From NCBI GenBank assembly GCA_029252805.1, contig JAQXAR010000048.1:1-47059 (forward strand): a stretch of 47,059 nt of DNA. The letters run 5' to 3'. Below are positions 1 through 47,059 of this stretch, in pieces. This DNA is from Rickettsiales bacterium. Its GTDB lineage: Bacteria; Pseudomonadota; Alphaproteobacteria; Rickettsiales; JALZUV01. A program made the position numbers and the translations under genes. The notes beneath the pieces are model-generated. The model searched no databases. It saw nothing but the letters and a program-made list of their open reading frames with translations, and had not been told where the DNA came from. The first letter of the stretch is position 1. The number at the start of each line of letters is the position of its first letter.

Positions 1-77
1 GCCGTAGAACCCGCAATGAAATATTTTATCAACTCTAACTGCTTATTTCTCGATAACTTACAATGCTTTATATACAT
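1..77 (-). CDS. Transposase N-terminus (IS1595-like), partial
   Basis: The first 25 codons of a gene that continues past the window start. The peptide starts MYIKHCKLSRNKQ and runs on to KYFIAGST. It resembles the N-terminal zinc-binding/helix-turn-helix region of IS1595-family (ISXO2-like) transposases, which act with the IS ends to cut and paste the element. AGGAG sits 6 nt before the ATG. The sequence is identical to the partial gene at the other end of the window. The catalytic domain is not visible, so the family call is tentative. Confidence 0.6.
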   Translation of the reverse strand, partial: MYIKHCKLSRNKQLELIKYFIAGST

Positions 78-116
78 CAATAACTCCTAACAATTTAAAT
101 GTTAGGTGTCAGCCCC
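1..116 (-). mobile_element. IS1595-like insertion sequence, one end, cut by window start
   Basis: The first 116 bases are one end of an insertion sequence whose transposase reads leftward out of the window. On the minus strand the tip begins GGGGCTGACACC, followed by a near-palindrome (CCTAACA, 7-nt spacer, TGTTAGG), a Shine-Dalgarno AGGAG and the transposase start. The same sequence occurs inverted at the other end of the window. Assignment to the IS1595/ISXO2-like family rests on the GGGG-type tip and on the look of the transposase N-terminus, from memory of the family. The rest of the element is outside the window. Confidence 0.75.
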
Positions 117-143
117 TATATTTAAGGATGAGATTAATGACAC

Positions 144-173
144 AAAAAAACCGGCGAGGTTTCCCAAGCCGGT
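144..173 (-). terminator. Intrinsic terminator of the alanine-rich protein gene
   Basis: On the minus strand ACCGGC pairs with GCCGGT, with an inner GG/CC pair closed by a GAAA loop, followed by seven T. It lies 24 nt past the stop of the gene at 198-956. Confidence 0.85.
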
Positions 174-197
174 CTTAATGAATCTTGCTGGATAAAA

Positions 198-956
198 CTA
201 GTTAGCTAGTTTTTGGTCCAATGATTTTGCAGCAGCATCCGCAGCAGCATCTAACTCAGAAACTGCGATAGAAGAAGCTTCATCCGTCGCTTTTTCCATC
301 ATGCTATCTTTAGAGATAGTGCTTAGCTCGTCCGCAGCAGCTTCCGCTTTTTTCGCAGCGTCCATTGCATCAGTAGCAGTGTCCGTCACGCCTTTAGCCG
401 CAGCATCAAGTGTGTCGGTTGCTGCGTCAGCTGTTGCTGTGGCAGCGTCTTTTACCATGTCGGTAGCAGAAGCTGCAGCATCAGTCGTTGCATCAACAGT
501 AGAGTTGGCAGCATCAGCCGTAGCATCCATTGCGTCTTTCGCCATATCTGTCGTTGCGTCAGCAGCATCCGCAGCAGCAGAAACCGTTGCGTCCGCAGCG
601 TCAGTTGCCATGTCAGCAGCAGAAGCCGCAGCATCTGTTGTTGCATCTACAGCGCTTGCAGCAGCGTCAGCCGTTGCATCAACAGCAGCGTCCGCAGCAT
701 CAACAGTTGCGTCCGCAGCATCTTTTGCCATGTCAGTGGTTGCCTTAGCAGCATCTGTAGCAGCCGTAGCCGTTGCATCTGCAGCATCAGAAACCATATC
801 TGTTGCACTATTAGCCATATCAGCAGCACCATCAGTCACGTTGCTAGCCGCTTCAGTAATACCGTCTGTCAGGCTTTTGCCATCAGACATAGTGTTTAAG
901 CCAATAATGGCAAAGGCAAGGATAATTGCCAAAATTACGATTGTAGTCGATTTCAT
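198..956 (-). CDS. Alanine/aspartate/threonine-rich repeat protein with N-terminal membrane anchor
   Basis: 252 residues. Residues 4-20 (TTIVILAIILAFAIIGL) form one hydrophobic helix, either an uncleaved signal anchor or a signal peptide without an obvious AxA site. Residues about 30-215 are low-complexity Ala, Asp, Thr, Met and Lys, with Asp spaced mainly 3, 4, 7 or 8 apart. That gives 7- and 11-residue periods such as DATTDMAKDAM and DATADAANSTV, and suggests one very long amphipathic alpha helix. The composition recalls LEA group 3 and apolipoprotein-like helices, but I recognise no family and assign no function. The Shine-Dalgarno is AGAGGG about 6 nt before the ATG. The gene stands alone, with its own terminator, between an IS end and the divergent rimP operon. 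The repeats also keep the opposite strand open, which is a compositional side effect. Confidence 0.8.
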   Translation of the reverse strand: MKSTTIVILAIILAFAIIGLNTMSDGKSLTDGITEAASNVTDGAADMANSATDMVSDAADATATAATDAAKATTDMAKDAADATVDAADAAVDATADAAASAVDATTDAAASAADMATDAADATVSAAADAADATTDMAKDAMDATADAANSTVDATTDAAASATDMVKDAATATADAATDTLDAAAKGVTDTATDAMDAAKKAEAAADELSTISKDSMMEKATDEASSIAVSELDAAADAAAKSLDQKLAN

Positions 957-1037
957 ACCAACCCTCTTTCTTTGTAGTTATTACTCGCCTTCTCTATAGA
1001 GTTTTTGACGAAAGTGAAGTGTTTTTTACGGATTTCG

Positions 1038-1098
1038 CTTGTGCTTTGCTTTATTAGGGCGTAGATAGGGAGCATAAGAGGTGGGCGAGAGTCCGCCT
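1038..1098 (+). promoter_or_regulatory. Candidate promoter and leader hairpin of the rimP-nusA-infB operon
   Basis: A possible -35 (CTTGTG, 1038-1043) and -10 (TAGATA, 1062-1067) are separated by 18 nt. Just downstream GGCG (1084-1087) and CGCC (1094-1097) form a short hairpin followed by TTTTCTTTT. Leaders with a small hairpin before rimP are known in Proteobacteria. This assignment is by position and shape only. Confidence 0.3.
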
Positions 1099-1125
1099 TT
1101 TCTTTTGGAGAATTTAAGGATTACC

Positions 1126-1689
1126 ATGCAATTAAGTATTATACAGCAATCTATCGGACCGATCATCGAACCCAGCGTCGCGGCGATAGGCTATCGTTTG
1201 GTGCGCATCATTTGGCAAGGTAGCGAAAAGCGCCGCATCTTACAGATCATGGTTGAACGCTGCGATGGCGTGGATATGATGGTTGATGATTGCAGCGAGA
1301 TTAGTCATATGGTTTCGGCTCTTTTAGATGTGAAGGACCCAATTGATGGTGCTTATGAGCTAGAAGTTAGTAGTCCCGGAGTCGATCGCCCATTGGTGAA
1401 TGAGGCAGATTTTAACGATTATATCGGGCATGAAGTAAAAGTAGAGATGGCCATCCCGCAAGAGGGGCGTCGTCGTTTCCGTAGTGGTATTGCAGAAGTA
1501 AAAGACGGAATGGTGATATTGAAAAATGGCGGCGAAGTATTTGAACTGCCGTTAGATGAGATGTCCTCCGCAAAATTAGTGATGACCGATGAGCTAATGG
1601 AAGATTTAGCCCAACGGATGGAACAAAAAGTAGAAGACACTAAGCAAGAAGTAGAAGACAGTGATGAAGAGGTTGCAAACGTAACGTAA
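1126..1689 (+). CDS. rimP: Ribosome maturation factor RimP
   Basis: 187 residues, needed for late maturation of the 30S subunit. RimP has an N-terminal alpha/beta domain and a C-terminal SH3-like barrel. Here the family segment LEVSSPGVDRPL is present, followed by the barrel region with repeated short strands. The acidic C-terminus (about the last 25 residues, rich in Glu, Asp and Lys) is typical of alphaproteobacterial versions. The ATG at 1126 is chosen because AAGGA lies 6 nt upstream and the protein then starts MQLSIIQQSIGPIIEP; an in-frame GTG at 1081 lies inside the leader hairpin. It is first in the conserved rimP-nusA-ylxR-infB-rbfA-truB-rpsO-pnp series. Confidence 0.93.
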   Translation: MQLSIIQQSIGPIIEPSVAAIGYRLVRIIWQGSEKRRILQIMVERCDGVDMMVDDCSEISHMVSALLDVKDPIDGAYELEVSSPGVDRPLVNEADFNDYIGHEVKVEMAIPQEGRRRFRSGIAEVKDGMVILKNGGEVFELPLDEMSSAKLVMTDELMEDLAQRMEQKVEDTKQEVEDSDEEVANVT

Positions 1690-1715
1690 GGATCAGGGCT
1701 GCCGAGGGTTGACCT

Positions 1716-1729
1716 GCCGGGAGCCCGGC
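1716..1729. other. Palindrome in the rimP-nusA gap
   Basis: GCCGGG (1716-1721), AG, CCCGGC (1724-1729) is a perfect inverted repeat with a 2-nt centre. There is no T-run behind it, so it is not a canonical terminator. The rest of the 111-nt gap holds only the nusA ribosome-binding site. Confidence 0.5.
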
Positions 1730-1800
1730 GAAGCATACACGACGAATGAGCGCCAATTTATTGGCTGCAAAAGAAAAAATTGAATAACGAGGTAACGATT

Positions 1801-3345
1801 ATGGCTTTTGGTGGAACAGAATTAGTGCAAATTGCAGATGCAGTGGCACGTGAAAAAGGAATTGGTAAGGAAACCATTCTGGATGCAATGGAGAATGCGA
1901 TTGAAGTCGCCGCTCGCCGTAAATACGGTGCTGAGCATGATATCCGTGCAGAGATGAACCCTAAAAGCGGCCGTATTTCACTTTATAAAGTGGTGACGGT
2001 TGTGGCAGATGATCATGAGTCAGAAGAAGATGATGATGACGAACTCAGAATCTTGCGTCTCTCAGAAGCGCAAAAAGACGATGCTGCATTAGAAGTGGGC
2101 TCTGAACTTAAGGATGAACTTCCTCCCATTGATTTTGGTCGTATCGCTGCACAAAGTGCAAAGCAAGTGATCGTACAAAAAGTACGTGATGCTGAGCGTG
2201 AAGTTCAGTTTGAAGAGTTTAAAGACAAAATGGGCGAGATCGCCTCAGGCGTCGTTAAGCGTATGGAATACGGTAACGTGATCGTTGATTTCGGTCGTAC
2301 TGAGTGCATCATTCGCCGCGATCAGCTTATTCCGCGTGAGGCATTCCGTATGGGTGACCGCATCCGTGCTTATATTGCTGATGTTGATAAAGAGCGCCAA
2401 GGCCCCCAAATTTTCCTCTCTCGTACGCATCCTGACTTTATGAAGAAACTTTTCAGCCAAGAAGTTCCTGAGATTTACGATGGTTTGGTCGATATTAAAG
2501 CCGTTGCGCGTGATCCTGGTTCACGTGCGAAAATTGCGGTTTACACGCAAGATTCTAGCGTAAACCCAATTCTTGCTTGTGTCGGCGTACGTGGTTCACG
2601 TGTGCAGGCCGTGGTGAGTGAGCTCCAAGGCGAGAAAGTTGATATTGTTGAATGGTCTCCGGATCCAGCAACTTTCGTTGTAAATGCACTTTCTTCTGCT
2701 GAAGTTGCGAAAGTCGTGATCGACGAAGACAATAACCGTATCGAAGTGGTTGTGCCTGATGATCAGCTCAGCCTCGCCATTGGCCGTCGTGGTCAAAATG
2801 TTCGTCTTGCGTCGCAGCTTTGTGGCTGGCGCATTGATATTCTGACAGAAGATGAAGAGTCAGAGCGCCGCGCCGGTGAGTTTAACCGTATTACTGAAAT
2901 GTTTGTGAATGCCCTGAACGTAGAGGAAGTGATTGCACATCTTCTCGTATCAGAAGGTTTCTCAAGCGTGGAAGAAGCGGCATTTGTTCCGGTTGAAGAT
3001 CTCGCAAATATTGAAGGCTTTGATGAAGATATCGCGGGCGAGCTACAGTCTCGTGCGAAGGATTGGATTGAGCAACAACGTGTTGAAACACAAGAGAAAT
3101 TGCGCGAAATGGGCGTGAGCGATGATTTGGTTGAATTTGAAGGTATTTCAAATGAAGATCTATTGAAGCTCGCTGATAATGGCGTGAAGTCGTTGGATGA
3201 TTTTGCAGATCTTGCGCGCGATGAATATCGTGACTTCCTGCCAAAATCGCCATTGCATGATGATGAGATCGACGATTTGATCATGCGTGCACGTGCACAT
3301 TGGTTTGATGATGAGGACAAGGGTGGAAAATCTGGATCCGAATAG
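1801..3345 (+). CDS. nusA: Transcription termination/antitermination factor NusA
   Basis: 514 residues. NusA binds RNA polymerase and nascent RNA to modulate pausing, termination and antitermination. Visible domains are an N-terminal polymerase-binding domain (about 1-130), an S1 domain (about 135-205, GVVKRMEYGNVIVDFGR), two KH domains (about 205-350, including GVRGSRVQAVV and LAIGRRGQNVRLA), and two C-terminal helix-hairpin-helix/acidic repeats. The size is close to the E. coli protein. The ATG at 1801 follows GAGG by 8 nt; an in-frame TTG at 1780 would add seven residues and is less likely. The 3' end overlaps the proposed ylxR start. Confidence 0.97.
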   Translation: MAFGGTELVQIADAVAREKGIGKETILDAMENAIEVAARRKYGAEHDIRAEMNPKSGRISLYKVVTVVADDHESEEDDDDELRILRLSEAQKDDAALEVGSELKDELPPIDFGRIAAQSAKQVIVQKVRDAEREVQFEEFKDKMGEIASGVVKRMEYGNVIVDFGRTECIIRRDQLIPREAFRMGDRIRAYIADVDKERQGPQIFLSRTHPDFMKKLFSQEVPEIYDGLVDIKAVARDPGSRAKIAVYTQDSSVNPILACVGVRGSRVQAVVSELQGEKVDIVEWSPDPATFVVNALSSAEVAKVVIDEDNNRIEVVVPDDQLSLAIGRRGQNVRLASQLCGWRIDILTEDEESERRAGEFNRITEMFVNALNVEEVIAHLLVSEGFSSVEEAAFVPVEDLANIEGFDEDIAGELQSRAKDWIEQQRVETQEKLREMGVSDDLVEFEGISNEDLLKLADNGVKSLDDFADLARDEYRDFLPKSPLHDDEIDDLIMRARAHWFDDEDKGGKSGSE

Positions 3346-3952
3346 TCACAGTTCAGAGTTAGAGGCAGCGCCGTACGGGGTTCCGATGCGGCGCTGTGTC
3401 GTTACGGAGGAATCCTTCCCGCGCGATACATTGCTGCGCTTTGTTGCCTCTCCTGAAGGACAGCTTGTTTTTGATGTGAAACGTAACCTTCCGGGGCGTG
3501 GAATCTGGGTTTATCCTCAGAAGACTCACGTGGAACAGGCGATTGAAAAGAAACTGTTTGCACGCGGCGCGAAACAAGCGGTAAAGGTGCCAGAAGATTT
3601 GCTGGAAAAGGTCGAAAAAGCATTAAAACGTAGAGTGTTAAGCTTGTTGCAGCGTGGGCTTCAAAGCCGCGAAATGGTCAATGGGTTTGAGAAAGTATCC
3701 TCGGCTTTACGGTCAGAAGAAACGCGCCTTTTGGTGCATGCAAATGATGCGAGTGATGATGGAGTTTCGAAGCTCAATAAGCTTGCTGCAGAGAATGTAA
3801 TAATTATCCAACCCTGCTCGCGCGAAGAAATGTCGGAGGTGCTGAAAATCGCAAATCCGGTGCATTTATCGGTCAGATCAGCAGGATTAGCGAAATCAAT
3901 TCGTCACTCCTATGACGTCTGGGCTGGATTTCTTCAAACGGATAGGTTATAA
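3323..3952 (+). CDS. ylxR: YlxR (DUF448) / L7Ae-like RNA-binding protein
   Basis: About 209 residues from the proposed GTG. The N-terminal part (about residues 22-95) is the YlxR/DUF448 fold, with the sequence [11 protein letters not shown] and the strand segment [11 protein letters not shown]. The remainder (about 105-205) looks like the ribosomal L7Ae-type domain often attached in alphaproteobacteria. YlxR-type proteins are nucleic-acid-binding, and one in Bacillus affects RNase P; the exact role here is unknown. Start choice: GTG at 3323 with GAGG upstream gives a 23-nt overlap with nusA. The open frame extends to an ATG at 3287, deeper inside nusA. The downstream infB start lies 28 nt past the stop. 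Confidence 0.8.
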
Positions 3953-3980
3953 GCGCGAACGCACGAGTATAAAGGTTACC

Positions 3981-6485
3981 ATGGTAGATAAAGATAATAG
4001 TTCAAAGTCGACGCTCAAAATTGGGCCAAGCAAACTTTCCCTAACCAAAACGGTTGAGGGCGGTAAAGTGACACAAAATTTCCAACGTGGTCGCTCTAAA
4101 ACTGTGACGGTCGAGGTCCGAAAAACCCGTAATTACAGCCGTGATGGCGGCGAAATGAAGCGCGAAGCAGGCGCGACCCCTGGCTTAAGTGTACGTGAGC
4201 AAGAAGCTCGCATGAATGCTTTGAAAGCAGCTGAAGCCGCCAAAGGCGATAAAAAAGAAGTCAACCAACCGCCCGTGCAAGCCGCGGTGAAGGTTCGCGA
4301 AAAACACAAGTCTGACAGTGATATTATTGAACCTGAAAAGGCGATCATTGAGCCTCCTGTCGTAAAATCAAAGCCTGAAGCGAAAAAGAAAGCGGAGCCA
4401 ACTAAAGCGGCTCCTTCGCATCCGACGCATAAGAAAGTGGATCATAAAGGCCCTAAGGGTGACCGTTCTAACAAGATGAAGTTAGGCAATGATGTGCGCC
4501 GTGGCGGTAAAATGACCGTGACTCAAGCACTCAATTACGGTGATGGTAAACGTCAGCGTTCACTTGCAGCGGTTAAACGTGCGCGTGAAAAAGCAAGACG
4601 CGCAGAATTAGGACTTGGCGATGAGTCGCGCGAAAAGCGTATTCGCGATGTGGTTGTGCCTGATGTTATTACGGTGCAAGAACTCGCTAATCGTATGGCT
4701 GAACGTGCAGTTGATGTCGTTAAAGAACTCATGAAAATGGGTTCGATGGTAACAGTGAATCAGGCAATTGACCAAGATACCGCAGAATTGATCGTGGAAG
4801 AATTTGGTCACCGTATCAAGCGTGTTTCCGACAGTGATGTCGAGAATGTTCTCGTGCAAGTGGACGAAGATAATGCGGAAGATCTAAAAGCACGTCCTCC
4901 TGTTGTGACAGTGATGGGCCACGTAGATCATGGTAAAACTTCACTGCTTGATGCATTGCGTAAAACTGATGTAGCAGCGGGCGAGGCGGGTGGTATCACG
5001 CAGCATATAGGTGCTTATCAAGTGGAAATGGCAAGCGGTGACAAGATTACTTTCCTTGATACTCCGGGTCACGAAGCTTTTACGGCTATGCGTTCACGTG
5101 GTGCACAGGCGACAGATATTGTTATCCTTGTAGTTGCAGCTGACGATGGCATTATGCCACAAACCGAAGAGGCGATTAATCACTCTAAGGCGGCAGGCGT
5201 TCCCATCATTGTTGCCATCAATAAGATGGATAAAGAAGGTGCTGATCCTGCTAAGGTGAAGAACGAACTGATGCAGCATGAGCTTGTTGCCGAAGAATTC
5301 GGTGGCGATACGATCATGATTGAAGTTTCAGCGATTAAAGGCACAAACCTTGATAAACTAGAAGAAGCGATTCTTCTGACGTCTGAAATGGCCGAATTCA
5401 AAGCCAACCCTGATCGTCGCGCAAGCGGTGTTGTGGTTGAGTCTAAAGTTGAGCCGGGTCGTGGTACCGTTGCGACAGTTCTCGTACGTAATGGTACGTT
5501 GAATGTCGGCGAAATTATGGTGGCGGGTGCCGCTTTTGGTAGAGTTCGCGCGATGATTGACGATAAAGGCAATCAGGTGAAACAGGCTGGACCTGCAATG
5601 CCGGTCGAAGTGCTTGGTCTGAATGAGCCACCTGAAGCGGGTGACGAAGTGGCAGCGGTTGAAGATGAGAAAACCGCTCGTGATATTACGGAATATCGTG
5701 CACAGAAGAATAAGAACCTTAAAGTCGCTGGTGGCATGCAAAGCATGGAGCAGCTCTTTGCTTCTGCTGGTAACTCGAAGAAACAAGAGCTTCCTCTTAT
5801 CCTTAAGACGGATGTTCAGGGTTCAGCGGAAGCCATTACAGGCAGCCTCGCGAAGATGAATAACGACGAAATCTCGACTCGTGTGCTGCACGCGGCAGTG
5901 GGTGGTATTTCTGAATCGGATGTGGCGCTTGCGCAAACAACCGGGGCAAGCATCATCGCCTTTAACGTACGTGCAAATAAGCAAGCGAAACTGCTCGCAG
6001 ATAAAGAAGGCATTGAGATTCGTTATTACTCTATCATCTATGATGTAGTGGATGAGATTAAAGCCTTGATGTCAGGCATGTTATCGCCACGTAAACAAGA
6101 GAACTTCATCGGTTACGCTGAAATTCGCGAAGTCTTCAATATTACCAAAGCCGGTAAGGTGGGTGGTTGTATGGTCACTGAAGGCGTGATGAAACGTGGT
6201 GCAGGCGTACGCTTGCTACGTGATGATGTCGTGATTCATGAAGGTACGCTCAAAACGCTCAAACGCTTCAAAGATGAAGTGAAAGACGTGAAGAACGGTG
6301 TTGAGTGTGGTATGGCGTTCGAAAATTATGAAGATATCAAAGCGGGTGATGTGATTGAAGCCTTCGAAATTGAAGAAGTCGATCGTACCGTGGATGAGGT
6401 CAATAAAGAAGAGGCCAAGAATAACGCAGCTAAAGCCAAAGCGGATAAAGCAGCAGCGAAAGCAGCTGCTAGCGCAGAAGCATAA
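3981..6485 (+). CDS. infB: Translation initiation factor IF-2
   Basis: 834 residues. IF-2 is the GTPase that places fMet-tRNA on the 30S subunit and drives subunit joining. The N-terminal third is a charged, Lys/Glu/Ala-rich linker, followed by the IF2-N domain. The G domain has the P-loop GHVDHGKT at residues 313-320, DTPGHEA (G3) and NKMD (G4). Domains II, III and IV follow, and the tail is Ala/Lys rich. The ATG at 3981 is chosen (start [21 protein letters not shown], with AAAGG upstream) rather than the ATG at 3912, which lies inside ylxR. It is co-transcribed with ylxR and rbfA. Confidence 0.97.
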
Positions 6486-6496
6486 GCGAGAGTGTC

Positions 6497-6907
6497 GTGC
6501 CGAAATTTAATAAAGATAAGTATCAGGCCAAAGGGGCATCACAGCGCCAACTGCGCGTAGGCGAAGAAATCCGTCACGGGCTGTCGGAGATTTTTATGCG
6601 AGGTGAGCTTGGCGATCCGCGTATCGAAGAAGCATCGATTACCGTATCAGAAGTGCGTATCAGCCCTGACTTGCGCAATGCAACGGCTTATGTAATGCCG
6701 CTAAATGGTGATAAAAAAGATGAAGTGCTGGAGCTGCTAAAGAACTCCAATGGCATGATTCGCACGCTGATCTCTAAAAAGATGAGTTTGAAATTCTCGC
6801 CGCGCGTCCATTTCAAACTTGATGGCAGCTTCGAAACTGCATCCCAAATTGATAGTCTCCTACGCGAAGCTAAAGAACGCTCTGCGGATGTAGAGGATGA
6901 AGAGTAG
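6497..6907 (+). CDS. rbfA: Ribosome-binding factor A
   Basis: 136 residues with a GTG start 11 nt after infB and GAGAG just upstream. RbfA binds the 30S subunit near helix 1 of 16S rRNA and helps maturation, especially in the cold. The KH-like fold is recognisable: RQLRVGEEIRHGLSEI at the start of the first helix, then ITVSEVRISPDLRNATAYV. The tail is acidic. truB starts 11 nt after the stop, in the usual order. Confidence 0.95.
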   Translation: MPKFNKDKYQAKGASQRQLRVGEEIRHGLSEIFMRGELGDPRIEEASITVSEVRISPDLRNATAYVMPLNGDKKDEVLELLKNSNGMIRTLISKKMSLKFSPRVHFKLDGSFETASQIDSLLREAKERSADVEDEE

Positions 6908-6918
6908 ACTCGCCCCAC

Positions 6919-7815
6919 ATGCAACATGGCTGGCTCAATCTTAATAAACCGGAAGAAATGACCTCGGCTAAGGCGGTGTCGATTGTGAAGCGATTGCTCG
7001 GCGTGAAGAAAGTGGGGCATACGGGCACATTGGATCCATTGGCATGTGGCGTGCTGCCGCTAGCGATTGGCGAGGCGACAAAGCTCTCGCAATATGTGAT
7101 GGCGGACCGTAAGAATTATCGATTTAGGGTAGAGTGGGGCAAGCAAACCGGCACGGATGACCGTGAAGGTGAAGTGATTGCTCAATCGGATAACCGTCCG
7201 ACATTAGCGCAGGTGCAAGCGATCTTGTCTGAATTTACCGGTGAGATCATGCAGCGTCCACCTGACTTTTCGGCCATTAAGGTGGCGGGAGAGCGTTCTT
7301 ACAAGAAAGCCCGTGAAGGGAAGAAGGTTGACTTACCTGCGCGCCCTGTCACGGTCTATGAGCTGCATGTAGAGGAGTCTAGCGCTAATGAGGTTACCTT
7401 CACCGTAATTTGCGGCAAAGGCACCTATGTGCGCTCTCTGGCGCGGGATATGGGTGAAAAACTGGGTTGTTATGGCTATGTAACATTCCTGCAGCGCTCG
7501 AGCGTCGGAATTTTTGATCTGAAGAGTGCAGTTTCGCTGGACTTAGTGGAAGAAGGGCAGTATGCACTGCCACTTGATTTTGGTTTAATGTCAATCGATG
7601 AGCCGCTGGACGACATCCTCGCGCTTAGATTTAAACCGGATCAACTCTATAGGCTGAACCAAGGCCAGTCTGCGTCTCCGCTTGCTGCGGCAAGAGAGTT
7701 TCGCGATGAAACGGTGCTGCGTTGTTACAATGCAATCACCGGAGAATTCGCGGCTTTAGGGAGGCCATCAGGCAGCTTGGTGAAACCGACTAGGGTGTTT
7801 AACCTGGGGAATTAA
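6919..7815 (+). CDS. truB: tRNA pseudouridine-55 synthase TruB
   Basis: 298 residues. TruB converts U55 of the tRNA T-loop to pseudouridine. The catalytic motif [15 protein letters not shown] carries the nucleophilic Asp at about residue 40. Other family segments are [13 protein letters not shown] at the N-terminus, [20 protein letters not shown], and [17 protein letters not shown]. The C-terminal PUA-like portion is short. The ATG lies 11 nt after rbfA. It is part of the translation operon. Confidence 0.96.
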
Positions 7816-7843
7816 CCCCGTACAATGTAATAGGAGAACCACG

Positions 7844-8113
7844 ATGTCGATTACCCCAGAAAGAAAGCAAGAACTGCTTAAAGAATTCGCAACCGTTCCT
7901 AATGATACAGGCAGCCCTGAAGTTCAGGTGGCCGTTGTTTCTGAACGTATTAATAACCTGACTGAGCACTTCAAAACTCATAAGCATGACCATCACTCAC
8001 GCCGCGGCCTATTGATTATGGTTGGTCGCCGCCGTCGCTTGTTGGATTATCTGAAACGTAAAGATGAGAAGCGCTATACCGCTCTTATCAAGAGCCTAGG
8101 CCTACGTAAGTAA
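7844..8113 (+). CDS. rpsO: 30S ribosomal protein S15
   Basis: 89 residues, the standard length. It binds the 16S rRNA central domain early in assembly. The family signature is visible as [24 protein letters not shown], then [32 protein letters not shown] precedes the ATG. A strong terminator follows, separating it from pnp. In other bacteria rpsO autoregulates and the rpsO-pnp message is processed by RNase III; the terminator here suggests a similar split. Confidence 0.98.
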
Positions 8114-8137
8114 GCAACAGTCTAATAAAATATACTA

Positions 8138-8171
8138 AAAGGCAGGGAGCGAGAGCTTTCCTGCCTTTTTT
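8138..8171 (+). terminator. Intrinsic terminator after rpsO
   Basis: AAAGGCAGG pairs with CCTGCCTTT across a 13-nt loop, and the 3' arm runs into six T. It lies 25 nt past the rpsO stop. Confidence 0.9.
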
Positions 8172-8248
8172 ATTACTTCCCTTTTGGCGCTAAAAGGGCT
8201 ATAACGCGCGCGTTCATAAAGGATAAATTAAAGAGAGAAACATACGAT

Positions 8249-10429
8249 ATGTTTAAAGTTACGAAAAAAGAAATTCAATGGGGTGGACGTACCCTAACAA
8301 TGGAAACCGGAAAAATTGCACGCCAAGCTGGTGGTGCTGTTAAGATTTCCTACGGTGACACGGTACTCTTATGTACGGCAGTGGCACAGAAAACTCCTAA
8401 GACTGGGATCGATTTTTTCCCGCTCACGGTAAATTACGTTGAGAAAACCTATGCTGCTGGTAAAATTCCAGGTGGCTTCTTCAAACGTGAAGGTCGTCCT
8501 TCAGAAAAAGAAACTCTGACGAGCCGTTTGATTGATCGTCCGATTCGCCCGCTATTCCCAGCTGGCTTCTATAACGAGACTCAAGTGATTTGTACGCTTA
8601 TCTCGCATGACCTTGAAAATGATCCAGATATCGTAGCGCTCGTGGGTGCCTCAGCGGCTTTGACGATCTCAGGTGTTCCGTTCATGGGCCCAATCGGTGG
8701 CGCGCGTGTGGGTTACATTGATGGTGATTATGTGATCAACCCGACTTTCTCTGAAATGGAAGATTCTGACTTGGATCTTATCGTATCAGCGACAAAAGAT
8801 TCAGTGATGATGGTTGAGTCTGAAGCGAAAGAGCTTTCTGAAGAAGTTATGCTTGGCGCGGTTAAATTTGGTCATGATGAAATGCAGCCAGTTATCGATA
8901 TGATTATCGAATTGGCTGAAGAATGTGCGAAAGAGCCATGGGTGATTGAGAAGAAAGAACTCGATTCTAAACTTCAAGATGGCATCCGCAAGCTTGCTGC
9001 TGATAAATTCAGCGAAGCTTATGGCCTAACGGATAAGCAAGAGCGTAGTACGCGTCTTGCAGAAATCCGCGACGAAGTTAAAGCTGAATTCGTAACCGAA
9101 GAAAACGCCGGTGATTCAGTCGCTATCGGAAAATTCGTGAAATCTTTAGAGAGCGACGTGGTACGTGGCGATCTTATCAAAACGAAGAAACGTATTGATG
9201 GACGTGGCCCTGCTGATGTTCGGGATATCGCTTCAGAAGTTGATTTGCTTCCGAAAACTCACGGTTCAGCATTGTTCACACGTGGCGAGACTCAAGCGCT
9301 TGTTACGGCAACGCTTGGTACGGGCCAAGATGAGCAACTGGTTGATTCAGTTGAAGGTGAATATCGTCAGAACTTCATGCTTCACTATAACTTCCCTCCA
9401 TTCTCAGTGGGCGAGGCGGGCTTCTTGAAGTCTCCTGGTCGTCGTGAAATTGGTCATGGTAAGCTAGCATTCCGTGCGATTAACCCAATGATGCCTTCTA
9501 AGGATGAATTCCCTTACACGGTTCGTATGGTGTCTGAGATCACAGAATCTAACGGTTCCTCTTCGATGGCGACTGTTTGTGGTACGTCTCTGGCAATGAT
9601 GGATGCGGGTGTTCCTTTGAAAGCTCCTGTTGCGGGTATCGCAATGGGCTTGGTTAAAGAAGGTGACGATTTCGTGGTCCTTTCTGATATCCTCGGCGAT
9701 GAAGATCACCTCGGTGATATGGACTTTAAAGTTGCAGGTACCAATGATGGTGTAACTGCACTTCAAATGGACATTAAAGTAGCCGGTATCACGCAAGAGA
9801 TCATGCAAATCGCATTGGATCAAGCAGGTGAAGGTCGTAAATACATCCTTGCTGAAATGAGCAAAGCGATGACGACTGCACGTGACGAAGTGAACGGCAA
9901 TGCGCCACGCATCACGACAATCAAGATCGATCCTGAGAAGATTCGTGAAGTGATTGGTACAGGCGGTAAAGTGATTCGCGAAATCACTGAAACCACGGGT
10001 GCTAAAATCGATATCGAAGAAGATGGTACGATTCGCGTTGCTGCGGTTGATGGTGATGCAGGCCAAGCGGCTGTTGATTGGATTAACGGTATTGTACAAG
10101 AGCCAGAAGCAGGCGAAATCTATACGGGTAAAGTGGTTCGGATCGTAGATTTCGGTGCATTCGTAAACTTCATGGGCAGCAAAGACGGTCTGGTTCACAT
10201 CAGTGAAATCAATGATGATCGTGTTGAAAGCGTTGCTGACGTTATCTCAGAAGGCGATGAAGTGAAAGTTAAGTGCATCGAGATTGATGGTCGCGGTAAG
10301 GTTCGCCTTTCTATGCGTCTCGTAGATCAAGAGTCTGGCGCTGACCTTTCTGACGAAAAAGAGCCGCCTAAAGCTGCACCTTCAGGTAAGCGTGATAGTG
10401 GGCCTCGCCGTCGCAAAGAAGCAAGCTAA
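8249..10429 (+). CDS. pnp: Polyribonucleotide nucleotidyltransferase (PNPase)
   Basis: 726 residues. PNPase is a 3'-5' phosphorolytic exoribonuclease, trimeric, and part of RNA turnover. Two RNase PH domains are visible (about 1-140 and 315-545; [15 protein letters not shown] and [10 protein letters not shown] are in the second). A KH domain follows (about 550-615, with [15 protein letters not shown]), then an S1 domain (about 620-690, with [15 protein letters not shown]). The C-terminus is a short basic tail. The ATG at 8249 has AAAGAGAG upstream. Downstream are a large hairpin and a terminator. Confidence 0.98.
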
Positions 10430-10444
10430 TACGCTTTATCATGT

Positions 10445-10476
10445 CACGGCTAGGCTGACTTTGTTGCCTAGCCGTG
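10445..10476 (+). other. Perfect 11-bp stem-loop after pnp
   Basis: CACGGCTAGGC and GCCTAGCCGTG pair perfectly across a 10-nt loop, 15 nt after the pnp stop. There is no T-run, so it is more likely a 3' stabiliser or processing site than a terminator. The true terminator follows at 10512. Confidence 0.7.
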
Positions 10477-10511
10477 AATGAAAATAATGCAGTAAGCGTT
10501 ACAGAAATTTG

Positions 10512-10547
10512 ACAAAACCGGGCTAAATGCTCGGTTTTGTTTTTTTT
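10512..10547 (+). terminator. Intrinsic terminator of the rimP-pnp operon
   Basis: ACAAAACCG pairs with CGGTTTTGT, with an additional GC/GC inner pair and a TAAAT loop, followed by a run of T. Confidence 0.9.
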
Positions 10548-10573
10548 GAGAGAATTTCATGTTATGCTAATGG

Positions 10574-11206
10574 ATGAATAATTTTATCAAGAAGTTTCGA
10601 AAAAATAAAGACGGTTCTGTTCTGATTGAAATGGCATTTATCTTGCCGATGTTTCTTTTTCTTACATTAGCGATCTTCGAATTTGCAATTATCTTTTTTT
10701 ATAGCTTCGTGCTGGAAAGCGCGATGTATAATGTGACTCGCTTTGCAAAAATTCAACCTAATCCTACAGTGGTAGAGCAACAAGTGCGCGATCTGATCGG
10801 TCAAAAGTCGCTTGGGTTAATGGATCCAAATAAAGTGATTATCACGACGGCGTTGAATGTTGATTTTGAAGATGATTGGGAAAATGCAGAACCCGAAAAA
10901 TGCGTCGACCCTACAAATAGCAATGCTGTGATTCCAGGCTCTACTTGCGCCAACACCAATGAATGTAATGGGTTTTGGTTGGATGTTAAATACCCAAGCG
11001 AGTGTAATATCGGCCCACCACCTCTGCAATTAGGTGCTCCCGGAGATATCATTTCCTATGTGGCTTTTTACAAGAAACCTTTATTTACTCCAGGTTTAGG
11101 TTTGTTCATTCTTCAAGATGCTGGAAGCTTCTTAAACTCTAGTTCAAGTGCTGGAGAATCTTGGCATCTAATTTCATCTGCCACAGTCACTCGTAACGAA
11201 CCATAG
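10574..11206 (+). CDS. TadE-like pseudopilin protein
   Basis: 210 residues. The N-terminus DGSVLIEMAFILPMFLFLTLAIF is a short charged leader followed by Glu and one hydrophobic helix (about residues 17-42), the mark of TadE/TadF-type pseudopilins (Pfam TadE). These are cut by a prepilin peptidase and serve Flp-type pili. The rest is a periplasmic domain with several Cys (in CVDPTNS, CANTNEC, PSECN) that could form disulphides. The start ATG has no clear Shine-Dalgarno. The next gene, 11 nt downstream, is a second TadE-like protein. No other tad genes lie in the window. Confidence 0.8.
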   Translation: MNNFIKKFRKNKDGSVLIEMAFILPMFLFLTLAIFEFAIIFFYSFVLESAMYNVTRFAKIQPNPTVVEQQVRDLIGQKSLGLMDPNKVIITTALNVDFEDDWENAEPEKCVDPTNSNAVIPGSTCANTNECNGFWLDVKYPSECNIGPPPLQLGAPGDIISYVAFYKKPLFTPGLGLFILQDAGSFLNSSSSAGESWHLISSATVTRNEP

Positions 11207-11217
11207 AAGGCCGATAA

Positions 11218-11928
11218 ATGAAAAAAATGAGTCATTTCTTCAAAGATAATCAAGGGGTTGTGCTGATAGAATTTGCATTCATTTTGCCAATTCTCTTGTT
11301 GCTAACCTTTCCGATGATTGATTATGCACGTTATGTGTTATTGCAGCAAAAAATTATCAAAGTGGCCTATGTATTGGGAGATTCAATCACCATTTCCAAT
11401 CCAATCGATGTGGCTACAACTGCTGTAGATGTTGCTGCCGACCCAACCTATTTTCAGCAGCTTCTTTTAGATGATCCGAATGGCCCTGACCTTATCGATA
11501 CGCTTCCTCAATTAATGCTTCCATTCCGTGAAGCGCCGAATGAGAACCTGTGGCAAGTAGTTATTAGTTATGTATATAAGCCAGATCCGGGGACTCCACC
11601 GCAATTAATGTGGCAGTATGATGAGGATAGCCGTAGCTTTACTGCTGGTTCGCGGGTTTCAAATATAGGAATTGTTTCAGGGTTTACGAGCCCTATCGAT
11701 GCAACGCTTCCGACCGAGCTTATTAATACAATGGCATCTACAGAAGGATTAATTGTCGTTGAAGTAACGGGACGTCATAACCCCATCAGCCCTGTTATGG
11801 GTGCTTTAGGTATTCCGTTCGTAAGTGCTGAGGACCTTCAATATACGTCTTACATGCGGACTCGTTATGGTGATTTACAGTATATGTGGGCTAATAACTG
11901 CCCACCAACCAGTACGGTTTGCCCTTAA
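11218..11928 (+). CDS. TadE-like pseudopilin protein, second copy
   Basis: 236 residues, start ATG with AAGG upstream, 11 nt after the previous TadE-like gene, so the two are probably one transcript. The N-terminus NQGVVLIEFAFILPILLLLTF has the same Glu-plus-hydrophobic-helix plan as its neighbour, while the periplasmic part is only loosely similar, as expected for a TadE/TadF pair. The C-terminus has two Cys (NNCPPTSTVCP) that could form a disulphide. Likely a minor pseudopilin or secretion component. A bidirectional terminator follows. Confidence 0.78.
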   Translation: MKKMSHFFKDNQGVVLIEFAFILPILLLLTFPMIDYARYVLLQQKIIKVAYVLGDSITISNPIDVATTAVDVAADPTYFQQLLLDDPNGPDLIDTLPQLMLPFREAPNENLWQVVISYVYKPDPGTPPQLMWQYDEDSRSFTAGSRVSNIGIVSGFTSPIDATLPTELINTMASTEGLIVVEVTGRHNPISPVMGALGIPFVSAEDLQYTSYMRTRYGDLQYMWANNCPPTSTVCP

Positions 11929-11957
11929 GCAAAGAATCTTTCAATAATTGTAGAGAT

Positions 11958-11990
11958 AAAAAAAGCCGCCCGGTAAGGAGCGGCTTTTTT
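11958..11990. terminator. Bidirectional terminator between the TadE pair and carD
   Basis: AAAAAAGCCGC pairs with GCGGCTTTTTT across a 10-nt loop. A-runs and T-runs on both sides let it work for both convergent genes. Confidence 0.9.
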
Positions 11991-12010
11991 GTGTTTAGAA
12001 GTCTATCAGC

Positions 12011-12547
12011 TTATGCAGCAGCAACTTGCTTCTTCAGTACATCGAGCAACTTATCAGTCGCTTTAGTGATGTCTGTTTGTTCAGCAGCGGCGAGTTCGCC
12101 CACAATACGGCTGAAGGCTGATTCATAAATCATACGCTCTGAGTATGAACGTTCTGATTGATCAACATTCTTGTGCAAGTCACGAACCACTTCAGCAACA
12201 GAGATTAGGCTGCCAGAATTGATCTTTGACTCATATTCTTGCGCACGACGGCTCCACATGCCACGGCTTGTTTTTGCGCGGCCTTGTAGGGTACGGAATG
12301 CTTTTTCGATTTGTGTCATGTTACTAATGCCACGTAGGCCAGCAGTATGTGCGCGGGCTACAGGGACACGTAGTGTCATTTTGTCTTTTTCGAACGAGAT
12401 GACAAAAAGTCTGAGCGTCATGCCGCTAACTTCTTGGGTATCTTCACCCATAATTTTGCCAACACCGTGAGTTGGGTATACGACATAGTCACCAATATTG
12501 AATTCAGTTGCTGTTTTTTTAGCAGGTGAAGTGGTTTTCTTCGTCAT
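12011..12547 (-). CDS. carD: CarD-family RNA polymerase-binding regulator
   Basis: 178 residues. CarD/CdnL proteins bind the RNA polymerase beta subunit through an N-terminal Tudor-like domain and stabilise open promoter complexes. The domain is clear at about residues 15-70 (FNIGDYVVYPTHGVGKI, then LRLFVISFEKDKMTLRVPV). The C-terminal part is helical and binds DNA, with the RGMWSRRAQEYESKI segment typical of the family. It lies next to the ferredoxin gene fdxA, a pairing common in alphaproteobacteria. Upstream is a candidate -10 box. Confidence 0.93.
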   Translation of the reverse strand: MTKKTTSPAKKTATEFNIGDYVVYPTHGVGKIMGEDTQEVSGMTLRLFVISFEKDKMTLRVPVARAHTAGLRGISNMTQIEKAFRTLQGRAKTSRGMWSRRAQEYESKINSGSLISVAEVVRDLHKNVDQSERSYSERMIYESAFSRIVGELAAAEQTDITKATDKLLDVLKKQVAAA

Positions 12548-12592
12548 GTGGTTACACTCTCTCTTAGGGGCCTAGAAGGCCTGATTATTATC

Positions 12593-12598
12593 ATTATA
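12593..12598 (-). promoter_or_regulatory. Candidate -10 box of carD
   Basis: TATAAT on the minus strand lies 45 nt before the carD ATG. A matching -35 is weak (TTCCGA, 16 nt further upstream). Between it and the gene is a small GGCC/GGCC inverted repeat. Confidence 0.4.
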
Positions 12599-12736
12599 TA
12601 CGAGGGGTTATTTATCGGAATACACGTGGGAACTGTTGCCCTAACCCGACTACCCTGCCAATAGTATAGCAAAAAATGGCGATAAATTCACTAAATATTT
12701 ACACTTTTAGCGTAATAGTGCAGTCGAGATTAAGAA

Positions 12737-13072
12737 TTAAGCGTCGCCGGAGCCGGCTTTCTCACTGAAAAAGCTCATTTTATCGGGTATTCCATCAAAT
12801 TCCTTCGCTTCAGGTAATTCGTCTTTTTTCTGAGTAATATTAGGCCAAACCTCTGAAAATTTACGATTATGTTCCACCCAATCTATATTTTCTTCGGATT
12901 CAGGGTGGATTGCTTCAGCAGGGCATTCGGGTTCGCAAACGCCGCAATCGATACATTCATCTGGATTGATGACGAGCATGTTTTCGCCCTCATAAAAACA
13001 GTCTACGGGGCAGACTTCAACACAGTCTGTGTATTTGCAGCGAATGCAGTTATCGTCAACGATGAATGTCAT
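12737..13072 (-). CDS. fdxA: 7Fe ferredoxin (3Fe-4S / 4Fe-4S), FdxA type
   Basis: 111 residues. An electron carrier of the FdxA type with one 3Fe-4S and one 4Fe-4S cluster. The first cluster region is [18 protein letters not shown] and the second is [16 protein letters not shown], both within the first 55 residues. The C-terminal half, without Cys, is the usual extension ([19 protein letters not shown]). Acts in the cytoplasm; the partner is not evident here. It is followed downstream by carD with 189 nt between, and preceded by the frameshifted secreted gene. Confidence 0.95.
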
Positions 13073-13110
13073 GCGCCTGCTATAACTATAGCTGAGGCTG
13101 AAATCAAGTA

Positions 13111-13525
13111 TTAGCGACAGATTGGGCGCGGAATTCGACCCGCAAGGACGGTATTGATATCCGATTGGTGTTTTTTTAGGGCATGACTGACAGACGGTTG
13201 ATCTAAAATCGGCTTTAATTGCTGGAAGCAGATAATGGCAGCTTTGGTTTCAGCCTGTGCGGCATAATATTGCACTGCCTTATAGGCGCTCGCCTCATTT
13301 TTATTGCGACAATAGCCTTCAACTCGTTGGATGGCATTGAGTAATTTAGGTTCTAATCTATCCATCGTCGATTGATCTAGGTACTGAGTCATGCAGCCTT
13401 TTAGGGCCGATACGGCTAGCTGGATCGCGATAGGTTGCGTGGACACATCCGGTATTCTCTTCGTGCCTTGTGCAAGGGCAGGGGAGGAGCGTTGCCGTTA
13501 AAAATAGGAGAGTCATAAGTTTCAT
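13111..13525 (-). pseudogene. Secreted hypothetical protein, split by a one-base frameshift
   Basis: Two overlapping frames together would make one exported protein. Starting at the ATG at 13525, the first frame gives a signal-peptide-like MKLMTLLFLTATLLP and then runs into unrelated sequence. The second frame continues as PALAQGTKRIPDVSTQP and on to the stop near 13111. Removing one base from the C run on the minus strand (13481-13484) would join them into a classic signal peptide ending in ALA-Q. The mature part, about 110 residues, has several Cys (KGCMTQ, EGYCRNK, AIICFQ, RPICR) and matches no family I know. Either a recent pseudogene or a sequencing error. If translated alone, the second frame could start at a GTG at 13446. 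Confidence 0.65.
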
Positions 13526-13565
13526 GAATCTACTATAGCAAATAAAGATGAACGCTTCATGACAA

Positions 13566-13590
13566 AAGAAAAGCCGCTCAAAGGCGACTT
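13566..13590 (-). terminator. Intrinsic terminator of the OmpA-like gene
   Basis: On the minus strand AAGTCGC pairs with GCGGCTT (one G-T pair), followed by TTCTTTTG. It lies 24 nt past the porin stop. Confidence 0.75.
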
Positions 13591-13614
13591 CTCTTATTAT
13601 ATTGGTAGGTAGGC

Positions 13615-14700
13615 TTACGGGTTAATAATGTAAGTCACTTCAACGCGGCGGTTTTGTGGTTCTTTAACGCCATCTGCTGTCGGTACAAGAAGGTCAGTCT
13701 CACCGCGAGCAATGGTATCCATCGCATTCGCGTTTACACCCATGTTAGAGAGTGCATGTTCAACTGAGCTAGCACGACGTTGTGAAAGTCCCATATTATA
13801 GTCATCGCCACCCGAAGCGTCGGCATGACCAACAACCTGGATAGAAACAGCATTACCTGCGCGAGAATCCTCTGCTGCTTGTGCTAGAATGGCACGAGCA
13901 TCACCTGTGACACGCGTATCATCAAGATCGAAGAAGATAATGTATGTACGAGAGATAGGAGCAGCCAATGACTCCGGTGCCGAAGCAAAGCCACTATCAG
14001 CAACCATGACGGGATCGTAAGCCGAGTCAACCATATCGCTTGGACGAGGTGCTCGCGCATGCGCTGGCATATCGCCTGAAAGGTTAACTCTCAAACCCAG
14101 CATGATGTTGCTGCTATCATAGTCCGCATCCACTTTGATATTGCTCTCCGTTGAGAAGTTAGGATCAGCGGCGTGAAAATATTGGTAGTTCATGTAAAGA
14201 TCGGCCTTGTCGCTCAAGGCATAACTGATGCCTGCGATACCTTGGAAGGCAGGAGTAAAGTCTGAATCGTCGACGCGTGTGCCGCTAAGAAGGCCTGCTT
14301 TATCGTGACGAACCAATGCACCACCAGCACCGACACCAATATAAGTGTCAATATTGCTATCGGTCAATTCAAGATCGAATAGTAAGTTAACCATTGCGCT
14401 GTAAACTTCTGTATCGCCTTCTGCGTCAACATTGGCAATTTGATCTACCTTATTAGCACGGTAACCAAGTTCGATTTCATTACGGAAGCCGTTGTCATAT
14501 TTATAACCGAGTGTACCGGCGCCAACAAAGCCTGCATCATGTTCAAACTCGCTATCGAAGCCATTTCCATTAATGTCATCGCCATGAATGATATTGGCAC
14601 CACCTCCAACACCAATATAGAAACCTTCGCTTTGAGCAAGGGCTGGGCTGGCAAAGAGAGTGAGTACGGATGCAGATGCAAGGAGTAATTTACGGTTCAT
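13615..14700 (-). CDS. OmpA-family outer-membrane porin with peptidoglycan-binding domain
   Basis: 361 residues. The signal peptide is MNRKLLLASASVLTLFASPALA, cleaved before QSEG. Residues about 25-210 form an OMP beta-barrel (FYIGVGGGANI at the start; final strand SSNIMLGLRVNLS). A linker rich in Ala and Pro follows, then a C-terminal OmpA domain (about 245-361) with GHADASGGDDYNMGLSQRRA, the region that binds diaminopimelate in peptidoglycan. It anchors the outer membrane to the wall. The ATG at 14700 is chosen because the signal peptide starts there; an upstream in-frame ATG at 14760 adds 20 residues with no signal character. Confidence 0.9.
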   Translation of the reverse strand: MNRKLLLASASVLTLFASPALAQSEGFYIGVGGGANIIHGDDINGNGFDSEFEHDAGFVGAGTLGYKYDNGFRNEIELGYRANKVDQIANVDAEGDTEVYSAMVNLLFDLELTDSNIDTYIGVGAGGALVRHDKAGLLSGTRVDDSDFTPAFQGIAGISYALSDKADLYMNYQYFHAADPNFSTESNIKVDADYDSSNIMLGLRVNLSGDMPAHARAPRPSDMVDSAYDPVMVADSGFASAPESLAAPISRTYIIFFDLDDTRVTGDARAILAQAAEDSRAGNAVSIQVVGHADASGGDDYNMGLSQRRASSVEHALSNMGVNANAMDTIARGETDLLVPTADGVKEPQNRRVEVTYIINP

Positions 14701-14826
14701 GGTTTTCCCAATAACGTTGTTATTTTTATTAAACTTATTCAAGGCAAGGTTTAGAGGCAATTGCGAACCATCTCAACCCGTAATACGTACTAGCCTTTAT
14801 AAAAAATGCGTTGCGCTTATGCACCA

Positions 14827-15354
14827 TTAATTGAGGGGAGCAAGAATCATCACAGCCTGACGGCCTTCCATCTTAGGAAGAGTCTCAACGCGTGCGACTT
14901 CTTTGGTCTCTTCTTTCACGCGGTTCAAAACATCCATCCCTAAGTGCTGATGTGCCATTTCACGTCCACGGAAGCGGAGTGTCACTTTGACTTTGTCACC
15001 ATTATCGAGGAATTTATGCATTTGTTTCATCTTGGTGCCAAAATCATGGTCATCAATACTAGGTCGCACTTTGATCTCTTTAAGCTGAACGGTCTTTTGT
15101 TTCTTACGCGCTTCAGCGGCTTTCTTCTGCGCTTCGTACTTATACTTACCGTAATCAAGGACCTTACATACAGGAGGTTCCGCATTAGGGGAAACTTCGA
15201 CAAGATCTAGACCCGCTTCACGTGCGTGTTTAAGCGCATCTTCGATAGGCACAACGCCCACCATTTCACCTGAAGCACCAACGAGGCGTACTTTCTCTGA
15301 TGAGATTTTTCCGTTTACCCGTGGGCCGTGATCTTTTTTGCTGTTATATGCCAT
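14827..15354 (-). CDS. infC: Translation initiation factor IF-3
   Basis: 175 residues. IF-3 prevents premature subunit joining and checks the start codon. The N-terminal domain (about 10-80) has [20 protein letters not shown] and [15 protein letters not shown], and the C-terminal domain (about 85-175) has [19 protein letters not shown]. The start here is ATG with AAGGA 7 nt upstream, whereas E. coli infC uses AUU for autoregulation. It lies 48 nt downstream of thrS, as in the thrS-infC operon of many bacteria, but rpmI and rplT do not follow; the next gene is a porin. Confidence 0.96.
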
Positions 15355-15402
15355 GTATTTCCTTGTAGCAGTTAATCGTTAAATAATCCTTTAGAGGATT
15401 CG

Positions 15403-17382
15403 TTAGTTATGGGAAGGCGGTTTTGCCTCTCCGGTAAATTTTCCGATCGCGTCATCGAGTGACATAACCTTTTGTCCTTGTTGGCCGAGGGTGCGGATAG
15501 AGACGGATTTTTCGTCCTTCTCACGATTGCCGACCGCAATGATATACGGAATCTTCTGATTTGAATATTCACGTACCTTATAGTTAATCTTTTCGCTCGT
15601 CAGGTCCGCTTGCGTGCTAATACCAACCGCGTTTAGCTTGTCCGTTACTTCCTGCGCGTAATCATCGACTTCATTGGTGATAGGGGCGACGATGACTTGT
15701 GTTGGCGCGAGCCAGAAGGGGAACTTGCCCGAATATTCTTCGATCAAAATACCGATGAAGCGCTCTAATGAGCCAAGAATCGCGCGGTGAAGCATCACAG
15801 GGCGATGTTTATCATTATCTTTGCCCACATAATTGGCGTCTAAGCGTTCAGGGAGGACGAAATCGACTTGAAGCGTGCCACATTGCCAATCACGGCCAAT
15901 TGCATCACGTAGAACAAATTCTAGCTTGGGGCCGTAGAACGCGCCTTCGCCGGGATTTAGTGTGTAGTCAAGACCAGTTGCTTCGACGGCATCGCGCAAG
16001 CTGCTCTCGGCTTTATCCCAGACATCATCTGATCCTGCGCGCGTTTCTGGACGGTCAGAGAATTTCACCATGACTTCTTCAAAGCCAAAATCTTTATAGA
16101 CGGACTTTAGCAAGTTGCAGAAAGATATAGTCTCTTCGGTAATCTGATCTTCGGTACAGAAGATATGTGCATCATCTTGCGTAAAGCCGCGAACACGCAT
16201 CAGGCCGTGCAGTGCACCGGAGGGTTCGTTGCGGTGGCAGGTGCCGAACTCTGCCATACGAAGGGGCAGATCGCGGTAGCTTTTGATGCCTTGATTAAAT
16301 ATCTGTACGTGACAGGGGCAGTTCATCGGCTTCATGGCGAGCGTGCGTTCTTCATCCGATTCTGACGTGAACATATTCTCGCGGAATTTATCCCAATGGC
16401 CTGATTCTTCCCATAGACGGCGATCTACTAGCATCGGCGTGTTGACTTCTTGATAGCCTGCGATGCGTAAACGTCCGCGCATGTATTCTTGAATTTTGCG
16501 GTAAACCGTCCAGCCTTTATCATGCCAGAAGGGAATGCCAGTGGCTTCTTCTTGTAAGTGGAAGAGATCTAGCTCTTTACCTAACTTACGGTGATCGCGG
16601 GCATTGGCTTCTTCAAGACGAAGGAGGTATTTCTTTAGATCCTTAGGCGTCGGCCATGCAGTGCCATAGATACGCTGGAGCTGCTTATTCTTGCTATCGC
16701 CGCGCCAGTATGCACCGGCGACTTTGGTTAGTTTATAAGCGGGCGCGATCTTTGTCAGGCTGGTGACATGGGGGCCACGGCATAAATCGATAAACGCATC
16801 GTCGTCATCACCTTGGCGGTAGAGCGAGATTTTCCCCGCTTCGGTCGTATCATCTGCGGCGGCACCTTTGATGAGTTCGGCTTTGTAGCTTTCGCCTCGT
16901 GCTTCGAACATCGCAATGGCTTCTGAACGATCCCACATTTCGCGAGAGACAGGCGCTTGCGTACCAATAATCTCAGCCATTTTGGCTTCAATCTTGGCGA
17001 AATCATCAATGCTGATGCTCTCTTTTAAGTCGACATCGTAATAGAAACCGTCATCAATGGTCGGGCCGATGGCGAGCTTTGCTGCAGGCCAGAGTTGTTT
17101 GATCGCCTTAGCGAGAACTTGCGCGGTCACACTGTGACGCATGATTTCCAGACCTTCTTCATCGCGTAGGGTCAGAAGTTGAATCTTATCGCCATTTTGC
17201 AATGTTGCAGACAGGTCACGTTGCGTGCCGTTGACTTTCATCGCGATAGCGGCTTTCGCCAAGCCCGCGCCAATAGATTCCGCTACTTGCAGCCCAGTAG
17301 GTGCAGTATCAAACTCTTTGTGAGATCCGTCAGGGAGGGTAATGCTAACCATACCAGAAGTATTCTGCGAGAGTGCAGGCAT
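15403..17382 (-). CDS. thrS: Threonyl-tRNA synthetase
   Basis: About 659 residues. It charges tRNA-Thr. Domains in order are TGS ([12 protein letters not shown]), the second N-terminal editing domain, the class II catalytic core, and the anticodon-binding domain (about the last 100 residues, starting [11 protein letters not shown]). The core includes [25 protein letters not shown] with a motif 2 arginine, and [15 protein letters not shown]. In the editing domain the CRGPH part is intact, but the usual HxxxH reads HSVTAQ, so the second His is missing and one residue is inserted. The start at 17382 ([10 protein letters not shown]) is uncertain; Met at 17352 is also possible, and neither has a strong Shine-Dalgarno. 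Confidence 0.95.
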
Positions 17383-17459
17383 TAGGATGTGGTTGCGAAG
17401 CATATTATATTCATGTCTGCAATGTAAAACTGCGGCTTCTAGAGTCAAGCGTTAGTTTA

Positions 17460-17870
17460 ATGCTTCTTGTTAACGAAAGGTTAGAACTTTCCCCTTATGG
17501 TGCCAGTATGAGACCCCTTGTATCGCGTACATTCAAAGCAGGCACTGTCATCTTCCATGAAGGGGATGGACCTGGAGCGGCGTATCTTGTGAAAACAGGA
17601 ACCGCGCGCGTGACCGTAAGCGGTGCACCAGAGGCGCATGAATTGGCCATTGTCGGAGGTAATAGTATCTTCGGTGAGATGTCACTGGTGGATGGATCGC
17701 CACGCTCGGCCACGGTGACCGTGATTGAAGACATGGAATGCTATGTTATCGATAAAAGTCGCTTTAACGAATTGTTCGAGGGCGCGCACCCAATTGCGAA
17801 GACGTTATTTGAGATCCAATGCCAGCGTTTACGTAAATTGACACAAACCTTGAGCAGTACTCAAAGCTAA
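17460..17870 (+). CDS. Single-domain cyclic-nucleotide-binding (Crp-like) protein
   Basis: About 136 residues. The cNMP-binding fold is visible from about residue 20: FKAGTVIFHEGDGPGAAYLVKTG, then GGNSIFGEMSLVDGSPRSATVTV, which carries the phosphate-binding-cassette-like FGEMSLVDGSPRSA. There is no helix-turn-helix after it, so this is not a transcription factor like Crp or Fnr. It may be a lone sensor domain or act through a partner. Whether it binds cAMP or cGMP is not shown. The start is uncertain: ATG at 17460 is taken, with ATG at 17508 as an alternative; no clear Shine-Dalgarno is seen. It ends 4 nt inside the convergent glycosyltransferase. Confidence 0.75.
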   Translation: MLLVNERLELSPYGASMRPLVSRTFKAGTVIFHEGDGPGAAYLVKTGTARVTVSGAPEAHELAIVGGNSIFGEMSLVDGSPRSATVTVIEDMECYVIDKSRFNELFEGAHPIAKTLFEIQCQRLRKLTQTLSSTQS

Positions 17871-18646
17871 TTTTGCTGTTTATACAGTTCTCGCGTTTTT
17901 GCTAAACGCATCGTGCGCCAAAAGGCGTAGAATAACGAATGCACGAACCCTTCAGAGCCAAATCGCCAGTACCCCCGCCCAAAATAAGCTTTAGGGAACA
18001 TTACAAACGGTTCCAACACTAAACGTAAGGCGCTTACTTTCTTTCCACGAGCGACATTATCTTTGGCCTGCTGGCCAGAGTAAAAATTCATTTTCTCATT
18101 CATGTGAGCGTAGTTACGAAAGCCTGAATGGTGAATCGGAGCCTCTATCCGAAGGGTTGACAGGGAATCGGTTTTGTCGATGACTGAGTCGTGGACGATG
18201 CTCTCTTTAAAGCCCGCCTTATCCTTAGGGTAGAGTCTTACGAAGAATCCGGAAGGGGAAAACTTGCGAGGTTTATCTTCAAACGGGAAAACCATCGTGT
18301 TGCGGATCGCATAGAGCGCATCTTTAGGCTCGCCGTTTGCGAAGAGTGTTTTGATATGCTCGATCAAGTCCGGCGAACAAGCCTCATCCGCATCCAAATT
18401 CAGCAGCCAGCGATTTTTGCATAGATTCTCGCAGAAAACTTTCTGCGGCCCATAACCCGGCCATTCGTTGAAGAGTACCTGCGTCGCCCCTAGCTCTTTC
18501 GCCTTATCCATCGTGCCATCGGTAGAGCCACTATCGACCACGATCACCTCATCCACCCAATCCTTGGTCGATTCAATCGGTAAGTGAATACGATCTGCCT
18601 CATTCTTGCAGATAATGAAAACGGAGAGAGGGAATTTATTGTCCAT
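17867..18646 (-). CDS. Glycosyltransferase family 2 (WaaE/LgtF-like)
   Basis: 259 residues. A GT-A fold enzyme that transfers a sugar from a nucleotide donor. Key segments are SVFIICKNEADRI at the N-terminus, VVDSGSTDGT for the nucleotide site, and LNLDADEACS, a DxD-type metal site. The layout resembles the LPS-core glucosyltransferases WaaE/KdtX/LgtF, which fits the lipid A cluster nearby, but the acceptor is not proven. The ATG at 18646 starts MDNKFPLSVFI. It faces the divergent recG and overlaps the convergent cNMP-domain gene by 4 nt. Confidence 0.85.
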   Translation of the reverse strand: MDNKFPLSVFIICKNEADRIHLPIESTKDWVDEVIVVDSGSTDGTMDKAKELGATQVLFNEWPGYGPQKVFCENLCKNRWLLNLDADEACSPDLIEHIKTLFANGEPKDALYAIRNTMVFPFEDKPRKFSPSGFFVRLYPKDKAGFKESIVHDSVIDKTDSLSTLRIEAPIHHSGFRNYAHMNEKMNFYSGQQAKDNVARGKKVSALRLVLEPFVMFPKAYFGRGYWRFGSEGFVHSLFYAFWRTMRLAKTRELYKQQN

Positions 18647-18693
18647 GCATGTTTCCTAATGGTTTTCATTGTTAAAAGCACTATGAAAGAAGG

Positions 18694-20802
18694 ATGCGCC
18701 CAACCGAACTTGATAACTGGTTTTTTAGTCTTCGCCATTTACGCGGGGTGGGGGATAAGGGCTATGAACAGCTTCAGCAGCTGTTGAAGCGTGATGCGCC
18801 TTGCGTGCGGGATCTGTTGATGCATCTGCCGGTCGATGTGGTGGATCGCTCAATGACGAGCCATATTACCGAGAAATCTGAAGGGCAGGTGGTGACGTTG
18901 CAGCTGGTGATTGATAATCATTATGCCGCGCCGCAGGGGCGCCGGCGAGTGCCGTATCGCATTGCGTGCCATAATGAGCAAATCACGCTGAATCTTATCT
19001 TTTTTAATGCCAAGGGCGATTATCTGAGTCGTACCTTTCCAGAAGGGCAAGTGCGCTTAGTTTCGGGCAAGCTAGAGCAAGGCAAACAAGGCTGGCAGAT
19101 TGTACATCCGCAAATGGTGGCGCGCCCTGAGCAGGAAGAGCCGCTGGCGAAATTAGAGCCGATTTATCCGCTGACTCAAGGGTTGCATCATCGTAAATTG
19201 CTGGAGCTGATGACGCAATCGGTGATACAGGCGGATAAGATACCGGAATGGCTCGACCCTGAATGGAAGAAGAGCCAGGGGTGGCGGTGCTTCTATCGTA
19301 GCTTGCGTTTGATTCATGAGCCGCAGGAACGCGCTGATATCAGCAGTAATAGCCCTTATTTCCAACGCCTTATTTACGATGAACTACTAGCCAGTCAGCT
19401 CACGCTTACTCTCGTGCGCGAGAAAATGCAGCGTAGCGCGCATGCGCCGATGATTGCGCCGCAAGGAGTGTTACGTCAGCAGTTAATAGAGAGCTTGCCC
19501 TTTACGCTCACCGGCGGACAGCAGGAAGTGCTTGGCGAAATCGATGATGATATGGCTAGCGGTAAGCGGATGCTGCGCTTGCTGCAAGGTGATGTGGGTA
19601 GCGGTAAGACTGTGGTCGCGCTGGCTGCGATGCTAGCGGTGGTTGAAGCGGGCGGGCAGGCGGCATTGATGGTGCCAACAGAGATTTTGGGGCGCCAGCA
19701 TTTGGCCGCGTTTAAGAAGGTGCTGGAATCTCTGGAGATCCCAGTGGCGTTACTGTCGGGCTCCTGCGAGCCGGCGGAGCGCGCGCGCGTGATGGCGCAA
19801 ATGGAGAGTGGAGAATTACCGATCGTAATTGGCACGCATGCTGTGTTTCAGGATTCTGTCACGTTCAAGAATCTCATGCTCGCGGTGGTGGATGAGCAAC
19901 ATCGTTTTGGTGTAAATCAGCGGCTGAAACTGGCCGATAAAGGGCAGGGTACGCACATGCTGCTCATGTCTGCGACGCCGATTCCGCGGAGTCTCACCAT
20001 GACGCTGTTTGGCGATATGGAGGTATCGATCTTGCGCGAAAAGCCGGCAGGCCGACAGGAAATCAAAACTAGCGCCATGCCGCTCGCACGTTATGAGAAG
20101 GTGATGCAATCGGTGGAGCAGGCGTTGGCGCGTGGCGAGAAAATCTATTGGATATGCCCACTGGTTGAAGGCTCGGAAGAGATGGAAACGGATTTGGCGG
20201 CGGCGGTGGAGCGTCACCGTGAATTTGCGGTTCGATTTAAGCATTTGACCAATGCGACCCTCGTACATGGCCGCATCAAAGGCGAAGAACGCGAGATTGA
20301 AATGCAGCGCTTTGCGAATGGAGATTCCCGCTTGCTGGTGGCGACGACCGTGGTTGAGGTGGGGGTCGATGTGCCCGATGCGACGATTATGGTGATCGAA
20401 CATGCCGAGCGTTTCGGTCTGTCACAGTTGCACCAGCTACGTGGGCGTGTCGGGCGGAGTGACAAAGCCTCCAGCTGCTTGCTGCTTTATGCGGATAAAG
20501 TCGGTGAAACGAGCCGGGAACGACTCAAGGTGATGCGCGAGAGTAATGACGGTTTCTATCTGGCGGAAGAGGACCTTCGCTTGCGTGGAAGTGGCGAGAT
20601 ATTAGGCACACGCCAAAGCGGCATGCCCGCCTTCCATTTTGCCGAACTCCCGCGCGATCAAGTGCTACTAAAAGCCGCACGTGACGAGGTGAAGCTCATT
20701 TTGCATAACGATATAGACCTGGAAACCGAACGGGGTAAGCGATTGCGAATGCTGCTCTATCTGTTCGGACAGGATGAGAAGCTACGCTTTTTGAAGAGCT
20801 AA
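18694..20802 (+). CDS. recG: ATP-dependent DNA helicase RecG
   Basis: 702 residues. RecG rescues stalled replication forks and branch-migrates recombination junctions. It has an N-terminal wedge/OB domain (about 50-150) and helicase motifs: Walker A GDVGSGKT at residues 299-306, the DEQH box near residue 400 with its downstream FGVNQR, and SATPIPRSL as motif III. A second RecA-like domain has VVEVGVDVPDATIMVIEHAERFG and QLRGRVGRS. The C-terminal segment includes LRGSGEILGTRQSG, typical of RecG. Its 3' end overlaps the convergent lpxB by 21 nt. Confidence 0.97.
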   Translation: MRPTELDNWFFSLRHLRGVGDKGYEQLQQLLKRDAPCVRDLLMHLPVDVVDRSMTSHITEKSEGQVVTLQLVIDNHYAAPQGRRRVPYRIACHNEQITLNLIFFNAKGDYLSRTFPEGQVRLVSGKLEQGKQGWQIVHPQMVARPEQEEPLAKLEPIYPLTQGLHHRKLLELMTQSVIQADKIPEWLDPEWKKSQGWRCFYRSLRLIHEPQERADISSNSPYFQRLIYDELLASQLTLTLVREKMQRSAHAPMIAPQGVLRQQLIESLPFTLTGGQQEVLGEIDDDMASGKRMLRLLQGDVGSGKTVVALAAMLAVVEAGGQAALMVPTEILGRQHLAAFKKVLESLEIPVALLSGSCEPAERARVMAQMESGELPIVIGTHAVFQDSVTFKNLMLAVVDEQHRFGVNQRLKLADKGQGTHMLLMSATPIPRSLTMTLFGDMEVSILREKPAGRQEIKTSAMPLARYEKVMQSVEQALARGEKIYWICPLVEGSEEMETDLAAAVERHREFAVRFKHLTNATLVHGRIKGEEREIEMQRFANGDSRLLVATTVVEVGVDVPDATIMVIEHAERFGLSQLHQLRGRVGRSDKASSCLLLYADKVGETSRERLKVMRESNDGFYLAEEDLRLRGSGEILGTRQSGMPAFHFAELPRDQVLLKAARDEVKLILHNDIDLETERGKRLRMLLYLFGQDEKLRFLKS

Positions 20803-21954
20803 CTTCAGCACTTCTTTGGCCGCTATTTGTGAGGGCGGTTGGCCACTTTCGGGGATGAGTTGTGCGAGGGCTGCTTGGGCTTCTTCAATCTGCTTATCGC
20901 CCATCTCATTGCTGGAGAGGAAGCCGGAAAGCTTCGTCGCCAATTTATCAGGATGGCACTTCTCTTGTATTAATTCCGGGATAGCCTCGCGGTTTAGTAG
21001 GAGATTGACGAGGCTGACATATTTTACCTTAATCATCCGGCGCAATAGCCAAGCGGTGATGGCGGATACACGGTAGGTGACGACCATCGGCACGCGCGCA
21101 CAGGCAAGTTCAAGTGTGATCGTGCCTGATTTTACGAGCGCTACGGTGGCGGCGGCAAAGGCATCATGCTTCTCGTCTTGCTCGGTCACAATGATGGGAT
21201 GACCCGGCCAATCCTCTAAATGTTCCTGAATCTCATGTTCCATATTCTTGGGCACAATGATTACTTCGGCTAAGCCGCCGAAACGCGCGGCAAGCAGTTC
21301 GAGTGTTTGCTGAAAAATCGTAAGATGCCGACGAATCTCTGTCGTGCGGCTCCCCGGTAGCAGCAGCATGAGAGGCGCGCCGGGTAAGATGCCGTGCTTT
21401 TCGCGGAAGGCTTGGCCGTCTGCTCGAGTGTAGTCATCCTCAAGTACCGGATGGCCGATGAAAGTGGTGGAGAGGCCTTCGCGCTCAAAATAAGGCGGTT
21501 CGAAGGGAAGTAGAACGAGAAGTTTATCGAAAAGCGTCGCCACTTTTTCGGCACGTTTAGGTTTGTAAGCCCAAACCGTCGGCGCGACATAATGCAGGAA
21601 CTTGATGTTATCGACTTTACCCGATTCGCGTAGCTGCTTGACCAGACGGAAGTTGAAGCCCGGTGAATCAATGGTGACAACGATCTCAGGTTGTTTGGCG
21701 ATAATGTCGTCACGCACTTGTGCCATACGACGTTTGAGTTTGCGGATATGCGGTAGCACTTCCGCAAAACCCATAAGTGAGAGCTCGCTAAAATCAAAGA
21801 GAGGGGCTAGCCCCTGCGCGCCCATCTTAGGACCGCCAAGCCCGGAGAAGGTGAGCTCAGGGTGTATCTTCTTTAGCGCCATCATGAGCTTCCCACCGAG
21901 TAAATCACCGGAAGATTCGCCGGCAACGAGGTAGATATGGGGCGTGCTTTCCAT
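20782..21954 (-). CDS. lpxB: Lipid-A-disaccharide synthase LpxB
   Basis: 390 residues. LpxB condenses UDP-2,3-diacylglucosamine with lipid X to make the lipid A disaccharide, at the inner face of the inner membrane. The family start IYLVAGESSGDLLGGKLM is present, followed by FSGLGGPKMGAQGL, VTIDSPGFNFR, and LLLPGSRTTEIRRHL. It is last in the lipid A cluster, 1 nt after lpxI. The 3' end overlaps recG by 21 nt, an ordinary convergent overlap. Confidence 0.97.
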   Translation of the reverse strand: MESTPHIYLVAGESSGDLLGGKLMMALKKIHPELTFSGLGGPKMGAQGLAPLFDFSELSLMGFAEVLPHIRKLKRRMAQVRDDIIAKQPEIVVTIDSPGFNFRLVKQLRESGKVDNIKFLHYVAPTVWAYKPKRAEKVATLFDKLLVLLPFEPPYFEREGLSTTFIGHPVLEDDYTRADGQAFREKHGILPGAPLMLLLPGSRTTEIRRHLTIFQQTLELLAARFGGLAEVIIVPKNMEHEIQEHLEDWPGHPIIVTEQDEKHDAFAAATVALVKSGTITLELACARVPMVVTYRVSAITAWLLRRMIKVKYVSLVNLLLNREAIPELIQEKCHPDKLATKLSGFLSSNEMGDKQIEEAQAALAQLIPESGQPPSQIAAKEVLKLALQKA

Positions 21955-21955
21955 A

Positions 21956-22747
21956 CTATATGCCTATCACAAACAGGTCGTGCTTGTCAGCTAGGGCGAT
22001 GGTTTTTTCGCGATGTAGGATGAGGGAATGTTCCGCTTCGAGCACTACGCCCGCGAATTGGCCTGCTACAAGTGCTTTGATGGTATCAGGACCAATGGTG
22101 GGTAAGTCAACACGCCGCTCTTGCTGCGGTTTCTTCATTTTAGCAAGGATTGCGCCTTGAGCGATGCCAACACGTTTAATGAGGGCATCGGTGCCGGTGC
22201 TATCTTCCGCTGCGAGGATTTTATCGTTTTGGATGATGACCGCTTGGCCTATATCTTTAGCGCCTAAATCACGCGCCGCTTTGGCGGCGAAAGTGACTGA
22301 ATCCAAATCGTGTGGTGTGGCTTGAGTCAGGCAGGCTTTAGGGGTTAGCAGGTCTTTTAGAATTTCATCGGCACCAATGATTTGGAAGCCTTGTTTTTCT
22401 AAAATCCGAGTGATGGCTTTGAACAAAGCATTATCGCCCCGGAAGAAAGACATTCCAAGTTGGCAAAACATTTTCAAGGCTAGTAGAGAAGGGCGTAATG
22501 TGTGTAAAGGCGGGCGGGAAACGCCTCCAGCCATGATGATATGGGTGACGCCTTGTGCGCGGAAAATAGGCAAGGATTGTGCAATCTCGCCCATGCCAAG
22601 CCAAGCGTGTGGAGTATCGGATACGAGCGCTGAGCGTGCGTGGTTTTTGACTGCGATAGTAAAGACCTCGCGTGATTGCGATTTAAGAGCCTCTAGGATG
22701 AGCGCGGGAAGATCACCCTGTCCGGCAATAAGCCCGACTTTGCGCAT
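21956..22747 (-). CDS. lpxI: UDP-2,3-diacylglucosamine pyrophosphatase LpxI
   Basis: 263 residues. LpxI hydrolyses UDP-2,3-diacylglucosamine to lipid X and UMP; it replaces LpxH in many alphaproteobacteria. The family (formerly DUF1009) is recognised by the N-terminal VGLIAGQGDLPALILEAL and the C-terminal half with RVDLPTIGPDTIKALVAGQF. It sits between lpxA and lpxB with gaps of 2 and 1 nt, so all three are co-translated. Its position in the lipid A cluster supports the call. Confidence 0.95.
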   Translation of the reverse strand: MRKVGLIAGQGDLPALILEALKSQSREVFTIAVKNHARSALVSDTPHAWLGMGEIAQSLPIFRAQGVTHIIMAGGVSRPPLHTLRPSLLALKMFCQLGMSFFRGDNALFKAITRILEKQGFQIIGADEILKDLLTPKACLTQATPHDLDSVTFAAKAARDLGAKDIGQAVIIQNDKILAAEDSTGTDALIKRVGIAQGAILAKMKKPQQERRVDLPTIGPDTIKALVAGQFAGVVLEAEHSLILHREKTIALADKHDLFVIGI

Positions 22748-22749
22748 GG

Positions 22750-23544
22750 TTAGCTCGCCTTAGGAACGCAGATGGAACGTGAACCTGCATTCTCAATAAA
22801 GTCGATCACTTCTTGGACTTGCTCGTTTTGGCTATGCGAGGATTTCACCTGCTTGCTGCGCGCCTCAAGTGTATCATTCGCGGCGAAGAGTTCTTTATAG
22901 GCGTTGCGTAAACCGTGGATCGCATCGCGTGAGAAGCCGCGGCGTTTTAGGCCGATAAGGTTGAGGCCAGCAAGGTTCGCGCGTTCGCCAATGACAGAGC
23001 CGTAAGGGATAACATCATGTTCAACGCCGGATAGGCCGCCGATGATGGCATGTTTGCCGATGCGTACGAATTGGTGAACCGCAGCGAGACCGCCAATGAT
23101 GGTATGATCGTCTACTTCAACATGGCCCGCAAGTGTCGCGTTATTGGCAAGGATCACGTGATTGCCCACTTTGCAATCATGCGCGATATGGCTGGCGACC
23201 ATGAACAGGCAGTTATCGCCGATAATGGTTTCAGCGCCGCCATCGCCCGTGCCCGGGTTTATGGTGACATGTTCGCGGATGGTGTTGTTCTTGCCGATGG
23301 TGAGCGTTGTTTTCTCACCTGAAAATTTCAGATCCTGCGGCGCATGGCCGAGGCTAGCGAAAGGATAGATCACGGTGCCGTCGCCAATGGTCGTGTGACC
23401 CTCAATTGCGACATGGCTTTTGAGCGTGACGTTATCGCCAAGCACGACATTTGCACCGACGCAGCAGAACGCACCGACAGTGACGTTATCACCAAGTGTT
23501 GCGCCCTGTTCAATGACGGCGTTGGAATGGATGTTTTGGCTCAC
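22750..23544 (-). CDS. lpxA: UDP-N-acetylglucosamine acyltransferase LpxA
   Basis: 264 residues. LpxA adds the first 3-hydroxyacyl chain to UDP-GlcNAc from acyl-ACP. The left-handed beta-helix hexapeptide repeats run over about residues 5-190, with the catalytic His region VASHIAHDCKVGNH. A C-terminal helical part follows (RDAIHGLRNAYKELF). Gaps of 2 nt to fabZ and lpxI place it in one operon. The length is close to E. coli LpxA (262). Confidence 0.97.
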   Translation of the reverse strand: MSQNIHSNAVIEQGATLGDNVTVGAFCCVGANVVLGDNVTLKSHVAIEGHTTIGDGTVIYPFASLGHAPQDLKFSGEKTTLTIGKNNTIREHVTINPGTGDGGAETIIGDNCLFMVASHIAHDCKVGNHVILANNATLAGHVEVDDHTIIGGLAAVHQFVRIGKHAIIGGLSGVEHDVIPYGSVIGERANLAGLNLIGLKRRGFSRDAIHGLRNAYKELFAANDTLEARSKQVKSSHSQNEQVQEVIDFIENAGSRSICVPKAS

Positions 23545-23546
23545 GC

Positions 23547-24005
23547 TTAATCCAACATAATCATGGCTTGGACTAAAGCCTCAGCGACTTTTACGCCGTC
23601 AACGGTTGCGACACAGTCGAATTTCCAAACATTGCGCCGCGCTTGGGTTTTTACGACGAGAATCTCAATCGTGTCGCCAGGACCAACGGGTTTGCGGAAT
23701 TTCGCTTTATCGACCGACATGAAGTAAACGAGCTTGCCTTCAGCCTCATCGCCAAGTGTATGTACTACAAGGGCGCCTGAGGTTTGCGCCATCGCTTCGA
23801 TGATCAACACGCCCGGCATAACCGGTTTTTCAGGGAAGTGACCGACGAAGAAAGGTTCGTTGATCGTTACGTTTTTGACACCCACAGCACTTTCGCCTGA
23901 AACGATATTTTTCATTTTATCGATCAATAGGAAAGGGTAGCGGTGCGGAATCATCCGCATGATGTCATTTACGTCTAATACAAGATCTTCGCTCATATCA
24001 TTCAC
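23547..24005 (-). CDS. fabZ: 3-hydroxyacyl-ACP dehydratase FabZ
   Basis: 152 residues. It dehydrates 3-hydroxyacyl-ACP in fatty acid elongation and competes with LpxA and LpxD for the same substrates. Active-site signatures are FFVGHFPEKPVMPG, carrying the catalytic His, and VLIIEAMAQTSG, carrying the Glu. RYPFLLIDKM is the family N-terminal motif. It is tightly packed, 3 nt after lpxD and 2 nt before lpxA. Confidence 0.98.
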   Translation of the reverse strand: MNDMSEDLVLDVNDIMRMIPHRYPFLLIDKMKNIVSGESAVGVKNVTINEPFFVGHFPEKPVMPGVLIIEAMAQTSGALVVHTLGDEAEGKLVYFMSVDKAKFRKPVGPGDTIEILVVKTQARRNVWKFDCVATVDGVKVAEALVQAMIMLD

Positions 24006-24008
24006 TCT

Positions 24009-25031
24009 TTAGTTGGTTTTCGATTTTATAAGTTTTTTAATCGCAATCGTCTGACGATGCCAGTCTTTTACGGGAATAGCAGGGGCGCCGCCATACGCTT
24101 GTCCAGAAGGTATGTCATCCATGACACCCGACTGTGCGGCGATACGTGCGCCTGCACCAATGCGTAAATGGCCTGAAACACCGACTTGTCCGCCCAGTAC
24201 CACGCCATCGCCGATATGAGTGCTGCCGGCAATGCCGACTTGGCTGACAATAATAGCGCCCTGACCGATTTGAACATTATGGCCGATTTGCACAAGATTA
24301 TCGATTTTGGTGCCAGCGCCAACCGTTGTGTCAGGGCCTGTGCCACGGTCGATGCAGGTGCCAGAGCCTATTTCGACGTAATCTTCAATCACGACACGAC
24401 CAAGTTGTGGCACTTTGACATGGCCTTCGCGGCCCATGGCGAAACCGAAACCGTCTTGGCCGATATTCACGCCGCGATGTAGGATGACCTGATTGCCAAG
24501 AATCGTATGGCTCACGGTGCTGCAGGCGCCAATTTGGCAGTCTTGGCCAATCATCACGCCACGATCAATAAAGCTGCCCGCGCGGATGATGGTGTTCTCG
24601 CCAATTTCTACATTTTCGCCAATGAAAACATGCGCTTCAATGGCACATCCTTTGCCAATTTTGGCGCTAGGAGAGATCGTTGCATGTTCGGAGATGCTAG
24701 GTTCCAACTGAGCGCGAGGATAGAAGGCTTGTGCCAAGAGCGCATAAGCACGGTAAGGGTCTGGCGTGATGAGCGTGACCATGCCTTCCGGCGCGCGATC
24801 TGCGAATTTTTCTTTCACAAAGCAAGCGCCCGCAGAGGATTTCTCGAATTGCCCAACATATTTAGGGTTATCGAAAAAGCTAATCTGTGTGACTTCAGCT
24901 CTATCAAGCGGTGCAATATCTTCAAAGCTGGTTGACGGATCGGTTGAATCGGTCAACGTCACTCTACTTATGGAGGCAACTTGCTCCAAAGTAAAAGGGC
25001 CCTTGCGGTCAAAGAAACGTAAATCTGCCAT
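24009..25031 (-). CDS. lpxD: UDP-3-O-acylglucosamine N-acyltransferase LpxD
   Basis: 340 residues. LpxD adds the second 3-hydroxyacyl chain in lipid A synthesis. An N-terminal uridine-binding domain (about 1-105) is followed by hexapeptide repeats (about 105-315) with the catalytic His in [16 protein letters not shown]. The C-terminus ends in a short helix ([15 protein letters not shown]). It lies between skp and fabZ, as in other Proteobacteria. Confidence 0.97.
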
Positions 25032-25040
25032 TAAACGACT

Positions 25041-25568
25041 CTAGAAATTTACTTTCACGCTAGGAAGTTTTTTGTTCAATTTACCCAATACTTCTTTGGT
25101 GATGTTCATTGATGGGTCTGCATAAAGGAGCTGCGATGTAGGTAGAACAACCTTCACGCCACGTTCTTTCGCAATGCCTTCAACAATAGTGACAACGGTT
25201 TTTTGGATGGTTGCAAGGGCCGCGGCGAAGGCTTTATCGAGCTTGGCTTTCTTGGTTGAAACATCACGTTGTGCTTTCGCCGCGCTGGTACGGAAAGATT
25301 TTACTTTCTTTTGGAACTCAGCGGCTGAGAGCGTGCTTTGCTGAGCTGCAAGGGCTTTCTCTTTGCTTTGCAGATCTTTTTCTTTCTTAGACATTTCGTT
25401 TTGGAAAGATTTTTGTTTCGCTTCAAGCTTCTTCTTTACCGATTTAGCGGCGAGAGAATCACGCATAATATCTTGGATATTGATCACGGCGATACCATCA
25501 AGTGCTTGTGCAAAGCTGAGTGGCAGGCAAGCCAGTATAAATGCCATAAAGACGGTGGTAAGTTTCAT
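25041..25568 (-). CDS. skp: Periplasmic chaperone Skp/OmpH
   Basis: 175 residues. The signal peptide is about residues 1-22 (MKLTTVFMAFILACLPLSFA and on to AQA). The mature protein is a long helical coiled coil rich in Lys, Ala and Gln (residues about 45-130), flanked by short strands (IAVINIQDIM and VKVVLPTSQLLY). Skp trimers hold unfolded outer-membrane proteins and deliver them to BamA, the gene just upstream. It is 9 nt before lpxD and about 100 nt after bamA. Confidence 0.93.
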   Translation of the reverse strand: MKLTTVFMAFILACLPLSFAQALDGIAVINIQDIMRDSLAAKSVKKKLEAKQKSFQNEMSKKEKDLQSKEKALAAQQSTLSAAEFQKKVKSFRTSAAKAQRDVSTKKAKLDKAFAAALATIQKTVVTIVEGIAKERGVKVVLPTSQLLYADPSMNITKEVLGKLNKKLPSVKVNF

Positions 25569-25668
25569 CGGTTACATCTCCTAGATAGGGTTTATGATTG
25601 AACTGCAAAATAGGGTATCGCCTCGCTTTGGCAAGTAAAAACACGAAACCATTTATGACTAAATATAA

Positions 25669-28029
25669 CTAAAAACGAGTGCCGAAGCTGAAGTTGAAGA
25701 GCTGCGTCTCGTCATGATCTTCTTTGACAAGCGCTTTTGCAAAATCGATTCGGATTGGACCAAAGGGGGAGCGCCAAGATAAGCCGACACCCACTGCAAC
25801 ACGTGGCGTATTGGCATCAACGATTTCACTGCCGATTTCATCAATATCCCACAGATCACCGACATCGACAAAGGCGGCGCCGAGGAAGCCTAGATCATCT
25901 GGTAAGCCAAGCGGGAAGGTCACTTCCGCGCTTCCGGTGTAATACATGTTGCCGCCCAAGGCATCGTCGGTGGTGATATCGCGTGGCCCAATACCGGCGC
26001 GATCAAACCCGCGAAGTTGGCGATTGCCGACAAAGAAACGCTCATTGATACGAATGTCGCGATCTTCATCCCATGCATAGAGATGGCCACCGGTTCCAGA
26101 GAGGCTGAAAGTCCATTGTGGTGCGATCGAGAAGAAGCTCGCGCTCTTAAATTCATGACGGATATAGCGGCTATCACCGCCGAGACCCGCAAAGTCTTGG
26201 CTCAAACGAAGGTAATTGCCATCTGTTGTGTCAAAGCGGTTATTGCGCGTATCCCACGTGAGGGAATGACCGACGAGGGAGCTGGTATTGGCACCTTCTT
26301 GATCTTTAATAAAGCGGGAGGCATCTGCATCAATATCGGTAATGTCGATCTCTTCGAAGCGATAATACATGTTGTGCTTCATGTGTTCGCTGACCGCATA
26401 GCCTAAGCGTAGCGCGCCACCGACGCTTTCGCGGTCAAAGGAGCTTTCGCTTGAAAAGTCGGTACGGGTTTTGAATAAATCAACGCCCGCAGAAAGTTCG
26501 CGATCGAGGAAGTAAGGCTCGGTAAAGCCAACGTCAAACTGCTGGCGTTCCGCTGCAATCAAGGCGTTTAAACGTAACTCTTGGCCGCGACCAAGGAGGT
26601 TGGATTCCTTGATACCGAATTCAGCCAAAGCACCGTCTGTGCTAGAGAAGCCTGCGCCGAGTGAAATTTCACCGGTAGATTGTTCGCGCACGTCAACATT
26701 GACAACGGTTTGATCGGGGGAGGTGCCTGGTTGTTGGCTGATACTCACATTTTCAAAGAAACCAAGGTTGCGAATACGTTGCTCCGAACGCGCGAGCTTA
26801 GAGGTACTATAAGCATCGCCCTCAGCAAGGCGAAATTCGCGCCGGACGACTTCATCTAACGTGCGAGAGTTGCCATCAATATTGATGCGCTCGACATAAA
26901 CACGCGGCCCCATATTGACTTCATAAGATAGGTCAATGGTGCGCTCAGCATGATTACGGGTGAATCTAGGCTTCACATCGACAAAGGCAAATCCCTTATC
27001 GCCAAGCTTCGTGACCATATTGTCGATGGTGTTCTCGATCTCGTCAGCATTGTAAATTTCGCCGGATTCGGTGGTGAGTTCGGCAGATAGGTCAACGCCT
27101 TTACTCAAGCTATTATCAATATGAATGTCGCCGAACGTATATTGCTTGCCTTCATCCACCGTGAAGGTGAGGTAGAAGCTCTCGCCATCCGGTGTGATTG
27201 CGGCGATGGAGGATTTAACCTGAAAATCTGCATAGCCTTGCTTTACATAGTAGCGGCGCAGGAGTTCTTTATCGAACGCCGTACGGTCAGGATCGTATTT
27301 CTCATCGCTAGAGAACGGGCTCCACCAGCGCTCTTCTGAGGTTTTGACCACATCGCGTAGGTTAGAGTCGTTAAAGATTTTATTGCCGACGAAATCAATC
27401 TGCGTGACTTTGGTTTCTTTGCCTTCCGAAATCTCGAACACGAGGTTTACTCGGTTATTTTCCAGCACGATCACTTGTGGATCGATTGTGGCCTGGTAAC
27501 GACCACTGCGGCGGTAAATCTGCAAGAGGCGCTGCGCCGCTGCATCAATTTTTGGACGGGTGAAGATAGAGCGTGCGGTGATGTCGATCTCTTTTTTGAG
27601 GTCTTCATCGGGGAGGCGACGGTTGCCTTCAAACGCCACCTGATTGATGATCGGATTTTCTGTGACGTTCACTTGCAGCACGGCGCCGCCAGCGGGATCG
27701 GCGACGGGTTGCATCTTTACATCCGCAAAGAAACCGGTGGCGAAAAGTGCTTTCATGCCACGGTCAATATCGTAACGGTTAAAGGGCAAGCCTTCACGAA
27801 TACCGAGATACGAACGGATCGTGCTATGTTCGATACGTTGATTGCCGGTGATGGCGACCTTATTCACGCGGAAGGATGCGGAAGAGGCGAGCAGTGAGGC
27901 TGGTACTGGAACCGGAGCGGTTGCCGTCGGCTGCACTTGCGCAAATGCCGGAAGCGGCGAAAAGGCGGTGCTGACCAAGGCTAAAACTGTAAAAGCAGAA
28001 AGACGTGAAGACACGTAGTATTTCCCCAT
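25669..28029 (-). CDS. bamA: Outer-membrane protein assembly factor BamA
   Basis: 786 residues. A signal peptide of about 30 residues ends near AFAQVQ. Five POTRA repeats follow (about 50-450, beginning VNKVAITGNQRIEHSTI), then the 16-strand barrel (about 450-786), with the LRGFDRAGIGPRD region corresponding to the conserved RGF motif in loop 6. The C-terminal residue is Phe after GTR (SFGTRF), the usual signature of Bam substrates. It inserts outer-membrane beta-barrels. Clustered with rseP and skp as is common. Confidence 0.98.
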   Translation of the reverse strand: MGKYYVSSRLSAFTVLALVSTAFSPLPAFAQVQPTATAPVPVPASLLASSASFRVNKVAITGNQRIEHSTIRSYLGIREGLPFNRYDIDRGMKALFATGFFADVKMQPVADPAGGAVLQVNVTENPIINQVAFEGNRRLPDEDLKKEIDITARSIFTRPKIDAAAQRLLQIYRRSGRYQATIDPQVIVLENNRVNLVFEISEGKETKVTQIDFVGNKIFNDSNLRDVVKTSEERWWSPFSSDEKYDPDRTAFDKELLRRYYVKQGYADFQVKSSIAAITPDGESFYLTFTVDEGKQYTFGDIHIDNSLSKGVDLSAELTTESGEIYNADEIENTIDNMVTKLGDKGFAFVDVKPRFTRNHAERTIDLSYEVNMGPRVYVERINIDGNSRTLDEVVRREFRLAEGDAYSTSKLARSEQRIRNLGFFENVSISQQPGTSPDQTVVNVDVREQSTGEISLGAGFSSTDGALAEFGIKESNLLGRGQELRLNALIAAERQQFDVGFTEPYFLDRELSAGVDLFKTRTDFSSESSFDRESVGGALRLGYAVSEHMKHNMYYRFEEIDITDIDADASRFIKDQEGANTSSLVGHSLTWDTRNNRFDTTDGNYLRLSQDFAGLGGDSRYIRHEFKSASFFSIAPQWTFSLSGTGGHLYAWDEDRDIRINERFFVGNRQLRGFDRAGIGPRDITTDDALGGNMYYTGSAEVTFPLGLPDDLGFLGAAFVDVGDLWDIDEIGSEIVDANTPRVAVGVGLSWRSPFGPIRIDFAKALVKEDHDETQLFNFSFGTRF

Positions 28030-28078
28030 ATTATTTTCTTTGTGAGGATGCGGATATCCCCGACAAAATCAAGTTATT

Positions 28079-29185
28079 TTAGAGTAATTGCACGATGTCA
28101 TTGACGATGGTGAAGGCCATGAGCGAGACGAGTGTGACTAATCCTAGTTTATAGCCATATTCCTGAAACTTCTGCGCCATCGGTTTGCCATTGGCTGCTT
28201 CGACGGTGTAATAGAGTAAATGCCCGCCATCCAACATCGGAATGGGCAGTAAATTTACCAACCCCAAATTGGCTGAGAGTAGAGCGATGAACCATAAAAC
28301 AGTGGACACTCCTGCATCGGTTGCTTGGCCGGACATTTGTGCAATGCCGATCGGACCTTTGAGCTGCTCGGTGCCGCGTTGACCGGTAATAAGCTGCCCG
28401 AGAACCTGCAAGGTTGCACCACAAATATCCCATGTGCGTGTCACTGAATGCTTAACGGCCTGCACGACGCCGACATCTTTAAAGGTGATCTTTTGGCTGC
28501 GAATACCGATTAAGGGTTGCTCCACTTCATTGCCGAATGCATCCGTCGTTTTGATGACACGGGGGATGATTGAGAAGGTGAGGGTTTTCTCGCCGCGCTG
28601 AATTTCAGCGTTAATTTTGGTGCCAAGATTGGTCATGATTTGCATCGGAATATCGTGGAACACTTCGATTTTTTCGCCATTTATGCTTAGGAAGCGATCG
28701 CCTTTGCGCAGGCCGGCTTCTTGTGCCGCAGACTCTTTAATAACTTCGCCGATGAAAGGTTCGGTCGAGGTAATACCGTTATTAAAGGCAAACCAAGTGA
28801 ACACGGCGATGGTGGTGAGGAAGTTGAAAAGCGGGCCGCCTGCGACGATTAGCGCTTTTTTCCAAAGCGGTTTGAAATGAAAGCTGACGGCTTTTTGTTT
28901 CTTCGTCATCTTCTTGAGTGCTTTGCCATCGGGTGTGCTCGCTGCGCCTTGATCACCAAACATTTTGACGTAGCCGCCGAGCGGTAACAAACTGAATTTC
29001 CAGCGTGTGCCTGCTTTGTCGTTGAAGCCGAATATCTCTTTTCCAAAGCCAATTGAGAAAACCTCAATTTTGACTCCGCACCAGCGTGCAATGATGTAAT
29101 GCCCAAATTCGTGAATGAACACGATGACGGATAAGACAAAAACAAATGATAGAATGGTGTGGGTTAAATCGCCAATGGCTTCCAT
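28079..29185 (-). CDS. rseP: Site-2 zinc metalloprotease RseP
   Basis: 368 residues. An intramembrane protease that, in other bacteria, cleaves anti-sigma factors and signal-peptide remnants. The zinc motif HEFGH is at about residues 25-29 in the first membrane helix, and the second motif is LPIPMLDGGHLLYY near the C-terminus. A PDZ domain lies between (about 125-215; GLRKGDRFLSINGEKI). Three to four membrane helices are visible. Length fits alphaproteobacterial single-PDZ versions. The ATG at 29185 starts MEAIGDL; an in-frame upstream ATG at 29248 lies inside dxr. Confidence 0.95.
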   Translation of the reverse strand: MEAIGDLTHTILSFVFVLSVIVFIHEFGHYIIARWCGVKIEVFSIGFGKEIFGFNDKAGTRWKFSLLPLGGYVKMFGDQGAASTPDGKALKKMTKKQKAVSFHFKPLWKKALIVAGGPLFNFLTTIAVFTWFAFNNGITSTEPFIGEVIKESAAQEAGLRKGDRFLSINGEKIEVFHDIPMQIMTNLGTKINAEIQRGEKTLTFSIIPRVIKTTDAFGNEVEQPLIGIRSQKITFKDVGVVQAVKHSVTRTWDICGATLQVLGQLITGQRGTEQLKGPIGIAQMSGQATDAGVSTVLWFIALLSANLGLVNLLPIPMLDGGHLLYYTVEAANGKPMAQKFQEYGYKLGLVTLVSLMAFTIVNDIVQLL

Positions 29186-29198
29186 GTGAGACTTCGCT

Positions 29199-30413
29199 TT
29201 ATGTTTTTCGTTTGATGATATCGATGGCCTGGCGACGTGCCCAAGCATCGACGGCGAGAATATCTTCCAACGTATTGTTGGTAAAGTGTTCTCCGGTGAT
29301 GGTGTGTAATGTCGCCTCGATTACACGGATGATATCTGGGAAAGTGATATTTCCTTGCAGAAAATGCTCAACGGCGACCTCATTGGCGGCGTTGAAAACG
29401 ATCGGCGAAATACCGCGATGTTCTAGCACTTCACGCGCAAGACGTAACGCAGGAAAGCGTTTTTCATCGGGTGCTTCAAAGCTCAGCGATTTCATCTCGA
29501 CTAAATTGAGGCGTTTTGTTGGCGTAGGAATTCGCTCTGGCCAAGAGAGTGCATAAGCAATCGGCAAAATCATATCCGATGGGCCCATCTGCGCGAGCAC
29601 GGAGCCATCTTTATATTCGACCATGCTGTGGATAATCGATTCTGGGTGTACGACCACATCAATCTGTTCGGCGCGCACGGGGAAGAGATGATAGGCCTCT
29701 AGAATTTCCAACGCCTTGTTCATCATAGTCGCCGAATCAATGGAGATTTTCGCGCCCATGCTCCATGTCGGATGTTTCAGGGCTTGTTCAATGCTGACAT
29801 GTTTCATTTCCTCAAGGCTGAGGGTGCGGAAAGGTCCCCCACTTGCGGTAAGAATGATTTTCTCCACCGATTCCGGCTTTTCAAAATCAAAGACTTGGAA
29901 AATCGCGTTATGCTCTGAATCAACGGGTAGTAAGGTAGCGCCGTATTTAGCTGCTTCATGGCGGATGAGATCGCCAGCGCAGACTAAGGGCTCTTTATTG
30001 GCGATGGCGACGGTAGCGCCTCGACGAATTGCGGCAAAGGTGGGCGCTAGGCCTGCCGCTCCGACGATGCCTTCAAGTACAATATCGGAAGGGAAGGCTG
30101 CGGCTTCGATAATGGCGTCATAGCCGCCAGTCACGGTCATGCCGGTGCCGTCGAGTGCTCTTTTTAGGTGCGGTAATTTTTCTGCATTACCAATCACGAC
30201 CCAATCCGGGCGAAGCTCGAGTGCTTGCTTGATTAGCTCTTCGACATTGTTATTCGCCGTGAGCGCGGTGATGCGGTAACGGTTAGGGTGAGCTTTAATC
30301 AGTGCGATTGCCGAGCGTCCGATAGAGCCTGTGGAACCCAAAATTGAGACCGTCTTTACCGGCTCCGTAAGTTGCGGCTTGATGGTGTTTCTTAATGCGA
30401 CGGGTGGGTTCAT
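29199..30413 (-). CDS. dxr: 1-deoxy-D-xylulose-5-phosphate reductoisomerase
   Basis: 404 residues. Dxr makes 2-C-methyl-D-erythritol 4-phosphate, the committed step of the MEP isoprenoid pathway, feeding UppS. The NADPH motif GSTGSIG is at residues about 26-32. TASGGPFR and HPTWSMG belong to the substrate and metal site, and VVHPESIIHSMVEY is a family signature. It overlaps cdsA by 4 nt, a translational coupling, and is followed 13 nt later by rseP. Confidence 0.97.
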   Translation of the reverse strand: MNPPVALRNTIKPQLTEPVKTVSILGSTGSIGRSAIALIKAHPNRYRITALTANNNVEELIKQALELRPDWVVIGNAEKLPHLKRALDGTGMTVTGGYDAIIEAAAFPSDIVLEGIVGAAGLAPTFAAIRRGATVAIANKEPLVCAGDLIRHEAAKYGATLLPVDSEHNAIFQVFDFEKPESVEKIILTASGGPFRTLSLEEMKHVSIEQALKHPTWSMGAKISIDSATMMNKALEILEAYHLFPVRAEQIDVVVHPESIIHSMVEYKDGSVLAQMGPSDMILPIAYALSWPERIPTPTKRLNLVEMKSLSFEAPDEKRFPALRLAREVLEHRGISPIVFNAANEVAVEHFLQGNITFPDIIRVIEATLHTITGEHFTNNTLEDILAVDAWARRQAIDIIKRKT

Positions 30414-31081
30414 GCTATTACCTCAGCGCTGATTATAAGATAGAGCAGAAAGGCGGGCAGGGTAAGGATATAGCCATCGACACGGTCTAAAATACCGCCA
30501 TGGCCCGGTAGGAGTGAGCCGCTATCTTTGAGCCCTTGCTTGCGTTTGAGCCATGATTCGAAAAAGTCTCCCGCCTGTGCCAGAAGTGCGATAATTACCC
30601 CGGTTAAAATTGCCGATAATAGGCCGTCAGGGAACGGTACATAAGATTGGAGTGCGATTGCGCTGAGCGCCGCAGCACTCATACCACCAAGCAAGCCTGA
30701 CCATGTTTTATTCGGGCTAATGCTGGGCGCGATTCTAGGGCCGCCAATGGTTTTACCCGCAAAGAAAGCGCCGACATCGGTTGCGACGATTAAAATGACT
30801 GGAAACAAAATTGCGTTAAAGGACAGGTCGCGCAGGGCTAAAGCGGAGATAAGCGGTAGGGCGACGTAAGGGATGCCGGCAAATTTCCAGCTTAAGGCGG
30901 GTGGCGTAATATGGTGCCATTCCTTATCCATTTGATAGGCAATGGCGAGTATCGCTAGGACTAACGCCCAGCTGCCCATGGCGAGTACTAGAAAGCTCCC
31001 GATGATAAGGAGTAACCCGGTGATAACACGCTGGTGAAAGGTGCTTAAAGCATAGCCTTCAGTGGTGATTTCATCAGACAT
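30410..31081 (-). CDS. cdsA: Phosphatidate cytidylyltransferase CdsA
   Basis: About 223 residues. CdsA makes CDP-diacylglycerol from phosphatidate and CTP in the inner membrane. The family signature is complete: LKRKQGLKDSGSLLPGHGG followed by ILDRVDGY. At least six hydrophobic helices are visible, and SPNKTWSGLLGG precedes the signature. Starts at 31081 (MSDEITTEG) and 31087 (MGMSDE) are both possible; GAGG lies upstream. The gene overlaps the 3' end of uppS by a few bases. Confidence 0.95.
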   Translation of the reverse strand: MSDEITTEGYALSTFHQRVITGLLLIIGSFLVLAMGSWALVLAILAIAYQMDKEWHHITPPALSWKFAGIPYVALPLISALALRDLSFNAILFPVILIVATDVGAFFAGKTIGGPRIAPSISPNKTWSGLLGGMSAAALSAIALQSYVPFPDGLLSAILTGVIIALLAQAGDFFESWLKRKQGLKDSGSLLPGHGGILDRVDGYILTLPAFLLYLIISAEVIA

Positions 31082-31793
31082 TCCCATACCGCCTCTCGCG
31101 CAGATCGAAACTCTCAATCGCTTGTGAAAGGTGTTCGGCATTAAAGTCCGGCCAGTAAGTTGGCGTGAAATAGAGCTCCGTATAGGCTGATTGCCAAAGC
31201 AGGAAATTACTCAAACGTTGATCGCCACCGGTGCGGATGAGGAGGTCAAGTTCTGGAAGGTCGACTGTGTCCAAGCGTTCAGCAATCGCTTCATCTGTGA
31301 TGGATTCGGCTTCGACCCCGTCACTCACAAGTTGTTTGACCACATTCGTAATTTCTTGCCTGGCACCGTAAGACAGGGCGACTGTCAGGTGGAGTTGATC
31401 GAATTGTGCAGTCTTTTCCTGCAGCGCTTCAATACGCTTGCGCAAAGTAGGTTCGAGCGTTGAGATATCGCCAATCGTACGGAAACGGATTTGGTTTTTA
31501 ATTAGCAGCTCGGCCTCTTTATCGAGGTAATGCCCGAGCAAACCCATTAGAGCACTCACTTCTTCCTGTGGACGCCCCCAGTTTTCAGCGGAGAAAGCAT
31601 AGACTGTCAGATAACGGATACCGAGCTTTTTGCCCTCCGTAAGCAGAGCCTTGAGCGCCTCGGCACCCCGTTTATGGCCTAATTTACGCGGCAGACCGCG
31701 TTCCTTCGCCCAGCGGCCATTACCATCCATAATGATGGCAATGTGATTGGGAACGTTACGCCCCGATGTGGTCTCTGGTATAGTTTCAGGCAT
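31074..31793 (-). CDS. uppS: Undecaprenyl diphosphate synthase UppS
   Basis: 239 residues. UppS condenses isopentenyl diphosphate onto farnesyl diphosphate to give the C55 lipid carrier for peptidoglycan and LPS. Motifs are IAIIMDGNGRWAKERGLPR, which carries the catalytic Asp, and LLIRTGGDQRLSNFLLWQS near the C-terminus. Its ATG overlaps the frr stop by one base (TAATG), and its end overlaps the cdsA start. Confidence 0.97.
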   Translation of the reverse strand: MPETIPETTSGRNVPNHIAIIMDGNGRWAKERGLPRKLGHKRGAEALKALLTEGKKLGIRYLTVYAFSAENWGRPQEEVSALMGLLGHYLDKEAELLIKNQIRFRTIGDISTLEPTLRKRIEALQEKTAQFDQLHLTVALSYGARQEITNVVKQLVSDGVEAESITDEAIAERLDTVDLPELDLLIRTGGDQRLSNFLLWQSAYTELYFTPTYWPDFNAEHLSQAIESFDLRERRYGNV

Positions 31794-32350
31794 TAAACGC
31801 TCATGATATCCTTTTCTTTCGTCGCCACCAGCTTATCCGCTATGGCCACATATTTGTCGGTAAGCTTTTGGATATCGTCGCTGGCTTTCTTGAGCTCATC
31901 TTCAGATATTGCCTTATCTTTTTCGAGTTTCTTATAGCGATCCATACCGTCACGGCGGATGTTGCGCAGGTTAATGCGCGTTTGCTCCGCATATTTGCCG
32001 GCGACTTTCACCATCTCTTTACGACGTTCTTCTGTCATATCAGGAATCGGAATACGCACGAGCTGGCCATCGGCAGAGGGGTTAACACCCAATTGCGCTG
32101 CAGCGATGGCTTTTTCAACGGCTTTCACATTATCTTTATCCCAAACGCTAACGCTCAACATGCGTGGCTCAGGTGCGCTCACGGTGCCGACTTGGCCTAA
32201 AGGCATCATGCTACCATAGACTTCAACCATCACCGGATCGAGCAAGCTTGGGTTCGCGCGGCCTGCGCGCAGGCCTCTCAGTTCTTTTTCAAATGCACCG
32301 ATAGAGTTTTCCATACGAGTGGGCAGGGCGGAGAGTTCGTTATCGCTCAT
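31793..32350 (-). CDS. frr: Ribosome recycling factor
   Basis: 185 residues, the standard length. RRF splits post-termination ribosomes with EF-G. Recognised by [37 protein letters not shown], and [15 protein letters not shown]. The ATG at 32350 begins [10 protein letters not shown]; the frame stays open upstream to 32548 but that stretch has no family similarity. Usually frr lies directly after pyrH; here about 830 nt separate the two, with small ORFs on the other strand. Confidence 0.97.
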
Positions 32351-32557
32351 AATTGGGGCTTCCTTGCTTAAGCTTTGTTCATTTATGGCGGCAAGATAAC
32401 GGGTTTCCAATGCGGAATCAATGAGAAAGCCAGCGTTTTTCTCGCATAAAAGGAGAGGGATTGTCACAGAACTGTAACAAACAAAAGCGCTGAAAAAGTT
32501 TATATTAGCGGTTATTCTTTTCGCTGTGTTCTTTAACTTCGTTTTCATTATCTTTTA

Positions 32558-32609
32558 TATAATGGCCAACTTACCGAGTCAGAACTTTCTTACGTTATAC
32601 GTAGAAAGC
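32558..32609 (+). promoter_or_regulatory. Candidate promoter and hairpin before the tiny-ORF pair
   Basis: TATAAT at 32558-32563 on the plus strand could be a -10 box; no good -35 is seen. Just downstream, CTTTCT and AGAAAG (about 32586-32609) flank ACGT/ACGT and form a stem. Both lie upstream of the ORF at 32662. Confidence 0.3.
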
Positions 32610-32661
32610 CTTCTGTAGCGATTAGAAAAAGAATTTTTTTAACTTTTTTAAAAACACATTT

Positions 32662-32832
32662 ATGCATCCAGCATTGCAAGGCCTGTTAGTCATAGCGCTA
32701 ATTGGGTTGGTTTTTTACTTCCGGTTCCGGAGTTTATTCGTCGTAGGCAATACAGATTCCCAGTCTTCTTCAGAAGAAGAGGTGGATCCACATGACCCTG
32801 CTTACGGAGTAGAAGCAACGGAAATTGAATAA
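32662..32832 (+). CDS. Tiny single-helix membrane protein (56 aa)
   Basis: 56 residues. The first part (GLLVIALIGLVFYF, residues 7-20) is one hydrophobic helix, followed by positive residues (RFR) and an acidic tail with SSSEEEVDPHD, ending TEIE. The plan suggests a small inner-membrane protein with an exposed acidic tail. No family is recognised and there is no clear Shine-Dalgarno (an A/T-rich stretch precedes the ATG). It lies on the opposite strand to its neighbours pyrH and frr, and is followed by a hairpin and a second tiny ORF of the same design. Confidence 0.5.
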   Translation: MHPALQGLLVIALIGLVFYFRFRSLFVVGNTDSQSSSEEEVDPHDPAYGVEATEIE

Positions 32833-32870
32833 GACTCAATTTTTCCGTAACCTTTTATTTATTCACCTAA

Positions 32871-32902
32871 GTCCTATTGCTTTTGAGGGAAAGCAATAGG
32901 AC
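32871..32902. other. Perfect 13-bp stem-loop between the two tiny ORFs
   Basis: GTCCTATTGCTTT pairs perfectly with AAAGCAATAGGAC across a 6-nt loop. No T-run follows on either strand, so it does not look like an intrinsic terminator. It sits 15 nt before the start of the 29-residue ORF. Confidence 0.8.
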
Positions 32903-32917
32903 CAAAAACAAAAAATT

Positions 32918-33007
32918 ATGTTATTCAATGCAATGATCGTGCTCTTCCTCGTCATGACTTTCATAGAAATGAGGAAATCCTCTCCAAAAGACGACGAGAT
33001 TGAGTGA
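32918..33007 (+). CDS. Tiny single-helix membrane peptide (29 aa)
   Basis: 29 residues: MLFNAMIVLFLVMTFIEM forms a hydrophobic segment, then RKSSPKDDEIE is a charged tail. It is shaped like its 56-residue neighbour (hydrophobic start, acidic end, final IE). The nearest Shine-Dalgarno-like AGGA is about 14 nt upstream and belongs to the stem-loop, so translation may be controlled by the hairpin. A bidirectional terminator follows 17 nt after the stop. Function unknown; the ORF could be spurious. Confidence 0.4.
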   Translation: MLFNAMIVLFLVMTFIEMRKSSPKDDEIE

Positions 33008-33023
33008 ACAACCCGAATCTCTT

Positions 33024-33062
33024 AAAAACCCATTTATTCTGATTAGAATAATGGGTTTTTTG
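33024..33062. terminator. Bidirectional terminator (tiny ORFs / pyrH)
   Basis: AAAACCCATT plus ATTC pairs with GAATAATGGGTTTT with one bulged T. T-runs lie on both strands, so it can end the plus-strand tiny-ORF transcript and also the minus-strand pyrH transcript. Confidence 0.85.
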
Positions 33063-33080
33063 TTTTTTAGAGGTGTTGTC

Positions 33081-33203
33081 ATGCTGTCATATGACGATAT
33101 CTGGAAGCTCACACGAGAATCGATATCTAATTCTAGCCCCCCGTCATGCGACGGGGTGATAAGTGGGCGGATGAGAGCGTATTACTTCTCAATGATCGTA
33201 TAG
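33081..33203 (+). CDS. Possible 40-residue ORF, perhaps a regulator remnant
   Basis: An ATG with GAGG 7 nt upstream opens a 40-residue frame ([14 protein letters not shown] at the start) that ends inside pyrH on the other strand. From memory, some alphaproteobacterial LexA-like S24 regulators begin with a similar ML-x-x-x-x-IW segment, so this may be a decayed fragment. The remainder shows no similarity I can name. Low confidence. Confidence 0.2.
33139..33156. other. CCCCGTC/GACGGGG hairpin downstream of pyrH
   Basis: A perfect 7-bp GC-rich stem with a 4-nt loop, 25 nt past the pyrH stop on the minus strand. No T-run directly follows. Confidence 0.6.
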
Positions 33204-33934
33204 CGGCCTTTGCCGCAGACGACTTTGGCAAATTGGCCTTGCTCGTGGATGGAGAAGACCAGAATTGGGATGTCATTCTCGCGGGCGAGGGAGATGGCTG
33301 AGGCATCCATGACCTTCAGGTCTTCAGAGAGCACTTTGCGGTAGGTGAGTTTCTCTAGGCGCTTGGCATCGGGATTGGTTTTGGGATCGGAATCGTAGAC
33401 GCCATCGACTTGCGTGCCTTTCAGCAGCGCATCGCAATTCATCTCAACAGCGCGCAGAGCGGCTGCCGTATCGGTGGTGAAGAACGGATTACCTGTGCCT
33501 GCAGCGAAAATGACGACGCGGCCCTGTTCCATATGGCGATCGGCTTTGCGTTTAATGTAAGGTTCGGCAATTTCCATCATGTGAATGGCCGATTGCACAC
33601 GAGTTTCGCAGCCAATTTGCTCGAGAATATTTTGTACAGCCAGTGCGTTCATTACGGTTGCGAGCATGCCCATATAATCGGCATTGGCACGTTCCATACC
33701 GGCTTCAGCGGCGCTCATGCCACGGAAAATATTTCCACCGCCAACGACTAAACACACTTCAACGCCCATATCGACCACGGTTTTGATGTCTTCGCAGATG
33801 CGTTTGATGATGGTGAGATCTTGCCCATATTCCTTATCGCCCATCAAGGCTTCACCGGAAACTTTAATCATAACCCGGTTATAAAGCGGGGAAAGGGGGG
33901 CGGATGCGTTGCTCGCAGATGCTGTGTTGCTCAT
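33182..33934 (-). CDS. pyrH: Uridylate kinase (UMP kinase)
   Basis: 250 residues. PyrH phosphorylates UMP to UDP in pyrimidine synthesis. The amino-acid-kinase family motifs are [11 protein letters not shown] at the N-terminus, [12 protein letters not shown], and [23 protein letters not shown]. About 15 extra residues precede the core. In most alphaproteobacteria pyrH lies between tsf and frr; here it is preceded by a small regulator and separated from frr by a small-ORF island. Confidence 0.97.
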
Positions 33935-33973
33935 AAAGGGAAGGAGTAACGCAGTATGAGCGGCGCGGCAATC

Positions 33974-34225
33974 CTATTTATTAACAAAAGACCCCGTCTT
34001 TCGAAACAGGCGCTTCAAACTAACATTAAGCCCGCAGGAAAGGCGCAAGAGCGTGTACAATTCTGGCGTGTATTTTCCGCGTTCCAGTTTGTGGATATAC
34101 AGCAAATCCACTGCACTACGTTGGCTCAACTCTTCAAGTGAAAGATTCTTATTGAGCCGTAAATCTTTGATATTAAATCCAATTTGGCGTCGAAGTGCGC
34201 AAAAGTTAGGTTTGGAATACTGCAT
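33974..34225 (-). CDS. XRE-family helix-turn-helix regulator
   Basis: 83 residues. The helix-turn-helix is clear over residues about 12-65: IKDLRLNKNLSLEELSQRSAV, then YIHKLERGKYTPELYTLLRLS. There is no sensor domain. The ATG at 34225 is chosen for its strong Shine-Dalgarno (AAGGAG, 6 nt upstream); an ATG at 34261 gives 12 more residues. Its roughly 180-nt upstream region is highly structured, and it lies 39 nt before pyrH on the same strand, so the two may be co-transcribed. Targets are unknown. Confidence 0.85.
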   Translation of the reverse strand: MQYSKPNFCALRRQIGFNIKDLRLNKNLSLEELSQRSAVDLLYIHKLERGKYTPELYTLLRLSCGLNVSLKRLFRKTGSFVNK

Positions 34226-34239
34226 GAGGTGCTCCTTAG

Positions 34240-34431
34240 GTTGAGGGTGAATCAACGGCACCCCACCTTGGGGCGCCGGGAGTTCAAACCACGCAGTACA
34301 CGTGTGGGTTTATTCCCCCGAAGGGTCTTTTATTCACCGCACTCCCGACATAAGGAGCCATACCCTATAAAAGGCATAACAAAAAGTCCACTCTGCCGGG
34401 AGCGGGGGGGCGGTACTGCGACGGTTTGAAC
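34240..34431 (-). promoter_or_regulatory. Structured leader with long-range inverted repeat upstream of the XRE gene
   Basis: GTTCAAACCACGCAGTAC (34282-34299) and the reverse complement of GTACTGCGACGGTTTGAAC (34413-34431) form about 17 bp of pairing around a 113-nt interior. The interior and flanks hold CTCCCG (34342-34347), able to pair with either of two direct repeats GCCGGGAG (34275-34282 and 34395-34402), so alternative folds are possible. Two more hairpins lie nearer the gene: GGC-CCCC/GGGG-GCC (34257-34277) and GTTGA/TCAAC (34240-34256). On the minus strand this is the leader of the regulator. A short frame with SRQSGLFVMPFIGYG lies inside. It is not tmRNA, 6S or SRP RNA as far as I can see. 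Confidence 0.55.
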
Positions 34432-34478
34432 GCCAAGGTTGAGTATAAATATCGAATTTGGAAACGCAAGTATATTTT

Positions 34479-35465
34479 TTACTTCAGTAAGATGCTGCTT
34501 ATTTCTTTCAGCTGCGTACGAGCGCGCAGCAAATAGAAGCCCATCGCGGTGAGATGGTTGGGTAGAACTTGGCTATCTGGCGCGTTATTGAGGATGAAGA
34601 TGTTGGAGAGTTCAGCACCCGCGCGCATCGATTCTTCCATTTGATCCCAAGAACTTACTACTTGTTTCTCATCTATGACTTTAGCAAAGTCATAGCGCAT
34701 TGCTTTGAGCAGCATGTGGTAAGCGTACATCTTGCCTTTAATATCATAGTAAAGCTCATCAGCCTTTAAATCGACATAGGGGCGGTTTTTGCCATCGATA
34801 CGTTCAGCAATGGCGGCGCTGGCCGAACCGATATCGGATGCGATACGCTCTAAAGTTTGCTGTAGGTTATCAGCGCGGGCCTCAAATGTGGCTTCACCCT
34901 TGGCTAAGCGCTCATTATATTTACGAAATGCTTTCATGGCGCCACGGTATTGTTTCTCGCTTGAGGCGGTTGGCATGAACGAAACAGACGGATTCCACAT
35001 CCACACATCAGGCGGGTATTTCATCAGACCCGCGGCGTTATCTAGATCCTCATCAATGCGGCTAGAGCCACGGGTACGGCCAATTTGATCGGACATTTCA
35101 ATGGCAAAGCGTGAAAGTGCTGCGGTGATACCGCGTTGGTATGCAGGCATGCGGTCCAGCCACGCGCCGGGGAAGAACCATGGGTCATTAGGCGCCCAGT
35201 GGTGCGTGTTCATCTCACGCTCAATCAAGGCAATCGCTGTGGCGACGGAATGGCTGGCCACCATTTCTTGCGGAGAGTCTGGCAAGTGAGAGGCGAGGTT
35301 AAGGTCGCTCGAGTCATCAATTTCATGCACCCAGATCATGCTGAGCGGAATGAGGATGAGGAGAATAAGGATAAAGAAGCTTGCGGCGCGCTTGAGGAAA
35401 GAGGCGGGCAGGAGCAGGAACCATTCTTTTAAACGAAGGCCAATAAGTGCGAGTGCTGTTTTCAT
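34479..35465 (-). CDS. DUF2333-like membrane protein
   Basis: About 328 residues. One membrane helix (about 26-44, SFFILILLILIPLSMIWV) follows a short cytoplasmic N-terminus with ALIGLRLKEWFLLLP; the rest is predicted periplasmic and helical. Segments such as HHWAPNDPWFFPGAWLDRMP and MKYPPDVWMWN recall the uncharacterised DUF2333 family. No function is known to me. Start at 35465 (MKTALALIG) is chosen because AAGG lies just upstream; Met at 35483 is the alternative. It is divergent from the cation diffusion facilitator. Confidence 0.7.
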   Translation of the reverse strand: MKTALALIGLRLKEWFLLLPASFLKRAASFFILILLILIPLSMIWVHEIDDSSDLNLASHLPDSPQEMVASHSVATAIALIEREMNTHHWAPNDPWFFPGAWLDRMPAYQRGITAALSRFAIEMSDQIGRTRGSSRIDEDLDNAAGLMKYPPDVWMWNPSVSFMPTASSEKQYRGAMKAFRKYNERLAKGEATFEARADNLQQTLERIASDIGSASAAIAERIDGKNRPYVDLKADELYYDIKGKMYAYHMLLKAMRYDFAKVIDEKQVVSSWDQMEESMRAGAELSNIFILNNAPDSQVLPNHLTAMGFYLLRARTQLKEISSILLK

Positions 35466-35525
35466 AATCCTTATGTAGGTCATTTTCTGCTTTGTGCAAT
35501 CAAAGATACCCTTTAAGCATAATGC

Positions 35526-36416
35526 ATGCACGATCACTCCCACGGACACCACCATCACGAAATGAACATCAAAGCCATTGCGCTGCCGATTGTGTTGTCG
35601 ATTTTTCTGGTGGGATTAAAGGTCTATGGCTGGCGCGAGACGGACTCGGTCAGCTTACTTTCGTCGCTCCTCGATTCAGGAATGGATATTCTGGTTTCGA
35701 TGATGAACCTGGCGGCGGTGCTTTATGCGGCAAAGCCAGCAGATGATGATCATCGGCATGGTCACACTGCGATTGAAGATATTGTAGGGCTGGTGCAAGC
35801 CAGTTTTATTGCGGCCTCAGGGTTGTTTTTGTTCTATGAGGCCGTCCGGCGTTTCATGAACCCTAGCGAAGTGCAAAACCCTGAAACGGGCATTAGTGTT
35901 TTGCTGGTTTCGATCGTCGTGCCGCTTGCGATTGTGCTCTATCAACGCATGACGCTTAAAAAGACCAAATCCGTGGTATTGGAAGCGGACTCGCTGCATT
36001 ACATGACCGATATGCTGATGAATGGGCTGATCATTGTGTCGATTTATATTGCCTCGATGGAAGGTCTCGGGCTGGTTGATCCGATTTTAGGAACGGTGAT
36101 TGCGGGATATATCCTGTGGTCAGCCGGCAAGATCGGCGGGCGTGCCTTTAACCACCTGATGGATAAAGAAGTGCCTGAGGCAGAATATTTAAAGATTGTC
36201 GAGATTATCGACGCATATGAGGGCGCACTTGATTATCACGCTCTAAAAACGCGTTATAGCGGCAGCAAAATGTTCGTCCAAATGCATCTGGATGTCGATG
36301 CCAGCCTCAACTTACGCGACGCTCACGATATTGCCGATGGGCTGGAAGCAAAACTGGAAGAAGCTTTCCACGATGCCGAAGTGATCGTGCACTTGGATCC
36401 GAAAGAATTGTCATAG
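35526..36416 (+). CDS. Cation diffusion facilitator (FieF/YiiP-like)
   Basis: 296 residues. A proton-coupled divalent-metal exporter (Zn or Fe type) of the inner membrane. The His-rich start HDHSHGHHHH may bind metal. About six membrane helices are visible; the transport site is likely LLDSGMD in helix 2 and HYMTD in helix 5, which match the family's D-S-x-x-D and H-x-x-x-D patterns. The C-terminal domain (about 205-296; FVQMHLDVDASLNLRDAHDIAD) is the cytoplasmic metal-sensing dimer fold. Metal specificity cannot be told from sequence alone. Confidence 0.9.
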   Translation: MHDHSHGHHHHEMNIKAIALPIVLSIFLVGLKVYGWRETDSVSLLSSLLDSGMDILVSMMNLAAVLYAAKPADDDHRHGHTAIEDIVGLVQASFIAASGLFLFYEAVRRFMNPSEVQNPETGISVLLVSIVVPLAIVLYQRMTLKKTKSVVLEADSLHYMTDMLMNGLIIVSIYIASMEGLGLVDPILGTVIAGYILWSAGKIGGRAFNHLMDKEVPEAEYLKIVEIIDAYEGALDYHALKTRYSGSKMFVQMHLDVDASLNLRDAHDIADGLEAKLEEAFHDAEVIVHLDPKELS

Positions 36417-36447
36417 AATTGCCATGCTTCTAAGGCGCTGAATTTGC

Positions 36448-36690
36448 TTATGCGACTAATTCAATTTCGTAATTTTCGATCACGGTATTCGCTAGGAGTT
36501 TTTCGCACATGTCTTTTAGCTGTGCTTCGGCCTTTGCTTTGTCGGTCTCCTTGAGATCGAGTTCGATGAGCTTGCCTTGGCGAGCGCTTTGGACGCCATC
36601 GAAGCCTAGGTGAGTCAGCGTGTTCTCAATGGCTTTGCCTTGCGGGTCTAATACGCCATTTTTGAGGGTAACGGTTACGCGTGCTTTCAT
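36448..36690 (-). CDS. purS: Phosphoribosylformylglycinamidine synthase, PurS subunit
   Basis: 80 residues. PurS is the small subunit of the three-part FGAM synthase with PurQ and PurL in purine synthesis. Recognised by ARVTVTLKNGVLDPQGKAIENTL and LGFDGVQSARQGKLIEL. It lies 11 nt after purC. purQ, which commonly follows, is not in the window; the next gene is the convergent cation facilitator. Confidence 0.95.
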   Translation of the reverse strand: MKARVTVTLKNGVLDPQGKAIENTLTHLGFDGVQSARQGKLIELDLKETDKAKAEAQLKDMCEKLLANTVIENYEIELVA

Positions 36691-36701
36691 GGTCGTATTC
36701 C

Positions 36702-37529
36702 TTACTTCTTTTTCGTTGTTTTACGGCCACCGGTCTTTTTGATCGGCTTGCCTTTGACGGCAGGAGCTTTCTTATCAACTGAAACGATTTCCGCTTCGGG
36801 CAATACGCCAAGACGACGGGCTACTTCTTGATAGGCTGCTGTCATATCGCCAAGGTCATGGCGGAAAACGTCTTTATCGAGACGTTCGTTCGTTTCAACA
36901 TCCCATAGACGACAGCTATCTGGGCTGATTTCGTCAGCGAGCAGGATATAGATACCTTCTTCGTCGTAAATACGGCCAAATTCGATTTTGAAATCGAGCA
37001 GTGATAGGCCAACGCCACGGAACAAACCGCTTAGGAAGTCGTTAATGCGAAGCGCGAGGCTATGCATTTCGTCTAACTCAGCAGGATCTGCCAAGTTTAG
37101 CGCGAAAATATGCTCATCGGTGATGAGGGGGTCGCCTAATTCGTCAGATTTCAGGAACCATTCGACGATCGGGTATGGCAGCGGATCGCCTTCTTCCATT
37201 TTGAAGCGTTTGGCGAAGCTACCGGCAATACGGTTACGCACGATTACTTCAATCGGAATGATATCGACTTCACGCACGAGTTGTTCGCGCATATTGATGG
37301 CTTTGATGAAGTGAGTGGGGATACCCATTTCCATCAAGCGAAGCATGAGGAATTCGGAAATACGGTTGTTAAGGATGCCCTTACCGCTCATAATCTCCAT
37401 TTTCTCATTATTAAAGGCGGTCGTATCGTCTTTAAAATGTTGAACGATCGTTCCAGGCTCAGGGCCTTCGAAAAGCTGTTTCGCTTTTCCTTCATAGAGG
37501 AGTTTACCTTTAGTTTTTGCCTTCGCCAT
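36702..37529 (-). CDS. purC: Phosphoribosylaminoimidazole-succinocarboxamide synthase PurC
   Basis: 275 residues. PurC joins CAIR and aspartate to give SAICAR in purine synthesis. The family start [13 protein letters not shown] is clear, with [13 protein letters not shown] and SPDSCRLWD signatures. The C-terminal tail after about residue 245 is basic ([18 protein letters not shown]), an extension on the compact family core. The ATG at 37529 has AAGGA 10 nt upstream. It is 11 nt before purS. Confidence 0.97.
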
Positions 37530-37631
37530 GGTGCTCAAATCCTTGCCTATTAACTTCGATACGCGTATATTGCGCGAAATAAGGCACGAGCTTTACCGAA
37601 AAATGACCGAAAAGAAAAGGAATATCCCGCT

Positions 37632-37949
37632 ATGAGCATAGACAATCGTAAAAAAGGGCAAGAATCTAAATACGCTCTGGATAAAGAACAAGAATTTAAA
37701 GCCATGGCGCGCCGTAATAAATTGCTGGGTCTTTGGGCTGCAGGTGAGCTAAATTACGATGATGCTAAAGCCGCTGATTATGCCAAAGAAGTGGTCATGG
37801 CTGATTTTGAAGAGCCGGGTGATGAAGATGTGTTCCGCAAAGTGCACCAAGATTTTCAAGCCGCAGGCTTAGAGCGCGAAGATGATATCCGCGCGAAAAT
37901 GGTTGAGCTACTGGGCGTTGCCAGCGAGCAGATCATCAGCGAAGAGTAG
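37632..37949 (+). CDS. F1-ATPase zeta-subunit inhibitor (DUF1476)
   Basis: 105 residues. DUF1476 proteins are the zeta subunit, a natural inhibitor of F1F0-ATPase described in Paracoccus and other alphaproteobacteria. The full length and the segments KYALDKEQEFKAMARRNKLLGLWAA and DDIRAKMVELLG fit this small helical family; only parts of each are needed for recognition. Standing near purC-purS but on the opposite strand, with its own terminator. The call is a family match; inhibition is not shown here. Confidence 0.9.
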   Translation: MSIDNRKKGQESKYALDKEQEFKAMARRNKLLGLWAAGELNYDDAKAADYAKEVVMADFEEPGDEDVFRKVHQDFQAAGLEREDDIRAKMVELLGVASEQIISEE

Positions 37950-37982
37950 AAGTCTGGCGCCTTGCGCTAATGATGAAGTCAC

Positions 37983-38017
37983 AAAAAAAGGCGTACCAAC
38001 TGGTGCGCCTTTTTTTG
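37983..38017 (+). terminator. Intrinsic terminator after the zeta-inhibitor gene
   Basis: AAAAAAGGCG-TACCA pairs with TGGTG-CGCCTTTTTT across a 2-nt centre (realistic loop of 4-6 nt), ending in a T-run. Confidence 0.9.
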
Positions 38018-38039
38018 TTTTAGGTATGAGGTATATTTT

Positions 38040-38122
38040 CGTCATTGCGAGGAGCGTTAGCGACGCGGTAATCCAGAGTGGTTGATAGATTTTTGGATTG
38101 CCACGCTTCGCTCGCAATGACG
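38040..38122. repeat. Dispersed palindromic repeat, family A, copy 1
   Basis: CGTCATTGCGA at one end and TCGCAATGACG at the other are perfect inverted repeats. Within are GGAGCG-type bases and paired arms GGTAATCCAG and GGATTGCC. A related copy lies at 45771-45856. Such repeats, of the GTCATTGCGAGGAGCG type, are common in alphaproteobacteria and some other bacteria. Here it is intergenic, between a terminator and a degenerate AMP-binding gene. Confidence 0.9.
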
Positions 38123-38129
38123 AAGTAAA

Positions 38130-39428
38130 TTAACTCACAATTTTTAGCTTCAATACATCTTGGTTTTTGGCTAGTTGGGTGCCGCGGACGCCGTTGAAGG
38201 CGAGGCCGGCGGTTATGTCTTCGCTGGCTTTGACGATGAGGTCGACTTCGTTGGTCTCGAGTAGAGGCATCGCGACGGAACGGTAGAAGAGGCGGTTTTC
38301 AAAACGTAGATCATCGTCAATGGCGAAGCAGAGTTTGATATCACCACCGAAGGTTTCCTTTAATTTGCGGAAAAGGATGTAATGCACGGTCTTCCCAGCG
38401 ATGAAGTTCACCATCGGGCTGCCATCGAGCACCTTGTCTTTGCGACGACGTGCCATTTTCTTGAGGCGCTCTAGGTTCTTTTGGAAGCTGAACTGCGCAA
38501 TGCCACCATGGTCTGACACTTCGGCACGTACTTTCTCTGCAGCATTGCTGAGGAACAGTGAGCTCGCCACTAAACAATCGGCATCGTAAGGCAGGGTAGC
38601 GCTTTTCCATGCTTCTTCACGATCAACTGCCATCAACATACGGCCTGTGAGGAGGGGCAGGTAAATGCCCTCTACATGTCCCATGACGCGGTTGAACGGG
38701 ATGATAGAAAGGAAGCGCGAGACGTGATTGAAAGACGGGTAGTCAGTCTCCACACGTTCGATCGAAAATTTCACCTCGTCAGCCAATTCGCTCAGGGAAT
38801 AGTCGTGATGCTGGAATTCGCTCACATCATTGCGGCTATAGAAGCGGCATAGTTTTTCACTGTCGCTTAATGCTTCAAGCTGCTGTTCTAGCGTGATTCT
38901 GCGTTTACCTTGATTGGCAAGATGCAGCATATCATGCCAGCCGAGCGTTGAAACTTGCGCTTGATACTGATCCGGTTCATCGCCCAGGATCCAGAGCTGC
39001 CGCAGCTGCGGCAGGAATGGGAGCTGTTCCACAAGGTCGCTGCCGGCTTCGAGGTTGTCGAGGATCAAAAGCTCAACTTGATTATCGGCGATAATCTGCA
39101 GTTGCTCTTCAGCCGTGCTATTGATGGGAATAAGGATTGTTTTACCGCCGCCTAAGAGCGCGCCAAAATGCGCCGCAATGGTACGGAAGGAGCTTTGCGC
39201 CGCAATACCGATCGGCTTGGTTTCGCTGTTCTTGGTCTTTGCGATACCGCGAGCGATGGTTTCCACCAGCTCGGCGAGCTCTTTATAGGTGTATTTACGC
39301 ACCATATTGCCGCGAGGTTCGACCAGGCAGTAACGGTTGGGTTGCTGTTCAGCCAGTGTAAACAAGGCTCTCAGGGGATTCTCAAAAGAAAGTGCTAATG
39401 GAATCTTATTCTTATTGTTTTTTTCCAT
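38130..39428 (-). CDS. Degenerate AMP-binding (acyl-CoA synthetase-like) protein
   Basis: 432 residues. The first 170 residues resemble the N-terminal part of FadD-type acyl-CoA synthetases (YTYKELAELVETIARGIAK; PIGIAAQSSFRTIAAHFGALLGGG). FLSIIPFNRVMGHVEGIYLPLL matches the family segment after the P-loop. But the P-loop itself (normally TSGTTGxPK) is replaced by FYSRNDVSEFQHHD, the adenylation motif near GYGxTE reads LLETNEVDL, and the C-terminal AMP_C domain with its catalytic Lys is absent. It is therefore unlikely to adenylate anything. Start at 39428 has AAGGA upstream. A start at 39455 is possible. Function unknown. Confidence 0.75.
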   Translation of the reverse strand: MEKNNKNKIPLALSFENPLRALFTLAEQQPNRYCLVEPRGNMVRKYTYKELAELVETIARGIAKTKNSETKPIGIAAQSSFRTIAAHFGALLGGGKTILIPINSTAEEQLQIIADNQVELLILDNLEAGSDLVEQLPFLPQLRQLWILGDEPDQYQAQVSTLGWHDMLHLANQGKRRITLEQQLEALSDSEKLCRFYSRNDVSEFQHHDYSLSELADEVKFSIERVETDYPSFNHVSRFLSIIPFNRVMGHVEGIYLPLLTGRMLMAVDREEAWKSATLPYDADCLVASSLFLSNAAEKVRAEVSDHGGIAQFSFQKNLERLKKMARRRKDKVLDGSPMVNFIAGKTVHYILFRKLKETFGGDIKLCFAIDDDLRFENRLFYRSVAMPLLETNEVDLIVKASEDITAGLAFNGVRGTQLAKNQDVLKLKIVS

Positions 39429-39493
39429 AACTTCCTTGTACCTTAGAGCGAGCAAAAAGTATAGTTCCCAATTAGGAACTCAAGGGAGATAAA

Positions 39494-41311
39494 ATGGCCG
39501 TTTCAAAGAAAAAACCGATTAAAAGCAAAAAGATAGAGCTGAAGGAGCTGCCGCGTTGGGATTTGACGCATTTCTACCCATCCGCTGAATCTGCGGAGTT
39601 GGCGAAAGATCTCGGGAGTTTCGAAAAGCGCTGTAAAATCTTTGAAAAAACCTATGACGGCGAGGTGAAGTTGCTCAATAGTGGCGAATTAGTCACAGCC
39701 ATTAAGAAATATGAGAAGATTGAAGATCTGGCCGGTAAGCTAGGTTCATTCGCACAGTTATATTATTGTGAAAATGTGAGTGACCCTAAACGTGCCAAGT
39801 TCTACCAAGATATTAGTGAGGCGCTGACAGAGAATGGCTCGAGCATCCTCTTCTTTACTCTGCAAATCAATAAGATAACGGATAAGTCTCTGCAAACGAT
39901 GTTAGCGGATTCTGCTGCTTTGGCGAAATATGAGCCTTGGCTGCGTGATGTGCGCCAGATGCGTCCTTACCAATTACCTGAAGCGCAGGAGAAAATGCTG
40001 CATGAGAAATCTGTCGTGGGCCGCGCTTCATGGGCGCGCCTCTATGATGAGACGATGGCGGGGTTACGTTTCAAGCTAGGAGCGCAAACGCTGACATCGG
40101 AAGAGATGCTGGATAAAATGTCCTCTAGTAATCCTAAAACTCGAGCGACGGCAGCGAAAGTGTACGGTGAAGGTTTGGCCGAGAATGCCTCGCTCTTTAC
40201 GTTGATTACGAACACGCTGGCCAAGGATAAAGCAATTGAAGATGGGTTCCGTAATTTTGAGCGCCCCATCAGCAGCCGTAACCTCGCCAATGCGGTTGAG
40301 GATGAAGTGGTGGATGCGTTGATGAGCTCGGTTAAGGCGAGTTATCCGAAGTTATCGCACCGCTATTATAAGTTGAAAGCCTCATGGTTTAAGAAAAAGA
40401 AACTCGATTATTGGGATCGTAATGCGCCAATGCCGAGCAGTAAAGAGCAGCTCTATAGCTACGCCGATGCGAAGAAAATCGTGCTGAAATCCTACAAAGA
40501 TTTCTCACCGGAAATGGCAAAAATTGGCGAACGGTTCTTTAAGGAAAATTGGATTGATGCCCCGGCAAGTCCGGGTAAAGCGGGGGGGGCATTCTCGCAT
40601 CCGACGGTGCCATCTGTTCATCCGTATATTTTGCTGAACTATCTGGCCAAGCCGCGCGATGTGATGACTTTGGCACATGAACTGGGCCACGGTGTGCATC
40701 AGGTGCTATCGGCCAAGCAGGGTGCTTTGATGGCAGATACGCCGCTGACACTGGCGGAGACGGCTTCCGTCTTTGGCGAGCAGTTAACGTTCCGCGCGAT
40801 GCTAAAGGCGGAGAAAGACACGAAGAAACGTAAAGCCCTAATCGCGCATAAGGTTGAAGATATGCTCAATACCGTGGTGCGTCAGATCGCTTTTTTCGAG
40901 TTTGAACGGCAAGTGCATGACGCGCGTGCTGAGGGAGAGTTATCGACGGAAGAGCTCGGTAAAATTTGGATGGGAGTGCAGAAAGAATCGCTCGGCCCGG
41001 CGATTAAGTTCAGCAAAGAATATGAGAATTATTGGACCTATATCCCGCATTTTATTCATACGCCTTTTTATGTGTATGCCTATGCATTCGGCGATTGCTT
41101 GGTGAACTCGCTCTACGCCGTTTATCAGCAATATCAAGCGGATGGCAAAGCCAAAGAGTTTGAGAAGTTATATATCGAAATGCTAAGCGCTGGCGGTACT
41201 TTGCGTCATAAAGAGCTACTTGCGCCGTTTGGACTTGATGCCAGCAAGCCGGAATTTTGGCAGCAGGGGCTGGATATTATCAGCTCGATGATTGATGAGT
41301 TGGAGGAGTAA
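39494..41311 (+). CDS. pepF: M3-family oligoendopeptidase (PepF type)
   Basis: 605 residues. A cytoplasmic zinc peptidase that cuts short peptides. The motif HELGH starts at residue 395, and the third ligand is likely Glu in TLAETASVFGEQ about 25 residues later. The all-helical fold is reflected by long helices before the site. The C-terminus contains YAYAFGDCLVNSLY, near the M3B signature. The ATG at 39494 has GGGAG upstream. The adjacent divergent gene is the AMP-binding-like protein. Confidence 0.92.
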   Translation: MAVSKKKPIKSKKIELKELPRWDLTHFYPSAESAELAKDLGSFEKRCKIFEKTYDGEVKLLNSGELVTAIKKYEKIEDLAGKLGSFAQLYYCENVSDPKRAKFYQDISEALTENGSSILFFTLQINKITDKSLQTMLADSAALAKYEPWLRDVRQMRPYQLPEAQEKMLHEKSVVGRASWARLYDETMAGLRFKLGAQTLTSEEMLDKMSSSNPKTRATAAKVYGEGLAENASLFTLITNTLAKDKAIEDGFRNFERPISSRNLANAVEDEVVDALMSSVKASYPKLSHRYYKLKASWFKKKKLDYWDRNAPMPSSKEQLYSYADAKKIVLKSYKDFSPEMAKIGERFFKENWIDAPASPGKAGGAFSHPTVPSVHPYILLNYLAKPRDVMTLAHELGHGVHQVLSAKQGALMADTPLTLAETASVFGEQLTFRAMLKAEKDTKKRKALIAHKVEDMLNTVVRQIAFFEFERQVHDARAEGELSTEELGKIWMGVQKESLGPAIKFSKEYENYWTYIPHFIHTPFYVYAYAFGDCLVNSLYAVYQQYQADGKAKEFEKLYIEMLSAGGTLRHKELLAPFGLDASKPEFWQQGLDIISSMIDELEE

Positions 41312-41352
41312 GCCGTTCTGGCGCAGTGCCCCGTGTTTTGACGGGTAAGGCA

Positions 41353-41613
41353 TTATCTCTCAAAATCGTCCTTTGAAATGTAGAGGGGGAGGATGGCTGA
41401 GCAGACTTTTTTTCCTGAACTTGCATGTTCGACACTGAATCTTTTGGCTGAGCTAAGGCCAGAAGCTTGAAAGATAAAGGCTCCTTCATCATCGACGGTG
41501 GTGATGTCCACCGGCTGGCCATTAATGTGCAATTTGGCGGTGTGGCCGGTGATTCCGTTGCCTTTTACCGTCAGCTTGCCGTCTTCCCAGGTCCATTCTG
41601 TCACGACAATCAT
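41353..41613 (-). CDS. Small hypothetical beta-rich protein
   Basis: 86 residues starting MIVVTEWTWEDGKLTVKG. Alternating hydrophobic and polar residues (KLTVKGNG, AKLHINGQPVDIT, GAFIFQASG) suggest a small beta-sandwich. No signal peptide or membrane helix. No family recognised. It begins 4 nt after the TSUP stop on the same strand, so the two are probably co-transcribed. An upstream in-frame ATG at 41637 would overlap the TSUP gene. Confidence 0.6.
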   Translation of the reverse strand: MIVVTEWTWEDGKLTVKGNGITGHTAKLHINGQPVDITTVDDEGAFIFQASGLSSAKRFSVEHASSGKKVCSAILPLYISKDDFER

Positions 41614-41617
41614 GGTG

Positions 41618-42529
41618 CTAACGTACTTCTTCCACACTCATGGAATAGATGTTTTCGGGAGGAGTGAATAGCGTCATGCCGAGTTTGATGGCGACGGCAA
41701 GCACCATTACGGCGAGTAGTCCGCGAAGTTTATCGGCGGGTAATTTTGCGCCGAGGCGGGAGCCGATTTGGGCGCCGGTGGCCGACCCTAGTAGCAGGAG
41801 TACGGCTAGCATTAGATCGACTGTTTGTGTGGTGACAGCATGTAGGAAGGTCACGTTGATGGTGATGAACATGATTTGGAACAGCGACGTGCCGATGACA
41901 ACGGAGGTGGGCATGCCTAGCAGATAGATCATCGCCGGAATCATGAAGAAGCCGCCACCCACGCCCATGATAGAAACGAGTACGCCGACGGCAAGGCCAA
42001 GTAGCAGCGGCAACCACGCGCTGATGGTGAGCTTGGAGCGCGGAAATTCCATCTGCCAAGGTAGGCGTTTGCTGAGTGGGGTTTTGCTGACTTTCTTCTT
42101 CTTTTTCTTCTTGCCAAGCATGGCTTGCAGGCTCTCAATCGCCATTAAGCTGCCGATGGAGCCTAGGAAAACGACGTAGAGGAGGGAGATAACAAGATCA
42201 ATTTGCCCTAATGTTTTGAGCCATTGGAAGATAAATACGCCGCCAGTGGACCCAATCAGACCACCAATGAGCAGAAGGGTTCCCATGCGAAAATCGACAT
42301 TGCGGCGCGCCCAATGCGCGTAAAAACCGGAGAGTGAGGCGGCGACAATCTGGTTGGCCGAGCTTGCGACCGCAATGGCGGGGTTTATGCCTAACAGAAT
42401 CAAGAATGGTGTGGTCAGAAAGCCGCCACCAATGCCGAATAAGCCAGAAAGAACCCCCACAGCACCGCCAAGCGACAGCATCGTGAGAATATTCACGGAG
42501 ACTTCGGCAATAGGGAGGTAGACTTGCAT
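41618..42529 (-). CDS. TSUP-family (TauE/SafE) permease
   Basis: 303 residues. About eight membrane helices in two halves, each with the family motif: LSGLFGIGGGFLTTPFL in the first half and SIMGVGGGFFMIPAM in the second. Between the halves is a cytoplasmic loop with seven consecutive Lys. TSUP proteins export sulfite, sulfoacetate or related anions; substrate unknown here. A small beta-rich hypothetical follows. Confidence 0.88.
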   Translation of the reverse strand: MQVYLPIAEVSVNILTMLSLGGAVGVLSGLFGIGGGFLTTPFLILLGINPAIAVASSANQIVAASLSGFYAHWARRNVDFRMGTLLLIGGLIGSTGGVFIFQWLKTLGQIDLVISLLYVVFLGSIGSLMAIESLQAMLGKKKKKKKVSKTPLSKRLPWQMEFPRSKLTISAWLPLLLGLAVGVLVSIMGVGGGFFMIPAMIYLLGMPTSVVIGTSLFQIMFITINVTFLHAVTTQTVDLMLAVLLLLGSATGAQIGSRLGAKLPADKLRGLLAVMVLAVAIKLGMTLFTPPENIYSMSVEEVR

Positions 42530-42564
42530 GGAGGGTCATTAATCACTTTATTTGCAATAAAGTG

Positions 42565-42634
42565 GCGTTCACTTGCCGCGCATGGCTCTCACCAAAAATC
42601 TGGCGGGCAAGTCTTGCTTGCCTATCCGCGAGTA
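42565..42634 (+). repeat. Dispersed palindromic repeat, family B, copy 1
   Basis: About 70 bp sharing GCGYTCAYTTGCCGCGCA, AATCTGGCRGGC and CCTATCCGYGAG with 43382-43448. It contains a hairpin GGCAAG-TCTTG-CTTGCC. Lies in the 158-nt gap before tsaB; nothing else is seen there. Confidence 0.85.
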
Positions 42635-42687
42635 AAGCGCCAAATTATCATATTATCTGGACAAGCTTAATAGCTACCAGCCTCACC

Positions 42688-43329
42688 TTATTGTGCAATG
42701 GTTAAATTCCCATTTTGGACCTTTGCATCGGGCGCGCGTAGGTAAAGCGGTGCTGGTTTGCTATGAAGTGCCGGTAAAGGGAGTTTCTCAGCGTAGCGAG
42801 CAAGCGCGGCCGCATCGGGCAAAAGGGTGAGTTGCGGGTGGCCTGGGAAGAACTCGCCCGCATCGCCAACAACGGTGCTGTCGGCGGGGGCAGAGTCAGT
42901 GTTGGGTAGCTCGAATGGCTTGCTTAACGCGACGGGTAGGCCGTTTTCTATCTTAAAGTGTTGGCGATACACGTGCTCGCGATAGGCATTGATCGCGGCG
43001 AGGATCGTTCCTTCAACACCGGCCTCAATGGCTTGGTAGGCGAGTAGCTCTAAACCGCTGATGGAGTGGATAGGCTTTTTGACGGCCAGCGCTAGGCCGC
43101 GCACGAATGCCAAGCCGATACGAACACCGGTGAAACTGCCCGGGCCGATGGTGACGGCATAGGCGTCTAAATCGTCAAATGAGAGGTTGTCTTCTACCAA
43201 TACCGCCTCAACCATAGCGCTAAGTTGCGAGGTTTGTTGGTTGCGTTCTACAATGTGACGGGAGGCACCATTGGAGAGGGCGACAGAGCAGCCACCTAAA
43301 GTCGTATCAAGGCTAAGAATATTGGACAT
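42688..43329 (-). CDS. tsaB: tRNA threonylcarbamoyladenosine biosynthesis protein TsaB
   Basis: 213 residues. TsaB partners TsaD to make the t6A modification at A37 of tRNAs reading ANN codons. The family start NILSLDTTLGGCSVALS and the segment TIGPGSFTGVRIGLAFVRGLAL are clear. It is slightly shorter than E. coli TsaB (231). The ATG at 43329 is chosen; the frame is open to 43515 but the extra 62 residues are encoded by a dispersed repeat and spacer. Flanked on both sides by family B repeats. Confidence 0.95.
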   Translation of the reverse strand: MSNILSLDTTLGGCSVALSNGASRHIVERNQQTSQLSAMVEAVLVEDNLSFDDLDAYAVTIGPGSFTGVRIGLAFVRGLALAVKKPIHSISGLELLAYQAIEAGVEGTILAAINAYREHVYRQHFKIENGLPVALSKPFELPNTDSAPADSTVVGDAGEFFPGHPQLTLLPDAAALARYAEKLPLPALHSKPAPLYLRAPDAKVQNGNLTIAQ

Positions 43330-43381
43330 GGGAGCTAAAAATCCGTATAATTGGTCTATAAGCAAGTAATAATCTAAAAGA

Positions 43382-43448
43382 GCGCTCATTTGCCGCGCAG
43401 GTAACGCCAGAAATCTGGCAGGCGAACTTTGTTCGCCTATCCGTGAGC
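43382..43448 (+). repeat. Dispersed palindromic repeat, family B, copy 2
   Basis: Same orientation and plan as 42565-42634. The hairpin is GGCGAAC-TTT-GTTCGCC, with compensating changes from the other copy (GGCAAG/CTTGCC), which argues for a conserved structure. It lies between tsaB and the divergent pterin dehydratase. Confidence 0.85.
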
Positions 43449-43469
43449 TCTCATTAAAAGGAGAAATAA

Positions 43470-43724
43470 ATGAATATTCCACAAGGATGGGAGCTAGCGG
43501 CTTCTGGGAAGTCAATTTCGCGTCGTTGGATATTTAGCAATTTTGTCGAATCTCTTGCCTTCATCAATAAGCTGGGCGAGATGGCTGAAGAAGCCAATCA
43601 CCATCCGGATATCGCCTTTGGTTGGGGCTATGCGGATGTTACTTTTACCACACATGATAGCGATAGCTTGTCAGATAACGACATTACGATGGCGGAAAAG
43701 ACGAATGCATTATTGGTGGCTTAG
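43470..43724 (+). CDS. phhB: Pterin-4a-carbinolamine dehydratase
   Basis: 84 residues. PCD dehydrates 4a-hydroxytetrahydropterin for pterin recycling, and some homologues act in molybdopterin or transcription contexts. The active-site pattern is present: EEANHHPDIAFGWGYADV, with the later His of TTHDSD and Asp. AGGAG lies 6 nt before the ATG. The start of the next gene overlaps its end by 20 nt. No aromatic amino-acid hydroxylase gene is nearby, so the exact role is open. Confidence 0.9.
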   Translation: MNIPQGWELAASGKSISRRWIFSNFVESLAFINKLGEMAEEANHHPDIAFGWGYADVTFTTHDSDSLSDNDITMAEKTNALLVA

Positions 43725-44316
43725 TGCGATATTAATAGGCTTAACTGCCGTTTCCGCGCAAGCAGTGGAGGGGGATGCTCCGCCGCAAGGTGACCCTGAG
43801 GATTATGCCAATTATTATATTGGGGTTGAGCGTAAGGGGCTGGAGCCGTTTTGGAAGGCGTCTGTTAATATGCCCAAGCATCAGAGCGAGTTTGTCGCTA
43901 ATTATCGGGATGCAAGGCAGGAGAAAGATGCAAAGCTGTTAGAGGAACTTATCCATCCCGCATCGATAGCCTGTGAAACGCCAGAACGTGCCGATTATTT
44001 TGCGACAATCCGTGAATTTTATTTGAACGAATTTTTCCCTGAAACCTTCAAGATTAAATTTTTCCCACTGACAGAAGAGAAGCGCTGGCCGCTAAAGCAG
44101 CGCCTAGAATTCCCCGCCGCGCCAACGCATATTATGTATATCGAATATAAGGATGGCGAATATATTGAAGGTCTGCAACGCTTTGTGCGTGAAGAAAGCT
44201 ATCCCGAAGAACGCTTCTATGAGTTAGTGAAATGCCCCTCTGACGCCAGCATGGCAAAGATGCGCGCCGATGCAGAGCAGCGATTAGTGGAAGAAGAAGC
44301 GGAAGTTTCTAATTAG
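43705..44316 (+). CDS. Secreted hypothetical protein
   Basis: 203 residues. The signal peptide MHYWWLSAILIGLTAVSAQA is followed by VEGDAPPQGDP, with a good A-x-A site. The mature part has many charged and aromatic residues (DYANYYIGVERKGLEPFW; AAPTHIMYIEYKDGEYIEG) and a Cys (IACETPE) with a second in VKCPSD. No family recognised; likely periplasmic. The ATG at 43705 overlaps the dehydratase gene, so translation may be coupled. A strong terminator follows. Confidence 0.65.
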   Translation: MHYWWLSAILIGLTAVSAQAVEGDAPPQGDPEDYANYYIGVERKGLEPFWKASVNMPKHQSEFVANYRDARQEKDAKLLEELIHPASIACETPERADYFATIREFYLNEFFPETFKIKFFPLTEEKRWPLKQRLEFPAAPTHIMYIEYKDGEYIEGLQRFVREESYPEERFYELVKCPSDASMAKMRADAEQRLVEEEAEVSN

Positions 44317-44320
44317 CGAG

Positions 44321-44360
44321 CCATACCGGCCTGCGCCGGTATGGGCGAGATTTTTGTTTT
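44321..44360 (+). terminator. Intrinsic terminator after the secreted hypothetical
   Basis: CCATACCGGC pairs with GCCGGTATGG across CTGC, then a T-rich stretch (TTTTTGTTTT) follows. It lies 4 nt past the stop. Confidence 0.88.
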
Positions 44361-44443
44361 CTTACTTCTGTCCGAGCGTGATCGCTCTGCCAACATAACA
44401 AAATCAGTGTTAAAATTGCGTTACGTCTGCTATACGCGCGGCT

Positions 44444-45808
44444 ATGAGCAAGAAATTATATATTAAGACCTATGGCTGCCAGATGAATGTGTATGACACG
44501 GAGCGGATGGAGGACATCCTTGAGCCGCTCGGTTATGAGGTTCAGGATACGGCGGAGGATGCCGATTTGGTGATTCTCAATACTTGCCATATTCGTGAAA
44601 AGGCGGAGGAGAAGGTCTATTCGGATCTCGGTCGGATCAAGAAAAAACGAGGCGATAAGCAAAGCATTATCGCGGTTGGCGGCTGTGTAGGGCAGGCGGC
44701 AGGCGAGCAGATCATGAAGCGTGCGCCTTATGTCGATATGGTATTTGGCCCCCAAACCTATCAGAAATTGCCGGCGATGTTGCGCGAGTTGGAAACAAAA
44801 AAGGGCGTGGTGGAACTTGATTTCCCAACCATGCAGAAATTTGATGAATTACCGCAACCAGGTAAGCCTAAAGCTGGCTCGGCCTTTTTATCAGTTCAGG
44901 AAGGCTGCGATAAATTCTGCACTTTCTGTGTTGTGCCTTATACGCGCGGAGGTGAGTATTCTCGCCCGGTAGAGAAGATTCTGGAAGAAGCGAAGATTCT
45001 AGCCGCCAAAGGCACGATTGAAGTGACGTTGCTAGGCCAAAATGTGAATGCCTATCATGGGCTGGATAAGCATAGCAATGAGCGCGGCCTTGCGTGGCTA
45101 ATACGTGAGATTGCCAATGATGTGCCTGAGATTAAACGCATTCGTTATACGACCTCGCATCCACGCGATATGGAAGATGATCTGATCGCCGCGCATGGTG
45201 ATTTGCCGCAAATGATGCCCTATTTGCATTTGCCGGTACAGGCGGGTTCGGATCGTATTTTGAAGGCGATGAACCGTCAGCATACGGCGGCGAGCTATAT
45301 TGAGATTATTGATAAACTGCGCACGGTGCGCTCTGATATTGCGCTTTCGGGTGATTTTATTGTGGGCTTCCCTGGTGAGACAGATGAAGATTTTAAAGAT
45401 ACGATGCGCCTGATCGAAACGGTCGGCTATGCGCAGAGTTACAGCTTTAAATATAGCCCGCGTCCGGGGACTCCCGCGGCGGAAAAAGAGCAAGTGCCCG
45501 AGCCTGAAAAGGTGAAACGTTTAGCACTGTTGCAAGGCCTGCTGAGTCGCCAACATGAGGCATTTAACCGCAGTTCAGACGGAAAGACGTTTGAAGTGTT
45601 GTTTGATCGAGTTGGCAAAAAAGAGGGGCAGTTGATTGGTAAAAGTCCGTATCAACAGTCGGTTCATGTCACCGATGCACAATCAATGGGTTACAAAGTT
45701 GGAGATTTATGTAAAGTTGAGATTGTAGAAGCTCAGCCAAACAGCTTGGCCGGGCGGATTGTAGAAACTCCGTCATTGCGAGCGAACGCAGTGAGCGCGG
45801 CAATCTAG
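44444..45808 (+). CDS. miaB: tRNA-2-methylthio-N6-dimethylallyladenosine synthase MiaB
   Basis: 454 residues. A radical-SAM enzyme that adds the methylthio group to i6A37 of tRNA. The N-terminal domain binds the second cluster through Cys in TYGCQMNVYD, LNTCHIREKA and VGGCVGQAAG. The radical-SAM motif is CDKFCTFCVVPYTRG. A C-terminal TRAM domain (about 375-440) follows. The last 11 residues (SLRANAVSAAI) and the stop are supplied by a dispersed repeat at 45771. phoH lies 65 nt downstream, a common neighbour. Confidence 0.97.
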   Translation: MSKKLYIKTYGCQMNVYDTERMEDILEPLGYEVQDTAEDADLVILNTCHIREKAEEKVYSDLGRIKKKRGDKQSIIAVGGCVGQAAGEQIMKRAPYVDMVFGPQTYQKLPAMLRELETKKGVVELDFPTMQKFDELPQPGKPKAGSAFLSVQEGCDKFCTFCVVPYTRGGEYSRPVEKILEEAKILAAKGTIEVTLLGQNVNAYHGLDKHSNERGLAWLIREIANDVPEIKRIRYTTSHPRDMEDDLIAAHGDLPQMMPYLHLPVQAGSDRILKAMNRQHTAASYIEIIDKLRTVRSDIALSGDFIVGFPGETDEDFKDTMRLIETVGYAQSYSFKYSPRPGTPAAEKEQVPEPEKVKRLALLQGLLSRQHEAFNRSSDGKTFEVLFDRVGKKEGQLIGKSPYQQSVHVTDAQSMGYKVGDLCKVEIVEAQPNSLAGRIVETPSLRANAVSAAI

Positions 45809-45856
45809 GGCAAAAAACACTGGATTGCCACGTCGCTAACGCTCTTCGCAAAGACG
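45771..45856. repeat. Dispersed palindromic repeat, family A, copy 2, overlapping miaB
   Basis: Same plan as 38040-38122: CGTCATTGCGA at the left, TCGCAAAGACG (one mismatch) at the right, and internal CAATCTAG and TGGATTGCCACG arms. Its left 38 bp are translated as the end of MiaB and its TAG ends the gene; the right part fills the gap to phoH. Confidence 0.9.
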
Positions 45857-45873
45857 AAAACGAAAGTTAAGCT

Positions 45874-46896
45874 ATGCCTCAAAAATCCAAAAGCACCGCC
45901 AGCCATTCCGAAACCATGCTCTTCGAGAATAATAGTCTGTTACCGATGCTTTATGGTGAAAATGATGCGACGCTTAAGAAGCTGGAAAAGAAGCTTAATG
46001 TAGGAATGGTCTCGCGCGGTAATATGCTGGCCATTACGGGTGAACAGGAGGCAGTCAACCAAGCACGTGCCGTTTTGGAAAATCTCTATGGCGCGCTTGC
46101 GGCCGGTGAAGATGTGAATAAAGCCGAAATTGACGCGGCGATTCGTATGGAAACGGATCCGAAAAAACCGAGCAAGAATAAAACGACAACGGTGCCCTCG
46201 TTGACGATTAAAACGCTGCGTAAAGAGGTTAAGGCGTATACGCCCAAGCAAGCGGAATATATCAAAGCGCTGCATGATCATGATCTCGTCTTTGCGCTTG
46301 GCCCTGCAGGGACGGGTAAAACCTATATCGCTGTGGCGATGGCGGTGAAGAAATTTATCAATCACGAAGTAGACCGGATTATTCTTTCGCGTCCTGCAGT
46401 TGAAGCGGGTGAGAAGCTTGGTTTTCTACCGGGTGATCTGAAAGATAAAATCGATCCTTATTTACGCCCGCTTTACGATGCGCTGTTTGAGATGATGTCA
46501 CCTGAAAAAGTGATGCGTCATATCGAAAATGGTGAAATTGAAGTGGCACCGCTGGCCTTCATGCGTGGCCGTACGTTGAGCAATGCCTATATCATTATGG
46601 ATGAGGCACAGAACTCAACTGCTACGCAAATGAAGATGTTCCTGACACGTTTGGGTGAGGGGAGCCAAATGGCGGTGACCGGTGATTTGAGTCAAATGGA
46701 TTTGCCGCGCGATGTGAAATCTGGCCTCGCCGATGCGACCCGTAAACTTGATGGAGTTGAGGGTGTCGAAATCACCCGCTTTGCGGATGGTGACGTCGTG
46801 CGCCATGATCTGGCGGCTAAGATCGTCCACGCCTATGAAGAATGGGATAAAGTAAAGAGAATCCGCGCCGAAGAAGCCCGCAGTAAGGGTGATTAA
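45874..46896 (+). CDS. phoH: PhoH-family ATPase
   Basis: 340 residues. A cytoplasmic P-loop NTPase, possibly an RNA helicase/nuclease-associated factor (YbeZ-like). Residues about 15-110 form the N-terminal extension and the P-loop is GPAGTGKTY at 143-151. Walker B is AYIIMDEAQNST. The motif SRPAVEAGEKLGFLPG is family-typical. Usually ybeY and a CorC-like gene follow; here an IS end lies 47 nt beyond the stop. Confidence 0.95.
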   Translation: MPQKSKSTASHSETMLFENNSLLPMLYGENDATLKKLEKKLNVGMVSRGNMLAITGEQEAVNQARAVLENLYGALAAGEDVNKAEIDAAIRMETDPKKPSKNKTTTVPSLTIKTLRKEVKAYTPKQAEYIKALHDHDLVFALGPAGTGKTYIAVAMAVKKFINHEVDRIILSRPAVEAGEKLGFLPGDLKDKIDPYLRPLYDALFEMMSPEKVMRHIENGEIEVAPLAFMRGRTLSNAYIIMDEAQNSTATQMKMFLTRLGEGSQMAVTGDLSQMDLPRDVKSGLADATRKLDGVEGVEITRFADGDVVRHDLAAKIVHAYEEWDKVKRIRAEEARSKGD

Positions 46897-46943
46897 ACAA
46901 AAAAACACCAACACCCCCCTAACTGGGAGGTACCTTAAAAATA
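46897..46943 (+). other. Spacer between phoH and the IS end
   Basis: A poly-A stretch and an ACC-C-CCC/GGG-A-GGT stem (about 46913-46932). No T-run on the plus strand; on the minus strand a T-run comes 10 nt later. No gene seen. Confidence 0.4.
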
Positions 46944-47059
46944 GGGGCTGACACCTAACATTTAAATTGTTAGGAGTTATTGATGTATATAAAGCATTGT
47001 AAGTTATCGAGAAATAAGCAGTTAGAGTTGATAAAATATTTCATTGCGGGTTCTACGGC
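46944..47059 (+). mobile_element. IS1595-like insertion sequence, one end, cut by window end
   Basis: Begins GGGGCTGACACC, then a near-palindrome CCTAACA/TGTTAGG, AGGAG and the start of a transposase gene. It is identical over this length to the inverted copy at 1-116. The same IS end faces outward at each side of the window. Confidence 0.75.
46983..47059 (+). CDS. Transposase N-terminus (IS1595-like), partial
   Basis: The first 25 codons of a transposase that continues past the window, identical to the minus-strand copy at the window start. AGGAG lies 6 nt before the ATG. Only the N-terminal zinc-binding/HTH-like part is visible. Confidence 0.6.
   Translation, partial: MYIKHCKLSRNKQLELIKYFIAGST

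Follow-up and report, generated by a model that had tools for sequence, protein, structure and literature searches.

A relative of sRNA-Xcc1 in the leader of a small XRE gene of a Rickettsiales bacterium: a probable C4-type antisense control unit

Introduction

The window analysed here is a stretch of 47,059 nt from a Rickettsiales bacterium (assembly GCA_029252805.1, contig JAQXAR010000048.1). A small XRE regulator gene interrupts an otherwise housekeeping part of it. It is flanked by DUF2333 and pyrH, with frr and uppS also nearby (both named from their translations). The XRE gene is preceded by a structured leader, raising the question of what kind of regulatory element the leader represents and which transcript it acts on. 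An original prediction, made from the letters alone, saw an alternative-fold RNA in front of the XRE gene, was reminded of the immunity leaders of phage P4 and considered a satellite-phage remnant or a new regulatory RNA. Our data suggest, with a probability of roughly 80%, that the leader is a C4-type antisense control unit of the kind on which phages P1 and P4 rely for immunity.

Results

Anatomy of the leader

The leader of the XRE gene is encoded on the minus strand and the predicted stretch 34240-34431 is oriented towards that gene. It is composed of the following parts.

34469-34464, minus strand: weak -35 element TTGCGT, 16 nt from TATACT
34442..34447, minus strand: possible -10 hexamer TATACT, weak, from sequence; would start the RNA just before a1
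34431-34423, minus strand: upstream target segment a1 GTTCAAACC, complementary to a'-b' of the RNA
34420-34413, minus strand: upstream target segment b1 CGCAGTAC, complementary to a'-b' of the RNA
34378..34405, minus strand: intrinsic terminator, hairpin CCGCTCCCGGCAGAGTGG then ACTTTTTGTT, between a1-b1 and the structured RNA
34357..34380, minus strand: hairpin after the U-tract, from folding; a GTGCC-hairpin has the same position in relatives
34267..34349, minus strand: putative C4-type antisense RNA of 83 nt, relative of sRNA-Xcc1 (RF02221), from Rfam match and covariation
34292..34299, minus strand: b' GTACTGCG, partner of b1 and of the region around the XRE start codon
34282..34290, minus strand: a' GGTTTGAAC, pairs with a1
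34232..34237, minus strand: Shine-Dalgarno sequence AAGGAG of the XRE gene, from sequence
34217..34226, minus strand: putative second target b2 CATGCAGTAT, spanning the XRE start codon; forms 10 bp with b', two of them G-U
33974..34225, minus strand: small XRE/HTH_3 regulator gene, 83 aa, ATG at 34225 (Pfam HTH_3, E 1.3e-9)

Since the consensus scanner reported no promoter at the leader, the -10 hexamer is graded as weak. The a1-b1 segment (34413..34431) is also present at related loci, and the terminator is kept in relatives as CCNC..CCCGAC..GGNGGTTTTTTGTGCC. The 83-nt RNA consists of an outer stem GTCGGGAG/CTCCCGGC, an inner ACCC-GGGG hairpin, the b'-a' loop and GCC at the stem foot. It is followed by a short hairpin ahead of the Shine-Dalgarno sequence.

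These parts include every element that the original prediction had named. Its 17-bp inverted repeat is present, with GTTCAAACC.GTCGCAGTAC (34431-34413) opposite GTACTGCG.TGGTTTGAAC (34299-34282) in 8+9 bp with a small bulge, and corresponds to the pairing of a1-b1 with the a'-b' loop of the structured RNA. For local complementarity the repeat scores 12, compared to a mean of 7.2 for shuffled leaders (2/400 reach 12). The two copies of GCCGGGAG are exact (34275-34282 and 34395-34402, plus strand); one forms the 3' strand of the RNA stem, the other lies in the terminator hairpin. Only one complementary GTCGGGAG exists (minus strand, 34349-34342; CTCCCG on the plus strand); it is the 5' strand of the structured RNA and is able to pair with either copy, such that CTCCCGGC of the terminator hairpin is a possible partner as well. 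Further hairpins and the Shine-Dalgarno sequence AAGGAG (34237-34232) ahead of the ATG at 34225 are likewise in place. The suspected leader peptide SRQSGLFVMPFIGYG is a different matter. The frame exists, but it is not credible as a leader peptide because it crosses both the hairpin and the U-tract of the terminator and a Shine-Dalgarno sequence is lacking at its single ATG.

Competing folds

The minus-strand leader folds more stably than 200/200 dinucleotide shuffles (z -4.96), whereas the fold of the plus strand is weaker (z -2.8). Two alternative pairings are available: a1-b1 with a'-b', and the terminator loop with the 5' strand of the RNA. The full leader reaches -96.4 kcal/mol with a1-b1 and a'-b' paired versus -71.8 kcal/mol with the RNA stem enforced. 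As the long-range fold is more stable in the full leader, processing presumably has to separate the partners for the RNA to act. The alternative pairings behind the idea of an alternative-fold leader are real, but they are one consequence of the C4 plan.

Two exclusive folds with these energies and a terminator within the leader would also suit a riboswitch or attenuator acting in cis, in which a single transcript adopts one of two folds, perhaps with the help of a leader peptide. We consider this very unlikely. The terminator is transcribed ahead of the RNA meant to compete with it, the peptide frame would have to be translated from an ATG devoid of a Shine-Dalgarno sequence, a conserved ligand-like pocket is missing, and the variable sequence of a'-b' points to antisense pairing instead of ligand binding.

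The terminator loops of related loci (34395-34402 in the window) often read CCCGAC, complementary to GTCGGG in the 5' strand of the RNA. Over loci, the pairing between loop and 5' strand scores 4.7 vs 4.2 when shuffled (p = 1e-5; p = 0.007 against non-cognate partners). A conserved switch based on this pairing was set aside in view of the small effect.

The structured RNA is a close relative of sRNA-Xcc1

No Rfam match was obtained for the window leader at gathering threshold. A permissive scan aligned 34349-34267 to sRNA-Xcc1 (RF02221) over model positions 1-87 of 87 with 51.4 bits (E 3.3e-8). Because this is below the curated RF02221 cut-off of 53 bits, we refer to the RNA as a close relative and not as a member of sRNA-Xcc1; 12 other genomes of the order contain copies above 53 bits. 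With its core related to an Rfam family, the RNA is not wholly new, as had been considered.

Covariation, named at the outset as a possible point of failure, is present. In a set of 35 sequences including the window, 15/17 pairs have changes on both sides. The covariation score is 0.51 vs 0.20 after shuffling and ≤0.12 after sliding, and 0/500 shuffles reach it. The consensus structure of sRNA-Xcc1 is kept over the whole model with compensatory changes, and G-U pairs are among the covarying ones. At the stem foot a 5' G is found in 35/35 sequences, RCC after the stem in 28/35 and RCCA in 19/35. By its sequence, such a tRNA-like stem foot suits RNase P.

The loop matches its own leader and its own start region

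Related loci were compared with one another. They share the order a1-b1, terminator with CCCGAC-like loop, RNA with b' and a', and a2-b2, whereby the a2-b2 segments lie over the Shine-Dalgarno sequence of the next gene. Complementarity was measured as gapped local complementarity with cognate, non-cognate and sense controls. In 119 non-redundant loci a'-b' scores on average 9.1 against the own upstream segment, compared to 6.06 for non-cognate segments and 6.07 for the sense control, and the own-upstream fit is in the top 5% at 74/119 loci. The 36 loci of the window's order behave in the same manner (8.94 vs 5.72, p = 7e-11).

The start region of the next gene was evaluated at 67 related loci. 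Here, a'-b' scores 6.76 against the own start region vs 5.01 (p = 3e-10), and 27/31 of the best complements cover the Shine-Dalgarno sequence. Over all copies in the window's order this downstream complementarity is not significant (p = 0.11); it appears only in the XRE subset of the order and in other proteobacteria. At 20 XRE loci the own start region is a better partner for the loop than the start regions of the other loci (p = 0.004). For the window itself, the duplex of b' with the XRE start codon amounts to -15.7 kcal/mol, which is marginal on its own (shuffle p = 0.06). RNAduplex energies over long spans gave a weak signal dominated by G+C-rich stretches and were dropped.

Phage P4 served as control. 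Rfam C4 (74.9 bits), isrK and c4-a1b1 were all found there, in the same order as the parts of the related loci. The analogy to P4 is therefore largely right in mechanism, as the P4 comparison and the statistics over 119 and 67 loci agree. The feature typical of C4, a loop a'-b' complementary to an upstream a1-b1, comprises 17 bp in the window. At the level of the models, Rfam C4 (RF01695) has no match up to E 10 in the window region, neither C4 nor isrK matches the window or seven sRNA-Xcc1 loci, and a C4 search of the own genome, run without positive control, gave no match anywhere. In Rfam, C4 and c4-a1b1 share a clan, and no clan is assigned to sRNA-Xcc1.

Genes behind the RNA

The first downstream ORF was assigned at 100 loci and most often encodes an antirepressor or related domain: Bro-N (22), KilA-N (14), P22_AR_C (11), pRha (8), AntA (5), ORF6N (5), P22_AR_N (5) and SymE (1). 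PHROG 'anti-repressor' families top the list for genes behind sRNA-Xcc1-type RNAs, making antirepressors the usual target elsewhere. The gene in the window belongs to XRE/HTH_3 and is no antirepressor, in contrast to what prevails at the other sRNA-Xcc1 loci. The search for further leader-plus-XRE pairs, suggested together with the original prediction, was successful. In the window's order small XRE genes follow such RNAs on the same strand at no fewer than 19 places (at least 19, counted by hand from tables), usually some tens of bases behind the RNA. Their proteins share 25-40% identity with the XRE protein of the window, and the XRE relatives at loci L284, L285 and L287 likewise follow an sRNA-Xcc1-type RNA. 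Other copies in the order precede lipoproteins, a pilin-like gene or small unknown ORFs.

Another RNA type with the core GGCCATGCCTATGTCCAGGCGCAAGCTAAAGGGCATGGC is located before small XRE genes at L325, L327, L328, L333 and L318. No Rfam match is listed for it, and it may be another C4-like class.

The literature presents sRNA-Xcc1 differently. In Xanthomonas, Northern blot and RACE revealed an RNA of 88 nt for which many targets were predicted (PMC2996969), and the title of a later work, cited in PMC12444791, has it trans-acting and under HrpG/HrpX control. Moreover, some copies are without an obvious gene behind. An ordinary trans-acting sRNA directed at unrelated chromosomal mRNAs, whose position before the XRE gene is incidental, would be in line with these reports. 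We regard it as improbable, given that the targeting loop covaries with its own upstream segment and its own Shine-Dalgarno sequence and that the class of the neighbouring gene is strongly non-random. Based on sequence comparison, the sRNA-Xcc1 family is best read as a C4-type RNA owing to the complementarity to own leader and own Shine-Dalgarno sequence, the antirepressor neighbours and the recurrent XRE genes. For the window we infer that the leader controls its XRE gene.

Distribution

Of 175 genomes in the window's order, 53 contain the sRNA-Xcc1 family, frequently more than once (10 copies in the window's own genome, a maximum of 13 per genome of the order). It is also present in 51/299 genomes of a phylum-wide sample; 0/14 control genomes contain it. 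The exact core pattern occurs in >118 stretches of GTDB genomes and in >120 viral-contig stretches, both among the matches listed. The GTDB genera include Pseudomonas, Xanthomonas, Azospirillum, Pectobacterium, Pasteurella and others. A DNA search of phages with the whole leader gave only one short match.

In the own genome seven near-identical dispersed 'double' units were observed (C18:34824, C27:34774, C29:4891, C33:69041, C37:35080, C60:19275 and C47:48445; loci L275, L276, L279-L280, L282-L283). Those that were read at full length contain a conserved promoter-like stretch, a1-b1, a C4-like RNA and a second C4-like RNA (GTCGGGAGGATCGGGGAATAAAAGACC...). Their loops are variable and there is no obvious gene behind.

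Dispersed multi-copy repeats, together with the presence of sRNA-Xcc1 in Xanthomonas integron cassettes, there upstream of symE (PMC12444791), could suggest an element acting at the DNA level (integron attC, REP sequence or transposon end) whose fold would form in single-stranded DNA. This is highly improbable, since the RNA is oriented towards the next gene with a terminator before and Shine-Dalgarno complementarity behind, the covariation extends to G-U pairs and sRNA-Xcc1 is transcribed in Xanthomonas (PMC2996969).

Signs of a mobile origin

The link to phages or satellites is borne out by two genomes. G020, of the same genus, exhibits an unrelated small ORF (~130-150 aa) between DUF2333 and pyrH (L336, G020:C10:1250-1793), in a gap equal in length to that of the window. 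The site of leader and XRE gene is hence called accessory, and the DUF2333-pyrH gap looks like a site for accessory genes. In G024, an RNA-plus-XRE unit (L284:3184-3858) immediately follows pieces of a P4-type integrase (Arm-DNA-bind_3, Phage_int_M), which hint at a satellite or prophage origin. This copy is without a1-b1.

The different gene at the site in G020, the G024 copy lacking a1-b1 beside integrase fragments and the Rfam score below threshold in the window would all be compatible with a control region of a phage or satellite that has decayed, is silent and no longer plays a role. We judge this unlikely for the window, where the parts are intact: the 17-bp a1-b1, the terminator, the fold of the RNA, the Shine-Dalgarno sequence and the open XRE frame. 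A C4-type unit that is presumably active is the preferred reading.

Discussion

Proposed mechanism

Transcription of the C4-type unit would start just before a1-b1. Some transcripts would end at the terminator, while those reading through would include the XRE gene behind the 83-nt RNA. A cut at G34349, probably by RNase P, would set this RNA free. The b'-a' loop could then pair with a1-b1 in the first part of newly made transcripts, and b' also with the region of the XRE start codon. Such pairing would keep the operon off by a block of translation and/or early termination. New DNA arriving in a naive cell would at first escape repression because the antisense RNA has not yet built up.

Implications

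Both the family to which the RNA is related and this kind of mechanism have been described before. In the open literature searched, we found no paper linking sRNA-Xcc1 to C4 or to antirepressors, so that priority is uncertain; a Xylella paper gives sRNA-Xcc1 and C4 as separate items. It seems likely that sRNA-Xcc1 is a second, sequence-distinct class of C4-type immunity RNA in proteobacterial prophages, located before antirepressor genes, and that in one alphaproteobacterial order it has become a plug-in unit for small XRE and other accessory genes with ~10 copies per genome at most, each recognising its own leader.

So far sRNA-Xcc1 has been treated as an sRNA of virulence for which numerous host or chromosomal targets are predicted. 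Should it be of C4 type, it would act mainly on its own parent transcript, and the target predictions in Xanthomonas and Xylella would need rethinking. Own leader plus own Shine-Dalgarno sequence would then be a simple, testable rule for the target of every copy. Phage-style RNA immunity would moreover extend to accessory genes of uncultured alphaproteobacteria.

Comparison with known systems

The closest sequence relative is sRNA-Xcc1 itself, which matches over its full length with the same fold, the same inner ACCC-GGGG hairpin and the same GAATA motifs. In the literature consulted it figures as an sRNA that is trans-acting or linked to virulence, and the a1-b1/a2-b2 plan is not mentioned. 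The IsrK leader of prophage Gifsy-1 likewise has a seqA-like leader with terminator upstream of an antirepressor-like gene (PMC4825925), and the Rfam isrK model covers the a1-b1/terminator part of P4. However, IsrK is a trans activator of translation, and the loci studied here are without isrK match.

In phage P4 immunity (CI RNA, seqA, seqC) a stable RNA also pairs with an upstream seqA, with a terminator in between; pairing of CI RNA with seqA and seqC causes termination (PMC4825925). P4 controls its replication operon in this manner, whereas the window holds one small XRE gene between DUF2333 and pyrH. P4 immunity features such as the replication operon (alpha etc.) or the P4 integrase are not present near the window RNA, and integrase fragments lie beside the RNA only at the G024 copy.

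C4 of P1 and P7 (RF01695; c4-a1b1 RF03163) differs from the window in the core sequence and in the next gene, which in the window is XRE. Shared are the order of an a1-b1 segment and an RNA with a b'-a' loop and, across the related loci, a target over the ribosome-binding site. RNase P processes C4, the b' loop of which covers ribosome-binding sites, and in P1 C4 serves antirepressor control (PMC5320573). Antirepressor genes are the common target of C4, as they are at the related sRNA-Xcc1 loci.
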